A stretch of 64,000 bases of DNA, from positions 3,906,001 through 3,970,000 of the forward strand of contig JAPNXP010000002.1 in assembly GCA_028753945.1 (NCBI GenBank). The letters are read 5' to 3'. The notes under the pieces were generated by a model. That model made no database searches, was not told where the DNA came from, and worked only from the letters and a program-made list of their open reading frames with translations. The stretch is from Hexactinellida sp. DTS-2022. Its lineage: Eukaryota; Porifera; Hexactinellida. Position 1 is the stretch's first letter. Each line of letters opens with the position of its first letter. A program made the position numbers and the translations under genes. Below, in pieces: positions 1-64,000 of this stretch.

Positions 1-106
1 GTTTAGAATTTTGATAAGATCTAAATAAAAAATATTGCGAACTTTTGGAACCAAAAAATGAATAAAAAGGTCATCTTTTCATTCATTCACGTGGGGTAAT
101 TTAACC
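1..106 (-). repeat. TTAA-flanked MITE, family T1, copy A (partial)
   Basis: Reverse-oriented copy, cut by the window edge and internally deleted: it jumps from the segment ending in tcatctttt directly to the terminal block attcacgtggggtaattta. It ends with aacc followed by TTAA at 107-110, which it shares with the next copy. The family is recognised by six further copies in the window. Confidence 0.85.
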
Positions 107-110
107 TTAA

Positions 111-829
111 GGTTAAATTACCCTACGTGAATGAAAGTTCTTGTATTAATCTGTAATTGTGAGAAAAATATACCTATACGGTACAAATCAATAAACCAAA
201 AAGAAAATGACCCTATCTATTATACTTTTTATTTTTTGTCGGTTTCAAAATTTGGCTAATACAAATCTCCCATAGGGCGATTTCCAAAAGTTGTGGTAGA
301 TATTATGCGGTAATTTGGCAATGCGGCCACCAATGTATGTATCAGAATCAATATTCAAAGATTATAAGCGTAAGGAGTTGGTAGACGGTTTACATTTTTG
401 AATTATGACTTGGAATTTTTTTTATCAAGCATTTTATCAAATTTCTCATAAAAAGATGACCTTTTTATCCATTTTTTGGTTCCAAAAGGTCGCAATATTT
501 TTAATGTACATTTTATCAAAATTCTAAACCGCCCACCAACCGCCCATAACGATGATCTATCTGATAGATCACACATTACAGGTCTTTAGCAAATAATGAT
601 CTTGCAAACCACACACTAATCAGGTGGAGTCTGAAAAAATCCCCCTATGGGACTTTTGTATTTGCATAATACTGCAAGCCAAATAATTTCGAATTTATAG
701 AAGATAATTAGATTTTGTTTTCAGTATCGATATAGCTGTAATGTCTTCCATCATATATGTGAAATTCAAACTCCCACCTTGAAAACTAAATTCATGTGTT
801 TTTTTGGGTGAATCTGCCGTAATTTAACC
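111..829 (+). mobile_element. TTAA-flanked MITE, family T1, copy B
   Basis: About 720 bp with terminal inverted repeats GGTTAAATTAC at both ends and TTAA on each side (107-110 and 830-833). It has no coding capacity. The TTAA target preference is known for the piggyBac and Kolobok superfamilies; which one mobilised it is inference. It lies head to head with copy A and shares one TTAA with it. Confidence 0.85.
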
Positions 830-833
830 TTAA

Positions 834-1170
834 AATGGATTATTGATATTACTAGGAAGTTGGAACTAAGCTCTAGCTTATTATTTAATTATAAAGTTCA
901 TGGTTTCAGTTCTGTAATGACACCACCATATATGGGTATGTAAATTTATAGAAGAGTGACCATTTGGTTACGAGTCTCATTTGTATTTCCAATGAGTTTG
1001 TAGTAGGATATTGATGTGAATAGATGGTTAGATCTAAGCTCTAGAGTTTATACTTTCGTTGATATAAATTTTGCTGTGTCATCAAAATTGGGCACATTAC
1101 ATGCCCTTATAGGGATCATTTTGAAAAAGGAGGGTGTTAGGGTCCCAAAATGTATTATGAACGTATTTGA
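834..1170 (-). repeat. Interspersed repeat family R, copy 1
   Basis: Shares blocks such as tgtgtcatcaaaattgggca, the gctctagagtttata segment and cccaaaatgtattatgaac with the inverse-oriented copies near 7060-7380, 7600-9000 and 40100-40560. It has no open frame and its ends are not defined. Confidence 0.6.
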
Positions 1171-2394
1171 AGTCGGGTAGATATATGGATATATGGATCA
1201 TTACACTCATGCGCGGCGCCAGCTTTATCGAACTGGAGGGCATGGGGCGGCGGCCAATTTTTTATGGGGGAAGCTTTTCCATCAGTCAGAATTTATCTGA
1301 AAACAATGGAGCTAGGATGAACTTGTCATAATTACAAACTATCCAGGGATTTTTTGAAATTATATTTGCTTATATTCCCGTTAATAGACAAGTAATGTAT
1401 TACAAATAATGTTATTCTTTTTGAAATAATTATCACAAATGGTGTTAATAAATTTGTTTTGCTATTTTGCTGGTGCGTCGATGCTACAATTCGAGATATT
1501 CGGTGATAATATTTATGTTGCGATGAAAGTCGAGCGAGCGTAGCGAGCGAGCTAAAAATTTTATTAAATATTTCGAGACTCTAGAAATGTTTCCAGGGAA
1601 TGGGAACAACTTATCTGGTTTGAACGATGAATAAATAAAGAATGTATGAATACTTTAATGAAATACAATTATACAAACATATAAATGTTGTAAAACGTAT
1701 ATTGAATTTGGTTTCCCTTTAATTAAATAGTATAAATTTGCAAGAACAAATAACAATTTATATAATAAAATTTGTAAGAATATATCCAATAGTAAGCACC
1801 CAATATAAATATTAGCATCCTTGCTTGACACAATGAGTCCATCAGCCCAATGCATGAAGCCTCATTTATAATAATTTTCAAAAAACTCACAGAGTCCCGA
1901 AAGGCGCGGGGCCCTAGGCCATGGCCTATTTGGCCTATGCGGTAATCCGGCCCTGCTTCGTGCAACTCCCATGATATTCATTTTTCTATGTCCACTGATT
2001 TTATCTCGGTTACCATTACACTATGTAACAACATTTTTGTTTATGTTGCTTTCTCAACTAATCTTTGATAATTTGGACCTGGGGATTCAGAATATTACAT
2101 TTGTTTTTACCAATCGTCAATATTTTTCTAAAAAAATCAGAACTGTGTACTGAAATTTCTTAGTCGTGGCAACAAAATTAGAAATGTTCGATAATTTTTG
2201 GTAACTTCGTTTCAGCACATGAGTGTTTTCAATTTGTAGAACATTACCCAATATCTCGAATCACAAACGTCATTATTATTAGCTGACCTTATCCCATTCA
2301 AATTTTGTTTATAGGGTTGGGAATTTAGTACCATTTCGAGATGCTGAAATCCTGTATATAGTGTTTGTATTTATTTAATACTTATTTTTCTTAG
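1171..2394. other. Non-coding stretch with one probable hAT end
   Basis: No supportable gene. There are GC-rich patches at about 1206-1265 and 1895-1960. The latter ends with ccggccctg at 1955, which read on the minus strand gives CAGGGCCGGATTACC, a typical hAT-type terminus. No partner end or 8-bp duplication was found. A gagcgagcg motif at about 1533 recurs elsewhere in the window. A polypyrimidine tract ending in ttcttag at 2394 precedes the next gene and looks like a splice acceptor. Confidence 0.4.
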
Positions 2395-4104
2395 CAAATT
2401 ACTCTTCTCTTGTCACATACATGTATGGCTTGTGGTTCTAGGCGAATTTGTAAACATTCTGCTGATTCATTTTGCTATGTATGTGGATACTACATTGGTC
2501 CCAAGCAGGTCAAAAGTGCAATTACGACTGGGACAAAGTTCGCCACAGCATATCATGAATATTTTGGAATGCCAATAGGAGATCAAGACAAATCATGGGC
2601 TCCTCACGTAAGTTGCGGTAGTTGCAGATCAACATTGGAAGGCTGGCTACGTGGTAATCGGAAACGCATGCCATTCTCGATTCCTCGGATTTGGAGGGAG
2701 CCAACTAACCACCATGATGATTGTAATTTCTGTATGGTGGATATCTCAAAGTTTAAGAAAGTTCGAGATCGAATGATTGTTTCATATCCTAGTATACCGT
2801 CTTCTATTGCACCGGTCTCACATTGTGAGTCACTATTAATTCCATATCCACCTTTATCTGAACAACAAACAGAAGAACAAGCCTCAGATTGAGATATGAA
2901 TGATGATTCCAACTACGACGAACAAATCTCAAGCAGGTCACCACACTTCCCTAACCAAGAAGAAATGGACGACTTGATTAGAGATTTAGGCCATACAAAG
3001 TCCAATGCCGAACTTTTGACTTCTCGTCTGCAAGAATGGAATTTACTGGATCCTCGTTGCAAAGTTAGTGTATATAGGAAAAGGCATCAAACCTTTGCGT
3101 CTTTCTTCACATATTCTAAATCAGACTCTTTGTGCTACTGTTCTGATGTGTATGGACTTTTTCGCGAAATTAAATGCGAGTACAATTCAATTGATTGGCT
3201 TTTGTTCATTGACAGCTCGGCAAGAAGTCTGAAGGCCGTTTACTTCATAATGGGAATATTTTCCCATCAATACCATTGGCTCACTCAGCTCATATGAAGG
3301 AGGACTATGAAAATGTAAAGCAATTGTTAGATAGAATCAACTATCAGAGTTACAATTGGGATCTGTGTTGTGACTTCAAAATGATAGGATTCCTACTTGG
3401 GCCACAAGGTGGGTACACTAAGTATTCTTGCTTCCTTTGTCTATGGGACAGTAGAGCAGATCGTGAGCACTATTCTAGAAGAGAATGGCCTATCAGAAAC
3501 GAATTAGTTCCGGGTCAACAAAATGTCCACAACGAAGCCCTTGTCGAAAGAGATAAAATTCTGCTGCCTCCACTCCACATCAAACTTGGGCTTGCCAAGC
3601 AGTTTTGATTGCGATGCTTTTAATCATTTACGCTCAATGTTCCCACAATTGTCTGAGGCTAAAATAAAAGGTGGTGTATTCGTTGGCCCACAAATTTTGA
3701 AGATGTTAAGATCGAAAGAGTTTGAAGATACCATGACCATTAATCAAAAAAGCGCATTGGATGCTCTCCGGGCTGTAGTGCATGGGTTTCTTGGAAATCA
3801 TAAGAGTGAAAACTACAAAGATCTAGTGGAAAATTTAATTAAACAATACCGAAAACAAGGTTGCAGAATGTCGTTAAAACTACACTATCTACATTCCCAT
3901 CTGGACTTTTTCAAAGAAAATTGGGGGACGTGAGTGATGAACATGGTGAACGTTTTCACCAGGACATACAAACGATGGAAAAGAGATACCAGGGGAAATG
4001 GGATACTGCTATGATGGGTGACTACATTTGGGGCTTAATCCGAAGGATAATTCGGAACACAAGAAGAAATCTCGATCAAATGTGCATTTTTGAGATTTCT
4101 TGCT
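2395..4104 (+). pseudogene. Broken ORF of an unnamed multicopy metazoan repeat family
   Basis: I recognise this as a family present in many copies in invertebrate genomes, but I know no domain name or function for it. The N-terminus is cysteine-rich (MACGSRR, CYVCGYY), followed by WREPTNHHDDCNFC. Later landmarks are FIDSSARSLKAV, GYTKYSCFLCLWDSR, LPPLHIKLGL, FVGPQI, FLGNHKSENY, LHSHLDFF and HGERFHQDI. The reading frame is broken by an in-frame TGA at 2890 and by frameshifts near 3240, 3600 and 3930; each time the conserved text resumes in another frame. The first in-frame ATG is at 2425, but the conserved text begins upstream of it right after a good acceptor (ttcttag, 2394), so a spliced upstream exon is likely. 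A foldback element is inserted at the TGC-TGA stop region (TTGCT duplicated), so the coding part ends at the insertion. The broken state is clear; the biological role is unknown. Confidence 0.7.
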
Positions 4105-5174
4105 GCGTGACCTTCGATATATAAGGCCTGAGTGCTGGTTTGAACCATGGATTACTTAAAGTGCATTGAAAAATGGAGAATTGTTCTTTATCCCAATAAT
4201 TAGCAATGATAGAGCTGAAAAGTGTATTATAACTATATAGGAATATGGTACCCAGGTATACATAGCACTCTCCAGAATTGTGATATGTCATCATCTGATG
4301 ACGTAATGGTAATTTTGGTTGCGAATTATCTTGTTTTTCTAGCATACTTTTAACATAGTTAAACGCGTTATAAATGTTCAAAATTGGAACATGGTTATAC
4401 CCATAACTAGTTGAAAAAAATATATCGAAATTATAAATGGAATGTTGACACATTCCTCGGTTGCCATGGAAATGTATATTTCCTAAAATGTGTCATAACT
4501 CAAAAACTATGAATGTTATGTAAACTAGGCTGGTACTGATCTGTCCGGAATAGGTAACTTCCTATTCATTGATAATACATTTTATATGCCTAACTTCAAT
4601 AACTTTTGAGATCATGACATAATTAACACTTAATTCATTATTAGGTAATGACTCACTATCTCAAAGATGATTGAAGTTAGGCATATAAAATGTATTATCA
4701 ATGAATAGGAAGTTACCTATTCCGGACAGATCAGTACCAGCCTAGTTTACATAACATTCATAGTTTTTGAGTTATGACACATTTTAGGAAATATACATTT
4801 CCATGGCAACCGAGGAATGTGTCAACATTCCATTTATAATTTCGATATTTTTTTTTCAACTAGTTATGGGTATAACCATGTTCCAATTTTGAACATTTAT
4901 AACGCGTTTAACTATGTTAAAAGTATGCTAGAAAAACAAGATAATTCGCAACCAAAATTACCATTACGTCATCAGATGATGACATATCACAATTCTGGAG
5001 AGTGCTATGTATACCTGGGTACCATATTCCTATATAGTTATAATACACTTTTCAGCTCTATCATTGCTAATTATTGGGATAAAGAACAATTCTCCATTTT
5101 TCAATGCACTTTAAGTAATCCATGGTACACAAATTTTCGCTTAGCACTCAGGCCTTATATATCGAAGGTCACGC
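4105..5174. mobile_element. Foldback (long inverted repeat) element, 5-bp TSD
   Basis: Two arms of roughly 520 bp are near-perfect reverse complements, beginning GCGTGACCTTCGATATATAA at 4105 and ending with its complement at 5174, around a short spacer near 4620-4680. The flanks are TTGCT at 4100-4104 and TTGCT at 5175-5179, a 5-bp duplication. Each arm contains an open frame beginning MCQHSIYNFD that exists only because the arms mirror each other; I do not regard it as a gene. Superfamily unknown. Confidence 0.85.
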
Positions 5175-5559
5175 TTGCTGATAGAATTACTTTTCATTAT
5201 ACAATAACATTTTTAGAATTGCATGTAGTATTCCAAAAATAATTAATATTTACCGTATAGATCTATTTATTTCGCGATATTTAGGAAAAAATAATAAGAT
5301 GACAAAAATTTAGCCAATGCCTCTTCGCGAAGAAACTCGACGGAATACACTGAATGAAGTATTATTTAGAATCAGAAGGCAATAAAGTCGCTAAAATAAG
5401 GCAATTTTATAGATAAACAAAAAGAATTTATAAATTGTTGCACAGTATTATTCGAATAGTATATCAAAAATTTTATACTACGTATATTGGTTTATACAAC
5501 ATAGGTATTACATTTATGTATATTTTATCAAAATTATTATGCATTTCTATATAAATTAT
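5175..5559. other. AT-rich non-coding stretch
   Basis: No gene or repeat boundary that I can support. A short GC-rich patch (ctcttcgcgaagaaactcg) lies near 5322-5340. Confidence 0.5.
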
Positions 5560-5835
5560 TGTTTTGAGCTAAAGCCACGGACTAGTATGGAGACTAACTG
5601 CTATCTCGGCTCCCAACTCATTGGGATGCTATGTGAGTGGTTTCGTCCCATTCCAGGGACTCATCACGTGGGTAACCCTCGACCACCTTATTGCGCAGCC
5701 TCGAGCCGCTGTCGGTACCTGGGTACTAGTTCGTACTTCCGACCTGTGAATACTCACCCGGTGAGTATGCCTTACTGCCAACCTACTAAGTGCTCCTAAT
5801 CCTTAGTGCTCCCGAGGACCAGGGATATCGCATCA
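5560..5835 (-). repeat. GC-rich SINE- or retrozyme-like block
   Basis: About 270 bp, much richer in GC than its surroundings, containing the hammerhead-like motif on the minus strand. No convincing tRNA A or B box was found, no poly-A tail is evident, and it occurs once in the window. Its class is inferred only from the ribozyme. Confidence 0.4.
5637..5686 (-). ncRNA. Degenerate hammerhead ribozyme candidate
   Basis: Minus-strand order: GTGGTC (stem III strand plus a GUC cleavage triplet), then stem-loop I GAGGG-TTA-CCCAC with one A-A mismatch, then G-TGATGA, then stem-loop II GTCCC-TGGAAT-GGGAC with five pairs, then GAAA, then CCAC closing stem III with GTGG. This is the hammerhead layout with stem III open. 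The conserved C of the CUGANGA core is G here, so this copy is probably weak or inactive. Hammerheads of this kind are known from Penelope-like elements, SINEs and retrozymes. Confidence 0.6.
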
Positions 5836-5879
5836 GTATTAGTATAAAAAATATACAAAGATATATTACATATTCTTAA

Positions 5880-6547
5880 GGTTAAATTACCCCACGTGAA
5901 TGAAAGTTCTTGTATTAATCTGTAATTGTGAGAAATATATACCTATACGATACAAATCAATAAACCAAAAAGAAAATGTCCCTATCTATTATACTTTTTT
6001 ATTTTTGTCGGTTTCAAAATTTGGCTAATACAAATCTCCCATAGGGCGATTTCCAAAAGTGGTGGTCGATATTATGCGGTAATTTGGCATTGCAATTATC
6101 AATGTTTGTCATCAGAATCAATATTTAAAGATTATAAGCGTACGGAGTAGGTAGACGGTTTACATTTTTTAATTATGACTTGGAATTTTTTTTATCAAGC
6201 ATTTTATCAAATTTCGCATGAAAAGATGACCTTTTTATTCATTTTTTGGTTTCAAAAGGTCGCAATATTTTTTATTTAGATCTTATCAAAATTCTAAACC
6301 ACTCACCAACCGCCCATAACGATGATCTTTCTGATAGATCACACAGTACAGGTCTTTAGCAAATAATGATCTTGCAAACTACACACTTATCAGGTGGAGT
6401 CGAAAAAATCCCCCTATGGGACTTTTGTATTAGCATAATACTGCAAGCCCAATAATTTCGAATTTATAGAAGATAATTAGATTTCGTTTTCAGTTTCGAT
6501 ATAGCTATAATCTCTTCCATCATATATGTGAAATTCAAACTCCCACC
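5880..6547 (+). mobile_element. TTAA-flanked MITE, family T1, copy C (3' truncated)
   Basis: Starts with GGTTAAATTACC after TTAA at 5876-5879 and matches copy B closely up to aaactcccacc. The terminal ~50 bp, including the right inverted repeat, are missing. Confidence 0.85.
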
Positions 6548-7060
6548 CAGTGCGAACATCTTTGGATATTGAGGCAATTGTAAGAGTGTCTATATCGGCC
6601 ATGACAGCTCGTCAAAGTTAACACGTCAGATAGTGTTCGCCGTACTTGTTACCCATAAAAACTTGTTCAAATTAAGTTATATCGTCTTTTTATTGTTGAA
6701 TTCAGTTTCGAAGTAAAATTTCCGTTAACGCTACCTACGAGTACTATTTTGCCAATGGCTAAAAAATCACAAAAAAATTATAATACGTCTATAGACGCTT
6801 GATTAAGCCCCCAAGGATATGCAAAGGTCAAGCGTACAATATCTCGACTAATTTACCTCTATAAGACGATATTTGTGGTGCTGAGTGTACTTTTTCAGTG
6901 GTTCAGCACTTTCAGATGGATTGTTTGCTGTAACTGACATGATCTTTGGTGATTTTCCTTGAATATACCTGGCACATTAGATAGTCTTTGGTAAAAACAC
7001 CAAAATTGAAAGAAAATCATATAGAAAGAGAAAATTCGGAAAGTTAGGGCACATTATCAA
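6548..7060. other. Non-coding stretch with a TTAA-type terminus
   Basis: No gene. TTAA at 6725-6728 followed by CGCTACCTACGA at 6729-6740 matches, in inverse orientation, two sites at 12125-12136 and 12318-12329, each followed by TTAA. It may be the left end of a large nested element. Confidence 0.4.
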
Positions 7061-7380
7061 TCCTTGGGGTCCAATTTCTACACACCCCCTCTGAATACAT
7101 TTTTCAGACTCCAGTGCACCAAGAATAAAAATGTACTAGTGAAAAATGCTCGCAATACACGACTTCCTATGAGTCCCTAATACATTTTGTGACCCTCAGA
7201 CGCCCCGTTTTTTCAAATGACCATATATGCCATGGATATGTGCCACATTTTGATGATACAGCAATTTTGTATCTCATAAACTAGAGAAAGCAGAGCTTAG
7301 CTCTAATCAATTATTCACATCAATATATCACTGCATATATCATTGGAATAACAAATTGGAGTATTATCCAAATAGTCACC
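7061..7380 (+). repeat. Interspersed repeat family R, copy 2
   Basis: Carries the family blocks cgacttcctatgagtccc, gaccatatatgcc, a ttttgatgatacagcaa segment and cagagcttagctctaa. It ends immediately before the TTAA element starting at 7388. Confidence 0.6.
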
Positions 7381-7599
7381 ATGTTAAGGGTGTCCACGCA
7401 TAGAAAATATTCTGAAATTACCATAGAAATACAACATACCCCGATATTTTTTTGTGGTAAAATTACAGTAAACGACCATATCTATCGTTTGTACTTTGTT
7501 TTGAGTCTCTACCAATCGTATTTACATTGTTATGAGCTATTTTCTAAAGCAAAACATGGGTTTCACCACTTTTAACGATTCTCAAAACTCTATTCCTCA

Positions 7600-7923
7600 A
7601 CATTGGTAGGGTTGGCTGGTGTTTTCAATAGTATATCCAAGCAATCACCGACTAAAATAATGGACAATTCATCAAAAAAATTCTAAAAATGTGAAAATGA
7701 GAAACTTTATGGCCTATAATAACATTCGAGGGTACGTTTTCTTGTCACCTGAGGTGCTAGAAGCCTATTATACGTCTCAAAATATTCGTAATATCCGACT
7801 TCCTATCAGTAAATAATACCTTTCGTGACCCTAACATGCACCGTTTTCAAAATAATATATATATGGGCATGTAAGTGCCCAATTTTGATGACACAGCAAA
7901 TTTCTTCTATTCTAAAGTATAAA
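7600..7923 (+). repeat. Interspersed repeat family R, copy 3, left part
   Basis: Shares ccgacttcctatcagt, the tgggcatgtaagtgcccaat region and tgatgacacagcaaatt with the other copies. It is interrupted by the hAT-type MITE at 7932 and resumes at 8746. Confidence 0.6.
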
Positions 7924-7931
7924 CTCTAGAG

Positions 7932-8737
7932 CAGGGGCCGGCAACCTTTTGAATGAAGTGTGCCAGTTTACCTATAATGTCAACATATTTATGACCTTCC
8001 GTGCCAAATATAATCCTAATAGTTCTTTCCCTGTTAAAATTTGTCCCCAAATAGTCCCCGTACCAATTTTACCGGTAAATTTTGGTTCTGTGGGCCAATA
8101 TTCGATGGAAAATGGGCCAGGCCTGAAATATTTCGTCCCACGATGGGACCAGTATTTCATTGAATTTTGGTCATAGGATCATTTTCCATGGAATAATGGG
8201 CACTCGGAGCAAATTTCCCAGAAATAATAGGTCCGAAGACCTAGATTCCATTGGAAATGGTCTTAGGAACAATATTCCATGGAAAATGGTTCTAGCACCA
8301 GTTTTGCAGAGAATATTTGTCCTGGTACTTTCTTCCTCTCATGACGGACCCTCCAACCCGGATAATAAGTTCTTTTCCAGTCGTACGCGCTTAAATCTCG
8401 TTAAAACAGTTCTTCACTTTATTTTCAACTTATTACTAATTCCATCCCATGGTGGGACAAAAAATCTCAGGTTGTGACCATTTATCTATGATAATCTTTG
8501 TCGATCCGTACCAATTTTCCAAGTGGACCAAAATTTCTATGACATTTCTATCTCTTATGTATTTAATGACAAGTAATAACACTTTATTGGAGTTAAAACT
8601 TATGTGTTAGGTTGGCAAAAACAGAGAAAACTGAAAATCGTCGACAAGGAAGAGTTTGAGTAAAATCACTTAGCGTGCCGTGGAGAAATACTTCGCGTGC
8701 CATAAGTGGCACGCGTGCCTAGGGTTGCCGACCCCTG
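7932..8737. mobile_element. hAT-type MITE (CAGGGGYCGGCAACC termini)
   Basis: Left terminus CAGGGGCCGGCAACC, right terminus GGTTGCCGACCCCTG, with a perfect 8-bp target duplication CTCTAGAG at 7924-7931 and 8738-8745. The terminus type and the 8-bp duplication are typical of hAT elements. There is no transposase. Frames inside are low-complexity variations of ttccatggaa and are not genes. Confidence 0.92.
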
Positions 8738-8745
8738 CTCTAGAG

Positions 8746-9000
8746 CTTAGCTCTAACCATCTATTCAGATCAACATCCCACTACAAACTCATCGGAAGAA
8801 CAAATGATACCAATATCATAATGGACTCAATCTTATTAATTCACATGCCCATACATGGTGGTGTCATTTCAGTGATGTGACAATAAATCTTTAAATTAAT
8901 TAATATGCGAGAGCTTAACTCTAACTTCCAAGTAATATCTATGATCCAATTCAAGTTAGAAGGTAAAGTTTAAAAGGATAAGGAACATTTTTCTACAGGA
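8746..9000 (+). repeat. Interspersed repeat family R, copy 3, right part
   Basis: Continues copy 3 after the hAT-type insertion: gagcttagctctaaccatct followed by the family segment with actcatcgg and atgcccatacatggtggtgt. Confidence 0.6.
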
Positions 9001-9045
9001 TTGCACCTCTCAGCACGATTTTCTGGGATTATTTCGGTTGACCAT

Positions 9046-9739
9046 TAGAGCCGAGCGAATAGACACGAACACGACACGAACACGAACACGACACGACACG
9101 AATTCGTGTTCGTGTCGTGTTAGACCAAAGTTTTCGTGTTCGTGTCGTGTTCGTGTTCAAGGTTTATGTCTCGTGTCGTGTTCGTGTCGTGTTGTGCCAA
9201 AACCTTCGTGTTCGTGTCGTTTTCGTGTTCAAAGTTCATGTATCTTGATCGTCTTCGTGTGGTGTTGGGTAAAAATTCATGGAGGTTTTGTTATTAAAAT
9301 TATACAATACTTGTGGTATTCAAGTTATTGTATTGTATTCCTATTTCACTTTTGTGTTCCCGTTAAATTGTTGTTCAACCACAATTGCTTTCTTATATTG
9401 TCACTAGTATTTGAGACAATTCTTCCATATTGCGTTCATAACTTAGACCGTGGTCCACGCTTCGACTTATTTACATTCAAATATAATTATGAATGTTACG
9501 ATTTCTTAATTTATATATATTAATTTGATTTTTCAAAACTATGTATTCGGTGTCCGAGTTTCGAGTTTTTTATTGATATTCATGTTTCGTGTTTCGTGTT
9601 TCGTGTTCGTGTTCGTGTTTCGTGTTTCGTGTTCGTGTTCTGTTTGTGTGGCGAATTTCGTGTTCGTGTCGTGTTCGTGTCATATGTTTCGTGTTCGTGT
9701 TAGTGTAAAAGACAAATTTCAACACGACGCTCACCTCTA
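9046..9739. mobile_element. hAT-type MITE with CGTGTT subterminal repeats
   Basis: Ends TAGAGCCGAGCG and CGCTCACCTCTA, with a perfect 8-bp duplication TTGACCAT at 9038-9045 and 9740-9747. Both subterminal regions are dense arrays of cgtgttcgtgtc in opposite orientations, a layout expected of transposase-binding repeats. Open frames across it are artefacts of the repeat. Confidence 0.9.
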
Positions 9740-10279
9740 TTGACCATATGCCGGACTAAATGCCGGACTTTTTGGGAAAAGTACAAGAGATTAAGACTAA
9801 AAAAATTTCATGCACAATAATTGATACTTAGAAATGATCCCAGATTTTTTTTAATTCAAAAATCATTAATAACCAAAGAGATAATAATCAAAAAGTGTTG
9901 AAATCAACGAAAATATATACTTTTTCCTTCACCGGACCCTTTAAAATAACTTATTGGCTCATATAATTTCATAAAAGGTCATTGGGTCAAATACACGTTT
10001 CAAATAGCCCTAATAGAAGTTAAAAATTGAATTAGAACATTCTAGAACAACTGTAAAGTTATTTCAGAATACATATAAACTCTGTTATACAGGATATACG
10101 CACAATTCCTATTCTTAAAATAATCTATAATTAGACAAATGAATTTGTTCTGGAAGTGAATAACTTTCTTATAAGTCATCATTTTTGCTAGTTGGTTCCA
10201 CACAAACGTTTGGGGAAATGTTTGCGCAAATTGATAGTGAAATGTTGAATTACAAATGTCTATGCGTGGACACCGTTAA

Positions 10280-10812
10280 GAAGCCCATGCCCAGATATGG
10301 AGGTATCATATGACCATCACAAACCATCGATCATGAATTTCAGAGTAGTGCAAGTGCTTCGTTCTAAATTGCTAACACTATCAGTAATCGTTTTCGAGTA
10401 ATATGAACTGCTTCAATTATCTTCAAACCATTATCTGTCAGAAGTATTGAAGGTTTGTGCCACTATTGTGTCTTTCTAAACCCTCTTCTCCACATAAATA
10501 TTTTCTAATACCGCCTGTGGAAAAAGCTAGAGAACTCCGTGATTATTTATCATATCAGCTTGAAATTTCTGGGAGATGTAGTTTATATATATATCTAAAT
10601 ATCGTTCAGAGAGTTTCCATACTTTTTTCTAATTTCGCAAAGCTGTATGGCCACATTTCTCTAAAATAGGGATATTCCATCGAAAAATTGACCTAAATTT
10701 TTGAATTCCTAATAAATAATGTTAATTTAGATAATATTGGTGATTTTCTCGTATACGCAAGTTGAATGCATATTTATTTGACGAGTTATGAAGTAAAACA
10801 AAGTGTTTCAAG
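10280..10812. other. Non-coding stretch
   Basis: AT-rich. No gene or repeat boundary I can support. Confidence 0.5.
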
Positions 10813-10816
10813 TTAT

Positions 10817-11914
10817 GGCTAAATGTCCCCGGTGTTTTCCAATGGTCCGATTGATTGTAGCGTATTTTATATGTATAGATTATTGTATTAGCTATCTACT
10901 GAAAAAAAGAAATCGACTCTAGCTCTTATACTTTTCTTAATATATAATTATTTGTGAAACTGGAACTATTAACACGATTAATGCATGTCAGTTAATTGAA
11001 AATTCGGTTGGTCATTCAGCTATATGTCCAGAAGACCAATATTATGCTTCTAGAATACCTCTGTTATTTAGATCAATGTAATAGAAGTATATTAACAAAA
11101 GAGAGTAAGTGTCTTGCTCGTATACTTTTCTTAATATAGCCAAATATATGAAACTGGAATTTATACATATTTGATAGACCACCCATGGAGATTTGAGTCT
11201 CGAATTTGCTTAGTACTAGATGGCTCCATGCTTTGATATCAACATTATTTGACTATAGAGCATGCATCAGCATTGTTTTGAGTAGGGACACGTGAACTTG
11301 TATAAGTGATTACAACTTTCATTTCTATGTTAGAGCAATGACCAAGCATAATTTTTGGTGAATTGTTGATATACCAAAAATTATGCTCGGTCATTGCTCT
11401 AACATAGAAATCAAAGTTTAAATCAACTATACAAGTTCACGTGTACCTACTCAAAACAATGCTGATGCATGCTCTATAGTCAAATAATGTTGATATCAAA
11501 GCATGGAGCCATCTAGTACTAAGCAAATTCGAGACTCAAATCTCCATGGGTGGTCTATCAAATATGTATAAATTCCAGTTTCATATATTTGGCTATATTA
11601 AGAAAAGTATACGAGCTAGACACTTACTCTCTTTTGTTAATATACTTCTATTACATTGATCTAAATAACAGAGGTATTCTAGAAGCATAATATTAGTCTT
11701 CTGGCCATATAGGTGAATGACCATCCAAATATCCAATTAACTGATAACATTAATCGTATTTATAGTTCCAGTTTCACAAATAATTGTATATTAAGAAAAG
11801 TATAAGAGCTAGAGTCGATTTTTTTTTTTCAGTAGATAGCTAATACATTAATCTATACTAATAAAATAAGCTACAATCAATCGGACCTTTGGAAAACACC
11901 GGGGACATTTAGCC
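10817..11914. mobile_element. Foldback element, 4-bp TSD
   Basis: The arms are reverse complements over about 520 bp each, from GGCTAAATGTCCCCGGTGTT at 10817 to its complement at 11914, with the turn near 11345-11375 (gcataatttttggtgaa against taccaaaaattatgc). TTAT at 10813-10816 is repeated at 11915-11918. There are no genes. It is similar in size and design to the element at 4105-5174 but has different sequence. Confidence 0.8.
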
Positions 11915-12117
11915 TTATCATGTTTTTCTACTAGATATATCTATGGCTTATAATACATAGCAACTCTATATATGTTTTCATTGAATATAGGCAAGTTTAA
12001 GAATGAAATCAATGATGTTAGTTATTTTTCATATACTATACAGTAAGGTAAAGGAACTGATATACTAATTGAATTGACATCGTAAAGGTATTGATTTTAC
12101 CCATGACGTCACAGTCC

Positions 12118-12333
12118 TGACTAGTCGTAGGTAGCGTTAATGTATAAGCTAGAGCTCAGCTCTAGTAGAGTTCAGATTCTAGTATGTGTATTCAAGCACT
12201 GAGAAAGGTCAATTCTTCCCAGAGTTTGAAATTGACCTTTAGAAAGTAAGGCTGGGCCTACCAAGCTTGTAGTTGCTTGGTAGGTCCTATTTTGGGACGG
12301 TGCTTAGTCATGAGAAGTCGTAGGTAGCGTTAA
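12118..12333. repeat. piggyBac-derived fragment between CGTAGGTAGCG repeats
   Basis: TCGTAGGTAGCGTTAA occurs at 12125-12140 and again at 12318-12333. Between them, 12265-12306 is identical over 42 bases to 18835-18876 inside the piggyBac transposase relic. This looks like a deletion derivative or captured fragment of a piggyBac element. Confidence 0.6.
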
Positions 12334-12559
12334 TTTGATATTTCACATGACCCTATTTGGAAGATTTTTTCCATAGCAACGCTTTGAATGTATCAGGAAT
12401 GTGTCAAAAATCCTTTCTCCAATTGTGTCCTTACCCAATCGAGTGACCCCTCTTTCGACTCCACTCAACTACCTGAGTATAATTATACACATACCGACCC
12501 TGTAAAACGTGATTAAATAAAATTATTCGAGATCTACCATGATTTACCATAAATGTCGA

Positions 12560-12679
12560 ATGATTTTATTGTTAGATACTATAGCCCTTCAACCTTTGGA
12601 AGCGTTACTTTCGGTTGAACGGTCCTTTGCAGATGTTAACAATTTAGATAAGAAGTTAATTATCTATTCACTGGATTAG
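12560..12679 (+). pseudogene. Possible hAT C-terminal (dimerisation) fragment
   Basis: A 39-codon open frame reads LEALLSVERSFADVNNLDKK, resembling the SxERxFS-type start of the hAT C-terminal dimerisation region. Nothing recognisable flanks it. The similarity is short, so chance is possible. Confidence 0.3.
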
Positions 12680-14125
12680 TAGTTTACCTAGGGCCTTTAG
12701 GAATATACCCCAGAAACATTATTGTACGATAGCAGGTTTTGATAAATCTGCAGATTCAATAATCCAGTCCTCATCAAACTTACTTTTGCTCCCATTTTAG
12801 CATCTTTTAAAGTTTCCTCCTCTGATAACTAGTTATTTGTTTCAATTGGCAAATTTTCATTTGTATTTCATATTAGATTGAGATTATCTATTTTTCTCTT
12901 GCATATCTTCATGGTTTGCATTAATTCAAAGTAGTATTTTCGTACACATTTTTGTGACTTGCCAACAATACAAGACCAGTGGTCCCAATTATCCAATTCT
13001 CGCATCCAATCAATTGTTCCTGTGCTCTGTGCGGCGGAGAGGACAAGTTTCATCAAACTCGTGAAAATAGTTTCATTCAAGTAACGGGGAATTCTCTAAT
13101 CGCACCTTAAACAACAATTGAGTTAGGAGGATCTCATCGTTATTGCGAGGCAAATTATTTTTTCTTCTCTCCACGAGCTGTTCAAAGGTCAATCTTTTTC
13201 ATAGGAATTCCCACGGAGAAATATTCATACTATCGAAAAGACCAACAATATGCTATAATTCAGCACACAGTTCACCCAATCCTACTATACTTCCTGAACT
13301 AGTGATGTATCAAAGAGTCATTTGTTGAACTTGTTTATTTTCTATTGTTTGTATATATTCATAGTTGACCTGAATATTGGTTGCAGTTATTATATTATCA
13401 GCGTGTAATGTTGTTATGTTATATATATTATATACTGAACATAAGTATACCTCTCCGTTTGATTGACATGTTGAGAATTAGGTTTATTTTAGGAATACAG
13501 TAGTAGAATCAATACAAATACCAATTATATTTTTGGATATAATATAGTGGGATAGAAAAATTATCATTCTACAGGAGACCGTTGTCTGCACTACTTTCAG
13601 CAGAATTGTAACACATTTCTTACCCTATTTACAACTGTGTTCGAGCTATACCTTTTTCGAATTTATCTGCAATTCAGTTTACTTCATGGAGATGAACTGA
13701 TGAGAAAAGTATGAGTCAGAAATTCAAAATAATAGCTTGGTTGCATATTTTGTCCCAATGTTAATTTTATTATTTGGCTCAGGTAGTAAAGCAGTCTATT
13801 GTAAGATTGCGTCATAGTCACTGTCCTATTCAGTGTTAGACATCATACCTCACCTTGTCTCAAATATGGGGTACATGTCCTCCCTAAATTGTTGCTCATG
13901 GTAACAACTCTTGTCTAGTCTTAGAATGTATAATTTGTTGTTAATTTTCTCCGAGTTAATTTAAATAAGAGCACTAATCATTTCTGAGAGGTTGAGTCCA
14001 GAAGAGGAGTGCTCTCGCTCCTGAATTCAACTGCCTTATTGGTAAGAACCACCTGGCTTAGCTGTGACCTGAATTAATGTGAACACATTGACGTAGAGCT
14101 GTCTCCTTGATTTCTGATCGGCACT
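12680..14125. other. Non-coding stretch
   Basis: No gene I can support. Short frames at 12868-13080 (minus) and 13143-13328 (plus) show no recognisable motif. Confidence 0.5.
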
Positions 14126-14133
14126 GCACTGTC

Positions 14134-14385
14134 ATACTTGCCAACCTATAGCAAGTCTTTGGCGGGACAGAGGAATGAATTTTGGCGGGACATGGCGGAC
14201 AAAGTACATTAGTACATAAATAAGTGAAGTTGTATTACTATTACTAGTTAGTAATAATTCATATACTATATATTATATAATTAGAGTTCAAAATAGTCCT
14301 AATAATTGTAATAATTTGATTATCAACCTTGCTCCAATTGCATAAAACGAGACGTCCCGTCTAAAGCGGGACGGTTGGCAAGTAT
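14134..14385. mobile_element. MITE, ATACTTGCCAACC termini (nest level 1)
   Basis: Inverted termini ATACTTGCCAACC and GGTTGGCAAGTAT. The 8-bp duplication is GCACTGTC (14126-14133) against GCACTGTG, the right copy being split by the next element: GCAC at 14386-14389 and TGTG at 16205-16208. It contains hairpins with ggcgggac. hAT-type by duplication length. Confidence 0.75.
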
Positions 14386-14688
14386 GCACCATAGGCGTCG
14401 TTGCAGGGGGGGCGGGGGTGCAGTATAGGTCTCGCCCCCCCCCCAAGATTTCGCATACATGCCAACCTATTTGAGTCATATCCCTGTACAGGGCTCCAAT
14501 TTTCCCCTGTACAATGGCCAAAATCCCTGTACACCCTCAAAAGTTTCTCGCTCGCTGCGCTCGCTCGTCAAAGGAATTACTATACACTTGCATTGATAAA
14601 TTAGTACTTGGAAAGGAGAAAACATTGAATTCTATATTGTACAGGGAATCCCTGCACGCTTGAATATATATATATATATATATATATA

Positions 14689-15742
14689 CATAGGCGTAAA
14701 GTTTGCCAATGTGGGGGTGGGGCCGGCCCCCCCCAATAGTTGAAGATGGGGGTGCCGCCCCCCCACTTAGTAAGCTAGGAAATATTGTCCGAAGTGTTTT
14801 TTGCAATAATGATTCAAACAGTCTTTTATTGTTAAGGTTAAATTACCCCACGTGAATGAAAGTTCTTGTATTAATCTGTAATTGTGAGAAATATATACCT
14901 ATACGATACAAATCAATAAACCAAAAAGAAAATGTCGCTATTTATTATACTTTTTATTTTTTGTCGGTTTCAAAATTTGGCTAATACAAATCTCCCATAG
15001 GGCGATTTCCAAAAGTGGTGGTCGATATTATGCGGTAATTTGGCAATGCAATTATCAATGTTTGTCATCAGAATCAATATTTAAAGATTATAAGCGTACG
15101 GAGTAGGTAGACGGTTTACATTTTTGAATTATGACTTGGAATTTTTTTTATCAAGCATTTTATCAAATTTCGCATGAAAAGATGACCTTTTTATTCATTT
15201 TTTGGTTTCAAAAGGTCGCAATATTTTTTATTTAGATCTTATCAAAATTCTAAACCATTCACCAACCGCCCATAACGATGATCTTTCTGATAGATCACAC
15301 AGTACAGGTCTTTAGCAAATAATGATCTTGCAAACTACACACTTATCAGGTGGAGTCTAAAAAATCCCCCTATGGGACTTTTGTATTAGCATAATACTGC
15401 AAGCCCAATAATTTCGAATTTATAGAAGATAATTAGATTTCCTTTTCAGTTTCGATATAGCTATAATCTCTTCCATCATATATGTGAAATTCAAACTCCC
15501 ACCTTCAAAACTAAATTCATGTGTTTTTTGGGTGAATCTGCCGTAATTTAACCTTAATACAGTAGATGTCGGATATAAGCACCTCGTCGGGAACTGCTTT
15601 GAATGTGCTTATAACCGACATATTCTTATAACCAACATAAATTTTATAGGGGTACCGTTATACCGTAATAGCAACCGTTTTTTGAGGTAGAGATTGCCCC
15701 CCCCCCACTTTGTAAAAATACCCCCAAAACTTTACGCCTATG
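14689..15742. mobile_element. hAT-type element, CATAGGCGTAAAG termini (nest level 4)
   Basis: Left CATAGGCGTAAAGTTT, right AAACTTTACGCCTATG, inserted in a TA microsatellite so that tatatata flanks both sides. G-run and C-run subterminal regions resemble level 2. It contains the TTAA element and, to its right, an acagtagatgtcggatataa segment resembling a pogo-type end. Confidence 0.7.
14836..15553 (+). mobile_element. TTAA-flanked MITE, family T1, copy D (nest level 5)
   Basis: Full length, GGTTAAATTAC termini, TTAA at 14832-14835 and 15554-15557. It is nearly identical to copies B and C over shared parts. It is the youngest insertion of the nest by position. Confidence 0.9.
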
Positions 15743-16208
15743 TATATATATATATATATAAACCAGTTATGCCTTTATGTGGTCAATGCAGAATCCTTGG
15801 CAGAATATACTATCCATTCTGTAGACATTTTAGTCATAATTTAACACATAATTAGTAAATTAAAAATCCCTGTACATTGTACAGAACCGCCAAAATGTTT
15901 GAATCCCTATACTGTACAGGGATACCCTGTACGGTTTGCAGGTATGATTTCGTCCCCTAAGCTGGCGTTTGTCTTGAAAATTAGTTGAAACAGTGGAAGA
16001 TAACAGGTTTTTAATTTGCCCTAAATTTCAAGAAGCATAAAGCTTTCTCAGTAAATTTACATCTCACTAACGTTATTTATTTAAAAATTATATGTGATTT
16101 TTGCGTATTAATTGCAAAATAAAATAAATGTCTTTTAAATGTTTTCTGGCTGCCCCCCCCAGATTTTCAGAAAAATTGCAAAGTTCGACGCCTATGGTAT
16201 GCACTGTG

Positions 16209-16979
16209 TACTTTCAAGTCTCAATAGTTTTCCCACAGAGTCCATTCAGTCGTGACACACCTGACAGTTTATCATCCCTCATGGCAGGATTGTTTGTAAG
16301 TAAGTACCATTCTTTTAATACTCTCTCAGAGACATAAACCCAACTTTCCTACTAATCTACTCGCACCCTTGTTTAATTTACTCAAATAAGTTCCTTGTAG
16401 TCAATGTGAATTCAGGTGTACTACTTAGATAAGTCTGTTTTTAGTGGCATTATTTGATTGATCTCTCCACTGATATGATTGTTACGATTGTGTGCGTACA
16501 TACTTAAAATGAGTATTTTCCTATCTCTAGTATCGCTAACCATTTTGTGCAATAGATTATCTGTAAAGGTGTATTCGTGGGCGCTCCATCATAGCTAGGA
16601 TTTCGCCATAAAGTTTAAAATATTCCCTATTCATTCATCCATACTTGTGTATGATCTTAACTTCCGAACGAATAACATTTGTCTTCCTTACAATATTTGT
16701 ACATTATAATCAATTTACTGCAAACCTACCAGCTGATTATCAAGTATATATGGAATATCTTGCGCAAAAATACAATATATTTTAGTATAATAATGAAACA
16801 ATACATCCTCGCTAATCCGAACCTCGCATTCCTGAACAGGAGATCCCAAAATATTTTCAGTCCAAAAGTGTTGGAAAAAATCGTAATATCTGCATATTTA
16901 CATTGGAATTACACAAAAATAAGTTTCAGACAAATATTTTGGTAATATACTACATGTTTTGCTTGGATAAATAAGATTT
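16209..16979. other. Non-coding stretch
   Basis: No gene I can support. The open frame at 16679-16945 lacks any recognisable motif. Confidence 0.45.
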
Positions 16980-17122
16980 GGACAAGTTTGGTTCGGATTA
17001 TCGGGGTCTCATTTATAGATCCCTATAGAAAATGTATGAGTTCACTAACCGAAGGAATTGACTAATCGGAACAGAATTTTTTGTATCGGAACACATCTGT
17101 TCGGATTAGAGGGGATGTACTG
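16980..17122 (-). repeat. pogo/Tigger-like terminal fragment
   Basis: Ends with the complement of CAGTACATCCCCTCTAATCC, followed by TA (17123-17124). Variants of ttcggattannggg recur inside. The left partner was not found. Confidence 0.5.
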
Positions 17123-17123
17123 T

Positions 17124-17160
17124 AATAATAATAATAATTATTATTATTATTAATTTTATT
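17124..17160. repeat. TAA/TTA microsatellite
   Basis: A run of ataataata turning into ttattatta, forming a short palindrome beside the pogo-like end. Confidence 0.9.
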
Positions 17161-17215
17161 ATTATTTTTATTATAAAAATATTGGTAATAATATCTATGC
17201 TAATAGCTACATGTA

Positions 17216-17780
17216 CACTAACCGGCCAAAAGTATTTGAACAGCAATATTTTGTATTCAGACATTTGAGTTTACACCAGCATTATAACAATAGTAGATTC
17301 TACAAAATGGAATATTTACATGAAACGATATGTAAAGTATATTAAAACATCAAAATTTTCGAATTCAAATTTTTATGGAGGCTTTAAACTCATTAAATAT
17401 ATAATTAGCTCATTAAATAATTAATTTGTGATAATTAAGATGCAATGTTAATATATAAATTCCGAAAGCAGATTTGAATTCCACATAGTTAAATTACTCT
17501 AAGTGCATAATTTCAAATCAATCCAAATATTTTCTACTAAGATACAGCCACATTTCAATTTGTGCCACTTATGCCACAAGTGGCACGTGGCAGAAACACT
17601 TATGCCACTTGGTGAATATTTTCTAAATTTAATTGAAATCACAATATTTTCATATGTATATCTATAATAAGTTATTTATAGTCATTTCAGAGTAGTTTAG
17701 ATAGCCGTTAATAAGTTACCGGAATACTATTGTGTGAGCATAAAAATCCCTATTGTTCAAATACTTTTGGCTGGTCAGTG
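17216..17780. mobile_element. Tc1/mariner-type MITE
   Basis: Termini CACTAACCGGCCAAAAGTAT and the complement of CACTGACCAGCCAAAAGTAT, both continuing into TTGAACA. TA dinucleotides flank it (17214-17215 and 17781-17782). There is no transposase. A related single end lies at 51041. Confidence 0.9.
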
Positions 17781-18033
17781 TATATTATTATTAACTACTG
17801 CTGCGACTGATGCATATTGTCATGTTCTGAATCTGAAGTGTCTGTTACACTCAGTTTCTGTTTCAAATTTGATCGTTTTTATATTCACTAAGAATTTTTA
17901 AGATATCTAATTATAGTATTTTATGCAAAGTATACAGGCTATAAGCTATAATATATATAGTATATATAGTATATGCTATCACTAAGCAAGAATATGCTCT
18001 GGAAACTAAACAGTATATCGATATGATTCACTT

Positions 18034-20760
18034 CTAGAGGTCAGGTGTTTCATTAGCAGAATCTTTTGAATAATCCAGTTGAGTTGGATTGGTGTTTCCA
18101 GCTAGAAGGCATTGTGGATGTGTTTCGAGTTCCATTAGATTATCCTGAAATGTACCTGTTTCGTCTGGAGCATATTGCATCATCAGTTGCTTTATATGTT
18201 CTCTCCCACAATCATAGCAGTAGGTTTGCTTACAGGCTGCGCAAGCTGTCCGACTAGTAACCTTACAGATGGGGCAATTTCCCATCCTGATTTGGCTTTT
18301 GAGGTCAGGCATTTTCACAATTGGTTGCACTTTATGTTGTATAATTGCGTCTATGAACATTCGTGATGGATTGACTGGTTTGACAAATGGTGAATAAAGC
18401 TACCACAGAGGGACAAAATGACATATTCTTTGAACCATGCGAGCGTGTGTTTTCTGTTTGCGGCAGAGTTCCACTGTTGTTTCGTTTGTTTCGAGCATTT
18501 ATAAAGGATGTACGCATTTACGCATGCTGAATCTAGGATATGAAGAAATATCTTGATATAACCGCGTTTAGATGTGAGCGGAATGGAATGATGTCCCACG
18601 AGGCGGTCATGTTAATCCACTCCTCCCATGCGGTAATTATAAGCCTTGAGTATTGGCGTGCTTGGTATGTGCTGTCTTGTGTACTGTTTGTTGGCGTCAC
18701 GAATGTTTTTTTGGTGGAATTGTTGGCTGGGCGAGGTTGGAATGGCCGGAATACAGTTTGTGTTGAATATGACTTGCTTATCCGCGGTGCGATATTTCTT
18801 GTCCATCCAGACGAGAAGACAGACTGGTTCAGTGGCTTGTAGTTGCTTGGTAGGTCCTATTTTGGGACGGTGCTTAAATTTAGCCTGACACATGAACCAT
18901 TTATATGCCCAAGTGGTGACGAGATATTGCAAATCAGATGGCAGTTGTGTGAGAGTTGAAGTGTCGACCATTCCAGTTTTAAGTGACCTTAGATAGGCAG
19001 CCAGATCAAGATGCAAAAAGAATCTATCACAATAAATGATGTGATGTTTGTCCAGGTATGGGTTGGCTAACTGCAGCACCACGTCAAGGCCACCTACAGA
19101 TTCAACAGTGGAGCTAAGTAAAGGTCCTGGGCAAGACTGTATCCACAACAAGCGCAACAGATGGAGCATAGTTTTATACAATATTTGTTTGGCTTCGCTT
19201 TGATATACTGACGCAGCACAATCCTGCCATAGAACTTGACCATGATATCGTCAATGGAGAGTGACCTAGCCGGTTGGAGGAGATTTTAAGAGTTTGTATT
19301 GAGAGCGGTAAGTAGTATGCCAAGTTTCGCCTCAAAGCGTTCTGCAGTTGTTAGCGTTGGGTTTATTTCCTCATTGTTAGCGAAGTGCAGCATCGTGAAT
19401 AACTCTTCAAATCGATCACGGGAGGAATGCTGTTTGAAGTATGGTAGGTGGAATATCTTCGAGTCTGCGAAGTAGCAGCGACGATTGGGCAATTGAACAA
19501 GGGATGTCCATAAAATAAGGCCAATGAAGAAACGGATCTCTTCATATGTTGGCTCCTTCCACTCGTATGGTGGTAGATCAAATTTATTTTGCTTCCTGTA
19601 CAACTTAGTCTGATGTAGAATGGTTCGGAACTCATAGGGTCGGAAGATTGCGTCGAAGAATTTGATTGGATCATCACAGTCAAGCAGATGGATGCCTTGA
19701 TCTGAAATAGAGTGCTGCTGTGCTGGAGGAGTAGGATGAAGTTGTTGAGTTGGCTCTAGAATGGCGGGTGGGACCTTTTGGTACTCTGGTATTCTGAGAA
19801 CATTCATTGCATCCTCGTAGGGTTCAGAGTAAAAGGGTAATGCTTCTAGCTCAATTGGGTGCTCAGTGTCAAGAGCATGTTCTGAATCCCATAGTTTCGG
19901 GTAGAATCGTTCTATGGGTGTGTTCATTTTATCCATCCTCCTACGATAGCTTTGTTTCTGAATTTGTTCCGTAGTCTCACGATTGGCTTCGATGGCATAA
20001 ACTTTGAGATCAATGCGTGCGAGTCCTGATGGTGACTGTCTTATCGAATCAGTTTCGAAGACGTGTCGTTTTTCCCAGTCTTTGGATCCTTCAGGATAAT
20101 AAGGGGGTATTGGTATTTTCGGATTAATTTTTGGCATGAATCCCTGTGTTATTTCTGGTGGTGATTGTTGGGTATGTGAATCATCACCTATTTCACCAAT
20201 ATAGAAGATAGTTGTAAAGGTTTCAATGGTTGGGATAATGGATTGTAGCTAAATGATAGGCGTTTGGCTTGCCTGGATACCTGCGAACTGGCTTGTCGTT
20301 TTCCCTTAACCTGTATGGCAGAAGTTTGAACTTGTGACAACGATTTTGTTGTCTGAATAAGGACAGTATGCTTCTTAATGTTTGTGTCAGAATGCTGTGA
20401 TGAAGTGGTTGACTGGATGTGGAGTTGTGGTAACGAGAATGCTAACTGGGTAGATGGACTGGCTAGGGGTGAGTGTATGGTAGAAGCCTCCAGATTGTTT
20501 TGTGAAGAAATGAAGAGTGTGTTGGATGTAGGATCAGGTGTAAAAGAAATTAATGGAGTTTGAAGAAAAACGCACAGTTCGTTATCATCTTCGCTGAACT
20601 CGTCTGAAGCTTCATCATAAGATTGATACTCGTCTTGTAATTGGGTAGGGAGAGGTGTAGAGAGGTCAGCACTGAGTGCATCTTCATCTATTGGAATCTA
20701 CTCCGAGTGTGTCGGCTGTTTGGATTGACTTGCTATCTGTGTGATAGTATTACTATATTT
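18034..20760 (-). pseudogene. piggyBac-type transposase relic
   Basis: DDE transposase of the piggyBac family (DDE_Tnp_1_7 type), inferred to have acted on TTAA targets. An acidic, serine-rich N-terminal region (20697-20188) reads IPIDEDALSADLSTPLPTQL and continues, interrupted upstream by a TAG at 20700-20698. A frameshift near 20190-20250 leads into the next frame (20137-19286) with YEFRTILHQTKLYRKQNK, PTYEEIRFFIGLILWTS and FEELFTMLHFANNEE. Another shift brings SLSIDDIMVKFYGR, holding the first catalytic Asp, at about 19270-19200. Then follow YCDRFFLHLDLAAYL (second Asp), the WMDKKY block and YNYRMGGVD (19181-18612), then RGYIKIFLHILDSACVNAYI (18599-18351). The C-terminus is a cysteine-rich zinc-binding tail, CPICKVT to CYDCGREH (18360-18034). 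Several frameshifts make it non-functional. No matching terminal repeats were found beside it. Confidence 0.88.
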
Positions 20761-20956
20761 GTTTAAACTTTAGCGTGATGTGTAGACTTCGGATTCAAAG
20801 TTTGCTGCAAACTGTTAGCCGACTAACATATATATAGTAGTTGAAGTATCTTTCAGTTATCTACTCGATATGGCGTAGGCATTCCACGAAGACCACTTTT
20901 GGTGTATTTTGTGTATTCTATCTGATTCACTGATTGTAATCACAAATAGTTAACAA

Positions 20957-21270
20957 TGGACACTTTCTACATGAAGTTGACTCTGTGTCTCTTTCTACCA
21001 TTTAGGGTTTATTTTTAGTTTCAATATTCATTTAGTTCTAGTTACAATGGCGTAATAACCACTATATACACTTTCTATATGAAGTTGACTCTGTGTCTCT
21101 TTCTACCAGTTAGAATTTATTTTTAGTTTCATTATTCATTTAGTTCTAGTTACAATGGCGTAATAACTACCACAGACACTTTCTATATGAAGTTGTCTGC
21201 GTATGTTTTTAACATTTTGGTTTATCTTTTTATTTTCAATGTTCATTCTATATTTAGTTCAATAGTGTAA
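20957..21270. repeat. Tandem repeat, ~117-bp unit
   Basis: About 2.7 diverging copies, each containing acactttctayatgaagttg, ctctttctaccant and ttagttctagttacaatggc. It lies upstream of the piggyBac relic. Non-coding. Confidence 0.8.
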
Positions 21271-21493
21271 TATCTCCAGACAACTGCAATTTCGACATTC
21301 ATTGTTGCTGCTGCATCTAGTTTTGGCTCTTTTGCTTTATATTTTGAGTGTGTTAGTTTTTTTCAAGATTTTTCGTTTGAAATTCATTGACAGTATCATA
21401 TATTATATTAGGATATCTCCGGTTAGCAGGCCTCTAATAAGTATTATGCCTGCTTTCCTCTAGAACAGTGGTTCTCAACTTGGGACTCTCGCG

Positions 21494-22429
21494 CATAGGC
21501 GCCGATCTTTGTAGGAGTGAGGTATTTCCCGGGGGGGACAACTTTTTGGACCAAAATTTTTCGACCTTGACCTTGGCCGCCCAAGGTCGAAGGTTGATTA
21601 GAAAGGTCAATTCGTTCCAAGATCGAGCGACTTGATCATTCGGAGGCCAATGATGATGCTTACTAATGGTTTAAACAAATATAGTACATTAAATTTACCA
21701 TAGGCGTCATTAATGGGGGGGCAGGGGGGGCAGGCCTTCCTAGTTTTTAAAACTGGGGGGGCCGAGTATCCCAGGCCCCCCCAGTTTATTAACCTCGATG
21801 TTTCATAGATTGATTCTTTTTTACAATGAATGCGACTATTCATTCTACAGATTCATTCGCAAGGTGTTACAAAAACAAATTGTTAATTTATTGTTAATTG
21901 TGTAGTGATATTAATAATGAGATAATATTAATAATGAAGTATAGAGATAAACCTTTTTTGGCCCCCCCCAGATTTTGAAGGATACCAAAAATATCGACGC
22001 CTATGAAATTTTCAACCTTATGGCATGGGTAATCCTTCACTCAACAGGATGCTAGCACATCAACGACCTTGTAGATCCTAACTCTCCAGAGCCCACCAGG
22101 ATAGGTACATTTACGCGTATGGTAGTGTATAATCTTATATACAATCTTAGTTTTCAAATTGAAAATAGAAGCTATTCGATGTCACTTTGTGAGATCGAGT
22201 AGCTTCTATTATAAATTATATAACAATTACAGATGATGTTAATATATTTACTTTTGCACGAATATAATTGCACAATTTATATACTATGCGTATTCAATTT
22301 TAATAAATTTAGTTTATATATTCCCCCAGTGGACCCCCCCAGTACCCCCAGTGGACCCCCCAGACCCCCCCAGCCTTCCGACCTGGGGGGGTCCAGACCC
22401 CCCCCAGAACCCCAACATCGGCGCCTATG
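21494..22429. mobile_element. hAT-type element, CATAGGCGCCGAT termini (middle)
   Basis: Termini CATAGGCGCCGAT and ATCGGCGCCTATG, with a perfect 8-bp duplication CTCTCGCG at 21486-21493 and 22430-22437. Same terminus family as the elements at 14390 and 14689. The right subterminal region is a C-run with accccccagt variants. A ~22-bp block (tagcttctat) is mirrored around 22170-22210. Confidence 0.92.
21699..22005. mobile_element. hAT-type MITE, CATAGGCGTCATT termini (innermost)
   Basis: Left CATAGGCGTCATTAATGGGG, right CGACGCCTATG, with 8-bp duplication AAATTTAC (21691-21698) against AAATTTTC (22006-22013). G-run and C-run subterminal regions. Confidence 0.82.
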
Positions 22430-22550
22430 CTCTCGCGTAACCTAATCCGATAATAGTGTCATATTATATTACATGTTTTGGGTCGCGATGGATTTTTTAA
22501 AACTACCAGGTTCCGTAAGATTTAAAAGGTTGAGAACTACTGCTCAAGAA

Positions 22551-23412
22551 AGAGTTTGGTTTATACCATTTTTGATACTCCTTGTAACATGAAAAGTTCC
22601 CTGGTTAATCCATTACAAGTATATAATATGTTGTGTTCATCAAGAATGACATCTCTATAGGATGTAAATATACGTATGTCCCAGGATCAATGAATTTACA
22701 TACTAGACTATTTGCATGTTTACAGAAAGTTTCCGTTCAATTAAGTCTATTCAAATTTCTTATGATACTGTTCCCTAGTCCTAGAATAATTTGTGATTAT
22801 AAACCAAACTCAAATTCCGATTTTATGATTTACTGTATATTTACTATATTGCCTCTAACACATTGCGTTACCAATTTAGTGAGCATATAATAACAACGCC
22901 AACCCTTTTCTATTCCTTGCGACTCACAGTCTAGTTTAGATAAACAATTGGTCAAGGTACAGATGCCGAAATTATCACAATTGGCTGTGTATTGACCAAA
23001 ATTGGCAATTTTTCTACAGGATATTCCGTTTTTTCCTACGCACATATATTTCTATACTCACTTCTCTTGAGATCCTATTACCAGGAGAAGCTGTTTCTGT
23101 TTGTTACACGAGGCCAATAAACTTTGTAGTGATCACAATGCAGATTTATCGCCTATACATTGCCAATATTCTATTGTTGAATAGTCCCTTCTGGCATGTC
23201 ACTCAGTATACTTACATACTTTTTATGCATCACGGACACTCTAATCTCTCGCATTATCGCTTGGTAGCAATCTGAATCCGAATCAACTGCCACCGTACCT
23301 AGCCTATTGTTGTCAAGAGTTCATTGCTGATTCTAGACACACTTACTAATTTTTCCTGTCGAACTATTATCTGGACAAGTAATTAAAGTACAAGTAAAAC
23401 AATATTATATGA
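22551..23412. other. Non-coding stretch
   Basis: No gene I can support. Short frames on both strands show no motif. Confidence 0.45.
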
Positions 23413-23420
23413 CATTTTAT

Positions 23421-23886
23421 CAAGGTAGAAACCGCTCGAAACGAATATCAGTATTAATGTATAGTTTCCCTACCAAAAACTAATACTGATATTCGTTGAG
23501 TAACCGAATACGAATACTGATAATATTAGGTTACGTCAACCGAATATCCAGGGAATTATCTAGGGGCGCGAGACGCTCCTTTGGAGTATGATTTAGGAAA
23601 GAATTAACTGGGTTCGCGAAAAATTGGAATCTTCTCCTAACCGTAACATTAATTTTTGATTTAGGCATATTTACAAATGGCTGTATAATATACTGCAGAA
23701 TACGAACACTGATAATATTCGGTCGGGGAACGAATACCGAATAGTGATATATATATCATATCTATCTATCATAGCAGGATGGCAACCGAATACCAAATAC
23801 TGATATCAGGTTGACAACCAAATATCAACTATTCGGCAAATAATATTAGGTTCAACCAAATTTATCAGTATTCGGTTTCAACCTTG
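23421..23886. mobile_element. hAT-type MITE, CAAGGTNGAAACCG termini
   Basis: Left CAAGGTAGAAACCG, right complement of CAAGGTTGAAACCG, with a perfect 8-bp duplication CATTTTAT at 23413-23420 and 23887-23894. The interior is filled with variants of gaatactgataatattcggt in both orientations, likely subterminal binding repeats. Confidence 0.88.
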
Positions 23887-23894
23887 CATTTTAT

Positions 23895-25077
23895 ATGCAT
23901 AAGTGTCATAAAATATTGTTGTTATCACATTTGAACATCTATTTACTACAGAATTGTATCTGTAGACTACCAGTCCTCACATCTGACCTGATTAATAGGA
24001 CTAGATGAAACAATAATTTGGTGATTCTTTTCTGTCTACAATGACTCTACATACATATTACACTAATTTCAAAGCTCTCGATCTCGTCAAATCATTTTAA
24101 TTATATATTCGGGACTGAAGAGCAAATGCCAACTGTGTGGCCAAACAATATAACGATATGTACGAATTCGCCGCTCTGGAAGTTTCGACAAGGAACTAGC
24201 TTGCTAGTATGATCACAATGCATTCCCTCATTTATCACTCAGAGTTTCCCAAGATTATATGGTTTAAATTTCACTTCTGAAATGCAATACTGACCTAGGA
24301 TACATCATATATCCTCTGGTCTACAGAATTCTACTTAATTCCATTCTTGGGCACCTACTTTCTCACCCTGTTTTGCAGCCCTTATCAAGAGTTCTACAGA
24401 CATTATGTACTATTCGGTCTATTCTCTAAACTAATTATTGTATAATTATCACATTCTTATCCCAATTTAGTAATAGGAAAATATTGTTTTGCATTTAAAT
24501 TTCCGAAACGAATAGTTCTGTTCTTTGCCTGCTGATTGGCCTGTAATCATTAATTGCTATTTTTCTCTCTCTGACTAGACTTCGTGTATAACTTACATAG
24601 CGTCTACCCTGTTTGGACATACTACTTCAATAAATTTCGAATTCTTTTGTTGTCTCAATGTATTTAATCTGGAGTTCGTATAATCGGGATTCCACTGCAC
24701 GTGTATATTGAATTTTCTGTACCCTTTCCAGAAATATTATCAATCTCTGATGAGTGTATCTATGTCATATTTAGTTTACTGTACATTTGGTTCTATTTAC
24801 ATAAGGTGTACACACTTTCTGGCCTATCGATTGTTGTCCAACCTCCTTCACACGCCTCCTATTGCATCGCTTGTGTGAAGCTAGTTATATAATTATCCCA
24901 CCAACTGTCTTCCTCCCTCGCACACATAACTCACACTCCTCACTTTCCCAATCCAATTATTGTGTATAGCGCCCACAGAATTTGACTTCCTTATTTGGTT
25001 GGCTAGCATCTCTTATACTATCAGAAGTTTTAGTTGATCTGTTTACAAGTATTTACGAGGGTACTCATGCTTATACA
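23895..25077. other. Non-coding stretch with a pogo-like end
   Basis: No gene. At 24677-24697 the complement of CAGTGGAATCCCGATTATAC resembles a pogo/Tigger terminus; its partner is not visible. Confidence 0.4.
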
Positions 25078-25079
25078 TA

Positions 25080-26286
25080 CCCTCCCCTACCAAAAGTATT
25101 CGTATACCCAAAAATTTCCTATGGAAATAGTACTATATAACTCAAATATTTATCGCTAATGTATACAAATTCTATGAGATGTCGCCACTTTGGTTTCAGA
25201 ATCGTATTCTACGCCACCGAATTGACCATTGTAGAAGCTTTCAACTCAATTACATATTTATTAGTTTGAAAATTATCATCCGGTGTCACCATGCACCACT
25301 TCTTCCATTTGTCCTGTTGTATGCCAGAATGACTCGCAAGCTAGAATGACACAAACCATGGATATTCACTATCTATGCTAGAATGACACGCTCTACTAAT
25401 CATCTAATGAATGTTAGAACTTCACAGGTTTCTCAGTTCATTCAGACAATTACATTTCACTTTTTGCTATGGCTTCTTTATCTTTAGATTTTAAAATACA
25501 GTAGTATGCCAGAATGACTCGCATGCTAGAATGACACAAACCATGGATATTCACTATCTATGCTAGAATTTTGATAGAATTGAATTATAACAATATAACT
25601 ATGGTTATTGAAATTAATCTTACTATATGTATGCCTTAATCTAGTAAATCTACAAATTAAGGAATATTAATTAGAACAGTATTCTACCAAACAATTTAAA
25701 TACCGAATAATCGGTGTTAATACTTAATACCTATCTTAATGTCTTAATTTGAAACATACTTTTGCTTTTTCTATCAGCGAATATTGGTTTTAAAATAATG
25801 AAATCAAATACGAAATCTTAGAATTCATTAAAACAAGTAGTATACCTGTAATGCTATTTTAAAATTTAAAGATAAAGAAGCCATAACAAAAAGTGAAATG
25901 TAATTGTCTGGATGAACTGAGAAACCTGTGAAGTTCTAACAGTCATTAGATGATTAGTAGAGCGTGTCATTCTAGCATAGATAGTGAATATCCATGGTTT
26001 GTGTCATTCTAGCATGCGAGTCATTCTGGCATACAACAGTCCCCATGGTACAAGATGGGAATAAGTGGTACATGGTGGCATAGGATGATAATTTTCAACC
26101 TAATCAGTAGCTAATAGAGTTCAAAGCTTCTTTAAATGTATATTTCGAATGCGTAGATTACGAATATGAAATCTAAATTGTAATATTACATGTATTTAGT
26201 GTACAACAAACATTATTATTGACACACTATATTACTAACTTATATGGGAATGCTTATGGAGTACGAATACTTTTGGTAGGGGAGTG
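25080..26286. mobile_element. mariner-type foldback MITE
   Basis: Termini CCCTCCCCTACCAAAAGTAT and the complement of CACTCCCCTACCAAAAGTAT, flanked by TA (25078-25079, 26287-26288). The interior is a large inverted repeat: the block with gtatgccagaatgactcgca appears near 25320 and 25503 and inverted near 25975-26030. No coding capacity. Confidence 0.85.
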
Positions 26287-26315
26287 TACATATATTAGCT
26301 AATCTCTAAATATTT

Positions 26316-26852
26316 AAAGGTTCACGAACGGATTGAACCACCAGCGTTCATTCAGTTCGTTCTTTCGTTCAATTCGTTCAGTTCAGAATTTCAGATAAAG
26401 TGGGGTGATACATTCAGGTACTGATTGACTGTCCAGTCCATCCTAGCTGCTATTGAAGTTTAGGTTAAGAAGCTATTTTTTTTAATATAATTTTTTCAAT
26501 TTCTAATTTTGTCATAAATTGAATAGAACACAACCTTAATTAATTAACTAATTAGTTAAGAAGTTAAGTAAGTGAAGCCATTTACAATTTACCATACTAC
26601 ATTACCATCGTATGGTGGTGCACTAGCGCTAATTAATTAAAGTTGACGAATGGATCAATGATTCAATATTTATAATTTAACATTATTCAGTTTAGTTCGT
26701 TCAGTTCGTTCAGCTCTTTCGTTCGCTCGTTCAGTTCAATTGCCGTTCATGCAACCGTTGGCGTTCGTTCAGTTCTTTCAACGTGAATCCCTTTAAAAGT
26801 TCGGCGTTCAGTTCGTTCAGTCCAAGTTATTTCGTAAATCTTTCATTCCCTG
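26316..26852. mobile_element. hAT-like MITE with GTTCGTTCA repeats, copy 1
   Basis: Begins aaaggttcacgaacgg and ends ctttcattccctg, both shared with the copy at 34831. Clusters of gttcgttcagttcgttca lie in both halves. The left terminus is incomplete and no target duplication is readable. Confidence 0.65.
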
Positions 26853-27129
26853 ATATAAATACTGAATATATCCAATTGTTACAACACCTAAGCAGTGTAT
26901 ATGTTCTAAATATTTCTATTATTAGTTTTTTATTCACCCATAATATATTTTCTATAAATTAGATATAAATAAGGAATATCATTACTTTATATTCAGACCA
27001 GCCCAATAGTGATCTATGATGCGGTCTGCTTATAATTATATTATGGCAATAGTTTGAGATTATTATGTGTTCTCCTAGGTCATTAGACCCATAGTTAATC
27101 ATGTTTTCTAACTGGATTTTTAACTTCTA

Positions 27130-28056
27130 TTTTATAAAAACATTAGATTATAGTAAAATATATTGAACTATTTTATTCCTCTGATTCATGATGCTATTGA
27201 ATTCATTTGAGTCATATTCCTGTACGAGGCTCTAATTTTCTCTTGTACATTGGTCAAGATCCCTAGACACCTCAATTTTTTTTCTCGCTCGCTTCGCTCG
27301 CTCGTCTAAATATAAATATATGCTTATAATGAAACGAATTACACTTATTACACTTACCAAAACATTTTATTTATGTGTGTCAAGATATACATACGAACAT
27401 GTTATTTATTCTTATTAAGTTTGACATAAATCAAAATAATCACTTAGAAACGCAGATAATATTGAAATATATAGTTTGTACAGAGAATACCTGTACCCAT
27501 GAATAGGGTATTAATTTACACAAAACAAAATGCTACATTTAGGGTTAGGCATTTTTTAAGTATTATTCGACAAACAATCAATAATTTATCCAAACTAGTA
27601 ATCCATATGCAAATTTATTACATCCCTCTACGCCTGGACAGAACATCCAAAATGGTTGAAATCCCTGTACGGTTGGCATGAATGGACTGTTAGTAATCTA
27701 GATACGCCTTATAGGATATTCCTAGTTATTTTGGCAACTTTTGATCCAACTTCTAATCAACTGTTCTACAAACCCAATACACCTATACTTTAGACCTGTT
27801 ACCTGTCAAAATTGACTTTTTAATGTCATTATAGCTAGTAGTTAAGCTGTAGTATATGCTGGGGTTGCAAAATTCTTGTTAATGCATTGATTTTTGTAGG
27901 CTACTTTTCATACTTTGCAGGACATTAAACAAAAAAGCTTCATATTTATCGCCTAGTTTTTGGTAACGTCAACTACTAGATCTAACACCAATATAATGTT
28001 TCCCCCCCATGGAAATTTTTATGCCCCCTAGGTGAAAAATCCTGGTAACGTCCCTG
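27130..28056. mobile_element. Relative of the hAT-type element at 32285 (left end missing)
   Basis: The segment 27130-27310 is the reverse complement of much of 32470-32660, including catttgagtcatattcctg and the ctcgctcgcttcgctcgctc motif. It ends in tggtaacgtccctg at 28056, matching the inverted left terminus of the 32285 element. A 15870-15945-like segment (atccctgtacggttggca) lies at about 27661-27679. Confidence 0.55.
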
Positions 28057-28215
28057 CACCACCACCACTTCAGTCTACAACACACCAATCTACACTTCAG
28101 TATCCGCCACCACCACCACTTCAATCTTCAACACACCACTCTACAAGTCAGTCCCCACCACCACCACCACCACCACCACTACAGTCCTCGCCTTCACCAC
28201 CACTTCAGTCCTCAC
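28057..28215. repeat. CCA-rich minisatellite
   Basis: Repeated ccaccaccaccacttcagtc units. Translated, this gives a proline-rich frame (PPPPLQSSTHHSTSQS) that could read as protein but looks like a by-product of the repeat. Confidence 0.75.
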
Positions 28216-28574
28216 CCTGCAAATCATTTCCCATAAAAAAAGAAAAAAGAAGTTTCGAACTATAGAATAAATCAATAATCAAAAAGAGATTGAAATTCCA
28301 GGATCCGTTGATAGCAGGACTAGAAATGAAGTTAACATTTGAAAAATTTTAATTAATTAATATTAGTCGAAAATTATATTTATGATATTTGTATTATTAT
28401 TTATTCCGCTATAAAATCAATAAAAACATATTGATATAAATAAAATTCACATAATTGGGCAATAAGGTCAAATTATCCTGCGAATAGTTTAAATTCTTTA
28501 GTAAATGGTCAGGATTATAAGGAATAATATTAAAATAAATTAGTTCGTTCGCGCAAGGCTTGTCAATAATGTAT
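28216..28574. other. Non-coding stretch
   Basis: AT-rich; nothing recognised. Confidence 0.5.
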
Positions 28575-29885
28575 ATTTCTTAGTACGGGAGCATAATTAT
28601 AAGCACAGTTGCTATTACACAAAAGTACTTTTGGGAACCGTCTATGAGTAATGTATAGTTCTTAGTGGGGAGAATAATAAGCACAGTTGTTATTATAGAG
28701 AGGTGCTTTTGCGCACAGCTTATGCCTAATGTATATTTCTTAGTAGGGAGCATAATAATAAGCACAGTTGCTATTACACAAAAGTACTTTTGGGCACAGT
28801 TTATAGCTAATGTACATTTCTTGGTAAGGGAGCATAATTATAATAACAGTTGCTATTATAGAAAGATGCTTTTGCGCACAGCTTATGGATAATGTATATT
28901 TTTAGTGAGGGAGCATAATTATAAGCACAGTTGCTATTATAGAGGGGTGCTTTTGCGCACAGCTTATGCCTAATGTATATTTCTTAGTGAGGGAGCATAA
29001 TTATGAGCACAGTTGCTATTACACAAAAGTACTTTTGGGCACAGATTATGGCTAATGTATATTTCTTAGTAGGGAGCATAATTATAAGCACAGTTCCTAT
29101 TATAGAGAGGTGCTTTTGGCAACAGCTTATTGCTAATGTATATTTCTTAGTAAGACAGCATAATTATGTGCACAGTTGCTGTCACACAAAAGTACTTTTG
29201 GGCACAGCTTATGGCTACTGTATATTTCTTAGTAAGGGAGCATAATTATGAGCACAGTTGCTATTATAGAGAGGTGCTTTTGCGCACAGCTTATGGCTAA
29301 TGTATATTTCTTAGTAAGGGAGCATAATTATGAGCACAGTTGCTATTATAGAGAGGTGCTTTTGCGCACAGCTTATGGCTAATGTATATTTCTTAGTAAG
29401 ACAGCATAATTATGTGCACAGTTGCTAATACACAAAAGTACTTTCGGGCACAGCTTATAGTAAATATATATTTCTTAGTAAGGGAGCATAATTATGAGCA
29501 CAGTTGCTATTACACAAAAGTACTTTTGGGCAAAGTCTATGAGTAATGCATATTTCTTAGTCGGGGAGAATAATAAGCACAGTTGTTATAATAGAGAGGT
29601 GCTTTTGCGTACAGCTTATGCCTAATGTATATTTCTTATTAAGGGAGCATAATTATGAGCACAGTTGCTGTTACACAAAAGTACTTTTGGGCACAGCTTA
29701 AGGCAAATGTATATTTCTTAGTAAGGGAGCATAATCATGAGCACAGTTGCTATTACACATAAGTACTTTTGGGCACCGTCTATGAGTAATGCATATTTCT
29801 TAGTCGGGGAGAATAATAAGCACAGTTGTTATAATAGAGAGGTGCTTTTGCGCACAGCTTATGCCTAATGTATATTTCTTATTAA
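28575..29885. repeat. Satellite, ~81-bp unit, two monomer types
   Basis: About 16 monomers with shared parts gagcacagttgctatta and taatgtatatttcttagta. Type A has cacaaaagtacttttgggca; type B has tagagaggtgcttttgcgca. Reading order is roughly A B A B B A B A B B A A B A A B, so dimers mix with single types. Open frames on both strands are repeat artefacts. The array stops exactly where the next TIR element begins. Confidence 0.92.
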
Positions 29886-31522
29886 CGGATTACGGGATAT
29901 CAATAAGTAACAATACTGTTTTAGGCCTACGCTAATTTTACCGTAAAACGAAGTTTACAGTCCCTATATTATAGAAGTCCCTGATATCACTTAGTGAAAA
30001 TAAAGTATTATGAAGCTTCTAAATAATAATTTATTTACAATTATATAATTTTTATTACATATAATACAATACACATTCATTTGTATGTGTGTTTGAATGT
30101 ACTAGAAACGAAATTACTTTCAGATCCTGTAGACATGCAAATTGGGGTAAATTGCAGCATTAAATAAAATAACATAGATACATGTCCTATTTGTCATCAC
30201 CTATTCAGAGCATTTTCGAAATAATATCATTTAGAAGTTCCTTAATTCCACACACTGACCTTGAGTTTGAGATTTTCTGATTAATTCCAAATCCCTTCTG
30301 AAAGGACTGGGATTAATCTTAAGTTCTTTAAAACTCTAATTCCCTAGGGATTTGGCCCCATCTCTGGATGCATAATATAACAATTGTTATTTTAGACTAC
30401 TTTTCCAATATTGAGAAAGTAGTCTGAAAAATCTCAACATCTTAGATTCGGAGAAATCCCACCTACGGAGTTTGACGTAAACTCGGAGTGGGATTAGTAG
30501 GGCACATAGGTTAGTCCATTACGGTGACATTGGAAAGCCATTGACATTGGTATTCAATTGGCAAATTTTGTATGTCCATGGCCCTACCAACCATACCAGA
30601 GCCTACTACGCCTTTGTATTGTTAATTTATAGATGCACATTTAAACACATTCACTACATAATTAGAATGTAATTACTCATTTACTCGCTATACATTCTCA
30701 ACTTAGTGATATTGATAAGCTGATTTAACAGCAAAAACAGTTATTAAATCAACTAACAACACAACTAGCTCATCAATAAACTCAACATTAATTTGAGAAT
30801 GTAGCGTGATTAATTATGTTCTGTCTATGATGAATGTATTGAAAATGATATGTATTGGAGATTAAACTTGTGGCTTGAGTGAAATGGTTTGAATTCGCGA
30901 GTAGATTCGGATAAATATTTATTACGAGCCTATAATCTCGTTCGCTTTTGGTAGGGAATACTATATACATTTGAACCTCGCATTATACTAAACTTACAAA
31001 AGGACTCGTATTCATTTTGTCAATCTTCAATATTAATCTATTTGCGGAGTTTGCTTACTTACTTATAATTTAAAATCCCAATCTTATTCTTAGTCATTAA
31101 TTCCCCAACTTTAACAACAAACAGCCCTTATTTGCAATTGGATAATTCTAAATTCGTATTTAGCATATCACTGCATATGCAATTACTTAAAATAACCGTC
31201 TAGTCTCTTGGTAAATTCTAATATTTTACTAACTTGTTTTCCAATTTTGTCAATAACAAAAACAAATAGACATAATATAAATTTGTGAGTGTCAAATTCG
31301 TATTCAGCATACTTGTCTACCTAGTATTCACATTTGGAAGTGAACAAATGACTGGATTAGATCTGGGATATAATCAATTTTTAACAACCCATAATATTTA
31401 GTTAAACATTTTCTATAAGTATGACCAGGGAGTTCTTCAATAGAGAGACTGTAAACTTCGTTTTACGGTCAAATTAGCGTAGGCCTAAAACAGTATTGTA
31501 CTTATTGATATCCCATAATCCG
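29886..31522. mobile_element. Element with ~75-bp terminal inverted repeats
   Basis: The left terminus starts CGGATTACGGGATATCAATA and runs to aagtttacagtc near 29960. The right terminus is its complement at about 31450-31522. No target duplication could be read and no transposase is present. The left end abuts the 81-bp satellite. Superfamily unknown. Confidence 0.75.
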
Positions 31523-31557
31523 CAAATGCTAGACAAAGGAAATATATTATTGTCGCA

Positions 31558-32109
31558 TAGGAAGTCATATTTTGGGAGTCCAACGGTAATATTGGTTTAT
31601 CTAAAATATTTGTGGAATGTAAGTTATGCGGTTCTCACATTTCCATATATGGTAATATTGTTAAAACACCTTCAATGGAATATTATTATAAGGAACGTTA
31701 TGAATCTGTTGGGCAGTTTTTTGAGTTTGAAGAAATGCAATTCAATTTAGCTTCACAAAAAACAGTTATTTTTATTTCTCCAGTTTGGACAGTACATTGT
31801 ACTGATATCTCTGGGATGCTTAATATTTGGTTAAATAGATCAGGTGATGTTGACAATTCAAACTTTTTGTTGATTTAGGGCAAGAGTTCCTTAAAGTTTT
31901 CTTTTCAACCTTTGTGTTCAAACAGTGTTACTGGTCTTGTCATAATCTGGCAGAGTAAGGTCCCTGAAAATTATGAAAATTTAAGAATCATCTTTGCAAG
32001 TCATGAAATAACGAAACTTCTATTAGATTATGATGTTAGTCTCAATCTCGACCTAAAAGCAGCATTAATGGCATTTGGCATAATGCAGGGAAGACATCCA
32101 AGTGTTTGA
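31558..32109 (+). pseudogene. Unidentified coding-like frame
   Basis: One frame stays open from about 31558 to 32109 except for a TAG at 31876-31878. It reads FVECKLCGSHISIYGN, then later VIIWQSKVPENYENLRIIFA and LLLDYDVSLNLDLKAALMAF. The CKLCG with a following aromatic and glycine recalls the start of a BED-type zinc finger, but the expected HxxxH was not found. No ATG opens the frame. I do not recognise the family. It lies just outside the TIR element at 29886-31522 and could be part of a separate decayed transposon. Confidence 0.35.
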
Positions 32110-32284
32110 TGCAGATAGGATGAGAAAGATAATCTGGTAGACTATGATCAGTGGGAACTTAGAGGTCATTCTCAACATGGCCGATCATACGAAGAAAACA
32201 TTGTAGAAATTGTCTGTTAATCTCCAAAATTTTAAAACAAATACTCAAGAACACTCCAATTTATATAGCCCGCATGACTGGAGG

Positions 32285-32744
32285 CAGGGACGTTGGCAGG
32301 ATTTTCACCCAGGGGGAGCACAGAAATTGCCAGGGGGGGCAAACATTATTTTGCTGTTAGATCTAGCAGTTTACTTTACCAAAAACTAGGCGATAAAGAT
32401 GAAGCTTTCTAGCTAAATGTCCTGCAAAGTATGAAAATGTATTAGTTAGTGTAATTCATTTCAATATAAGTGCAGATTTACATTTAGACGAGCGAGCGAA
32501 GCGGGCGAGAAAAAAATTTGAGGTGTCTAGGGATCTTGACCAATGTACAGGGGAAATTGGAGCCTCATACAGGGATATGACTCAAATGGATTGGAAAGTG
32601 TGAACTCATTAAATTTAATTCAATAGCATCAGAGGAATAAAATAGTTCAAAATATTTTACAAGGAAGGGCATTGCCCCGGGGCGAGGATTTCTACCAGCG
32701 GGGGGCATTGCCCCACTATGCCCCCCCCCGTGGCGACGTCACTG
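32285..32744. mobile_element. hAT-type element, CAGGGACGTTGGCAGG terminus
   Basis: Left CAGGGACGTTGGCAGG, right complement of CAGTGACGTCGCCACGG. The 8-bp duplication is ACTGGAGG (32277-32284) against ACTGGAAG (32745-32752). The interior contains the agacgagcgagcgaagcggg motif and sequence shared with 14460-14560 and 27130-27310. Confidence 0.8.
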
Positions 32745-32752
32745 ACTGGAAG

Positions 32753-33798
32753 CCCATAAAAAGTCATCAAAAACTTTTCTAGAAGATTATATTGTATATT
32801 CTTGTTAGGAAAGTACAAAACGTCCCAAATCCGTCTAAAATACTGGAAAAAAGGACACTAACCACGTGGCACCGGAAATACACATTCCATAACAAAGACA
32901 TATTATGTGATTATATATACTTCTCCGAGAATATTCTTTCATATTGGATACACTGACATATTCAATTATGATTAATTCAGTTTGTATTTAACATACGTAT
33001 AGAGGTGCTTCGAATTAGATAATGGGGTTATCGAGTAGGGTGTCCCAAAAAATCGAATTTTTGAAATGTTTATGGGGAACCCCCTAGGAAGTTTCTATGT
33101 GTCATAAAATGATAGTGGAAAAAATTTCAGGAATTTATGAACTGATTTAGGGGTCCCCCAATGGCTTCGTAAATTATATTTTTACACCTGTTTTACAATT
33201 TCAAAATATAATTTTTTGCTAGAAACTTGCTTTAAAAGGCTAACCTGGGCGAATCGACCATACAGTTTCAGATTTACCATTAGAAATTTGTTATCTTGCG
33301 TACATTGGGAACTGAATTTTCTGAGTTCACAGCAACCGGAATATGGAGCAAACCTTGCTATTGAAACACAATACTAATTCCTTAGTAATTTAATTTATCA
33401 TATTTTCATCGGAAATATTACTCAATTTACAAACCACTATCTATTCTTTTGTTATTTGGAAGTAATCAATATAAACCTGAAACTTGACGAACAATAACAA
33501 ATGATTCATGAATCTCTTATTAATTCTGACTCTAATTTGAAATGTTTAAGGAGAAAAATGAACACTATTAACTATGTGTAAAAACGAGAGCAAAACTAAT
33601 AATAGAATAGAAACAAAATGCTAGCATAGGGGCCATAAATAAAAGTCTCATTGCTAAGTAGATGTTGTAACTCTAGATGTGCAAATGATGGAAATCACTC
33701 ATTCAGTAGGTGTACACAATTGATAGTAAGTAGGGATTGTGAGAAAGGAAATTTCCTCTCTCAAGGTGAACTGAGGTTGAAATAGACAGGTGGAACAA
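32753..33798. other. Non-coding stretch
   Basis: No gene. gggtgtcccaaaaaatcg near 33039 resembles a mariner-type terminus, but no partner is seen. Confidence 0.4.
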
Positions 33799-33806
33799 CC
33801 TACAAC

Positions 33807-33964
33807 CAGGGTTGTAAATCGATTCAAATATTTCAAATATTTGATTTAAATTGATTTGATTCGGGGTTTTTGACTGGCCAGTGATTGTATCTTATTTGCT
33901 CTGAAATTATTAGAAATCTGAATGATTTGATTTGAATAAAAAATGAAGTACGTTTACAATCCTG
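33807..33964. mobile_element. Small hAT-like MITE, CAGGRTTGTAAA termini
   Basis: Left CAGGGTTGTAAATC, right GTTTACAATCCTG. The 8-bp flanks CCTACAAC and CTTACAAG match at 6 of 8 positions. The interior has alternating aaatcnnatt blocks. Confidence 0.65.
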
Positions 33965-33972
33965 CTTACAAG

Positions 33973-34830
33973 TGTACAACTTAGTCTTAAAAATTGATAA
34001 GGACATACTATACCTAGCAGATGTCGATTTGGAAATTTGAAACGTCTAATATACGAATTTCGGAAATAGAATCCAATGCGAATAGTTGCATTATCAATAT
34101 AACTTATTATAGCAAGATACTCAGTGTACTCCTAATTAATTAGAGTTAAATGTTGCCAAAGCTCCAAATTTACTATCACCCTTCGTTTGAGAACAAATTC
34201 TATAGTACCCAATGGTCCAGCAATATAGTGTAAAATTCATGGGCAGCAACTAATTCCGGCAATTTAAGGGGTAATATATTGAGCATTATTGACCACCCCG
34301 TATATACTCGAATAGCAGCAAATCTCGAATAATCGCCCCCCACTCCCCCGAATAACACAATGTGACAAATTTTTTTCCTGGCTATCATTAGAAATATCCT
34401 AATTCCTTATACTCTAAAAGGATAGAATCTTGAGATAACAACATCAGGACTTTGATTTTACTCAATGAAACAAATTTCTTAATTTACAAATCTACAATAA
34501 AAAATCACTGGTATTATCAACTTTTTTTCCCATTAATTAGAAATATCATAGTGCAACATGAATATAATGTCTCTGTACTAAAGCAATTCAAAAGTATAAC
34601 AGCTGCATCAAAAGTGAGACATTTCGGTAAATTTATTAATGTCATTGTCAACATGACAAAAGCAAAGTTAGAAGAGAAGAAAAGTAGTTTTGAATGCTTT
34701 ACATGTGTAAGGAATTAGGAAATATTACTTGCAACCCAGGAACGAATTTTTTTTCATATTTTGTCACATTGTGTAATGGGTCCATCAATACTAGAAGTAC
34801 TATACATTATATAGGTAATCAAGTTAGTAC
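33973..34830. other. Non-coding stretch
   Basis: No gene I can support. The frame at 34452-34718 has no recognisable motif. Confidence 0.45.
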
Positions 34831-35318
34831 CAGGGAATGAAAGGTTCACGAACGGACAGAATTGAAGCAATTCAGTTCATCTTAAATTGACGCACGTTCA
34901 GTTCGTTCAAGTTCACCCCTAACTTCAGCTCCACCAGCGTTCGTTCAGTTCGTTCACGGGCTAACCCGCGTTCGTTCAATCCGTTCAATTAAGTTCGTTC
35001 AGTTCGTTCAATTAGTTCAGTTCGTTCAGTGTCATTGAGTGGGTCGAACTATTCCGTTTATGATAGACTGTTCGATCCTCCAAGCTGAAATTGAAGTGCA
35101 GGTTAAGAAGCTAGAATCTAAGCTAAGAGACATGAGTCCACTATGGATGTCAGGAATTACCACTTTTGCAGTCACCTATTATATTTAATGGATCTATATT
35201 AATATTTTATCTTTATTCAGTTTAGTTCGTTCTGTACAGTTCGTTCAATTCGTTCAATTCGTTCAATTGCCGTTCGGAAACTGTTGGCGTTCGTTCAGTT
35301 CGTTCACCGTGAATCCCT
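34831..35318. mobile_element. hAT-like MITE with GTTCGTTCA repeats, copy 2
   Basis: Begins CAGGGAATGAAAGGTTCACG and ends cgttcaccgtgaatccct. It shares termini and gttcgttca clusters with copy 1 at 26316. The target duplication is not clear. Confidence 0.7.
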
Positions 35319-35320
35319 TA

Positions 35321-35814
35321 AGTGTGCATCATAGAATACTGTAATATAACTGTTAGTTTGAAGTTCAGGCATCTTGTTAGTTATTTGTGTTCTGGCCAGT
35401 CTAGCCATACATTTCTGACATTCCATTGTGTTATTTGATATCAAATTATTATCAATCAATACAATAAAGTCTCCACATCCCAAAGTTAGGGATCGACTTG
35501 TACGTTTCTTAGTGATATTTAATTTTATATTTGGAGTTGGTATATTATTACACAGCTTTAATATCTAGAAAATTATATGTTCAAATTAGCTTAAATATCC
35601 AAATTATTTATTCTGTCGATATATAAACCGATCACTAGGATCTACGGAAATAAATACACAACTAGGGGTCTCAAGAACGTCATATAATTTGAAAAGGAAC
35701 ATGCTTGAAATATAAGCGAGGGCCGCAGGCCCGAGTACAAGTTGTATGGACTCGCGTAGAGCATACGAGCAGCTTGTACTAATAAATATTTGTGGTTGGG
35801 ATCTCCGAACTAGT
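35321..35814. other. Non-coding stretch
   Basis: No gene. A GC-rich hairpin (agggccgcaggccc) lies at about 35719-35732. Confidence 0.45.
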
Positions 35815-35965
35815 TTCAATAATCCAATATTACTTGAGCATATTTGGAATAATCCAATAAAAGTTGAGAATATTTGGAATAATCCAATAAAAACTTGAGT
35901 ATATTTGCAATAATCCAATAAAACTGGGGTATATTTGCAATAATCCAATAAAACTGGAAAATATT
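35815..35965. repeat. Minisatellite, ~30-bp unit
   Basis: About five copies of aatccaataaaactgagtat followed by atttgcaat, with single-base variation. The minus-strand frame across it (repeated LLDYCKYT) is an artefact. Confidence 0.85.
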
Positions 35966-36202
35966 TACATATAAGTGGAGTATTGTTGATTATATTTGGA
36001 AACTTTGAAAAAACTGAGCATTTATGGCATTTTCCCATAATAGTAGGATAAATATATATCACTATTTGCCCAACCCAGTATTTGTTTCCAGGTAAACCTA
36101 AAAGTACTAAATGTGTGTGAAACTCTAGGATAAATATTTGGGAGTTTATTATTTTTTATAATTAAAAAAAAAAATAGAATAGTAGAGGATATATAACAAA
36201 TA

Positions 36203-36510
36203 CAGTGGAACCCCGCGTATCGGGGCACTCGCGTATTGGGGCACGCCTCGTATCGGGGCAGTCGGTTGAGAATTTGGTTTTTTCAACCATTAAAAATAAC
36301 CCCGCGTGTCGGGGCGCCATTCACTTATCGGGGCACTCCACCGAAGATTATTTCTCTTGAGTAACATGCTTTTTACTTTTGAGCAGCTTAATATTCTTTG
36401 TAATGGCCGCTAAGCGTCACCCACTCACGCTAGAGACTCGTGCTGAGGTAATCGGGGGAGTTTTTCAAAAAAAGAAATCCGTGTATATCATAGATTTGTG
36501 ACTCCTAGTG
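36203..36510 (+). mobile_element. 5' fragment of a Tigger/pogo element
   Basis: Begins CAGTGGAACCCCGCGTATCG after TA (36201-36202), with further tatcggggca repeats to about 36345. It carries the beginning of a transposase at 36403. The 3' part is missing. Confidence 0.75.
36403..36501 (+). pseudogene. Tigger/pogo transposase N-terminus, truncated
   Basis: An ATG opens a 32-codon frame reading MAAKRHPLTLETRAEVIGGV, the start of the CENP-B/pogo-type helix-turn-helix DNA-binding domain, which in pogo transposases recognises the terminal repeats. The match ends after FQKKK and a TGA follows at about 36499. No DDE domain is found downstream, where another pogo-like end starts at 36522. It fits the CAGTGGAACC terminus 200 bp upstream. 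The identification rests on a short stretch but agrees in position, strand and flanking terminus. Confidence 0.65.
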
Positions 36511-36599
36511 TAGGTAAAGTACTGTAATACCTCGTTTACGCGGTTTTTTTAACGCGTTTTCGTTTTACGCTGAACAATTTTTGCATCCGCACATTTTGA

Positions 36600-36845
36600 T
36601 CAAAAATCCATGTCGAATTTTGATCAAATTTGACATGTCGAACTTTGATCAAATTCAAAGTAAATTTGATTTCATCAAAGTTCTACCGTATGCTGCCTAA
36701 GTAGAACTTTGATCAAATTCTAAGTAAATTTGATTTGATCAAAGTTCTACTGTTTGCTGCCTATGTAGAACTTTGATCAAATTCAAAGTAAATTTGATTT
36801 TATCAAAGTTCTACAATTATGTAGTGATGTAGAAATTTGATCAAC
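36600..36845. repeat. Tandem palindromic repeat, ~75-bp unit
   Basis: Three to four units of gtagaactttgatcaaattc, a turn aaagtaaatttga, and tcaaagttctac, separated by tgctgcctatgt. Each unit can fold into a hairpin. Confidence 0.85.
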
Positions 36846-37043
36846 AGTTCTATAAAATAACAATGCTTACCATTCGTTTATCTATATAAAGACAAATCAA
36901 ATGTAGTAGGACTAGCATTTGAAAATGATACATAAATAATAATAAATGAGCAGATTATAATGAGAGCATAATTATGAAGAAACATACGAAAGAAAAATAA
37001 TGGATTAATGGTGAGTTATGAGTCAGCTAGAAAACTTACGAAT

Positions 37044-38363
37044 TTATTGAAAAATTTCTAATTTGCTTGTTATATTGGACCTACAAGTCGGACATCTGTC
37101 TCCTGGTGTGAAATTGATCTCGCAATTTCCACAAACTTGTGCATGCCCACAGGGTAAGAATACAAATGTAGATATTCTGTTTTGCAAGCAAATAACGCAT
37201 GGATTAACCAAAGGTTCTTCATTGATTTCAATATCCTCATCACTCTCTTCACAATCGGAATAGTAGAGGCATCTATCAGAACTATGATTTTTACCCACTG
37301 TGTAAGATATTTCTTTAAGATATTGTATAGGAGTATATTCTTTACTTTCAAGTTTTTCTCTGCAAATAATTCTTAGTTTTTCGTTTTCAATATCCTTTTT
37401 CCTTCTCTCCCCAATTTCTAAGCCGTAAAATAACCTCCCATACTCCAGGTCATATTTTACAATTATCCTTTCAAGCATTTCCATAAATGTCCATATATTC
37501 GGTGTTTTTACACGAATAATCGATTTCAAACCTCTGTGATAAACTTCGCAACAGTTGTTTGTTTTGTGAACTGAATGATAAACGGACAAATCATCTCTCA
37601 TTATCCATTCCTTTCTAACATACTCCTTAAATTTAGTGAGAAGATGTGCATCTGTTGGGCTAAGCATTAGTGACGACATATTGCTTACTAGAATATGAAA
37701 TACCGATATAATATCCTTTTGAGGTAGGAGTGGCAGACTCATTATCTCCTTAACCCAATTTGGGAAATTGGAATTTTTCGCATAATAGGATGTAAGTTGT
37801 AGCTTTTGTACCTTGCCCCATATCGCCTTACAATAATGAAAGAGGCAACCAGACATGTTTATTTGAGGAAACATATCCCGGAATACGTTCCTTGGTGCTC
37901 GTTCATAATCACCTACTGCCAATTCCGGATGAAAATCTGGGACAATTTCCACAATTTTCCTCAAAGTAGCTTCATACAATAAGTGATTTTTTTGCGACAT
38001 TAGAACATGAATGGCTGGTAGAGCATGATGACCAATTTGGATAAATATGGTAAATAATTGGTAAAATAATTTCGGTACAACATAGAAAGTCCCGTCAAAA
38101 TTAACACTTTTCGTGGTTTTTAGAGTCGAAAGCATTAAGTCCGAAACAAAAATAGCTGCGAAACCTTCGGGGATAACTACTATAGATCGAAAGTTTGATG
38201 TAAAACGAGTGAGTCTCAACATGTTATCAAATTCTTCTGGTGTCTTGGGATTTCTTGGAATCTCAATCCTTCTTCTCTTCAGCATAGTATTTCGTACATG
38301 TCGATAACTAATTAAAGCGCCAGCTTGATCACCGCTCGTGACATCGTCAAAAACTAATCGCAA
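37044..38363 (-). CDS. Mutator-like (MULE) transposase with C-terminal RING finger
   Basis: Uninterrupted 439-codon frame. Residues 84-180 match the MULE transposase core: VNFDGTFYVVPKLFYQLFTI with the first Asp at 90, AVGDYERAPRNVF with the second Asp at 152, and GCLFHYCKAIW with the family's C-x2-H at 173/176. NCCEVYHRGLK gives a candidate third acidic residue, Glu273. Residues 389-427 form a C3HC4 RING finger: CVIC, then LPCGHAQVCGNC, then RCPTC, all eight ligands present. RING fingers of this kind usually recruit ubiquitin-conjugating enzymes. The frame starts with TTG here and is open back to about 38405; the first ATG is codon 27 (38285). The usual N-terminal FLYWCH or other zinc finger of MULE proteins is absent, so an upstream exon or truncation is likely. 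A C-terminal acidic stretch (CEESDEDIEINEE) precedes the RING. Either a recently active element or a domesticated gene is possible. Confidence 0.85.
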   Translation of the reverse strand: MRLVFDDVTSGDQAGALISYRHVRNTMLKRRRIEIPRNPKTPEEFDNMLRLTRFTSNFRSIVVIPEGFAAIFVSDLMLSTLKTTKSVNFDGTFYVVPKLFYQLFTIFIQIGHHALPAIHVLMSQKNHLLYEATLRKIVEIVPDFHPELAVGDYERAPRNVFRDMFPQINMSGCLFHYCKAIWGKVQKLQLTSYYAKNSNFPNWVKEIMSLPLLPQKDIISVFHILVSNMSSLMLSPTDAHLLTKFKEYVRKEWIMRDDLSVYHSVHKTNNCCEVYHRGLKSIIRVKTPNIWTFMEMLERIIVKYDLEYGRLFYGLEIGERRKKDIENEKLRIICREKLESKEYTPIQYLKEISYTVGKNHSSDRCLYYSDCEESDEDIEINEEPLVNPCVICLQNRISTFVFLPCGHAQVCGNCEINFTPGDRCPTCRSNITSKLEIFQ

Positions 38364-38405
38364 AATACAATTAATTCTCTTTTTTATGGATATTTTACAT
38401 AATTT

Positions 38406-38985
38406 TTAAGATTTAGTGGTAACAAAGCGGTTCTACATTTCCAAAAAAACAAAAATGATGATTTAGAGATAGTAGATAGTTAGGGATATGTATCTGTCGT
38501 ATAGTAAGTTCATCCAAATATATTATTGGTCAAATGAATACATATTTGCTTCACTATTCACACTAGAAATACCCGGTTGTGGGAGGTACCCGAAGGTGTA
38601 GGGTTGCGGTGTGAAGGGAATTTTAATTCCCTTCACAACACAATTCCCTTTCTGTGGGATTTCCCAAGATTTCTCTTAAGTTGGTCTCTATCAGGATTCC
38701 CATAGGTAAAAATAATTTCCATTCAAAACGATATTGGAAATCCTATGGGAATTCCCATGGGAGTAACATACACACGGAAACCTTGGCTATCTGAGAGTTC
38801 CGGATGTTGGATTTTTTAGTGTTTAAACACTAGGTATTTAAAATTTTATTCGATGTTTATAATATTTGGAAACGCATCTATTGGTTTAATATGTGTTACT
38901 ATGAGAATGAACCGTTTTTTTAAGCGATTTCGTTTTACGCGGGCTTTTCAAGGAACGCATCTACCGCGTAAAAAGAGGGACACCT
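38406..38985. other. Non-coding stretch upstream of the MULE-RING ORF
   Basis: No FLYWCH-like motif is readable on the minus strand. A GC-richer block at 38570-38800 has mirrored segments (gaagggaattttaattccct; tgggaattcccatggga). Confidence 0.4.
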
Positions 38986-38988
38986 GTA

Positions 38989-40100
38989 TAATGTGAAATT
39001 GTAATGTGTAGTACTACTTAAATATCAGCCTTAACTCATGGTTTTGACTATATGTATAAGATTTGTTGTGTAGGTGCTAACTTAAGGGTAATCTGTATTG
39101 ATATTCGGGCGTTCACGGTGAATCTCAGAATTGCATAATTTACTACTAGGAATACTCTAGATGAGATAGAGATTGACTTCTATGATTTTTTTTCTTCTTA
39201 ATTTTCAATCAAGATGGTGTTTTTTAATAAAATAAGACGTCGACTTCCTTATATGGGCATGACATTTTTTCAAAAATTGTTGAATCTTTTTGAATTTTAA
39301 ACATATTATTATGAGACTATTTCCTCTCAGTAATAATTTTTATTTTATTTATTTTTGCTGAAGAAACGATGCTAAAGGGCATTTTTTCAAAATAATCATA
39401 AAACGCAGTCGTGCACTAAACTATCGTTATAAAATGTTAGAAGAAAAATTTTTCAATTCTAGTTCAAGGGTCTGAGGATGCATCATGTGTTACCCCAGAG
39501 AAATTTTTTGACTTTCTGATTATTATTTTTGGTTTTATAAGCATTCTAAGGCTGCGGCCCACGAATTTTTCCGAATTTCAACATCAAAAGAGGTGATAAA
39601 ATTCTACACTGCCATATATTGTTCCCAAAATTAAAAATTTCGGAATCTACAGGTCAAAATATACAGGTTCACGTCAAAAAGTTCAGGAATATGTCAAAAA
39701 TTAGGAAATTAGGGGCATAAAAGAATATGAAGGGTATGCAAGTACCCGGTGATCATATATTACTGTGGGAAATTGGACAACAGAATAATTCTGTTATTCT
39801 TTATAAAAATGCGGCAGCTTCTTATCTATGCGTAGCATTTGTTTTCAACACTTTTACAATAATATATCATGAGTTATGACCAATTTATGACTATGGTTTT
39901 GTCTGTTTTGTCATATTTTCACACCTCAAGGCCCTCAAATATACAATAAAGTATTATATAAAACACCAATTTGGTAATACAAATATGGAAATAGCATTTG
40001 CGCACAAAATGAGACGTTACACAACACGATCCAATCATTATTCGATAAGTTATGGACTTTTGGGCCACAGAAGGGGGCAAAAAATCTGACATTTCACACC
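38989..40100. other. Non-coding stretch
   Basis: AT-rich; nothing recognised on either strand. Confidence 0.5.
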
Positions 40101-40560
40101 TGTTGATATTTCAGAAACGCTTTGAGATAAAATGATCATAGGCATTAGAAAATACTGTAAATACCTGACTTTCTATGTGTTTATAATACATTTTAGGACT
40201 CTAGGTGTCACACTTTTTAACATGACCATATATGGTAATTTGATGTGCCCAATTTTGATGACGAAGCAAATTTTGTAACTCTTGATTTCTGGACAGCAGA
40301 GACTAGCTCTAAAATTCTAGTCACATCATGATATTATTTCTTACTCATTGGATAAACTTTTGGGATTATATTATAATTCGAATGATGTGTTCTGATTTCA
40401 AATGCCCAAATATGGTGGTGTCAAAGTGGCAATATGTTAAAAAGCTGACAAAAATCCAACTTCTGATCCAAATGAGATAGAGCTTAGCTCTAAATTTCTA
40501 AAAATAGTCTAATTCAATTTCAAATGACATTATCTATTTTATGCAGTTTAGGAACTCCTT
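40101..40560 (+). repeat. Interspersed repeat family R, copy 4
   Basis: Contains gaccatatatggtaatttga, cccaattttgatgacgaag and the agctctaaa segments of the family; more diverged than the other copies. Confidence 0.55.
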
Positions 40561-41142
40561 TTCCTCGCACTTTCATATTCTGGACTCAGCCACTTCGACA
40601 CAAATTAATTAAATGCTAATTATGAAGGTGTAAAAAAAGACCATTTTGGCATATGGATGTAAAAAAGAGAATTTTTATTCTAGAAAGTCAAACTTTTTTT
40701 TATAATGCTCAGTATATGTAGGCGCATGTTTTAAAAGCGGGCAGTTTTGGCAATATAATACAAAAAAATTGAATTAGTATACTTTTAATGAAAAATAGTG
40801 GGTTTTTTTTGACCAATTTCACAAAAATGACAATAACATAGAGTAGATTAAAGAAAAAGCATATTTCGGTTCGATTTAAAACATTGAGTTTTGACTCAGG
40901 TATATTTTATAATTGACATGTTTCGCGCTAAAAACTAACATAAAATTTTTTTGTAAATATTTGGCTAGTATGGATTAGGCCTATATTGACATTGTCTAGT
41001 TCATAACTAAGGATATATACATAGTAGAACTCTAATATTTTCAGGGATATCTTAGATATATTAGTACTATCCAAAAACGCAATAAAAACATTAGGTCGTC
41101 GGGTGTCAAAATATCAGTACAGAGCACCCTTAATTGTTTTAA

Positions 41143-41865
41143 GGTTAAATTACAGCAGATTCACCCAAAAAACACATGAATTTAGTTTTGAAGGTGGGAG
41201 TTTGATTTTCAGATATATGATAGAAGACATTATAGCTAGATTCAAACTGAAAACGAAATTAAATTATCTTCTATAACCTCGATTTTATAGGGCGTGCAGT
41301 TTTATGCTAATGCAAAAGTCTCTCATAGGGGGATTTCTTTATACTCCCCCTGATATGGATGTGGATTTCAAGAACATTATTTGCTTAAGACCTATACTGT
41401 GTGATCTATCAGATAGATCATCGTTATGGGCGGTTGGTGGGCGGTTTAGAATTTTGATAAGATCTAAATAAAAATATTGCGAACTTTTGGAACCAAAAAA
41501 TGAATAAAAAGGTCATCTTTTTATGCGAAATTTGATAAAATGTTTGAAAAATATATTCCAAGTCATAATTCAAAAATTTAAACCGTCTACCAACTCCGTA
41601 CGCATATAATCTTTGAATATTGATTCTGATAACAAACATTGATGGCCGCATTGCCAAATTACAACATAATATCGATCACCACTTTTGGAAATCGCCCTAT
41701 GGGAAATTTGTATTAACCAAATTTTGAAACCGACAAAAAATAAAAAGTATAATAGATAATGACATTTTCTTTTTGGTTTATTGCTTTGTATCGTACAGTA
41801 TATGTATCTATTTCTCACAATTACAGCTTAATACAAGAACTTTCATTTAAGTGGGTAATTTAACC
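41143..41865 (-). mobile_element. TTAA-flanked MITE, family T1, copy E
   Basis: Full length, reverse orientation. TTAA at 41139-41142; the right flank is TTAG (41866-41869), probably mutated. More diverged than copies D and F. Confidence 0.88.
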
Positions 41866-41892
41866 TTAGCCAAACATATTGGAGTTTTCTTA

Positions 41893-41973
41893 GAACCCCG
41901 CGTATCGGGGCACTCCCTCGTTTCGGGGCGCTGAGCGCTTGGACGGAGGTGCCCCGATACGCGGGGTTCCACT
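41893..41973. mobile_element. Mini pogo-type MITE (palindromic)
   Basis: About 80 bp: aaccccgcgtatcggggcac, short turn, and the complement ending in cgcggggttccact. Same terminus family as the Tigger fragment at 36203. The left CAGTGG is damaged. Confidence 0.7.
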
Positions 41974-41989
41974 TTACAACTAATAATAA

Positions 41990-42157
41990 TAAGTTTTGAT
42001 GGAACTTCATTGATTCAATTTCCCCCCGTAAATTGAAGACAGTATTGTTGGTGGTGTCGAGTTTGTCTCTCAAGGTGAACATTTCCTTCCGTATTTTCGT
42101 CATTCCGAGTCGATTTGACTCAACTTCGGAAACTAGTTGACGAGCAGAAAACGACAT
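41990..42157 (-). CDS. Possible small coiled-coil ORF or exon
   Basis: An ATG at 42157 opens a frame reading MSFSARQLVSEVESNRLGMT and later FTLRDKLDTTNNTVFNLRGE, a heptad-like pattern suggesting a coiled coil of about 50 residues. Downstream the frame runs into the pogo-type MITE and stops at 41843, so the natural 3' end or splice site would lie before about 41990. Upstream of the ATG the sequence is a gtgttgtgtggaag minisatellite. I recognise no family. It may be a chance frame. Confidence 0.3.
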
Positions 42158-42167
42158 TTTTGTTGTG

Positions 42168-42270
42168 GAAGGTGTTGGAAGGTGTTGTGTGGAAGGTGTT
42201 GTGTTGTGTGGAAGGTGTTGTGTTGTGTGGAAGGTGTTATGTGTGTGGAAGTGTTGTGTGGAAGGTATAA
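42168..42270. repeat. GGAAGGTGTTGTGT minisatellite
   Basis: Seven or so degenerate copies of ggaaggtgttgtgt directly upstream (on the minus strand) of the possible small ORF. Confidence 0.85.
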
Positions 42271-42329
42271 TGAAAAAGGTTTGAATATTCTCTTTATACA
42301 ACATTTTCATTCCAAATCGGAAAGTCACG

Positions 42330-42555
42330 ATTTCATAGCCGAATTGAGAAGATTATTTAAACTTCCTGTCACATGTGGTTATTGATTCTTGAAAATTTAA
42401 CCTAAATATCTTTTGTTGTATTCGGTTGTTATATGCTCTAATCACGATTTTATAGCCGAATTGAGAAGAGAATTTATATTTCCTGTCATGTGATTCTTTA
42501 AAATTTCAAGCAAACGTAAATATCTTTAGTTGATTTCGGTTGCTATAAGCTCCAA
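42330..42555. repeat. Tandem duplication, ~110-bp unit
   Basis: Two copies sharing tagccgaattgagaaga, cctgtcangtg, aaatatcttt and ttcggttg. Confidence 0.75.
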
Positions 42556-43520
42556 TAATTATTACAAATGGGATCGTAATGGTGATTACACCATAATCCC
42601 GTTGACCCGTTGAAAGCTAACTTCTGGGTAGAATTTGAATTTTCATCAATTTGTTGACCTAATTTAGGAAAACAACAACAACAAATATTCATATTATAAA
42701 TTTATAATTGCGAAATTCGAAAACTGCATAATTATTTACCTATCATAACATTTGTTTACCAATTAAAACTTTGAAAGTTAGTTTATATATCAAATATAAA
42801 TACGGTTTCTATTCCCCATCACTTTAATACAATCCGGACACACACACAACGAGAATTAATAATACGAGCCCTTCGGGGTCGGTCGCTTCGTGACGGATCA
42901 CTCTCTCACAAAGGCCGCTTCGCGAACTTTGTTCGTTCGTGGTGAACATTATGTAATACAAATAACGGCAGCCTTGCGGCCTTACCCACCGTGAGGTAAA
43001 ACAGAATAGAAAAAACCCTCACAGACGGGATGGGAGTGTGCTCCTTCTGATTGCACTTCCCCAATGTTTAATTTAACTAGAATTTCAATATTCAAATTAC
43101 ATTTCATCTTAGTGTAATAGAATTTATTAATGTTTGAAATAATTAAAGATTAATTACCTACTTGTAAATGAACGAAAAGTAAAGATTTCAAAGTATAGTC
43201 GACTTTAATAAATAACAAAAAGAAACTAATACATAAAAACGACTAAACTAATAAATCTAACGAAACAAACAAATACATAAAAACGACTAAACTAATAAAT
43301 CTACCGAAACAAACTAACTGGATAAAAACTAAATTAATGATAAATTTGTGTAGTTTAGTCCTCCTTAAGGCTCGAGTATAAAGTTGAAATTTTTTGTTCC
43401 ATTCAAATCCATAGTTATATCAGTAAAAGCCTACACTATACTGATTACAAATCCACCATCAGAATTGATTTCGAATAATAATCGCTCGAGTGATTGATTA
43501 TAGTTCCATATTGCGTAATA
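42556..43520. other. Non-coding stretch with a GC-rich hairpin block and short tandem repeat
   Basis: No gene. About 42865-43020 is GC-rich with short hairpins (gagcccttcggggtc, gccgcttcgcg, ggcagccttgcggcc). About 43225-43325 has a ~50-bp repeat of acataaaaacgactaaacta. Confidence 0.45.
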
Positions 43521-43524
43521 TTAA

Positions 43525-44244
43525 GGTTAAATTACGGCAGATTCACCAAAAAAAACACATGAATTTAGTTTTGAAGGTGGGAGTTTGAATTTCACATATA
43601 TGATGGAAGACATTATAGCTATATCGAAAATGAAAACAAAATCTAAATATCTTCTATAAATTCGAAATTATTTGGCTTGCAGTATTATGCTAATACAAAA
43701 GTCCCATAGGGGGATTTTTTCAGACTCCACCTGATAAGTGTGTGGTTTGCAAGATTATTATCTGCTAAAGACCTGTACTGTGTGATCTATCAGATAGATC
43801 ATCGTTATGGGCGGTGGGTGGGCGGTTTAGAATTTTGATAAGATCTAAATAAAAAATATTGCGACCTTTTGAAACCAAAAAATGAATAAAAAGGTTATCT
43901 TTTCATGCGAAATTTGATAAAATGCTTGATAAAAAAAATTCCAAGTCATAATTCAAAAATGTAAACCGTCTACCAACTCCTTACGCTTATAATCTTTGAA
44001 TATTGATTCTGATAACAAACATTGATGGCCGCATTGCCAAATTACCGCATAATATCTACCACCACTTTTGGAAATCGCCCTATGGGAGATTTGTATTAGC
44101 CAAATTTTGAAACCCACAAAAAATAAAAAGCATAATAGATAGGGACATTTTCTTTTTGGTTTATTGATTTGTATCGTATAGGTATATATTTTTCACAATT
44201 ACAGATTAATACAAGAACTTTCATTCACGTGGGGTAATTTAACC
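43525..44244 (-). mobile_element. TTAA-flanked MITE, family T1, copy F
   Basis: Full length, GGTTAAATTAC termini, TTAA at 43521-43524 and 44245-44248. The right side abuts a pogo-like end, so it inserted into or beside that repeat. Confidence 0.92.
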
Positions 44245-44248
44245 TTAA

Positions 44249-44410
44249 AAATTATCGAAAATATCCATAAAAAAGAGAATTAATTGTATGAAAATCATAG
44301 ATAAACCGCGTAAAACGAGTTTAGGATCGCGTAAAAAAGTTTTGGTCATAAAAAATTGTTCCGCGTAAAACGAAAACGCGTAAAAAACCGCGTAAAACGA
44401 GGTATTACTG
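44249..44410 (-). repeat. Pogo-like terminal segment (CAGTAATACCTCG family)
   Basis: On the minus strand it starts CAGTAATACCTCGTTTTACG beside TA (44411-44412) and runs through several ttacgcgg repeats to tatctatgattttcatacaa and tctcttttttatggatatt. The same segment is found at 57030-57160, with parts at 36522 and 38368. Confidence 0.8.
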
Positions 44411-44569
44411 TACATGTTTAGGATGCTTATGCACGAAAAAAAATTTAAGGGGTGAAATTCACATTTTCGGGATTTTCTATGAGTGGTTCCGTTATTAATA
44501 AACATTTGGAATATTTGGTATTTGATTGTTTGATCTAATACAGACATATTAAATTCTTAGTCATATTAA

Positions 44570-45466
44570 CGGTGTCCGGATAGCTCAAAATACCGAAATT
44601 CATTTTTCCACCGGAATATTTTTTTTCTTCTAAATATACACTTAATGACATAAATATTTGTCCTCCAATCTTAATTTTGATTTTGTCATGCATAAGTGTC
44701 ACAATATGACATTGCAACACCTCCATATATGGTAAAGATTACAAATTTCGCCGATATCCTTGAAATTTTAAGAGTAGAGTATGAGTAAGAGTAGAGATTT
44801 TCTAGTTTTTTCTAGAAGTAATATATTGCGGGGGAATACTAAGACACTTTGGAATCGAAATGGAATGTTAGTAAGTGACTATATTGAGACATTAGAACTA
44901 ATAAACACCTAATTTTCAAAAGGTTCGTTCAAAGAATAATAAAAATTGATTTAAAAGCTTAGTTTTGATGGAATGCATTGAGTTATCGTGACAAACTCAA
45001 CTGCATTATCAATAACATAAGTATATCTTTAAAAAATAGTAAGTAGAATGAGTAATTTATAATTTGGGTTTGAATATAGGAACAGAATGTGTGAAATTTC
45101 CCAATAAATTGAAGAAATGTGGACTTTGAATCGAAAACTGTAAAAAAATTGAGTAAAAAAAAGTAAATTAATTGTTAACGCAAGTTGGATAGGTTTCTAA
45201 GTAACTCAATATCTTATACAACAACTAGTTAGAAGTTGGGAAGTGCTTCTACAAAAGATTATAGCCTATTAGACTATGTTACGGTCAATTAGAAGCCATT
45301 TTTAGAAATTCTATTTATATTTTCCTACATTTTGAAATTTGAATTTTTTAAAGTGCAGTTATTCTTAGAAATGCCATCCTAGATACTTGTTATATATCAC
45401 AAGTAGTTATGATGAATCAATAATAATTTACCATTATAAATAGTGTAAAAACCTATCCGGACACCG
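44570..45466. mobile_element. TTAA-flanked element, CGGTGTCCGGATAG termini
   Basis: Left CGGTGTCCGGATAG after TTAA (44566-44569), right CTATCCGGACACCG before TTAA (45467-45470). About 900 bp with no gene. The terminus resembles that of the 7388 element (GGTGTCC). Confidence 0.85.
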
Positions 45467-45470
45467 TTAA

Positions 45471-46788
45471 AATAGAAATTCTATCTAATCAAATGTTTAA
45501 AGAATTCGATCTAAAACCAACATAGAAATTCGATCAGATGCATGTTTTATGATTTCGGGCTAATGCCAACATATGAAATTCGATCTAAAACCAAGATAGA
45601 ATTTCGATCTTATGAAGGCGCCCCGTTTAGTCGGCAAATAAATATAATATACCATGGCAGTGCCAAGCTTTTTCATCAAAGTTCAAAGGATACGATTGAT
45701 TATATAATAATTTGAATAATGCCTTCTGTAAAAAAAGCTGTCTACAGATGGGAAAAACCAATGGATTGAATGAACTGTTGCATTAATAGTGATCATGAAA
45801 TCCACAATAAATAATATTTATCGAAAGTTTGCTTACCAAAAAATCTCCTCCTACCTCCTTCACGCCTCCTCGGAGCCGGAGGCTCTACCTCCCTAGTAGG
45901 AGCGGAAGGTTAGATGAATCTAATAACGAAAAATACATAAAATTACCAAATATAATAAATTCTTGAATTGTTATCCAAATTCATAAATTGCCTCCAAAAA
46001 TTATTTAACTGAATTAAATTGTTGTATATTATAAGATACATTTGAACAATCTTGTAGGGAACGCCTGGGGATCCTAGCATGTTCCCGTTTTTTGGGGATC
46101 GTTCAAATTATACGGCATTTAACGAAAATTATCATTTAAGGAGTCAGGAAGTTAAATTTGCTAAGTTTCTATAGAACGTCTCTACAAAGTTAATCAGAAC
46201 ACTCCAATTTTTATATCAGCATGACTGGAAGCACATAAAAAGTCATCAGAAAAAATTCTATAACTATCTAGTAAATATCCATAATATTAGAAGTTGCGAA
46301 TTCATATATCCTCGGTTATAGCTTAATCAAATTTCTATACTATACTGATCCATACTAGCCAGGAAAAGTGAATTCACTATCTAAAATTATTTTTTCGAAT
46401 AGTAACCTCAATTATAAAATATTCTTTACTCCATTTAGCTGTGTTTGTGTCATAGGGAATTTTGATTTTAGGATTAAAATTTTCTAAAAATCATTTTTGG
46501 AAATCATATTCGAAAATATTCAAATTTTCCCATCTAAAAAATTGATTGCTCAATAAAACATAAAAACATTTGAAATTCCATACGACACAAACACAAGTAC
46601 TTGTAATTATTGAAGTTTTTTATAATGAATGTCCGGTTCAAAAAATGATATTTTTCCCCCTTATCACTTTTGGCGCAAAGTGTATTTTTTCAAAATTTTA
46701 CTTTTTTGTAAGTTTTTTCAATAAGTTCATAATAGTAATAAATAACAACAAATTGTGGCAGAAAATTTTTTTTTTTTTTTTTTATAAA
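45471..46788. other. Non-coding stretch
   Basis: No gene. Repeated aattcgatctaaaaccaa units occur at about 45500-45620, a GC-rich mirrored block (cctcggagccggaggctc) near 45870, and a T-run at 46768-46782. Confidence 0.45.
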
Positions 46789-47471
46789 CTGTAGACTGCC
46801 TAACTGATACACGTTGTAACAGGAGGAAAACAGGTCGAACTAATAATTCAAATTTCAAGAAAATTCGGATTCAGACATGGTTTTGTAGTCTCCATCGATT
46901 TCATTCAAAAAATCAAAATTTTCAGAAATTGTTGTGATGACGTAGCATAAAAGTGAACTCCTCCACTTGCCTGCCTCTTGCTTTTGTAAATTCTAAATGT
47001 TTTAATTTCATCGTAGAAAAACTCGAAAGAAGATATTAGCCTAAATAATATCTATTTAGTCTATTTGGTTTGACTAATATAGAGTTGTGATGGATATAAC
47101 TCAAATATATGTATTTTTTCGTTATCCTTGGTTCGTCAAGAAAAAATTTGTCGATTTTTTAAAAATGATGTAACTTTCGTTTAGTGAATTGGAAATGTTC
47201 AATATTTGAGATCTGATAACTAATAAGATAGTCGTAATTGTTCAAGTTTAGAAACAAAGGATTACTTACATGTCAACGACGTTATATCGATTAAAAGAGA
47301 AAGTATGTGTCATCACTTTTTGTCGAAATCCTCCTGTAAATTTTTTCAAAAATTCCAGCATGTTGATATATTAATGTGTTCTTGTTAGTTTTCAAATTAT
47401 TAGGTTCTAGATATTAAATACAAAGAACTACAGGTATGGTATTTCCTGAAAAGCACTCCGGCAGTCTACGG
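46789..47471 (+). mobile_element. TTAA-flanked element Z, copy 1
   Basis: Left CTGTAGACTGCC, right GGCAGTCTACGG followed by TTAA (47472-47475); the left flank is taaa, a likely mutated TTAA. About 683 bp. It forms a long inverted repeat with copy 2. Confidence 0.8.
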
Positions 47472-47881
47472 TTAATTTCTTTTTTAATTTCCTACCAAAA
47501 GTGACCTCAATGGTGAAATTTTCGGAATTTTTTTCGGATTCGTCATCTTGCTATATTTTCGTACGATATATATCAAATATGGCCATTAAAAATATTTTTC
47601 CTTTAAACTCCTTTTTCAACTTTGATCACTTCCGCTTTCCCTTAATTAAAGCAGAATGTAATTAACATCCTCTATCATTTCCACCGCACGCTGGATGATT
47701 AAATAAGACTTCCAAGGAGACTGAGAGTTATACTGAAGACAAATAGACAGTCTGTAAAGCACTCGCAAACCAAAAACGTGTGGGGAGCTCTTTATGGCGT
47801 TTTTCTCAATATAATGTCAATCCCGGAGACAGCGGGCTACGGAAATTGTTTCTGACAAATTTAAGATAGTTTGAGGTTTAA

Positions 47882-48565
47882 CCGTAGACTGCCGGAGTGA
47901 TTTTCAGGAAAATAGCATACCCTGTAGTTCTTCGAATTTAATATTTAGAAACTAATAATTTGAAATCCAACAAGAGCACAATAATATATCAACATTCTAG
48001 AATTTTTGAAAAAATTTACTAAAGGATTTCAACAAAAAGTGATGTCACATACTTTCTCTTTAAATCGATATAACGCCGTTAACATTTAAGTGATCCTTTG
48101 TTTTTAAACTTGAATAATGACGACTATCTTATTAGTCATCAGATCTCAAAAATTGAACAAATCCGAATCACTAAACGAAAGTTACATCTTTTTTAAAAAA
48201 TCGGCAAATTTGTCTTTGATGAACCATGGATTACGAAAAATTACATATATTTGAGTTATATCTATCACAACTCTGTATTAGTCAAACCAAATATATAAAA
48301 TAGATATTATTTAGTCTAATATCTTCTTTCTGGTATTTCTACGGTGAAATTATAACATTTATAATTTAGAAAAGCAAGTGGCGGGCAAGTGGAGCATTTC
48401 ACTTTTATGCTACGTCATCATAACAATTTCTGAAAATTTTGATTTTTTGAATGAAATCGATAGAGAGTACAAAACCATGTCTAAATCCCAATTTTCTTGA
48501 AATTTGAATTATTTGATCGACCTGTTTTGCTCCTGGCACAACGTGTATCAGTAGGCAGTCTACAG
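47882..48565 (-). mobile_element. TTAA-flanked element Z, copy 2 (inverted)
   Basis: Left CCGTAGACTGCC after TTAA (47878-47881), right GGCAGTCTACAG before TTAA (48566-48569). Inverted relative to copy 1 across a 402-bp spacer (47476-47877) in which I see no gene. Arms differ by scattered substitutions. Confidence 0.85.
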
Positions 48566-48569
48566 TTAA

Positions 48570-49250
48570 GGTTGCAGTATACTTTTAAGCACTTTTTCTA
48601 AAGTTTTTTGCAGATTTGAAAGATCTTTTTTGTTTTAGATTCCCTGCTGCGAGATCTATCCAAAGATGCAATAATATTCGACCTTGGTAACATGGAGAAA
48701 ATTTAAATTTTTTATAAACACACTTTCTTGGGATACACAAGTTTTTTCCTCTTAATGATTAAGACTTGTTTCCTGTTTTATTACATAGAGAAGCTTCTAA
48801 TATATCATGTGAATGTACAACTTCTTTTTGATTACTTATGAGTCCAATTTTTCATCAATAACAGTCGACATCACTTTTTTTATCATTAGGAAATATAATA
48901 TAATTAGAAAGAAAAGTCACAAATGAAATTCGCTACATAGACAAGATAGAACTAATTGAGAGCTGTCCAAAACCGTTGAGATTTTGTTTCTAGGTTGTAT
49001 ATGAAGGCAAAATGTGTTTCCCAAATTGACAAAAGTTGCGGCTGGAGATGGCGGTGTCAGAAAAAAATGAGCCCCTACAGGAGTGGCTTAGGTGGAGGTC
49101 ACAAAAAAGTCGGTATTATTAAAAGTTTTCTATATTTTTCTACAAAGTTTGGAATAGAGATGCGGCATAGGCTGTTCTATCCAGAAATGAAATAAAACCT
49201 ATAAGTGGCAAAATACCCGAAATTGGTAAATTTAAAGGTATACTGCAACC
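48570..49250 (+). mobile_element. TTAA-flanked element X, copy 1
   Basis: Left GGTTGCAGTATAC, right GTATACTGCAACC, with TTAA on both sides (48566-48569, 49251-49254) shared with neighbours. 681 bp. No plausible gene; a 66-codon frame beginning MYMKAKCVS is present identically in copy 2. Confidence 0.9.
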
Positions 49251-49254
49251 TTAA

Positions 49255-50129
49255 GGTTCAGGTATACTCTACAAAATGCCAAAATTTCGATAAATCCCAT
49301 ACTATGGTAAATCTCGTTTTTATTGCATTTTCGGATTGTGTGGATACCCATGTGGACTTTGACGAAAATTCAAAGAAAAATTCCAATTATTTCTCCAGTT
49401 TGACTCACTTCGAGTTTTGAAAGAAATATTGGGGTTCTGGTGTTGGTTGCCGGTTGCAGTATACCATGGAAACTTGATAATTTCGGGACATTGCCACATA
49501 TAGGTTTTATCTTATATTTGGATAGAACAGCATATATCGCATCTTAATTTCAAATATTATGGAAGAATATTGAAAACTCTCAATAATACAGACTTTTTAG
49601 TGTCCTCTACCTAAGCCACTGCGATAAGGGACACATTTTTTCAAACCTCGCTATCTCCAAACACAATTATTGCCATTGCGGAAGTCATATTATGACTCAT
49701 ATACCACCTAGAAACAAAATCTCAACGGTTTTGGACAGATCTCAATTAGTTCTATCATATGAGTGCAGCGATTTCATTTGTAACTTTTATTTTTATTTTA
49801 ATTTAATTTATTGATGATGAAAAAAGTGATCTCCACATTTATTGATGAAAAATTTGACTCATAAGTGATTAAAAGAATTCTTGCACTCATATGATAGTTT
49901 AGGAGTTTCTTAATGCAATGCAACAACAATCTACTCCTAATCATTAGCAGGAAAAAACCTATCCGTTCCGCAAAATACGATTTTATAGAAAAATTTTTTT
50001 TCACTGAGTTACCTAGATCGAATATTATTGCATTTTTGCCGGTTAGAAGATAAAGTAAAACCGCTGTAAAAAATTTAATTAATTCGGGTAAATAGTTTTG
50101 GTAGAAGTGCTCTAGAGTATACCTGAACC
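49255..50129. mobile_element. TTAA-flanked element Y
   Basis: Left GGTTCAGGTATACTC, right GAGTATACCTGAACC, with TTAA on both sides. The interior around 49450-49800 is a diverged inverted relative of element X (ggttgcagtatacc, aaaccgttgagattttg in complement). Confidence 0.85.
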
Positions 50130-50133
50130 TTAA

Positions 50134-50814
50134 GGTTGCAGTATACTTTTAAGCACTTTTTCTAAAGTTTTTTGCAGATTTGAAAGATCTTTTTTGTTTT
50201 AGATTCCCTGCTGCGAGATCTATCCAAAGATGCAATAATATTCGACCTTGGTAACATGGAGAAAATTTAAATTTTTTATAAACACACTTTCTTGGGATAC
50301 ACAAGTTTTTTCCTCTTAATGATTAAGACTTGTTTCCTGTTTTATTACATAGAGAAGCTTCTAATATATCATGTGAATGTACAACTTCTTTTTGATTACT
50401 TATGAGTCCAATTTTTCATCAATAACAGTCGACATCACTTTTTTTATCATTAGGAAATATAATATAATTAGAAAGAAAAGTCACAAATGAAATTCGCTAC
50501 ATAGACAAGATAGAACTAATTGAGAGCTGTCCAAAACCGTTGAGATTTTGTTTCTAGGTTGTATATGAAGGCAAAATGTGTTTCCCAAATTGACAAAAGT
50601 TGCGGCTGGAGATGGCGGTGTCAGAAAAAAATGAGCCCCTACAGGAGTGGCTTAGGTGGAGGTCACAAAAAAGTCGGTATTATTAAAAGTTTTCTATATT
50701 TTTCTACAAAGTTTGGAATAGAGATGCGGCATAGGCTGTTCTATCCAGAAATGAAATAAAACCTATAAGTGGCAAAATACCCGAAATTGGTAAATTTAAA
50801 GGTATACTGCAACC
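50134..50814 (+). mobile_element. TTAA-flanked element X, copy 2
   Basis: Same termini and same 681-bp length as copy 1, at a constant offset of 1564. By eye I found no difference between the two. TTAA at 50130-50133 and 50815-50818. Confidence 0.9.
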
Positions 50815-51040
50815 TTAAGCGGAGATCCCAATGAATCGAAAAATCATGTGAAGTAGTGATCTACCTGCGATTAAAAACATTCTTATTTGTAAACCTGCTA
50901 CAACAATTCCTCCAATGCCTGCGGACCTTTTATTTTTGTCAAACCCATAGTATGAGCATGAATATTCTGTGAATCGTTTGAAAAAATCCCGAAACCACAA
51001 GGTCATAAACTCCGGAAAATTTCGATTTAAGAAATATGTA

Positions 51041-51080
51041 CACTATCCGGAAAAAAGTATTTGAACAACAATATCATGAA
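51041..51080 (+). repeat. Single mariner-type end
   Basis: CACTATCCGGAAAAAAGTAT after TA (51039-51040), continuing ttgaacaacaatat, matches the left end of the MITE at 17216. No partner end is seen. Confidence 0.6.
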
Positions 51081-51164
51081 TTTATACATTTATGCAGATC
51101 TAGGATAATTTTACACAGCTTTTAGCATGGGTGTATGTGATGTTTAAACAAAAACAAAGGTCTT

Positions 51165-51285
51165 CAAAAGGGATACCGACATTTCGAGACGCGACAACTC
51201 GATACCGACAATTCGAGATGCCGACATTTCGAGATGCCGACATTTCGAGATGCGACATTTCGAGATGCGACATTTCGATACCAAA
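51165..51285. repeat. Minisatellite, ~16-bp unit
   Basis: Six to seven copies of gacatttcgagatgc with variants. Confidence 0.9.
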
Positions 51286-51444
51286 TCTGAAATCATACCA
51301 AAACAGTGAGAATTCGAAACAGTTGCTCATTAGAATAGTTGTTATTTAGTTGTAGTATCTCACATTTCGAATGATTTGATTTTGAATGATTTTCACATCA
51401 ACAATTTTTAAATGATTTTGATTTAAAATCAAAATCAATGAGTT

Positions 51445-51726
51445 ATGTCAAGGCCCGCCAGTGGCGGCGAGGCAGCGGCGGCGGAACAGCCTCAGCCTCA
51501 GCCAACTAGTATATCAGATGGCATCGAAGCGTTAAAGGATTGGGCAGAACAAAGGTTTGATGACAACTACCAATTTTGTTATGCAGAGGTACATTCCAGG
51601 CAGTTGATCTATTTCGACAGTGAAGATATAGAGGTACAGTCGAAATCGTTTTTTTGCCCCCCTAAATGCATGGAAAAGAGTCAAAAAATCCAGTATTTAT
51701 CATTATACAGTCCTAGGAGGTTATGA
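51445..51726 (+). CDS. Unidentified short ORF, possible first exon
   Basis: An ATG opens a frame with MSRPASGGEAAAAEQPQPQP, then ISDGIEALKDWAEQRFDDNY and QFCYAEVHSRQLIYFDSEDI. A good splice donor candidate (gag-gtacag) lies at about 51631, after which the frame loses protein-like character. A second short frame around 51842-51940 reads MDSYPPKKTKNAKEMPNEHE with a basic, nuclear-signal-like PPKKTK. The block is flanked on both sides by aaatgattttgattt-type sequence (51400-51440 and 52040-52090), suggesting it sits inside a transposon. Its local base composition is richer in GC than the surroundings. I recognise no family. Coding status is uncertain. Confidence 0.35.
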   Translation: MSRPASGGEAAAAEQPQPQPTSISDGIEALKDWAEQRFDDNYQFCYAEVHSRQLIYFDSEDIEVQSKSFFCPPKCMEKSQKIQYLSLYSPRRL

Positions 51727-52591
51727 AGAAACAAGGAGAAGCAAGGAGGTAAAATAAACCGGAGAGGCAAAAATAGTATCGGCAGAAAACCCGATTTCGT
51801 CTGTAGTAGCTGATTAGGAATAACAATCCCTTGAACAAATGATGGATTCGTACCCACCTAAAAAAACGAAGAACGCAAAGGAAATGCCTAATGAACATGA
51901 AGTGATCGAAGTGTTCTTAGAACCCAAGATCGAAAATTGAATTTGTTGATTAGTGAGCTTGACATCACATCTAACATACAAAACCCGGGTCGCATCCGTC
52001 TACTTTCCAAGAAAAAGGAGCATTTCCACAATGGTGGTTAAATCATTTTGATTCACCACAATATCATTAAAAATCAAAATAAAATCATTTCAAATTACTA
52101 TGATATAATTTGTTTTTTTTGTTACCCCTGAGTCCCGAAGATGTTCTTTTGCAGAATACTAATATGTACACAATAACAGATTTTTAAATAAATAATGAAA
52201 AAGGGTATACACGTTGTCTGAAACTGACAAACCAAGTTGCAATGATGATTTGAGAAAAAAGTTAGATCTTATTTTGTCAATCAATTTGGGTAAAATATTA
52301 CACCAATCGAGAAACAGAAATAAAATCGACCCAGGTCCATTGATTGTTTTCCAATCTAAACCCACAAAACAGTTGAGGCTGGCCTCGCCACTGGCTGTAT
52401 TACAGCAGAAAATATTCGGATTGATATGAAATTAAGCACTTTGATTAATTTACCATGTGGAATTCAAATATGCTTTCAGAATTAATATATGAATAACAAC
52501 AGGTTACTTATTTAGCTGGGGTATAGGTACAATCCATTACTACTTTGGCCTGGGATAATAAGTATAACCTGTCACTTATTTTGGCAAGAGT

Positions 52592-55161
52592 CAGTGGCGG
52601 AGACACGGTGGGGCCAGATGGGGCCATGGCCCCATTATTTTATGAGTTGCTATTCGTTTGCCATAAAATATTACCCAGTTTATATATTTTCTTCAATTTT
52701 ATTGTCCAATTTAAATATTAGTGGTAATCATGCATAGATTCTTTACTAAAACACCAGTCGCCCCCCACACTCAGTATCTGGCGATGTCAGCGAATTCTAC
52801 ACTTGCTAAGCGTGCCAGAGTAGATCCCTCCCCTACAGCTGACTTTATCAGGATTGATGGTGTCAGTCACATATCGCACAACCTCTCTGAGCCACATTCT
52901 CAACCAGTTCTAAAAGACAACCCTAAGCGGGTCTTTGGCGCAAGATCTCCGTGTTTCTACAAGGAGAGGTACAGGGGAAGAGCTTGGCTCGAGTATTCCA
53001 TCTCTTCTGACTCAGAATTTGTTATTGCTGCCGAGCATACTCGAACAATTCTACCAGCGACCTGTGGACTAAGTTTGGATTCAACAACTGGAAAGGAGCT
53101 ATGGAAGAGAGCAAAGGATTTAAGTTACACGAGGCTTCCGATGCTCACATCGAAGCTTTTGTGAAGTGGTGTAGTTTCCAGGAGAGTGTGCGGAGTGGTA
53201 GTATCATCACAAAAATAGCGGAAATCTCGAGACAAGATATCTTGGATAACCGTCACTACATCAAGACTGTGGCCCAGGTCATCGTTCTCTGCAGCGTTCT
53301 GGATATGGGTCTGCGAGGTCACCGTGAGGGACGCCTCGAAGATTCTTCCGGAGATTCTGTGGAACTCGATTTTAACTGCGGAAATCGCAATAGAGCCAAC
53401 TTCCTTGAGATCCTCTCGTCCTACGCTATCCATGATCCTATCATAAAGAGGAAGCTCATGAGCGATTCATGTCATGCACAGTACGCTCATCATTCCATCC
53501 ATGACCAGCTGCACTCCCTACTAGCAAAGTCTGTCCGTACCGACATACTTTCCAATCTGAAGTCAGCGAAATATTTCGCCATCATGTGCGATGAAACGAA
53601 AGATGTCGGAAAAGAAGAGCAGCTATCCATTTGTTTGCGTTATGTTGATTGTGGAGTCCTTCATGAGGACTTTTACAACTTCGTGAAGGCAGATGGTTTG
53701 GATAGTCGATCAGTCATGGCAGTTCTGAAGGAGCAGCTTGATGGCATGGGAGTGGATTCGGCGAGTCATCTGGTAGCCCAGTGCTATGATGGCGCAAGTG
53801 TTATGTCTGGCAGCCTGGGAGGACTACAAGCGCTCATGCGCGAGTCCATTTGTCCCTTGGCAATTTATGTGCATTGCTGGGCACATCGATTGAACCTCGT
53901 TGTCGTTTCTTGCGTAAGCGGAATCGACATAGCGGCAAGGTTCTTCGAGAATATGCAGACGCTCTACACATTCTTCTCTGCTAGTATGCCTCATGACTAT
54001 TTCCACGCTACACAAAAGGACTTACGTAGAACATAGAGGAATGAAAGCACTGATCGTGAAGGAGTTGAAGTCTCTATCCAAGACGAGGTGGTGTAGTCAG
54101 GCTGAAGCGTGTGATGCTGTAGTGGCCAACCTGGGAAGTGTGATCAAGTCTGTGGAACATTTTGCAGATGATGACTACCGTGAAAGACGAGCTAATGCAC
54201 AAATCATTGTGGGTTTCATTGACACGGATTTCATAGTCTGTTTCGTACTCTTTCAGAATATTATGCGGAAGTGCAATATTGTAGCTAACTACCTGCAGAG
54301 TAGGGACATGGATACGAGCAAGGCTGTCGAACTCATCGACGCACTAAGAAAGTCATTATATTCTCCAGAGCTGTTTGAAGATATTTGGCAGAATGCAACA
54401 ACGCTGACGAATGCCCACGAGATCGCCGCTCTCCTTGAGTTAGCCGCTGCCGGTGCAGGAAAGATACCAACCAATACACGTGGACCAGAAAAGACAACAA
54501 AGAGAAATCGTTTTCCAATGTTGTGAATGTTTTTGTGGATGAACTCAACAAAGTTTTGATGGTTCCGTCTGCGATCTACTTCGTTCGATGGCTTCGCTAA
54601 TCCCGCCATCTTCACATTTTCTCGACATTGACAATCTAAAGCCTTTCGCGAGAGACTATGCCCTGGACGAAAAATTGCTAAAAGTGAGATAGATGTCTTT
54701 TCTGCGCAGTACCGAATAGTTGATCCTAGTTGTAAGTCGTTGCTTGACATGTTGCACTTCCTTGAGCTCTATAAAACATGTTACGCTCAACTCAACAAGG
54801 CCATGGCGATTTCAGCAACGATTCAGGTGACAACAGCAGAAAACGAGAGATCTTTTAGTTGCCTGAAAAGGACAAAGACGTATCTGCGCAGTGTCATGAA
54901 CCACGAACGTCTTGGAGACCTTGGTACTCTCTCTATAACAGAGGAAGAGCTTCCAATATCGACCTCGAGGATATAGTTGATAGCTTCTCAAGTCTCTCAG
55001 AAAGGAGAATAGTCTTGAATTAGATTGTGATTATAGTAGATAGTCATAAGTGAACTAGTCATATATTTTAAATACTGAAGTTGTTTGATAAATTGGCCCC
55101 ACCCAAGTTTTATCTGACCTCGAATGGTCCCACCGCGCTTTTCACTCTAGCGCCGCTACTG
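52592..55161 (+). mobile_element. hAT element (ZMYM1/DUF4371 type), complete but decayed
   Basis: Left CAGTGGCGGAGACACGGTGG, right complement of CAGTAGCGGCGCTAGAGTG. It encloses the transposase relic. No matching 8-bp flanks could be read (gcaagagt against ttcttgag), so the duplication has decayed or an end is slightly off. Confidence 0.8.
52730..54976 (+). pseudogene. hAT transposase relic, TTF finger + DUF4371 + hAT C-terminus
   Basis: An RNase H-like transposase of the hAT group whose relatives include ZMYM1-like proteins. The ATG at 52730 gives MHRFFTKTP, a typical start. A TTF-type zinc-finger region follows: YRGRAWLEYS and, after a frameshift near 53060, FGFNNWKGAMEESKGFKLHE. The DUF4371 core (53101-54036) has YFAIMCDETKDVGKEEQLSI with the first catalytic Asp, CYDGASVMSG with the second, and YVHCWAHRLNLVV. 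A further shift near 54000 leads to LSKTRWCSQAEACDAVV. The C-terminal dimerisation region (54740-54976) has ENERSFSCLKRTKTYL and MNHERL. There are at least two frameshifts, plus stops at 54524-54526 and in the region up to 54740. Codon use is visibly more GC-rich than the surroundings. It cannot make a full protein. Confidence 0.92.
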
Positions 55162-55480
55162 TTCTTGAGTATAGTGGGGCCTTAAGTTGGTATTCACTAA
55201 ACAAAACTTACGCAAAAACTAAGAATTTGCTTAACTTATGCAAATTCGTAGAATTTGCGAAATTTTTTCTTAACTCTGACTAAAACTTAAGTTATACCGG
55301 ACGTTGACTTAACTGTTATTTATTTCAAACTTATCACTAACTTCAACTAACGAACAAATACAATGTAAACACCGGATATATAAATAACAATTTAGCAATA
55401 ATTACATAATTGCATTCTTAAGGATGCTTAGGGTGAAAAATGTATTAGCGGTATGGGTGGTTTTAGCGTCTTTGTAGATA
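55162..55480. other. Non-coding stretch
   Basis: AT-rich; no gene recognised. Confidence 0.5.
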
Positions 55481-55484
55481 TTAA

Positions 55485-56355
55485 GGAGATAGAGGCTCAA
55501 ATTTTAGACACCCGATAACCCCCGATTATTATCGCGTTTTTGGACAGTACAAGTTATTCTAAGAAGGACGTAGATACTCAGAATTTCAAAAATCGAAAAA
55601 TTTGAACTAGTTATTAATAGTCAAAGTTTAGCCTAATAGTGAATCCATACTAGATAATGTAAGAGCTAGCAATTTACTCTATTAGGCGCAAGTTCTGTAA
55701 TAGTGCTAATTTAACTATTTACTATTAGTTACATCAGATCCGCCACGTACATTTGTCAGAATCAATTTAATTATTTTTTTCTATAGATTTTCAAATAATT
55801 GCTCAATTTTTACCAATATTTGGCTCTGATTAATTATTAACTCTATAACTTTGTATTACAGTTGAAAATCGACGCGGCGGATCTGGTAGCTCTACTAATA
55901 AGGATCATTTTTGAGGGAGATCTTTTGTCTCTCCGACTTAAACTTTTTGAGATATCACCTACATAATCAAGGTCACTCGCCGGAAATTCTTACGGAATGT
56001 ATTTGTACAAAATGGCGGTGATTTTGACCTTTAGTGACGTCAAAAAGGTCAAAAGAATGTCCGAATCAAATTTTTCTTTCTGATTTGGATAGATAGCATG
56101 TAAATGTATAACTAGAAGTGGCTAAACTAAATTAATCCTTTTTTCATTAATTTACAATAATAGACTATTCTATAGCCATATTATTCTATAAGACGACGAT
56201 TTGGACCTTTGGTGGGGTCAAAAATGTAAAAAAATTGTCCGAATCGAATTTTTCTTTCGGAAGTGGATAGATAGTGTATCAAAGTATAGTTGGAATGCTT
56301 CAACAAGAATTTTTGCATTATCTAATAATAGATATCAATTTGAGCCTCTATCTCC
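55485..56355. mobile_element. TTAA-flanked element, GGAGATAGAGGCTC termini
   Basis: Left GGAGATAGAGGCTCAAATT after TTAA (55481-55484), right complement before TTAA (56356-56359). About 870 bp. The repeated segment gtccgaatcnaatttttctt occurs twice inside. No gene. Confidence 0.88.
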
Positions 56356-56359
56356 TTAA

Positions 56360-56762
56360 AGTGTAATTCTCCAATCTGTTCTGTAATTGCATAACTAAGC
56401 ATAAAATTTATACAGCATGTCTAAGTCCAAATTATTTTTCGAGCAGCATTAAATTCTAAAGGAAATGCCTCCCCATGGTGGTAATACTGTTTTATTAGAT
56501 TTCACTGAATTAAATCTTATAAAGTATATTCTTTATAGCTCCAAAAATTTGTATGATTGATCAGTACTATTAGCACAAGGTTTGCTTAGCTCACAAGACG
56601 CCTATCCCAAGTTTAACCATTTCTTAACCTACAAATCCTAAAATTCGTCAAAAAAGAGGCCAGAAAGTGGGATCTTTGCTCCTTGCTTGGTCTCCACTCA
56701 GACACTAATCGTTTGTTTGCTTCAATGAGCTTGCAAAATGATCTTTATACTATTAAGAACTA
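56360..56762. other. Non-coding stretch
   Basis: No gene recognised. Confidence 0.5.
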
Positions 56763-56764
56763 TA

Positions 56765-56864
56765 CAGGTAAACCTCCCAAAGCGGCACCTCCGAGTAGCG
56801 GCAACCTCCGAGAAGCGGCACAAAATCATTCACCCGATGGGTGCCGCTTTGGGAGGTTTACCTG
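56765..56864. mobile_element. 100-bp palindromic pogo-type MITE
   Basis: Left CAGGTAAACCTCCCAAAGCG, right exact complement, flanked by TA (56763-56764, 56865-56866). Nearly the whole element is two inverted arms. Confidence 0.9.
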
Positions 56865-57029
56865 TATATGAATTTTTGAAAGCAATCCCTTATGAACTTT
56901 ATTAGATAAAATTCGAGTTATGTAAAAAAAAACAATAATTGAGTAATTGAAGGCTGAAGTTTTTTGATTGTAAAATGCATATGTGCTATAAAATTTGTCA
57001 GTATTACAACCGGATTTAGTTTCAATATA

Positions 57030-57160
57030 CAGTAATACCTCGTTTTACGCGGTTTTTTTTACGCGTTTTCGTTTTACGCGGAACAATTTTTTATGGCCAA
57101 AACTTTTTTACGCGAACCTCAACTCGTTTACGTGGTTTATCTATGATTTTCATACAATTA
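57030..57160 (+). repeat. Pogo-like terminal segment abutting the RAG1-like relic
   Basis: CAGTAATACCTCGTTTTACG after TA (57028-57029), then ttacgcgg repeats, ending tttcatacaatta. It matches 44249-44410 in inverse orientation. The RAG1-like reading frame begins at its inner border. Confidence 0.8.
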
Positions 57161-58973
57161 AGAGAGGAAGTTGATCCTATTGATATTGCCACCTATACTC
57201 TTCAGTTGATTTCAAATGAAAATCATGATACTACAGTCTCTAATGTTTTAAAAATTCTTATTTCTCGGGGAACATTTGGTAAGAATCCCAAAGTCACGGT
57301 TTCCATTGAAAAGTCTGCTTTTCTTATTGATTTACTAGAAATCGGAAAGAGAAGATATGCGTCTCTCCGGGATTTATGCATTTCTGAAATGTAATTTTAC
57401 ATTCCTATGATAAGGTATTTATTAATCGAAACAATATAGTCTTCTCGGATGAATATGCTATGTACGTAGCACTTCTGAAATGATAATTGGCGTTTCGATA
57501 TCTTATCAGAAGATTGTTCACCAGACTATTATACGTATTCTTGAAACAAATTCAGCAGTACCTCAGTTTCCTATTTCTATCAAAATTGTCGATGGTTGGG
57601 ATGGGTCAGGATCCCACCAAATGTATAGTCAATATCATTCCGACGTTAATTTATCTACTAAGAATTACACCCTGTTTGCCTTCCGAGTAACGTCAATTAC
57701 GGATTGTAATAATAATTCCATTTATTAGAATGATAATCCCAATGCAACTTTCGGCATAAGACCAGTTGCATTGATCGCACAAAAAGAATGTCTTGAAAGC
57801 AGCAGGCATTTGATGGAAATATCATAAATCCTGAATGCGAGTCAATGCAACAGGGTATGTCATTTCCCCATTGAACTGCTAAAGTAAAAATCATTCGCAG
57901 TATGCTTGATGGAATGATATCAGCGAAATTTAAGCGGAGCAGGTGGTGCCAACTGTCAGTTGTGCACAGCTACTAGCACCGAACTACGGGATAAAGATCT
58001 TGTTAGGTGCGGATTTCCAATCAACAGAACTTTTTCGAGCGCTAAGGAAATATTTAGTTCTGTAGATTCAATAGAATTTTTGTCACTTCCCTCTCAGGCT
58101 CGATTCGGAATTACTCTTGAACCCTTCTCAGATATTGATATCCTACCAGCTTCTCCTCTACATTCATACACATGCATCTTTCGTTGGTTCATCTTAGTGA
58201 TATATCAACTGCAATCCGGCACACGCAAATGGTCTCCTACTTCGAAGAAAATTCAAGATTCGATGAAATTAACTCGAACATTCTTGGAAGAAAAAACTGG
58301 CTTTAGGATTGATCAACCAAGTAAGGATGGAGGTACAACATCAATAGGTAATATCGGAAGAGAATGCTTTCTTAACTGCCATGATTTTATATTTTGGGTG
58401 AATTCTTTGATTCCCACTGAGATGAGAGCGAAATTTTTAGTTATTCATACCAATCTTTCAGCTATACTCAGAGTTTACAATTCCAGTCAGGAAATTAACG
58501 TGGATAATTTAGAAGAGTTATGCAAAAGAACATGTGAAACAATCCACGTTGACTTTCCATGGGCCAGTATAACTCCTAACTTACACAAACTCCTTGCACA
58601 TTGTACCGAAATTATCAGAGATTGTAACTAAGGACATGGATTAAAAGATTTCTCATAAGAAGGTGTTGAGTCATGCAACAAGTTAATTGGGAGATATCGA
58701 GAACTTCTTGCGAGAACGACCTCATTCTCCACAATTGCAAGGACGTCTTCATCCGTATTTACACAGAGCGATGCACTGTTTCAGAGCTTCAGAAAAGTAT
58801 TGAGATGTAAAGAATGTAGAGAGTATGGACAAACAAATCGGATAAGATGCAAAAAGCTCTCATTACAGAACAATCTAGATGATTCTCTTATAAATTCACT
58901 CATGCTATCGCCAAATAACGATAATTTAGAACATTCTAGTTATATTTCTGAATTTATTATTGAACCACAATAA
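57161..58973 (+). pseudogene. RAG1-like transposase relic
   Basis: Relative of vertebrate RAG1 and invertebrate RAG1-like/Transib DDE transposases, nucleases that cut at terminal signals. Reading order: LLEIGKRRYASLRDLCISE (to 57394); IKIVDGWDGSGSHQMYSQ (57480-57728) at the RAG1 first-Asp (D600) position; the zinc-ligand segment GANCQLCTATSTELRD (~57950-58000); ASPLHSYTCIFRWF, aligned to the RAG1 D708 segment but with Ser at the Asp; TSIGNIGRECF; SLIPTEMRAKFL; LEELCKRTCE; NLHKLLAHCTEIIRDCN, matching RAG1 FHKTLAHVPEII; and EGVESCNKLIGRYRELLAR, matching RAG1 EGNESGNKLFRRFRKMNAR with the third acidic residue (E962) kept. The tail CKECREYGQTNRIRC resembles the zinc knuckle described in lancelet RAG1-like proteins, with Gln for His. 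Frameshifts lie at ~57395-57480 and 57830-57950, with stops at 57726, 58629 and 58668. No N-terminal RING or RAG2-like gene is seen. Confidence 0.85.
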
Positions 58974-59085
58974 TTAATATTTGGACAATATTTGTGATAT
59001 CAACATAACTCGAGGAATACACTTTGTACCAAATAATTTATATGAAAAATCGATTCCTTATGGCCGATAACCTATAGGCTTATAA

Positions 59086-59817
59086 TACATTTATTGCCTC
59101 TATCGTGCATGTAAATACTTATTTCCCCTAAAATCCCGTTTTCGCCCACTGTGGGATGATGAGCCTGTAGTGATCAATAATGAAATCAAGGTTTATCCTC
59201 TAGGCGAATTCTGTCCGATAGATTCTAAATGCCAAAAAGAAAAATGTAAAGTATTGAACTTAACATTTATATCCGGAATTCTTTTTGAGAATCAGTCCTC
59301 AATAAAGAATCTTGACATCCGCTGTCTTGCACCTTGGAAAGAGAAAAGGATAGCTCCCGATGGAAACTGTTTGTTTCATTCCTTGTCATATATTTTCACA
59401 GGTAATGATCGCTCCCACAAAGGAATCAGAATATTATTACTACAACATATGAAGGGTCTTTATCGAGACATTTGTACAAGATACTGCAATTCACATTAAG
59501 ATCTACTACCAGAAAACCGCTGTAATTCTGTAGATAACTATATAAGTAACAGTAGAATGGAATCAAATGGTAGCTGGGGTACTGACATGGAAATTTTCCT
59601 AGCAGCCCAAATCTTAAAGACGGACACATTCGTTTACAGAGACAATTTCCAAAGCAGGAGCAAGTTTTCTGGATATGGGTTTGTTGATAAACATAATGCA
59701 CATGATCTAACTGAAAAAAGAATATACATGAGATTGTGTTGGGATCATTATCAGCCTATAGTTAAAGTTGATAGAGTAGAAAACTGCAAGATTTACAAAG
59801 ATTCTCTAAATATTTGA
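59086..59817 (+). pseudogene. OTU-domain cysteine protease relic
   Basis: OTU proteases remove ubiquitin or ubiquitin-like tags. A single frame runs from about 59086 to the stop at 59817, interrupted only by TAA at 59497-59499. It reads FRPLWDDEPVVINNEIKVYP, then RIAPDGNCLFHSLSYIFTGN, which is the OTU active-site block with catalytic Asp and Cys (DGNC), then SWGTDMEIFLAAQIL, the usual OTU helix, and CWDHYQPIV, carrying the expected catalytic His. All three catalytic positions are therefore present although the frame has a stop. No ATG lies near the start of the open region, so an upstream exon or loss is possible. It begins only ~110 bp after the RAG1-like relic, on the same strand and with a similarly small number of stops, so both may come from one mobile element. 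OTU domains are common passengers in retroelements and DNA transposons. Confidence 0.82.
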
Positions 59818-60060
59818 GATTGTGACGCTAGAAAAGATAACAAAAGAGAGCATAGTGAGATGATAATCTACATCAATTGGAAAGTTAAATAGAATTTAGT
59901 ACACGTAGTAGTTTAGAAATTGAAACCGATATTATAAATTAAATCTATAATGTCAGCTATAATTTTATTGTGGGAAATTTAGAGAAAATTTGGAATGTCA
60001 TTGTGGCAAATGTAGTTGTGATTTGGGTTAGCTTTTGGAAATGGAAAAGTCCCGAACCTA
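59818..60060. other. Non-coding junction between the OTU relic and the satellite
   Basis: No RAG-type heptamer-like terminus (CAC start) could be assigned to the element's right end here. Confidence 0.4.
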
Positions 60061-63000
60061 GATTAAATGAATATTGAGTGGCATTGTAGGACACTTTTGA
60101 TGATAAATTCCACTTATCGTCAAAGGAAATTCACTGGAAACATCCTTAAACCATAAAAATATCAATTTGGGATTTTTGACAGTAATTGCATACAAATATT
60201 GTTTTTTCTCGATATTTGGCTCTTAAATGAATGTAAATTGAGTGTGTGGAGTTTCAGTAGAACTATTAGGACTATTTTGACGTTAAATACTTTATATAAT
60301 CAAAAGCAACAACTGGAAACGTCCTTAAACCATTAAAATATCAATTTTGGAGTTTTTGACAGTCATTGCGCACAAAAATTGGTTTTTCTCGATATTGGGG
60401 TCTTAAATGAATGTAAATTGAGTTAGTGGAGTTTCACTGGCACTGTTGGGACACTTTTGAGGATAAACACTACATATCTGCAAAAGAAACAACAGTAAAC
60501 GTCCTTAAACCATATATTTATCAGTTTGGGAGTATTTTACAGTCATTGCACACAAAAATTGGTTTCTCTCGATATTAAGTTCTTAAATGAATGTTAGTTG
60601 AGTTTGTGGAGTTTCATTGGCACTGTTTGGACACTTTTGAAGATAAAACTTATTATCATCTAAGGAAACAACTGGAAACAACCTTGAACCATTAAAATAT
60701 CAATTTGGGAGTTTTTGTCAGTAATTGCATACAAATATAGTTTTTTCTCGATATTATGCTCTTAAATGAATTTTGAGTGGCATTGTTAGGACACTTTTGA
60801 TGATAAATTCTACTTATTGTCAAAGGAAATTCACTGGAAACATCCTTAAACCATTAAAATATCAATTTGGGATTTTTGACAGTAATTGCATACAAATATT
60901 GTTTTTTCTCGATATTTGGCTCTTAAATGAACGTAAATTGAGTGAGTGGAGTTTCAGTAGAACTATTAGGACTATTTTGACGATAAATACTTTATATCAT
61001 CAACAGCAACAACTGGAAACGTCCTTAGGGAAAATACGGCAGATTCACCCAAAAAAACACATGAATTTAGTTTTGAAGGTGGGAGTTTGAATTTCACATA
61101 TATGATAGAAGACATTATAGCTATATCGAAACTGAAAACGAAATCTAATTATCTTCTATAAATTCGAAATTATAGGGCTTGCAGTATTATGCTAATACAA
61201 AAGTCCCATAGGGGGATTTTTTCAGACTCCACCTGATAAGTGTGTGGTTTGCAAGATCATTATATGCTAAAGACCTGTACTGTGTGATCTATCAGATAGA
61301 TCATCGTTATGGGCGGTTGGTGGGCGGTTTAGAATTTTGATAAAATGTACATTAAAAATATTGCGACCTTTTGAAACCAAAAAATGAATAAAAAGGTCAT
61401 CTTTTTATGCGAAATTTGATTAAATGCTTGATAAAGAAATTCCAAGCCATAATTCAAAAATTTAAACCGTCTACCAACTCCTTACGCTTATAATCTTTAA
61501 ATATTGATTCTGATAACAAACATTGTTGGCCGCATTGCCAAATTACCGCATAATATCTACCACCACTTTTGAAAATCGCCCTATGGGAGATTTGAATTAG
61601 CAAAATTTTGAAACCGACAAAAAATAAAAAGTATAATAGATAGGGACATTTTCTTTTTGGTTTATTGATTTGTATCGTATAGGTATATATTTCTCACAAT
61701 TACAGATTAATACAAGAACTTTCATTCACGTGGGGTAATTTAACCTTAAACCATTAAAATATCAATTTGGGAGTTTTTGACAGTCATAGCGCACAAAAAT
61801 TTGTTTTTCCCGCAATTAGGCTTTTAAATGAATGTTAATTGATTGAGTGGAGTTTCTGTGGCACTGTTAGGACACTTTTGATGATAAATAATTCTTATCA
61901 TCAAAAGAAACAACTGGAAACGTCCTTAAACCAGTAAATATCAATTTTGAAGCTTTTGACAGTCATCGCGCACAAAAATTGGTTTTTCTTGATATTGGGG
62001 TCTTAAATGAATGTAAATTGACTTAGTGGAGTTTCACTGGCACTGTTAGGACTATTTAGACGATAAATACTTCTTATTATCAAAAGAAACAACAGTAAAC
62101 GTCCTTAAACCATATATTTATCAGTTTGGTAGTTTTTTACAGTCATTGCACACAAATTTTTTTTCTCTCAATATTATGTTCTTAAATGAATGTTAATTGA
62201 GTTCGTGGAGTTACAGTGGCACTGTTAGAACACTTTTGAAGAAAAATACTTATTATCATCTAAGGAAACTACTGGAAACAACCTTGAACCATTAAAATAT
62301 CAATTTGGGAGTTTTTGACAGTCATTGCGCACAAAAATTGGTTTTTCTCGATATTAGGCTCTTAAATGAATGTTAATTGGGTGAGTGGAGTTTCTGTGGC
62401 ACTTTTAGGACACTTTTGATGATAAATAATTCTTATCATCTAGGGAAACTACTGGAAACAACCTTGAACCATTAAAATATCAATTTGGGAGATTTGACAG
62501 TAATTGCATACAAAAATTGGTTTTTCTCGATATTAGGCACTTAAATGAAGGTTAATTGATTTAGTGGAGATTCTTTGGCACTGTTAGGACACTTTTGACG
62601 ATAAATACTTCCTATCATCAAAAGAAACAACTGGAAACAACCTTGAACCATTAAAATATCAATTTGGGAGTTTTTGACAGTAATTGCATACAAATATAGT
62701 TTTTTCTCGATATTAGGCTCTTAAATGAATTTTGAGTTGCACTGTTAGGACACTTTTGGTGATAAATTCTACTTATCGTCTAAGGAAATTCACTGGAAAC
62801 ATCCTGAAACCATTAAAATATCAATTTGGGATTTTTAGTAATTGCATACAAATATTGTTTTTACTCGATATTTGGCTCTTAAATGAATATAAATTGAGCG
62901 TGTGGAGTTTCAGTGGCACTATTAGGACTATTTTGACGATAAATACTTTTTATCATCAAAAGGAACAACTGGAAACATCCTTAAACCATTAAAATATCAA

Positions 63001-64000
63001 TTTGGGAGTTTTTGACAGTAATTGCATACAAATGTTCGTATTTCTCGATATTAGGCTGTTAAATGAATATAAATTGATTGAGTGGAGTTTCAGTGGCACT
63101 GTTAGGACTATTTTGACGATAAAAACTTCTTTTCAGCAAAAGAAACAACTGGAAACGTCCTTAAACTAGTAAATATCAATTTAGAAGTTTTTGAAAGTCA
63201 TTGCGCACAAAAATTGGTTTTTCTCGATATTAGGCACTTAAATGAATGTTGATTGCGTTAGTGGAGTTTCAGTGCACTGTTAGGACACTTTTGATGATAA
63301 ATACTTCTTATCATCAAAGGAAACTACTGGAAACTACCTTGAACCATTATAATATCAATTTGGGAGTTTTTGACAGTAATTGCATACAAAAATTGGATTT
63401 TCTCGATATTATGCTCTTAAATGAATGTAAATTGAGTTAGTGGAGTTTCAGTGGCACTGTTAATACTATTTTGAAGATAAATACTTCTCATCATCTAAAG
63501 AAAGAACTGGAAACGTCCTTAAAACATTAATATATCAATTTGGGAGTTTTTCAGTCATTGCGCACAAAGATTGGTTTCTCTCGATATTAGGCAAATTAAA
63601 TGAATGATAATTGAGAGAGTGGAGTTTCTGTGGCACAGTTAGGACGCTTTTGATGATAAATACTTCTTATCATCAGATGAAACTATTGTAAACAACCTTG
63701 AACCATTAAAATATCAATTTGGGAGTTTTTGACAGTAATTGTATACAAAAATTAAAATTTCTCGATATATGGGTATTAATTTAATGTAAATTGAGTGTGT
63801 GAGTTTCAGTGGCACAGTTAGTACACTTATGAAGATTAATACTTCTCATCAGCAAAGGAAACAACTGGAAACGTCCTTAAACTAGTAAATATCAATTTGG
63901 AAGTTTTTGAAAGTCATTGCGCACAAAAATTGGTTTTTCTCGAGTATTATACTCAAAAATTATTGTAAATTGAGTGTGTGAGTTTCAGTGGCACAGTTAG
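60061..64000. repeat. Satellite array, ~180-bp unit
   Basis: About 18 monomers up to the window end, each with ccattaaaatatcaatttgg, gacagtaattgcatacaaa, tttctcgatattaggctctt and ggagtttcagtggcactgtt. Variants with aaattcactggaaacatcc recur at about 60130, 60830 and 62790, pointing to higher-order units. One T1 element interrupts it. Open frames in it are artefacts. Confidence 0.93.
61029..61745 (-). mobile_element. TTAA-flanked MITE, family T1, copy G, inside the satellite
   Basis: The right terminus GGTTAAATTAC is intact beside TTAA (61746-61749). The left terminus is altered (ttag-ggaaaatacggcag). Neighbouring monomers read gtccttaaaccattaaaat at the same place, giving a natural empty site and showing that the target was TTAA. 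Confidence 0.93.

Follow-up and report, generated by a model that had tools for sequence, protein, structure and literature searches.

A decayed RAG1/Transib-superfamily transposon copy in a probable glass sponge and its single-gene relatives with mostly asymmetric ends

RAG1 is the enzyme responsible for assembling antibody genes, and a stretch of DNA resembling it in the genome of a probable glass sponge raises the question of which kind of mobile element left it there. The window considered here (i.e., the whole 64-kb stretch of DNA that was analyzed) had been proposed, from motif comparison, to contain a RAG1-like transposase relic belonging to a family with better copies elsewhere in the same genome. 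The analysis described below indicates that this relic is very probably a dead, 5'-truncated copy from a large, recently active family of cut-and-paste transposons of the RAG1/Transib superfamily, of Subgroup I grade, in a probable glass sponge.

The extent of the relic is given by comparison with its relatives. Specifically, a sister copy, L010, aligns with the window DNA over 2012 bp at 88% identity (57157-59153) and has the same 3' end, the homology running up to the last base of the 3' inverted repeat, at 59153. Because this homology reaches 59153, the relic is ~180 bp longer than originally predicted. It retains the 3' ~2.0 kb of an element of ~3 kb, and both the comparison with L010 and a protein profile of 20 intact relatives from the same genome (A1) indicate that the 5' end and the first ~118 residues are missing; with the 5' end absent, the 5-bp duplication of this copy is not readable. 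The transposase is legible in pieces from 57157 to 58973, on the + strand only, and is collinear with the A1 profile, which matches in the order in which the segments had been aligned with RAG1. In-frame stops and one frameshifted stretch interrupt the piece at 57438..58910, and the codons for all three catalytic acids can still be read. A six-frame scan with the A1 profile found no second copy elsewhere in the 64-kb window. The features of the relic are as follows:

57157..59153, + strand: truncated, decayed copy of a RAG1/Transib-superfamily transposon (88% DNA identity to L010; A1 profile match)
57157..57391, + strand: piece in the first frame, covering the last part of the nonamer-binding-like region plus the residues after it (profile 119-198; hmmsearch with A1, 75.6 bits)
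57438..58910, + strand: second-frame piece, from the catalytic core to the C-terminal tail (profile 215-708; hmmsearch with A1, 627 bits, E 5e-192)
57600..57602, + strand: codon of the first catalytic Asp, in DGWDGSG, aligned to RAG1 D600 (sequence reading; alignment of the relatives with RAG1)
57809..57925, + strand: piece in the first frame that holds the second catalytic Asp and marks the frameshift (profile 340-379; hmmsearch with A1, 19.0 bits)
57908..57910, + strand: codon of the second catalytic Asp, in RSMLDG, in the other frame (A1 profile match)
58668..58670, + strand: codon of the third catalytic acid, Glu, in EGVESCNKLI, aligned to RAG1 E962 (ORF 58659-58973; alignment of the relatives)
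59118..59126, - strand: nonamer-like box GGAAATAAG of the two-turn end, with a 20-bp spacer to the heptamer (sequence reading; spacing as in other families)
59147..59153, - strand: 3' terminal heptamer CACAGTG (sequence reading; L010 ends alike)

Two further stretches lie near the relic: a repeat-like one with CGTTTTACGCGG motifs (57029-57150), which adjoins the transposase copy on its truncated 5' side, and a palindromic one at 56762-56868, with arms like CAGGTAAACCTCCCAAAGCGGCAC, which is possibly a short non-autonomous element.

Searches of solved structures constitute independent tests of the RAG1 claim, since the relatives were themselves fished with the window or with related sequences. 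For the 237-residue piece of the window, the E value is 3.6e-4 with a Transib transposase (6pqn) and an insignificant 0.19 with amphioxus RAG1L (6b40). The intact relative L031 gives 9e-22 with 6pqn, 9e-8 with RAG1L, and about 1e-5 with RAG1, and the family profile gives 7e-46, 3e-18, and 3e-15 with the same three. By sequence, the nearest solved-structure relative of the family is thus Transib, ahead of RAG1L and RAG1. Of the 20 relatives, 19 match the Pfam family for RAG1 (PF12940) at E<=1, the best of them at 1.7e-9; the window's own 237-residue piece has no Pfam match at E<=1. All 20 relatives possess the catalytic residues D269, D373, and E626 (L031 numbering). Homology to the RAG1/Transib catalytic core, complete with its three acidic residues, is accompanied in the family by CAC-starting inverted repeats and 5-bp target-site duplications. 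Since the structure searches return Transib, RAG1L, and RAG1, the original motif comparison can be regarded as correct: HKLLAH and ESCNKL align with RAG1 as described, GNIGRECF and LIPTEMR sit where the relatives align with RAG1 GNFARKLM and LIPSEERH, and the third catalytic acid does lie within EGVESCNKLI. A profile search against RAG1 and Transib had been set beforehand as the test of the prediction, and it neither assigned the fragments to an unrelated transposase family nor lacked a significant score. The structure matches and the collinear A1 match together establish a relic of RAG1/Transib type; the term RAG1-like holds in the sense of membership in the superfamily, and not in the strict sense of RAG1L or RAGL, as the profile is closer to Transib and the element carries a single gene.

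The surmise that the genome harbors a whole family, with better copies than that of the window, is borne out. At least 151 matches to the window transposase occur in the 112-Mb, 18-contig assembly, a lower bound on matches rather than elements, as 150 of 598 candidates were scored and some elements give two rows. At least 13 of the listed rows combine a match free of stops with an open frame of at least 700 residues, and intact ~3-kb elements with one long ORF were found. Among the 20 fetched loci, eight same-family pairs are 98.1-99.8% identical (the printed flanks of the copies differ), including L031/L032 (99.8%), L040/L042 (99.7%), and L034/L048 (99.3%). Recent movement of the family is suggested by these copies of >99% identity. 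In each of five family pairs, pS (0.76-0.84) exceeds pN (0.20-0.33), which is the pattern expected of proteins kept functional.

Eighteen elements have both ends present, and 11 of these measure 2.97-3.34 kb and seven 3.5-6.1 kb. No second gene was found on either strand of these 18 elements, the open stretches outside the transposase frame or its pieces being at most 123 residues long; a ~3-kb element has only about 0.9 kb outside the transposase frame, where a spliced gene of short exons is formally conceivable. A genome-wide search for the RAG2 family gave no match here and none in control genomes either, and is therefore uninformative. L031 and L035 carry a recurrent inverted repeat, AAAAAAATCCAAAATTGCAGC...GTCGGCAC, which probably represents another transposon family.

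Protein relatives point to a glass sponge as the probable host. The assembly, at 112 Mb, somewhat exceeds the 80 Mb published for another glass sponge genome, that of Aphrocallistes vastus (PMC10282587), and a COX1 search aimed at the host gave no match, with 8 of 14 controls positive. A search that scored the best 8000 candidates by words in common yielded 49 proteins, eight of which have an organism name, in every case the glass sponge Oopsacas minuta; the UniRef names of some of the Oopsacas proteins already read V(D)J recombination-activating protein. A second, alignment-based search returned 48 proteins, all among the first 49, and no additional relatives. In prokaryote and viral contigs, 125 and 62 stretches, respectively, fit short patterns, and none was confirmed as a relative.

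Other elements are also present in the window. Directly past the 3' end of the transposon, as if it had been inserted into or beside another gene, are fragments of an OTU-like cysteine protease (59086-59817; PF02338, E 0.15 and 0.0015, below the family cut-off). These ORFs were considered as a second gene of the element and rejected, for the OTU match (E 0.0015, in the second ORF) falls past position 59153, at which the element stops. Farther away are a broken piggyBac-type transposase (18612-20697, - strand; PF13843, E 8e-18), a 453-residue open frame (37044-38405, - strand) comprising a MULE transposase domain (PF10551) and then a C3HC4 RING finger (PF13920), a pairing that seems unusual, and a gene piece with DUF4371 (53011-54526, + strand; PF14291, E 9e-12), a domain that we take to be related to hAT transposons.

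The termini of the intact elements carry both marks that the original prediction had anticipated, i.e., CAC-starting ends and 5-bp duplications. Of the 20 fetched loci, 18 have the exact heptamer CACAGTG where expected at either end, with L035 lacking the 3' and L042 the 5' heptamer; the ends were searched for with this word, and several lie no more than a few bases from homology breakpoints that are independent of it. Identical 5-bp flanks border 15 of the 18 elements and four of six further ones read by eye (together 19 of 24 with both ends), and the flanks of the other five do not match exactly.

Beyond the heptamer, the 5' and 3' ends differ in layout. The spacing statistics cover the fetched loci and the window, and the set of 17 families excludes same-family copies (L030, L032, L033, L035, L047, L048, L022, L025) and copies missing one end (L010, L014, L017, L024, L026, L042), with overlapping loci (L011, L012, L015, L016, L020, L021, L027, L028) counted once, via the loci used. 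When the two ends are compared without gaps past the heptamer, 14 of the 17 families align best at an offset of +9 or +10 bp. The mean score at +9 is 7.4, whereas 1000 shuffles reach 3.8 at most; offset 0 scores as well (5.3) because the bases right after the heptamer are common to both ends. The exceptions are L031, for which offset 0 is best and +9 second, and L037 and L041, which have no +9/+10 offset. The box common to the ends is 9 bp long and GGAAATAGG-like, and a scan seeded with GGAAATAGG, chosen by eye, locates it 10-11 bp from CACAGTG at the 5' end and 20-21 bp from it at the 3' end in 14 of the 17 families. Here L037, L038, and L041 are the exceptions, of which L038 still has the +9 offset, and L044, inside the fitting 14, has a negative 5' box score. 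Similarly, 21 distinct ends of the form CACAGTGG...G[GA]A[AG]TAGG, a count that includes the 17 families and some close copies within one family, have the box at 11 (seven ends), 20 (ten), 21 (three), or 2 bp (one); in the same DNA set, none was seen at other tested spacings and none with a reversed heptamer. Several 5' ends also bear an A-rich stretch, e.g., AAAAAAATC, near position 28-36. The ends are thus asymmetric in 14 of the 17 families, in a one-turn/two-turn layout like that of 12/23 signals, and this layout exists without RAG2. A variant arrangement is seen in L017 with L052 (G000 C14 near 2916000), in which an inverted 3'-type two-turn end replaces the one-turn end on the left; about 190 bp on the left side of L017 are 76% identical to a 3' terminus when reverse-complemented.

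Intact members encode a single transposase composed of a nonamer-binding-like domain, a DDE core, a zinc domain with alpha11-alpha12, and mostly a CCGHC-like tail. A profile of the N-terminal part (93 positions, residues ~87-180) matches 16 PDB sequences at E<=10, all of them RAG1, the best being 3gna (1.5e-4), which is the isolated nonamer-binding domain; amphioxus RAG1L is absent from these matches. None of 95 long HzTransib-type proteins matches this profile better than E 9, and a profile of 22 HzTransib-type proteins has no 3gna match at E<=10. The HzTransib-type matches listed are 120 of 1188, and the named ones among them are from insects. These proteins carry a short corresponding motif, RKPF-L-KQK-RR, at the place of the nonamer-binding domain, and an equivalent of the domain has been reported in both Transib subgroups (Tao et al., 2022; PMC9435367), so that the domain itself is not new; by profile, the sponge version is more RAG1-like than its HzTransib-type counterpart.

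The distance from the second zinc Cys to the next His is 65-67 residues in all 20 sponge proteins, 64 in mouse RAG1, and 60 in amphioxus, and 28-31 in all 22 HzTransib-type proteins; from its length and alignment, we take the sponge stretch to be the alpha11-alpha12 region. The CCGHC-like tail conforms to the strict pattern Cx2Cx3GHx4C in two of the 20 proteins and to a looser pattern in 15 (one with Ser for His), L039 having a shorter variant, and a pattern search of the 20 found no such tail in L034, L036, L037, and L038. These four tail-less members form two well-supported sponge pairs and have intact reading frames. Neither the strict nor the looser pattern occurs in any of the 22 HzTransib-type proteins.

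Judged by published features, the elements fit Subgroup I Transibs in most points: they have a single gene and no RAG2L, keep alpha11-alpha12, have asymmetric ends, and possess an equivalent of the nonamer-binding domain. This placement rests on features and not on a tree. A tree of 20 sponge, 12 HzTransib-type, and two RAG rows (the amphioxus row being a core piece) has each of the three groups on one side of a starred branch and gives 100/99 support to a separate sponge clade, with stems of about 2.2 changes per column for the sponge and HzTransib-type groups each; because both RAG rows are long (that of amphioxus being also of odd letter composition) and there is no Subgroup I row, the tree gives separation, not sisterhood. 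The CCGHC-like tail, the alpha11-alpha12 region, which binds RAG2, and the nonamer-binding-like domain are common to the sponge family and RAG1/RAG1L, and could also be explained by a RAGL (RAG1L-RAG2L) transposon that has lost RAG2L, a lineage nested in RAG1L and not in Transib. Such a descent is improbable, given that the sponge core matches Transib (7e-46) far more strongly than it does RAG1L and RAG1 (3e-18 and 3e-15), that the elements lack room for a second gene and none was seen in 18 of them, that the tree has three deep, separate lineages (albeit with only two RAG rows, both long), and that Tao et al. report the very same features for Subgroup I Transibs (PMC9435367).

Less likely still is an ordinary HzTransib-type (Subgroup II) family that spread into the sponge by horizontal transfer: while the sponge profile matches HzTransib-type proteins over most of its length (hhalign E 5e-49), the loss of alpha11-alpha12 that typifies Subgroup II is not seen in the sponge proteins, which keep ~35 residues missing from all 22 HzTransib-type sequences, and both the separate clade at 100/99 and the N-terminal profile, for which no E below 9 was obtained with any of the 95 HzTransib-type proteins, argue against it. 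An unrelated DDE family whose likeness to RAG1 is due to chance might be read from the silence of Pfam on the window fragment and from the fragment's insignificant match to amphioxus RAG1L (E 0.19), and is hardly credible in view of the fragment's Transib match (3.6e-4), the structure matches of L031 and of the family profile, the RAG1 matches of the N-terminal profile, and the 627 bits scored with A1; on these grounds it was rejected. The reading preferred here therefore remains that of a RAG1/Transib-superfamily family of Subgroup I grade.

Observation provides the sequence relationship, the catalytic residues, the ends, the duplications, the spacing, and the young copies, and a mode of transposition may be proposed from them. 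Cleavage by nick and hairpin is known for both Transib and RAG. A transposase dimer would pair two unlike ends, a one-turn end whose box lies 10-11 bp from CACAGTG and a two-turn end whose box lies 20-21 bp from it, the nonamer-binding-like domain presumably gripping the distal box, and the DDE core would cut at CAC through a nick and a hairpin, after which the element would insert with a 5-bp duplication. The contacts between domain and box, the hairpin chemistry, the dimer, and the need for unlike ends are thus predictions; the last of these is a requirement that sequence alone cannot reveal, as every copy inherits both ends.

It is possible, if somewhat doubtful, that a sponge transposon without RAG2 follows a recognition rule built from the signal layout of V(D)J recombination (consensus heptamer, second box, and unlike one- and two-turn spacers) and a nonamer-binding domain of RAG1 type. 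According to one review (PMC8355894), RAG1 reads the 12/23 asymmetry only in complex with RAG2, and elsewhere such asymmetry is known from some members of the Transib family alone. If the sponge rule were true, 12/23 logic would be older than RAG2 and would need just a RAG1-like protein. In the open-access literature, including PMC7204232, PMC9435367, and PMC10282587, no report of a sponge RAG1/Transib element was found; similarly, the words sponge and porifera do not appear in the main text of Tao et al. (PMC9435367). As far as these searches reach, sponges join the hosts of RAG1-related elements, and the sponge radiation, the RAG1-only N-terminal profile, and the 10-11/20-21 box layout in 14 of 17 families are apparently new. 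The sponge elements, apparently young, intact, and free of RAG2, come from an early-branching animal lineage; having 11/20-type ends along with a RAG1-like nonamer-binding domain, they bear on the origin of the paired, unequal V(D)J signals and offer material for testing whether a RAG1-like protein alone can read the asymmetry.

Among known systems, HzTransib-type Transibs have CAC-starting ends and 5-bp duplications. These they share with the sponge family, along with the DDE core and the RKPF-L-KQK-RR-like motif; in contrast to the sponge family, the ~35-residue alpha11-alpha12 stretch is missing from them, and none of the 22 has the CCGHC tail. Subgroup I Transibs all have asymmetric ends and keep alpha11-alpha12 and a CTT1-type tail (Tao et al., 2022; PMC9435367). 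Common to these and the sponge elements are the single transposase gene, the asymmetric inverted repeats, alpha11-alpha12, and the equivalent of the nonamer-binding domain; a CTT1-type tail, mostly of a looser form, is found in most of the sponge proteins and has been lost in some sponge lineages. In contrast to the described Subgroup I Transibs, the sponge elements have a sponge host, a GGAAATAGG box at 10-11/20-21 bp, and a high copy number, the latter differing also from the one or at most few copies per animal genome that are typical of autonomous Transibs (PMC4411706).

RAGL transposons such as ProtoRAG and AanRAGL resemble the sponge elements in the RAG1L-like order of the core, the CCGHC-like tail, the bipartite, unequal ends (in Aureococcus AanRAGL, spacers of 4/13, a difference of 9 bp; PMC9435367), and the 5-bp duplications, but carry RAG2L, whereas the sponge elements have no second gene. 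With vertebrate RAG1 the family shares the nonamer-binding domain, which is the sole PDB match (E<=10) of the sponge N-terminal profile, and differs from it in being a transposon and in having no RAG2. Finally, the recombination signals of vertebrates, whose consensus heptamer is CACAGTG (PMC8289069), have in common with the sponge ends this very heptamer and a second box lying roughly one or two turns of the helix away, the box being GGAAATAGG in the sponge and ACAAAAACC in vertebrates, and the spacers 10-11/20-21 and 12/23, respectively.
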